From: a bacterium
GTDB lineage: Bacteria > CG2-30-53-67 > CG2-30-70-394
DNA length: 8,795 nt
Assembly (NCBI GenBank): GCA_024278555.1
Contig: JAJRSX010000027.1
Location: 1 to 8,795, forward strand
Direction of reading: 5' to 3'
Below the pieces are notes generated by a model that had not been told where the DNA came from, searched no databases, and worked only from the letters and a program-made list of their open reading frames with translations. A program made the position numbers and the translations under genes. Positions 1 to 8,795 of the stretch are shown here, piece after piece; the first letter of the stretch is position 1, and every line of letters starts with the position of its first letter.

Positions 1-141
1 AACCGGATCGACAAGACGAATGACCGCCTCAACCATCTCTACGAGGTGATCGTCCGCCGGGACGAGCACGTCGTTTTGGCGGAGAAGATGGAGCGTCTGG
101 AGTCCGAGGTCGCGGAGATCAAGCGCAAGCTCGCCGCGTGA
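1..141 (+). CDS. C-terminal fragment of a coiled-coil protein
   Basis: The first frame is open from the window edge to a TGA at 139-141 and encodes 46 residues, starting NRIDKTNDRL and ending EIKRKLAA. The composition (many Glu, Lys, Arg, with Leu/Ile/Val spaced as in heptads, as in EKMERLESEVAEIKRKL) indicates an amphipathic helix, probably the last coiled-coil segment of a longer protein. There is no hydrophobic membrane segment in the visible part. I do not recognise the family, and the N-terminal domains lie outside the window. No clear terminator follows; the DNA after the stop is gene-free and repeat-bearing. The frame is supported by sensible amino-acid use and the clean stop, but a fragment this short cannot be assigned a function. 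Confidence 0.6.
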   Translation, partial: NRIDKTNDRLNHLYEVIVRRDEHVVLAEKMERLESEVAEIKRKLAA

Positions 142-206
142 GGGGAGGGCGGGTGTCTCGGGCGATGCAACCGAGATCCCTCTCGGCCTTGAAGGCATGG
201 GCTCGC

Positions 207-238
207 GCAAAGCCGCAAAGACGCAAAGACGCCAAGGG
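207..238 (+). repeat. Degenerate 8-mer tandem repeat, four units
   Basis: Four consecutive octamers are visible: GCAAAGCC, GCAAAGAC, GCAAAGAC, GCCAAGGG. Units differ at one to three positions. Related units in the opposite orientation lie at 570-631. Function unknown; this is intergenic DNA. Confidence 0.8.
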
Positions 239-302
239 TGATCCCGAACGCGGCGGCGCAGGTAGTCTCCCTGAGGCGGGGAGCTCCTGGCAGGGTTTTC
301 AG

Positions 303-330
303 CCACGGAACCCACGGAATCGCACGGAAA
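303..330 (+). repeat. Degenerate 9-mer tandem repeat, three units
   Basis: Three nonamers in a row: CCACGGAAC, CCACGGAAT, CGCACGGAA, followed by one more A. The reverse complement of this motif recurs at 711-738. Nothing indicates a coding role. Confidence 0.8.
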
Positions 331-452
331 GGGGGGTGATGTTGCGCGTCGCCTCGACGAGCCCTCCGTGCCCCCGGTGGTGACAACCGCTCCCGGCCCA
401 CGCCATCCCTCGGCCCACCGCCAACGACACCACCCTCCAGTCCAACTCCCCC

Positions 453-480
453 CTGTCTACTGTCTATTACCTACTGTCTC
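453..480 (+). repeat. Degenerate 7-mer tandem repeat, four units
   Basis: Four heptamers: CTGTCTA, CTGTCTA, TTACCTA, CTGTCTC, followed by a partial CTG. It sits between the forward and reverse repeat groups of the 8-mer and 9-mer types. Confidence 0.75.
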
Positions 481-569
481 CTGCAGTCCGCCTTCCCGGC
501 CCCCGCCGCTCCTCGATTCACCGCCGGAGACGCCCCGCCCTCGGGCCCGCCTCCCCCTTGCGCCCTAGC

Positions 570-631
570 GTCTTCGCGCCTTTGCGTTGACCTGTTCCCC
601 TTCGTGGTCTTCGCGCCCTTGGCGTCTTCGC
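570..631 (-). repeat. Reverse-oriented 8-mer repeat group
   Basis: Units GTCTTCGC (570-577, 607-614 and 624-631), GCCTTTGC (578-585) and GCCCTTGG (615-622) are reverse-complement relatives of the octamers at 207-238. They fall in two clusters separated by about 20 bases. The tail unit GCCCTTGG corresponds to CCAAGGGC, matching the end of the forward array. Confidence 0.7.
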
Positions 632-710
632 GGTGAGCCCTGCCTTCCAAGCTGTTGCCGTGCCCCTGGTGTTCACCGCCAGCGACGCCTCTGCCCGTGG
701 CTCGCTTCCC

Positions 711-738
711 TTCCGTGCCCTTCCGTGGATTCCGTGGC
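711..738 (-). repeat. Reverse-oriented 9-mer tandem repeat
   Basis: TTCCGTGCC (plus one C), TTCCGTGGA and TTCCGTGGC follow each other directly. They are the reverse complement of the CCACGGAA units at 303-330. The pair forms a widely separated inverted repeat about 380 bases apart. Confidence 0.75.
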
Positions 739-803
739 TTTCTCCCTTCCCCGCCCCCAGCTAGCTGTCGCCCGACATTCTGCGATCTGCAACGCAGACC
801 GCA

Positions 804-825
804 CGCGGGTACAACCCGCTCCTAC
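804..825 (-). repeat. Solo REP-like hairpin
   Basis: GCGGG (805-809), loop TACAA, CCCGC (815-819), then TCCTAC. Read on the minus strand it begins GTAGGAGCGGG. This is the same as the right half of the complete elements at 2138-2222 and 4384-4467; the TACAA loop matches the latter copy exactly. A GTAG foot beside a hairpin is the known hallmark of REP sequences acted on by RAYT (Y1-type) transposases; no such gene is in the window. Confidence 0.75.
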
Positions 826-867
826 CCACCTCCTCTTCCCCTCTTCCGCGTTGAGCCACCGATCGTC

Positions 868-891
868 ATTTCAAAAAACATTTTTTGAAAT
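868..891. promoter_or_regulatory. Perfect palindrome, possible operator of the ATPase gene
   Basis: Two 11-base arms (868-878 ATTTCAAAAAA and 881-891) are perfect reverse complements around a CA centre. The AT-rich block stands out against the GC-rich surroundings, and its last base is the first base of the -35 hexamer TTGACA. That position suits a repressor site. It has no U-run after a GC stem, so it is unlikely to be a terminator. Which protein would bind is unknown. Confidence 0.55.
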
Positions 892-919
892 TGACACAAA
901 CACCCCGTACGAGGATAAG
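891..919 (+). promoter_or_regulatory. Sigma70-type promoter of the ATPase gene
   Basis: TTGACA (891-896, full consensus) is followed by a 17-base spacer and GATAAG (914-919, 4 of 6 matches to TATAAT). The -10 box ends 7 bases before the ATG at 927, so transcription would begin at or next to the start codon, giving a leaderless message. A GAGG at 911-914 could act as a ribosome binding site only if transcription starts further upstream, and its 12-base spacing is long. Confidence 0.55.
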
Positions 920-926
920 CTCGACC

Positions 927-2120
927 ATGTTTGAACGGCTCCTTGCCCACACCCTCAGACGCCGGGCGCAGACCATGCCGGTCGTGGCGGTGGTGGGACC
1001 GCGGCAGTCGGGGAAGACCACCCTGGTGCGAGAGCTCTTTGGCGGACACCTCTACCTCTCATTGGAGCGGCCCGATGTACGGGCCGAGGCGCTGGAAGAT
1101 CCCCTCGGATTTCTAGGCCAGGCGGCGGACGGGATGATTCTCGATGAGGTGCAGCGGGCACCGGAGCTGCTCTCCTACATCCAGGGGATCGTGGACGACG
1201 AAGATCGGCCGGGTCACTTTATTCTGACAGGATCGCAAAACCTGCTACTGATGGAGGGGATCTCCCAGACCCTGGCGGGAAGGATCGCCCTACTACGGCT
1301 GCTACCCCTGTCGCTGAACGAGCTATGTAGCCGCCCGCCGGTGGAGGTGAGCGAATTGAACGTCGTGGAGGCGCCACCCCCTCCCATCGATCGGGAACTA
1401 TGGGAGACCGTCTGGTCCGGGCTCTACCCGCGCATCCACGACAAGGCGCTGCACGCCAGTGAGTGGCTTGGCGATTACTTCCGGACCTACGTGGAGCGTG
1501 ACCTTCGCGAGGTCTTACGGGTGATGGACCTGGACCGATTCGAGTCCTTCGTCCGCCTGTTGGCGGCCCGCACCGGCCAGGAGCTGAATCTGAACGGGCT
1601 GGCGGCGGACGCCGGGATCAGCCAGCCGACGGCAAAGCAGTGGCTCACGGCCCTGCGGGTGGGATTCATCGTGACCCTCCTCCAGCCCTATCACGAAAAC
1701 TACCGCAAGCGGCTGCGCCGGCGTCCCAAGCTCCACTTTCTCGATACCGGCCTTGCCTGCTACCTGCTGGGGATCCGTTCCCCCGACCAGCTCCGTCGCC
1801 ACCCCCTGCGCGGCGCGCTCTTCGAAAGCTTCGTGGTCGGAGAGCTGACCAAGGGGTTTGAGCATCAGGGCCGTGAAGCGCCTCTGTACCACTGGCGCGA
1901 TGCCACCGGCCATGAGATCGACGTACTCATCGATCTGGGAGAACGACAGATTCCCGTGGAGATCAAATCCGGCCGCACGGTCGCCGCCGACGCCCTCGAC
2001 AACCTACGCTGGTGGACGGGGCTGAAGGTCAACCCTAACACCGGCGGTCTCCTCGTCTACGGGGGCGACCACGCCCGCATGCGTAGTGGCTTCGCCATCC
2101 GCCCGTGGTTCCTGGGCTAA
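927..2120 (+). CDS. AAA-family ATPase with DUF4143 C-terminal domain
   Basis: A 397-residue protein of the widespread AAA_14/DUF4143 class. The N-terminal P-loop domain has Walker A GPRQSGKT (residues 24-31), Walker B MILDE (70-74) and a sensor-like LTGSQ (100-104). A winged-helix-like stretch follows around 225-245 (DAGISQPTAKQWLTAL). The C-terminal DUF4143 part has the layout of a PD-(D/E)xK nuclease-like fold: FESFVVGEL (299-307), EIDVLI (330-335) and VEIKSG (344-349). Family length is usually about 380-430, so it looks complete. I chose ATG 927 (MFERLL) because the family starts just before the P-loop region, and the upstream in-frame ATG at 885 lies inside the palindrome and before the promoter. 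The biochemical role of these ATPases is not established; they are common accessory genes near mobile or toxin-antitoxin loci. It is monocistronic, followed by a REP-like element. Confidence 0.9.
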   Translation: MFERLLAHTLRRRAQTMPVVAVVGPRQSGKTTLVRELFGGHLYLSLERPDVRAEALEDPLGFLGQAADGMILDEVQRAPELLSYIQGIVDDEDRPGHFILTGSQNLLLMEGISQTLAGRIALLRLLPLSLNELCSRPPVEVSELNVVEAPPPPIDRELWETVWSGLYPRIHDKALHASEWLGDYFRTYVERDLREVLRVMDLDRFESFVRLLAARTGQELNLNGLAADAGISQPTAKQWLTALRVGFIVTLLQPYHENYRKRLRRRPKLHFLDTGLACYLLGIRSPDQLRRHPLRGALFESFVVGELTKGFEHQGREAPLYHWRDATGHEIDVLIDLGERQIPVEIKSGRTVAADALDNLRWWTGLKVNPNTGGLLVYGGDHARMRSGFAIRPWFLG

Positions 2121-2137
2121 CCACGAAATCCGCGTTG

Positions 2138-2222
2138 GTAGGAGGGGGTTGCACCCCCGACCCCGGCCCCAAGGGCCGGCCGGCGCCGCGGGCGCCGGAT
2201 CGCGGGTGCAACCCGCTCCTAC
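2138..2222. repeat. Complete REP-like doublet, copy 1
   Basis: The outer arms are GTAGGAG and, inverted, CTCCTAC. Inside are four hairpins in order: GGGGG-TTGCA-CCCCC (2144-2158), CCGGCCC-CAA-GGGCCGG, CCGGCGCC-GCG-GGCGCCGG and GCGGG-TGCAA-CCCGC (2202-2216). The two terminal hairpins are inverted versions of each other with a swapped base pair. The last 75 bases (2149-2223) are identical to 3624-3698. It lies between the ATPase stop and the vapBC promoter and probably also acts as a transcript end or barrier. Confidence 0.85.
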
Positions 2223-2235
2223 CACACCCGATCCG

Positions 2236-2272
2236 TTGACAGAAACAGGTGCACGCCTTACTTTTGGTAAGG
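2236..2272 (+). promoter_or_regulatory. Promoter and inverted-repeat operator of the vapBC pair
   Basis: TTGACA (2236-2241) is followed by a 17-base spacer and a weak TACTTT (2259-2264). Overlapping the -10 is an inverted repeat, CCTTAC (2256-2261) and GTAAGG (2267-2272), separated by TTTTG. AbrB-type antitoxins commonly repress their own operon by binding such repeats at the promoter, so autoregulation here is likely but inferred. Confidence 0.5.
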
Positions 2273-2293
2273 AGACCATGTCAAGGAGTTCCC

Positions 2294-2533
2294 ATGCCAT
2301 CTGCGGTCGTAACCAGCAAAGGACAGATCACCATTCCCAAAGAGGTGAGAGATTCCCTCGGGCTCGAACCCGGGAGTCGACTCACCTTCCGGATGCGTGA
2401 TGATGGTGTCGTCGAAGTGCAACCCGAGACCCTCGACGTATTGTCGTTGTGCGGAATCATCAAGCCCAAGGTCCGCAACGTCACCATCGAGCAGATGAAC
2501 GCGGCCATCCGCAAGGCGGCCACACGCCGATGA
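2294..2533 (+). CDS. vapB: AbrB/MazE/SpoVT-type antitoxin (VapB-like)
   Basis: A 79-residue protein. The first ~45 residues form the swapped-hairpin AbrB fold: AVVTSKGQITIPKEVRDSLGL, then GSRLTFRMRDDGVVEV. This domain binds operator DNA as a dimer. The C-terminal tail (about 48-79, with NVTIEQMNAAIRKA) is the part that in this family folds onto the partner toxin and blocks it. ATG 2294 is chosen because it starts directly at the domain and has AAGGAG (2283-2288) 5 bases upstream; a longer frame from GTG 2249 would run through the promoter. Its stop overlaps the next gene's start by ATGA, so the two are translationally coupled. It probably represses its own promoter through the inverted repeat at 2256-2272. 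Confidence 0.9.
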   Translation: MPSAVVTSKGQITIPKEVRDSLGLEPGSRLTFRMRDDGVVEVQPETLDVLSLCGIIKPKVRNVTIEQMNAAIRKAATRR

Positions 2534-2925
2534 TCGCGCTGGACCCCAACGTCCTCGTCCGCTTCCTGGTCGAGGACGACGCCGCCCAGACGCGGCGTGC
2601 CAAGAGACTCATCCAGAAGACAGAAGCTGCGGGGAGGACCTGTTACGTCTCGGATGTCGTCGTGTGCGAGCTGGTCTGGGTTCTCACCTCCAGCTACCGC
2701 GTCCGCCGTGCAGAGATCGCCGAGGTCCTGCGGAAACTGACCACCTCCCGGCAGATGACCTTCGACGCCACCGATCGCATCACCCGCGCCCTTGATGCAT
2801 TTACCACCGGCCGAGGCGACTTCGCCGACTACCTCCTCCGCGAGCATGCACGCAGAGCCGGCTGCGAAACGGTGGCCACCTTCGACCGCGTGCTCTTGAA
2901 AGAGCATGGCTACACGGCACCCTGA
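2530..2925 (+). CDS. vapC: PIN-domain ribonuclease toxin (VapC-like)
   Basis: A 131-residue single-domain PIN protein, the usual VapC length. The acidic metal-binding residues expected for the fold are present: D5 (MIALD), E47 (VVCELVW), D97/D100 (GDFADYLL) and D119 (ATFDRVL), so it should be an active Mg/Mn-dependent RNase. VapC toxins typically cut tRNA or rRNA; the target here cannot be read from the sequence. ATG 2530 overlaps the antitoxin TGA (ATGA), a classic coupled arrangement. The stop codon (2923-2925) lies inside a perfect 10-bp hairpin (2922-2944) that resembles the one at the end of the FadL gene at 4522-4544. Confidence 0.92.
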   Translation: MIALDPNVLVRFLVEDDAAQTRRAKRLIQKTEAAGRTCYVSDVVVCELVWVLTSSYRVRRAEIAEVLRKLTTSRQMTFDATDRITRALDAFTTGRGDFADYLLREHARRAGCETVATFDRVLLKEHGYTAP

Positions 2926-2944
2926 TTTTGCCGCGCAAAATCAG
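2922..2944 (+). terminator. Hairpin carrying the vapC stop codon
   Basis: CTGATTTTGC (2922-2931), loop CGC, GCAAAATCAG (2935-2944): a perfect 10-bp stem. The TGA of vapC is bases 2-4 of the left arm. It could end or stabilise the message, but there is no U-run. It is a sibling of the 4522-4544 hairpin, with one T-A to C-G pair change, so it may be a dispersed repeat rather than a dedicated terminator. Confidence 0.65.
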
Positions 2945-2950
2945 ATGAGA

Positions 2951-2968
2951 TTGGGGACATACCCCCAA
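2951..2968. repeat. Small inverted repeat after vapC
   Basis: TTGGGG (2951-2956) and CCCCAA (2963-2968) flank a 6-base loop, ACATAC. It lies between the stop-codon hairpin and the truncated REP element. It may be part of either; a separate role is not shown. Confidence 0.4.
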
Positions 2969-2984
2969 CCCCGCCACCACGGTG

Positions 2985-3024
2985 GCAGGAGGGGGTTGCA
3001 CCCCCGACCCCGGCCCCAAGGGCC
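2985..3024 (+). repeat. Truncated REP-like element, copy 2 (left half)
   Basis: GCAGGAG followed by GGGGG-TTGCA-CCCCC and the start of the next hairpin, ending in GGCCCCAAGGGCC at 3024. Up to there it matches copy 1 apart from the T-to-C change in the GTAG foot. The third hairpin and the right arm are missing, so this is a half element between vapBC and the next gene pair. Confidence 0.8.
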
Positions 3025-3062
3025 TACCCTTCGAGGTGTGCCTCTTCGCGCCTGTCGCGCGT

Positions 3063-3090
3063 TTGCCATCCAGACAGGAACCGCTACGCT
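3063..3090 (+). promoter_or_regulatory. Possible promoter of the DUF4258-like/DUF2283 pair
   Basis: TTGCCA (3063-3068), 16-base spacer, TACGCT (3085-3090). The -10 match is weak (TA...T). It ends 6 bases before the ATG at 3097, and no ribosome binding site is at a usable distance, which would fit a leaderless message. Confidence 0.35.
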
Positions 3091-3096
3091 GCCCAC

Positions 3097-3339
3097 ATGG
3101 CCCAGTACCGATTCACCGACTACTTTGAGAAAGAGGTGTTGAGAAAGCGGCCGTACATTCGGAAAGAGTGGTGCATCCGGGTTCTCGATAATCCGCTCAG
3201 GAGCGAACCGCAAGAAAAGAAACGTCTCCGCTTCTGGGGAGCCATCCCCGAGCTCGACGGACGCTTCTTGAGAGTCATTACCCTCGCCGACCGTATCACC
3301 ATCCACAACGCCTTCCCCGACAGGAGGTTCAAACCGTGA
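3097..3339 (+). CDS. Small DUF4258-like protein, candidate toxin partner
   Basis: An 80-residue basic protein. The start resembles small RelE/DUF4258-like folds (YRFTDYFEKEVLRKRPYI at 4-21), and the end has a beta-rich section: RFWGAIPELDGRFLRVITL, ITIHNAF, DRRFKP. I recognise the general pattern (helical N-terminus, then strands with an aromatic/Arg-rich end) but would not swear to the exact family. It overlaps the next gene by GTGA, and such DUF4258-type/DUF2283 neighbours often occur as two-gene units, so a toxin-antitoxin or similar two-component role is plausible and unproven. There is no signal peptide or membrane segment. Good ribosome binding sequence is lacking; see the promoter entry. 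It is flanked by REP-like elements on both sides of the pair. Confidence 0.75.
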   Translation: MAQYRFTDYFEKEVLRKRPYIRKEWCIRVLDNPLRSEPQEKKRLRFWGAIPELDGRFLRVITLADRITIHNAFPDRRFKP

Positions 3340-3554
3340 AGCTGAACTATTACCCGGACACCGATTCGCTCTATATCGACCTCTCGAACAAACCGAGCAG
3401 TGAAACGCGCGAGATTTCCGAGGGCGTCCTCCTCGACTACGATAGCGAAGGAAACTTGGTTGGAATTGATATCGATAACGCAAGCCACAAGGTACAGCTC
3501 AAAGAGTTGACCCTGAGCAGGCTCCCCATCGAGCTCCACAACATCGCAGCCTGA
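3336..3554 (+). CDS. DUF2283 family protein, candidate antitoxin partner
   Basis: A 72-residue protein with the DUF2283 signature: MKLNYYPDTDSLYIDLS, then SETREISEGVLLDYDSEGNLVGIDIDNAS. The family is short, acidic and beta-rich with a final helix; length is normal. The start is GTG 3336 in a GTGA overlap with the upstream stop (3337-3339), supported by AGGAGG at 3322-3327 with an 8-base gap, a stronger ribosome binding site than the first gene has. A higher translation rate of the acidic partner would fit an antitoxin, but that is inference; no DUF2283 function can be read here. The pair is followed by a 32-bp palindrome and REP copy 3, which separate it from the convergent mazF. Confidence 0.88.
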   Translation: MKLNYYPDTDSLYIDLSNKPSSETREISEGVLLDYDSEGNLVGIDIDNASHKVQLKELTLSRLPIELHNIAA

Positions 3555-3591
3555 CGCCACCATCCAGCCAACCCGCCGCACCCTCGCCACC

Positions 3592-3623
3592 CCAACCCCA
3601 ACCCCCGCGGGGGTTGGGGTTGG
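3592..3623. terminator. 32-bp perfect palindrome between convergent genes
   Basis: A perfect inverted repeat centred at 3607/3608. The left arm is CCAACCCCAACCCCCG and the right arm is its reverse complement. It follows the DUF2283 stop by 37 bases and abuts REP copy 3, replacing that copy's GTAGGAGGGGG arm. It may serve as a bidirectional terminator with the adjoining hairpins, though neither strand has a U-run. Confidence 0.5.
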
Positions 3624-3697
3624 TTGCACCCCCGACCCCGGCCCCAAGGGCCGGCCGGCGCCGCGGGCGCCGGATCGCGGGTGCAACCCGCTCCTAC
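3624..3697. repeat. REP-like element, copy 3 (left arm replaced)
   Basis: From TTGCACCCCC onward it is identical to copy 1 through the right-hand CTCCTAC. The left foot (GTAGGAG plus the G run) is missing and a GGGGTTGGGGTTGG run stands in its place. It lies in the gap between the convergent DUF2283 and mazF genes. Confidence 0.85.
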
Positions 3698-3718
3698 CCG
3701 CCATCCCCCGACAGGCTG

Positions 3719-4063
3719 TTAACGGCCAAGTACGACGTCGATGCCGTTCAGGATGAGCTCCAGCTTCTGTGACGATACCCTTCCCACCGGCTTGATCAAC
3801 ACGCCGCGATCCAGTGCCACGACCAGGGAAACATTTGCCACAGAATCTTTTGGGAGGCCCGTACCCCGCGCCCGGAGCAACACATTGCCCGGTGCCTCGG
3901 CCCAGCGGAGGTTGCTGGTCAAGGGTACGCAGACCACCGTCCTGATGCGGCTCCGGTTAAACGGCTCCCCCTGCACCACCACCACCGGCCTCCGAAAACC
4001 GGGAGCCGAACCCACGGGGTCGCCAAGGTCGGCCCACCATACGTCGCCCTGAGAGATCACCAC
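3719..4063 (-). CDS. mazF: MazF/PemK-type endoribonuclease toxin
   Basis: A protein of 114 residues from GTG 4063, the usual MazF size. It begins MVISQGDVWWADLG, the typical first strand of the PemK/MazF SH3-like barrel, followed by GFRRPVVVVQ, VCVPLTSN and GLPKDSVANVS. The conserved Arg in RRPVVVV (R25) and Thr in PLTSN (T49) match the catalytic pair known from MazF, so it should be an active sequence-specific mRNA interferase; the cut site is unknown. Start choice is uncertain: TTG 4069 is the longest, GTG 4063 gives the usual family N-terminus, and GTG 4060 gives a GTGA overlap with the mazE stop. All overlap mazE, so translation is coupled. It faces the DUF2283 gene tail to tail, separated by REP copy 3. 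Confidence 0.92.
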   Translation of the reverse strand: MVISQGDVWWADLGDPVGSAPGFRRPVVVVQGEPFNRSRIRTVVCVPLTSNLRWAEAPGNVLLRARGTGLPKDSVANVSLVVALDRGVLIKPVGRVSSQKLELILNGIDVVLGR

Positions 4064-4293
4064 TCGCAATGTTCCAGAACACGACGCGCGGCTTCGGAGA
4101 CAAATGGGTCCACCTCACCTTCCAATTCTCCGCACAGATGGTCGAGTCTCTCTGTCACGGCGTCGGACGAATGCCGGGCAACGTACTCGCGCAGCGCGCG
4201 ACGATAGAGCTCGCTCCGCGTCACCTTCAGCCGCTTGGCCAAATAATCCGCGCGGGAGAACACATCATCTGGGATGGAGACAGCCGTTTTCAT
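4057..4293 (-). CDS. mazE: Ribbon-helix-helix antitoxin (MazE-like)
   Basis: A 78-residue protein. Residues 1-45 form a ribbon-helix-helix domain: MKTAVSIPDDVFSRADYLAKRL, then KVTRSELYRRALREYV. The acidic C-terminal part (about 50-78, with LDHLCGELEGEVDPF and RRVLEHCEW) is expected to wrap the MazF dimer. ATG 4293 is chosen because it begins exactly at the first strand; a longer frame up to 4356 would run through the promoter. There is no ribosome binding site before it, but TATACT lies 6 bases upstream, suggesting a leaderless message. The stop (4059-4057) overlaps the mazF start region. RHH antitoxins normally repress their own promoter. A CopG-type label would be equally fair; the pairing with MazF gives the name. 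Confidence 0.88.
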   Translation of the reverse strand: MKTAVSIPDDVFSRADYLAKRLKVTRSELYRRALREYVARHSSDAVTERLDHLCGELEGEVDPFVSEAARRVLEHCEW

Positions 4294-4299
4294 ACCCAC

Positions 4300-4329
4300 A
4301 GTATAACCACGACATCCATACAAGGTCCA
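4300..4329 (-). promoter_or_regulatory. Promoter of mazEF, probably leaderless
   Basis: On the minus strand TGGACC (4329-4324, 4 of 6 to TTGACA), an 18-base spacer, then TATACT (4305-4300, 5 of 6 to TATAAT). The -10 ends 6 bases before ATG 4293, so the transcript would start at or just before the start codon. Confidence 0.55.
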
Positions 4330-4383
4330 CCTTCCCGTACGTGCATATATCCCCACGGCACCCCCACCCCCCGCCCCGCGGTG

Positions 4384-4467
4384 GTAGGAGGGGGTTGCAC
4401 CCCCGACCCCGGCCCCAAGGGCCGGCCGGCGCCGCGGCGCCGGATCGCGGGTACAACCCGCTCCTAC
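4384..4467. repeat. Complete REP-like doublet, copy 4
   Basis: Same order of four hairpins and GTAGGAG/CTCCTAC feet as copy 1. It differs by one base less in the third hairpin, which becomes a perfect 18-base palindrome with its stem kept, and by TACAA instead of TGCAA in the last loop. It lies between the mazEF promoter and the terminator of the outer-membrane protein gene. Confidence 0.87.
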
Positions 4468-4483
4468 CTACCCCACAAAACAA

Positions 4484-4516
4484 AAGGGGCGTGGCGGCAA
4501 CGCCGCCACGCCCCTT
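4484..4516 (-). terminator. Rho-independent terminator of the FadL-type gene
   Basis: A 15-bp perfect stem (4484-4498 with 4502-4516) and AAC/GTT loop, GC-rich (GGGGCGTGGCGGC). On the minus strand it is followed by TTGTTTTG. It begins 24 bases past the stop codon of the minus-strand gene, with the stop-codon hairpin (4522-4544) just before it. This is the clearest intrinsic terminator in the window. Confidence 0.85.
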
Positions 4517-4521
4517 GATAT

Positions 4522-4544
4522 CTGATTTCGCGCAGCGAAATCAG
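4522..4544 (-). repeat. Hairpin carrying the FadL-type gene stop codon
   Basis: On the minus strand CTGATTTCGC, loop TGC, GCGAAATCAG: a perfect 10-bp stem. The TGA stop (4543-4541) is bases 2-4 of the first arm, the same place as in the vapC hairpin at 2922-2944. Both continue with AT after the second arm. The one changed stem position is compensated (T-A to C-G). Confidence 0.7.
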
Positions 4545-7500
4545 AACAGCAGGGAATACTGCACATGCACCGTATCCTGATTGGCCGACTCCTTCGAATC
4601 GCTGTACTGGCTGTTGGCGAGGTTGGTATCGCTGAACAGGGTGGTGGTAAAGGCGCGCTCCAGGGCCACGGAGAGCTCCTTGTTGTTCCACCGGTAGCTA
4701 CACCCGACTGACCCCGTCTGGAAACCGAAGGCAGGCAGCACGCCCATATTGTTGTTGCCATCCATCGCCGACTTGGCCTTGCCAAAGTCATTCCACAGGT
4801 CGTTGAAACGGCGGCCGGTGAACGAGTACCCCGCCATGACGGTAAAGTTGTCGAGGAGGTCGTAGGCACCACCGAAATTGAAGACCCACTGGTCGTGCCA
4901 GCTGAGATCCTCCTTGAAGGTGAAAGAGTTGGCGTCGCCAAAGCCCGAACCGTTGAAGCCCAAGAAGCGCTGGAAGACCGGGTTGTCCGGGTTGCGCAGG
5001 TTGGCGGCAAACTGCTGCATCGAGGAGGAGTAATCGGCCCACTTCACGTCCGTGGTGAGACGCAGCCCCTTCATCGGCCGAATCTCAACACCAAGCTCCG
5101 CCTGCTGCGGCAGCTCGATGGTGATATCGGTACGGAAGTCCCCCACCACGTTGAACTGGCCGCGCAGACTATCGTACGCGGCGAGGAACTCCTCAGGAGT
5201 GGCGTAGTTCGCCGGGTCGAGGAGGGTCTGGACCTGGCTCACCGCGAGTGCCTGGGTCGCCGCGTCGTCGGGGTCGGCGATGGACGCCACGCCGAAACCG
5301 CGCAGGAAGCGGGCGATGTCTCGGTAGTAATCGACCACCTCCTGGTCATCCGTGGTCCGTACGATCGAGCCTGTGCCGTTGTGGAAGGTCCTCGCGGTGG
5401 CGTCGATGCCGAGGGTAGCGGTGTTGTTCGTCGAGTCGTTGAGCCGCTTCGGGATCTTGTAGTTGGGCTGGCTGGTGACGTTCTGGAACTCCTGGTTGTC
5501 CACATACCCCATGAGGGAGGCAAAGGTGCGGAAGAGGCCGGCACCGGCACGGGTAAGCATCTCCACCGAGTAGGCGTCGTCGCCGGTAAAGTTGTCCTCC
5601 GGACGGCCAGAGGAGCCGGAAAGGATCAGGTCGAGCTGCCGGTTGGTGGGAATGGCCCGGTCCGATCCGGACACGCTCGGATCACCCGGCCCGTGGCTCG
5701 CGTCACCGAAAGAGGGCGCCTCACTGAGCAGCCGATCGACGTCCCCGAGCTTGGGCAATTCATTGAATATCTGCTGCGAGCTGGTCAGCGCCGGGTCCGA
5801 GCCGGGCGCCACCGAGAAGTCGACGTTGGTGATCGTCGGATCGGTGGCGACACCGTCCGCGACCGTGTCGATGAACTCGGCGAACTGGGTCATCCCCAGC
5901 TCATCGAAGATCGTCTGCATCGCGAGGAAGGAGCGCATCCCCACGTCCAGCCCCTGCTGGATCTGATCGGTGAAGTCAAAACGCAGGCCACCGTCGCGCA
6001 TGATGATGCTGGACTTCGAGGTATAGCTGCCGCCCACGGTAAGCCAGTCGTTCAACCGCCAAGTGGCACCCACCTTCACCGCGTTGGCGAAGTCCTCGAA
6101 GCCACGCCCGGAGGCGTAGCCGGTCACCTCCCCCATACCAAAACCGAAGTCCGGGAAGACGTCCTGAAAGAGGCCGTAGAACTCATCGATGATGTAGTCG
6201 TGCTCTTTGTCGGTGAACTGGCTGGAGTCGTAGAACGACTGCGCCATGAGGCTCCGGGTGAGGTTGTTCAGGGCCGAGTTGATGTCCTGATGGTCGAGGA
6301 GCTGCCCGGTCGCCTGACCTCGCTGCTCGCCGGTGGTGGCGTCATCCAACAGGGAGAACTCCCAGATCCGCTTGCGAAAAAACGCCGGCGTGGTGGTGGC
6401 ATCCTCGCCCGCGGTCGGCTGGTGAAAGAAGTCGGCAATCCGCTGCACCCCGTCCACCGGCAGCTCCACCACATTGCCGTGGGCGTCATAGGCGACCATC
6501 ACCTGGTCGTCGGCCGCCGAGGTCGGCCCCTGACGATCCAGGATGAACTGCGGAAAGGGACGGCCTGCGAAGAGCTGGCCATGGCTCGGGAAGCCCTGGG
6601 CGGTGTTCTGCGCGACTGACTTCTCGTGCGCCGTCAGGTGGTCCTGGGCCGCCAGGTAGCTCTCATCGAGGAACCGCTCGAACGCCTTCCCCTGGGCCAC
6701 CGTGTCGTTGCGGTCGAAGCGCGGCGCCAGATCGGCGAGCTGGGTATCGGTGAGCGCCCCACTGCCGCTGACCCCAAGGGCAATCTTCGCCTCGGTGCGG
6801 GTGATGATCCCGTCCTCGGTAGCCGGATTGAACGCCCGACTCCCCCTGGCGACGATCCCGTCAATTCCCAGCTCATCCGTCCCCACATCGGAGTTCGAGC
6901 TACCCACGTGGCGCGCCGCCACACCGCGCGGCGCCATCTCGGTGGAGCCGTAGATCCCAAACTTCAGGAAGCCGTAATCCTGCAGCGGCTCCACGGCGAC
7001 CGTCAGATCGTCGGTGATGTCGAAGGAGAGGGCGAGGCCGAAGCGGCCGATGATCATCAACGTGTAGTTATCGCGGCGCAGGGCGTTCTTGGCCGTCAGG
7101 TCGCGACTACCCAGCAGGTCGGAACCCTCGGCCATGAAGTGGGCCCGGCCGCCGCCCAACTGCACCGGGGTGGTGTCGTTGAAGCCCCAGTCCTGGACCG
7201 CAAAACCGCCGCCGCCTTTACCCCACATCCCGAAGCCAACCCCCACCCGCCCCGTCTTGTAGACGATCCCCACGGTGGGAAGGAAGAAGAGGGTCGACTC
7301 GTTGATCTCGAAGCGGCCGTGGGCATCACGGTTCACCGACGTGGCGAGGTCCGAGTTGTGGTCGGTGTAGCTGCCGTTGAAGATCAGCGCCCCAACGTCG
7401 AGATCGATGCGCCAGCCGTCGCCCATCTTGCCGACGTTCGCCGGATTGACCGCCAGGGTGGTGGCGTCGTCGCCGGCGGCGTTCGCCGCCCCGCCCATCG

Positions 7501-7606
7501 CCGCCATCTTGGCGCCGAAACCGGTGGGGAAGAGAGTGGTCGTCGCCTCTGCCGGCCGCGGCAGGCAGAGGGCGAGGAGGAGCAGGCTTCCGAGCAGTGC
7601 GCGCAT
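4541..7606 (-). CDS. FadL/OmpP1-family outer membrane transport protein, unusually long
   Basis: From ATG 7606 the protein has 1021 residues. The N-terminus MRALLGSLLLLALCLPRPAEA is a signal peptide with likely cleavage after AEA (21). Next comes the FadL hatch-like start FPTGFGAKMAAMGGAANA and DATTLAVNPA (26-56). Barrel-type strand sections follow: VGATWRLNDWLTVGGSYTS (512-530), ITIELPQQAELGVEIRP (828-844), LRLTTDVKWADYS (848-860) and the C-terminal HVQYSLLF ending in Phe, the usual BAM recognition end. FadL proteins import long-chain fatty acids or other hydrophobics; the substrate here is unknown. Family members are about 400-500 residues; the excess comes from two insertions of about 280 residues (roughly 223-505 and 548-825). 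GGGAG at 7618-7614, 7 bases before the ATG, supports separate initiation. It ends in a hairpin and a strong terminator. Confidence 0.85.
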   Translation of the reverse strand: MRALLGSLLLLALCLPRPAEATTTLFPTGFGAKMAAMGGAANAAGDDATTLAVNPANVGKMGDGWRIDLDVGALIFNGSYTDHNSDLATSVNRDAHGRFEINESTLFFLPTVGIVYKTGRVGVGFGMWGKGGGGFAVQDWGFNDTTPVQLGGGRAHFMAEGSDLLGSRDLTAKNALRRDNYTLMIIGRFGLALSFDITDDLTVAVEPLQDYGFLKFGIYGSTEMAPRGVAARHVGSSNSDVGTDELGIDGIVARGSRAFNPATEDGIITRTEAKIALGVSGSGALTDTQLADLAPRFDRNDTVAQGKAFERFLDESYLAAQDHLTAHEKSVAQNTAQGFPSHGQLFAGRPFPQFILDRQGPTSAADDQVMVAYDAHGNVVELPVDGVQRIADFFHQPTAGEDATTTPAFFRKRIWEFSLLDDATTGEQRGQATGQLLDHQDINSALNNLTRSLMAQSFYDSSQFTDKEHDYIIDEFYGLFQDVFPDFGFGMGEVTGYASGRGFEDFANAVKVGATWRLNDWLTVGGSYTSKSSIIMRDGGLRFDFTDQIQQGLDVGMRSFLAMQTIFDELGMTQFAEFIDTVADGVATDPTITNVDFSVAPGSDPALTSSQQIFNELPKLGDVDRLLSEAPSFGDASHGPGDPSVSGSDRAIPTNRQLDLILSGSSGRPEDNFTGDDAYSVEMLTRAGAGLFRTFASLMGYVDNQEFQNVTSQPNYKIPKRLNDSTNNTATLGIDATARTFHNGTGSIVRTTDDQEVVDYYRDIARFLRGFGVASIADPDDAATQALAVSQVQTLLDPANYATPEEFLAAYDSLRGQFNVVGDFRTDITIELPQQAELGVEIRPMKGLRLTTDVKWADYSSSMQQFAANLRNPDNPVFQRFLGFNGSGFGDANSFTFKEDLSWHDQWVFNFGGAYDLLDNFTVMAGYSFTGRRFNDLWNDFGKAKSAMDGNNNMGVLPAFGFQTGSVGCSYRWNNKELSVALERAFTTTLFSDTNLANSQYSDSKESANQDTVHVQYSLLF

Positions 7607-8795
7607 CCAGCGTCTCCCATTGCGAAGGGTTGCCAGGACCCCGAGGGGCAGGAGGAGCAACACGAGCGCCGCCCAGCCCACGTGTCCTGACGGATCACGC
7701 GTGGCCACACAGCCACCCACCGCGTCCTTGGCGTTGCGGTTCACCGTGGAGAAGAGGCCACGGTCACTCAGGCCGCCGCCCTCACCCGGCACCGCCTCGG
7801 GCACCGTCGGGTTGGCGTCGAGGTTGTCAGCGATCCCGTCACCATCCTTGTCGCCCACGGTTACCGTAAAGTCCGAGAAGTGGCTCGTACGCACGGTGAT
7901 CGTGTTCGCCTCCGTGTCGCGCGCGGCGATGCAGTCACGCTCCCTGTCCGCCACATCCACCGTCCCGTCACCATTGCGGTCCACCGTATCGTCGCAGGCC
8001 CCGAAGGTGGTCTCCGTCCCATCCGCCTCGGTGCGCACCACCTGGAAGAGCTCCTCGGCAACGCCACCCGGCGGCACGTCCGCCTGCGGATAGACCAGGG
8101 TCACCTCCACGAACGGATCAAAGGTCGCCCCCTCAGGGGTCATGCGGACCGGCTGACCGACGATCGTCGTCTCCAGGGCCCCGTCGCCGACCGCGATGGA
8201 GCGGCGCTCTCCGGCCGAGCCATCGGCCGCGGCCATTCCCAAGTTCACGGTGGTATCCGGCTCACCATCACCGTCCGCATCCGCGGTGGTAGTCGTACCG
8301 GTAGGCACCACCACCTTGGTCCCCTTGATCTTCGCGGCCCGCTCCGCCGCCTCACGTGCGGCGGTGGCGGCCGCGGCCGCGGCGGCCTTGTCCGGGTCGT
8401 CCGCGGCCAAGGCGGCGGCCGTGCTCTCCAGAGAGGTAGCGGCCGCCTCGAGCTGGCTCACGCGGCTGTCGTCCACCGCCACCGTGGCGCCGTTGGCGAG
8501 CACCACCACGGTGCCCACCGCCGGGGTATCCGTAGTGGGTGCCACCGGCTCCCCGGTCACCGGATCGCGCGGCGTGATGTCATCGACCCCGTCGCCGTTC
8601 ACATCCACCTGCACAAAGGCGTTGGTGTCATCCGCATCCAACGCCACGGGGATACCGTCGCCGTCCGCGTCCACCGGCGCGCTCGCGTCCAGGGGCGCCG
8701 AATCCAGCACGTCGATAATCCCGTCGCCGTCATCGTCCGTGTCCGCGTTGTTGCCGGTACCGTCGCCGTCCGTGTCCACCGTCTCCGCCGCATCG
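4541..8795 (-). CDS. Composite open frame: Ca-repeat surface protein joined to FadL-family protein, 5' partial
   Basis: One reading frame with no stop runs from the window edge (first full codon at 8794) to TGA 4543-4541, 1417 codons. It reads as two proteins in tandem. Residues 1-396 hold thrombospondin type 3-like Asp/Gly repeats, an Ala-rich helix, a beta-sandwich domain, and a C-terminal Gly-Gly-Cys, hydrophobic, Arg-rich sorting-type tail. Directly after Trp 396 comes Met 397, which starts a complete signal peptide and a FadL-type barrel. A signal peptide in the middle of a chain and a C-terminal anchor before it are not expected in one polypeptide. Options are a real fusion later cleaved, a lost stop codon (TGG to TGA is one base), or an assembly error. 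See the two part entries for details. The true N-terminus lies outside the window. Confidence 0.75.
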   Translation of the reverse strand, partial: DAAETVDTDGDGTGNNADTDDDGDGIIDVLDSAPLDASAPVDADGDGIPVALDADDTNAFVQVDVNGDGVDDITPRDPVTGEPVAPTTDTPAVGTVVVLANGATVAVDDSRVSQLEAAATSLESTAAALAADDPDKAAAAAAATAAREAAERAAKIKGTKVVVPTGTTTTADADGDGEPDTTVNLGMAAADGSAGERRSIAVGDGALETTIVGQPVRMTPEGATFDPFVEVTLVYPQADVPPGGVAEELFQVVRTEADGTETTFGACDDTVDRNGDGTVDVADRERDCIAARDTEANTITVRTSHFSDFTVTVGDKDGDGIADNLDANPTVPEAVPGEGGGLSDRGLFSTVNRNAKDAVGGCVATRDPSGHVGWAALVLLLLPLGVLATLRNGRRWMRALLGSLLLLALCLPRPAEATTTLFPTGFGAKMAAMGGAANAAGDDATTLAVNPANVGKMGDGWRIDLDVGALIFNGSYTDHNSDLATSVNRDAHGRFEINESTLFFLPTVGIVYKTGRVGVGFGMWGKGGGGFAVQDWGFNDTTPVQLGGGRAHFMAEGSDLLGSRDLTAKNALRRDNYTLMIIGRFGLALSFDITDDLTVAVEPLQDYGFLKFGIYGSTEMAPRGVAARHVGSSNSDVGTDELGIDGIVARGSRAFNPATEDGIITRTEAKIALGVSGSGALTDTQLADLAPRFDRNDTVAQGKAFERFLDESYLAAQDHLTAHEKSVAQNTAQGFPSHGQLFAGRPFPQFILDRQGPTSAADDQVMVAYDAHGNVVELPVDGVQRIADFFHQPTAGEDATTTPAFFRKRIWEFSLLDDATTGEQRGQATGQLLDHQDINSALNNLTRSLMAQSFYDSSQFTDKEHDYIIDEFYGLFQDVFPDFGFGMGEVTGYASGRGFEDFANAVKVGATWRLNDWLTVGGSYTSKSSIIMRDGGLRFDFTDQIQQGLDVGMRSFLAMQTIFDELGMTQFAEFIDTVADGVATDPTITNVDFSVAPGSDPALTSSQQIFNELPKLGDVDRLLSEAPSFGDASHGPGDPSVSGSDRAIPTNRQLDLILSGSSGRPEDNFTGDDAYSVEMLTRAGAGLFRTFASLMGYVDNQEFQNVTSQPNYKIPKRLNDSTNNTATLGIDATARTFHNGTGSIVRTTDDQEVVDYYRDIARFLRGFGVASIADPDDAATQALAVSQVQTLLDPANYATPEEFLAAYDSLRGQFNVVGDFRTDITIELPQQAELGVEIRPMKGLRLTTDVKWADYSSSMQQFAANLRNPDNPVFQRFLGFNGSGFGDANSFTFKEDLSWHDQWVFNFGGAYDLLDNFTVMAGYSFTGRRFNDLWNDFGKAKSAMDGNNNMGVLPAFGFQTGSVGCSYRWNNKELSVALERAFTTTLFSDTNLANSQYSDSKESANQDTVHVQYSLLF
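7607..8795 (-). CDS. Surface protein with thrombospondin type 3-like repeats and C-terminal sorting signal (5' partial, no stop of its own)
   Basis: 396 visible residues counted from the codon at 8794. Residues 1-75 contain Ca-binding Asp/Gly repeats (TDGDGTGNNADTDDDGDG, VDADGDGIPVALDADD, VDVNGDGVDDI). Residues 108-156 are an Ala-rich helical stretch. About 195-312 form a beta-sandwich that starts AVGDGALETTI and ends with the HFSDFTV strand seen at the end of ZU5-like/anchor domains. Within it, two Cys (267, 288) bracket an EF-hand-type loop DRNGDGTVDVAD. Another Ca motif, DKDGDGIADN, follows. The tail has GGC (360-362), a hydrophobic segment (about 372-389) and RNGRR (391-395), the tripartite layout of Gly/Cys-type CTERM sorting signals; I cannot name the subtype. 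It is probably exported and processed at the cell envelope. No stop separates it from the FadL-type frame. Confidence 0.75.
7614..7618 (-). promoter_or_regulatory. Ribosome binding site for the FadL-type protein
   Basis: GGGAG on the minus strand, 7 bases before ATG 7606. It decides the start of the FadL-type protein inside an otherwise continuous frame, because optimal spacing plus an immediate signal peptide is unlikely by chance. Confidence 0.7.

Follow-up and report, generated by a model that had tools for sequence, protein, structure and literature searches.

How does a single reading frame come to encode two proteins that each look complete? In the window, by which we mean the whole 8,795-nucleotide stretch of DNA that was analyzed, from an uncultured bacterium, an open frame of 1417 amino acids runs on the minus strand from position 8794 at the contig end, where its 5′ end is cut, to a TGA at 4541-4543. 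The original prediction described two modules joined by a TGG codon, with an ATG directly behind it and a GGGAG ahead of it, and offered three options: a lost stop codon, a wrong base, or a polyprotein. The TGG (7609-7607), the ATG (7606-7604), and the GGGAG (7618-7614) were all confirmed on the minus strand at the positions first given. The frame and its junction comprise the following features.

7610-8794, minus strand: upstream module, a surface-type protein of 395 amino acids (open reading frame; 5′ end missing at the contig end)
About 8570-8785, minus strand: acidic DxDGDG (TSP3-like) repeats in the upstream module (weak MtsC-type TSP3 match)
7610-7720, minus strand: sorting tail VGGCVATRDPSGHVGWAALVLLLLPLGVLATLRNGRR, with a Cys signature, a hydrophobic segment (about 7625-7681), and a basic cluster
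7607-7609, minus strand: TGG codon between the modules, no stop
7614-7618, minus strand: GGGAG, possible Shine-Dalgarno sequence, its GGAG 7 nt 5′ of the ATG (-7.3 kcal/mol)
7544-7606, minus strand: barrel signal peptide MRALLGSLLLLALCLPRPAEA, predicted cut after AEA, aligned with the signal peptides of standalone paralogs
4541-7543, minus strand: mature FadL/OmpP1-type outer-membrane barrel, ending at the TGA (PF03349 and an 85% identical partial ortholog)

Beyond the tail and the TGG, the frame continues for 1021 amino acids, and the order along the junction is the hydrophobic peak of the tail (2.34, KD, 19 aa), the basic cluster, a second hydrophobic segment, and AEA. The barrel matches PF03349 (FadL/OmpP1/TodX) with an E value of 1.6e-12 and 47.1 bits, above the gathering cut-off of 29.7, and its best stretch lies at about 4673-5134. 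The fold of this family is a barrel with an N-terminal hatch; an AlphaFold model of the window barrel, built on a two-row alignment, had a mean pLDDT of 29.7 and was discarded. The upstream module reached 9.2 bits with the MtsC-type TSP3 model, far below the cut-off. MYXO-CTERM tails are defined by a Cys signature, a hydrophobic helix, and an Arg-rich end (PMC11980579), and the window tail has this tripartite layout in VGGC, WAALVLLLLPLGVLATL, and RNGRR. It scores below the cut-off of 20 of the MYXO-CTERM model TIGR03901 (12.8 bits for the tail alone and 10.2 in the genome search), it departs from the MYXO-CTERM position at the extreme C-terminus in that the frame continues past it, and it is absent from the matches to the GlyGly-CTERM model TIGR03501 up to an E value of 3. 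As it falls below both cut-offs, the tail is assigned to neither family. It aligns with the tails encoded on contigs C6, C189, and C207 of the same genome and on contig C68 of G002, a member of the same class. The C189 tail (GGSGGGGCETVPNGGAAAAWPMLLPLALLPILRRWSSGAR) belongs to a 486-aa frame (stretch L190, 2843-4303 in reverse-complement coordinates) and comes near the MYXO-CTERM cut-off, with 18.3 bits against 20, in a genome in which no MrtX was found.

The two-module make-up proved to be the strong part of the original prediction, as the signal peptide lies exactly where the paralogs begin. A standalone barrel paralog in the same genome (C80), another in G001 (C144), and the homolog on G002:C68 all start at the matching Met and carry their own signal peptides. 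On G002:C68, a protein of 704 aa combines a choice-of-anchor U domain with a Cys tail that stops after RKRLNK; about 470 nt further on, a FadL-type gene begins at a start codon of its own. The order is that of the window, and the genes are separate. Because the paralogs begin at the matching Met and G002 keeps separate genes in the same order, these sequence comparisons support the view that the window modules were once two genes. By BLASTP, the similarity of the upstream module to the G002 tail protein is limited to the DxDGDG repeats, and we therefore read G002:C68 as a parallel arrangement, orthology of the locus not being proven. The FadL-type gene of G002 (stretch L040, 2583-3316) is itself disrupted about 110 codons in, where the frame shifts, close to a contig end. 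The sister species G001 (MNYW01, ‘Nitrospirae bacterium CG2_30_70_394’) has an ortholog of the window barrel that is 85% identical and partial. A search of the G001 DNA and of the genome contigs returned this ortholog, on MNYW01000178.1, as the sole one; its contig starts at barrel residue 607, and the search of the G001 DNA found no junction. Another neighboring pair of sorting tail and barrel was seen on G036:C44 (stretch L120), where a 1755-aa ORF with what we take to be a T9SS-type tail lies directly 5′ of a presumably PorV-like barrel.

The window is one of three places in its genome where a sorting tail, a signal peptide, and a barrel are joined in one frame. The second, on contig C110 with its junction at 9428-9560, was met during a check of rhomboid proteases. 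There, a frame of 2859 aa encodes transglutaminase-like, FixG_C-like, and PKD domains and passes through a GG tail, GGSGGIGGVELLLLLAWLVWRRR, and a signal peptide region, LRTAALVLLLVLPHPAAA, into an OmpA-type barrel (PF01389, 2.5e-14; PF13505, 1.1e-13). TIGR03501 did not detect this tail. The only starts at the junction are a GTG, with -2.6 kcal/mol of pairing, and a CTG, neither of them a plausible separate start; with no usable start in the sequence, production of this barrel is expected to go through the fused frame. Its stop overlaps by 4 nt (ATGA) the start of another gene.

L153 (G000:C110), 10114-10758, plus strand: rhombosortase gene (TIGR03902, 148 bits, cut-off 84)

None of the seven class relatives examined gave a rhombosortase match, and the rhombosortase loci of G163, G152, and G289 contain no fusion. 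The third fusion, on contig C6 with its junction at 16690-16819, leads from a beta-propeller/DUF11 protein through a GC tail, GNGCQAVPGAAGGSLFDLAFLLLPLGVAVVARRR, and GWLAIALVILLGASGARA into a barrel whose match to the TraB model NF033763 is limited to the N-terminal region (residues 5-281, E 1.1e-15), its 56.6 bits being far under the equivalog cut-off of 700. Plasmid and PDB searches with this barrel gave no match. An internal GTG at the C6 junction pairs at -11.6 kcal/mol, and the beta-propeller of the passenger contains an in-frame TAG (GCA TAG CGT; stretch L235, minus strand, 17747-17749), which may represent decay, an assembly error, or something else.

These cases were placed in context by a scan for two hydrophobic segments separated by a basic cluster and followed by AxA, flanked by no fewer than 90 aa on the near side and 130 aa on the far side. 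Stricter earlier patterns had returned nothing, then the window alone, and the pattern was loosened until it caught C110; in this form it matched only these two loci in 456,714 open-frame residues. Having thus been set on the window and C110 beforehand, it was run, with the hydrophobicity threshold slightly reduced, on 40 more stretches chosen blind and found the C6 fusion, the only match independent of pattern tuning. The only other matches (L243 and L299), which we take to be FtsW/RodA-like, were rejected as polytopic proteins lacking a sorting tail. Altogether, sampling covered about 0.96 Mb, roughly a third, of a genome of 3.06 Mb. This part holds five GG/GC tails, three of them fused and two with a normal stop (C189 and C207), as well as four PEP-CTERM tails, all of which end in stops. 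The 0.39 Mb sampled in G001 contained no fusion of this layout. The three barrels show no clear mutual similarity and neither do the three passengers, so the fusions are not copies of one event; a basic cluster between two hydrophobic segments is common to all three.

Since the same join of tail, signal peptide, and barrel occurs at two further, unrelated loci in the genome, the polyprotein option is now favored among the three put forward at the outset, and the lost stop and the wrong base are weakened. We consider it probable that the window frame is a real gene fusion encoding a polyprotein that is cut twice, favored here as a recurrent layout. The wider proposal, to which we give an even chance, is that an internal hairpin of sorting tail and signal peptide arose independently for at least three barrel families in one lineage and releases surface protein and barrel at 1:1. 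The overlap of the C110 rhombosortase with the barrel stop counts in favor of the polyprotein. Several observations count against it: the window retains its ATG with a moderate Shine-Dalgarno sequence, as a recent stop loss predicts; C6 contains the in-frame TAG; the GGC tails of C189 and C207 end in normal stops; G001 yielded no fusion in its 0.39 Mb; and published GlyGly-CTERM tails lie at the extreme C-terminus (PMC3237569).

In the proposed pathway, the surface protein would be exported by Sec, presumably with a signal peptide of its own, and its C-terminal-type tail would lead, by way of a short basic hinge (RNGRRWMR), into the barrel signal peptide. The tail helix would span the inner membrane from outside to inside, the hinge would be kept in the cytoplasm, and the barrel signal peptide would cross back from inside to outside. 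This topology would work unchanged, because the basic cluster sits between the two hydrophobic segments. An intramembrane protease of the sorting type could then cut near GGC to free the surface protein, and a cut by signal peptidase I after AEA would free the barrel; a two-helix hairpin would remain in the inner membrane. The outcome would be two proteins at a fixed ratio, possibly partners, as with a traA-traB-like operon. Processing is expected on general grounds, as a barrel behind two inner-membrane helices is unlikely to reach the outer membrane. Candidate tail proteases in the genome are the rhombosortase and one further rhomboid, encoded on C110 and C155 respectively, and a CPBP protease of the PEP-CTERM type, any of which might act on the window tail. 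No MrtX/MrtC myxosortase was found in the genome, where the one CPBP-family protein detected belongs to TIGR03008 (PEP-CTERM associated) and scores below cut-off with MrtJ and Mrt_core.

The most serious competitor to a doubly cut polyprotein is that two ordinary adjacent genes appear fused because a wrong or extra assembly base, or a private recent mutation of the strain, removed the stop. The window ATG aligns with the starts of the standalone paralogs and still has its Shine-Dalgarno sequence, G002 has the same order as two genes, and three gene pairs of the window, at 2294-4293, stop and start within a 4-nt overlap. Overlaps of -1 of the TGATG type are common (PMC10666635), so one base added or altered would be enough to make the window fusion. 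The suspicious TAG in C6 further indicates that single-base errors or decay occur in this assembly. That the TGG is one substitution from a stop, as was first argued, is true and weak as an argument, as the same holds for 16% of the codons of the window ORF. However, the 4.2-kb frame is otherwise intact, as are the other genes of the window, and the genome holds two further fusions built alike, one without an independent start. With three unrelated pairs of barrel and passenger joined alike, a private sequencing error at the window junction is unlikely, and we give the adjacent-gene explanation as a whole only a minor share of the probability, roughly that of a one-in-several chance.

It is also possible, with a lower probability that we would call slight, that the fusion is real and that the barrel is made mainly by separate initiation at an internal start, the ATG at 7606 in the window and the GTG in C6, with the read-through product minor. 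The window GGAG, 7 nt before the ATG, and the C6 GTG, by its pairing energy, are in keeping with such initiation. The GGGAG had been called well placed, and its placement stands; the pairing is moderate, is equaled or beaten at 10 of the 171 ATGs of the window, and is weak evidence alone. The three standalone barrel genes pair more strongly, at -11.2 to -11.4 kcal/mol. Moreover, ribosomes on the upstream frame, meeting no stop, would run through the start site, and the C110 junction has no usable start. That the product remains uncut as a single envelope-spanning protein is very improbable: the open frame is indeed single, but the signal peptide and its AEA site match those of the standalone paralogs and would be expected to be cut, FadL-type barrels are outer-membrane residents, with which an uncut inner-membrane hairpin is incompatible, and we know of no such barrel that inserts into the outer membrane from behind inner-membrane helices. 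Stop-codon recoding was rejected, with TGA ending the barrel and neighboring genes and TAG ending C6.

Among known systems, the nearest arrangement is traA-traB of Myxococcus. In M. xanthus, the genes for TraA, a MYXO-CTERM tail protein, and TraB, of the OmpA type, overlap by 4 bases, and the proteins act together (PMC3325183). Both arrangements place a tail-bearing surface protein before an outer-membrane partner on one message, and the TraB match of the C6 barrel, in its N-terminal region, is a further point in common. However, the genes are separate in Myxococcus whereas the frames are fused here, and the window barrel is of the FadL type, not TraB, as its passenger is not TraA. By this analogy, the fusions look like pairs of the traA-traB type merged in one frame. 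In GlyGly-CTERM systems, a dedicated target and its rhombosortase are often encoded by adjacent genes, and the tail stands at the extreme C-terminus, where it is the first transmembrane segment after the signal peptide (PMC3237569). C110 shares the GG tail and the translationally overlapping rhombosortase gene downstream, but its tail is internal and followed by a signal peptide and a barrel; the window tail has GGC instead of a glycine/serine stretch, and no protease gene adjoins it. Autotransporters (type V secretion) likewise encode a surface passenger and an outer-membrane barrel in one ORF, whereas the two parts are separated here by a tail in the inner membrane and by another signal peptide, so the barrel cannot thread its passenger co-linearly. 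FbcH (cytochrome b/c1) of Bradyrhizobium is a bacterial polyprotein cut at an internal signal sequence and resembles the window in its single frame, its two membrane-linked products, and its internal signal peptide; it differs in having no sorting tail, and its products remain in the inner membrane. Literature searches found no description of the present architecture, which is weak evidence of novelty.

So far, the definition, the searches, and the annotation of sorting tails have all placed them at the very end of a protein. Should they also occur internally, 5′ of a signal peptide, proteins built in this way would be overlooked or misinterpreted by present searches and gene callers. The barrel partners of surface-anchored proteins could then be read straight from fusions, and bacteria would have a route to fixed ratio and co-delivery by processing rather than by translational coupling.

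Elsewhere in the window, a GC-rich repeat (GGTAGGAGGGGGTTGCACCCCCGACCCCGGCCCCAAGGGCC...) occurs in four intergenic copies, at 2119-2223, 2961-3024, 3594-3698, and 4365-4469. The window also carries a row of toxin-antitoxin-like pairs, preceded by a DUF4143 ATPase: MazE-type/PIN at 2294-2925, an unassigned small ORF with DUF2283 at 3097-3554, and RHH/PemK at 3719-4293, each pair with a short stop-start overlap.
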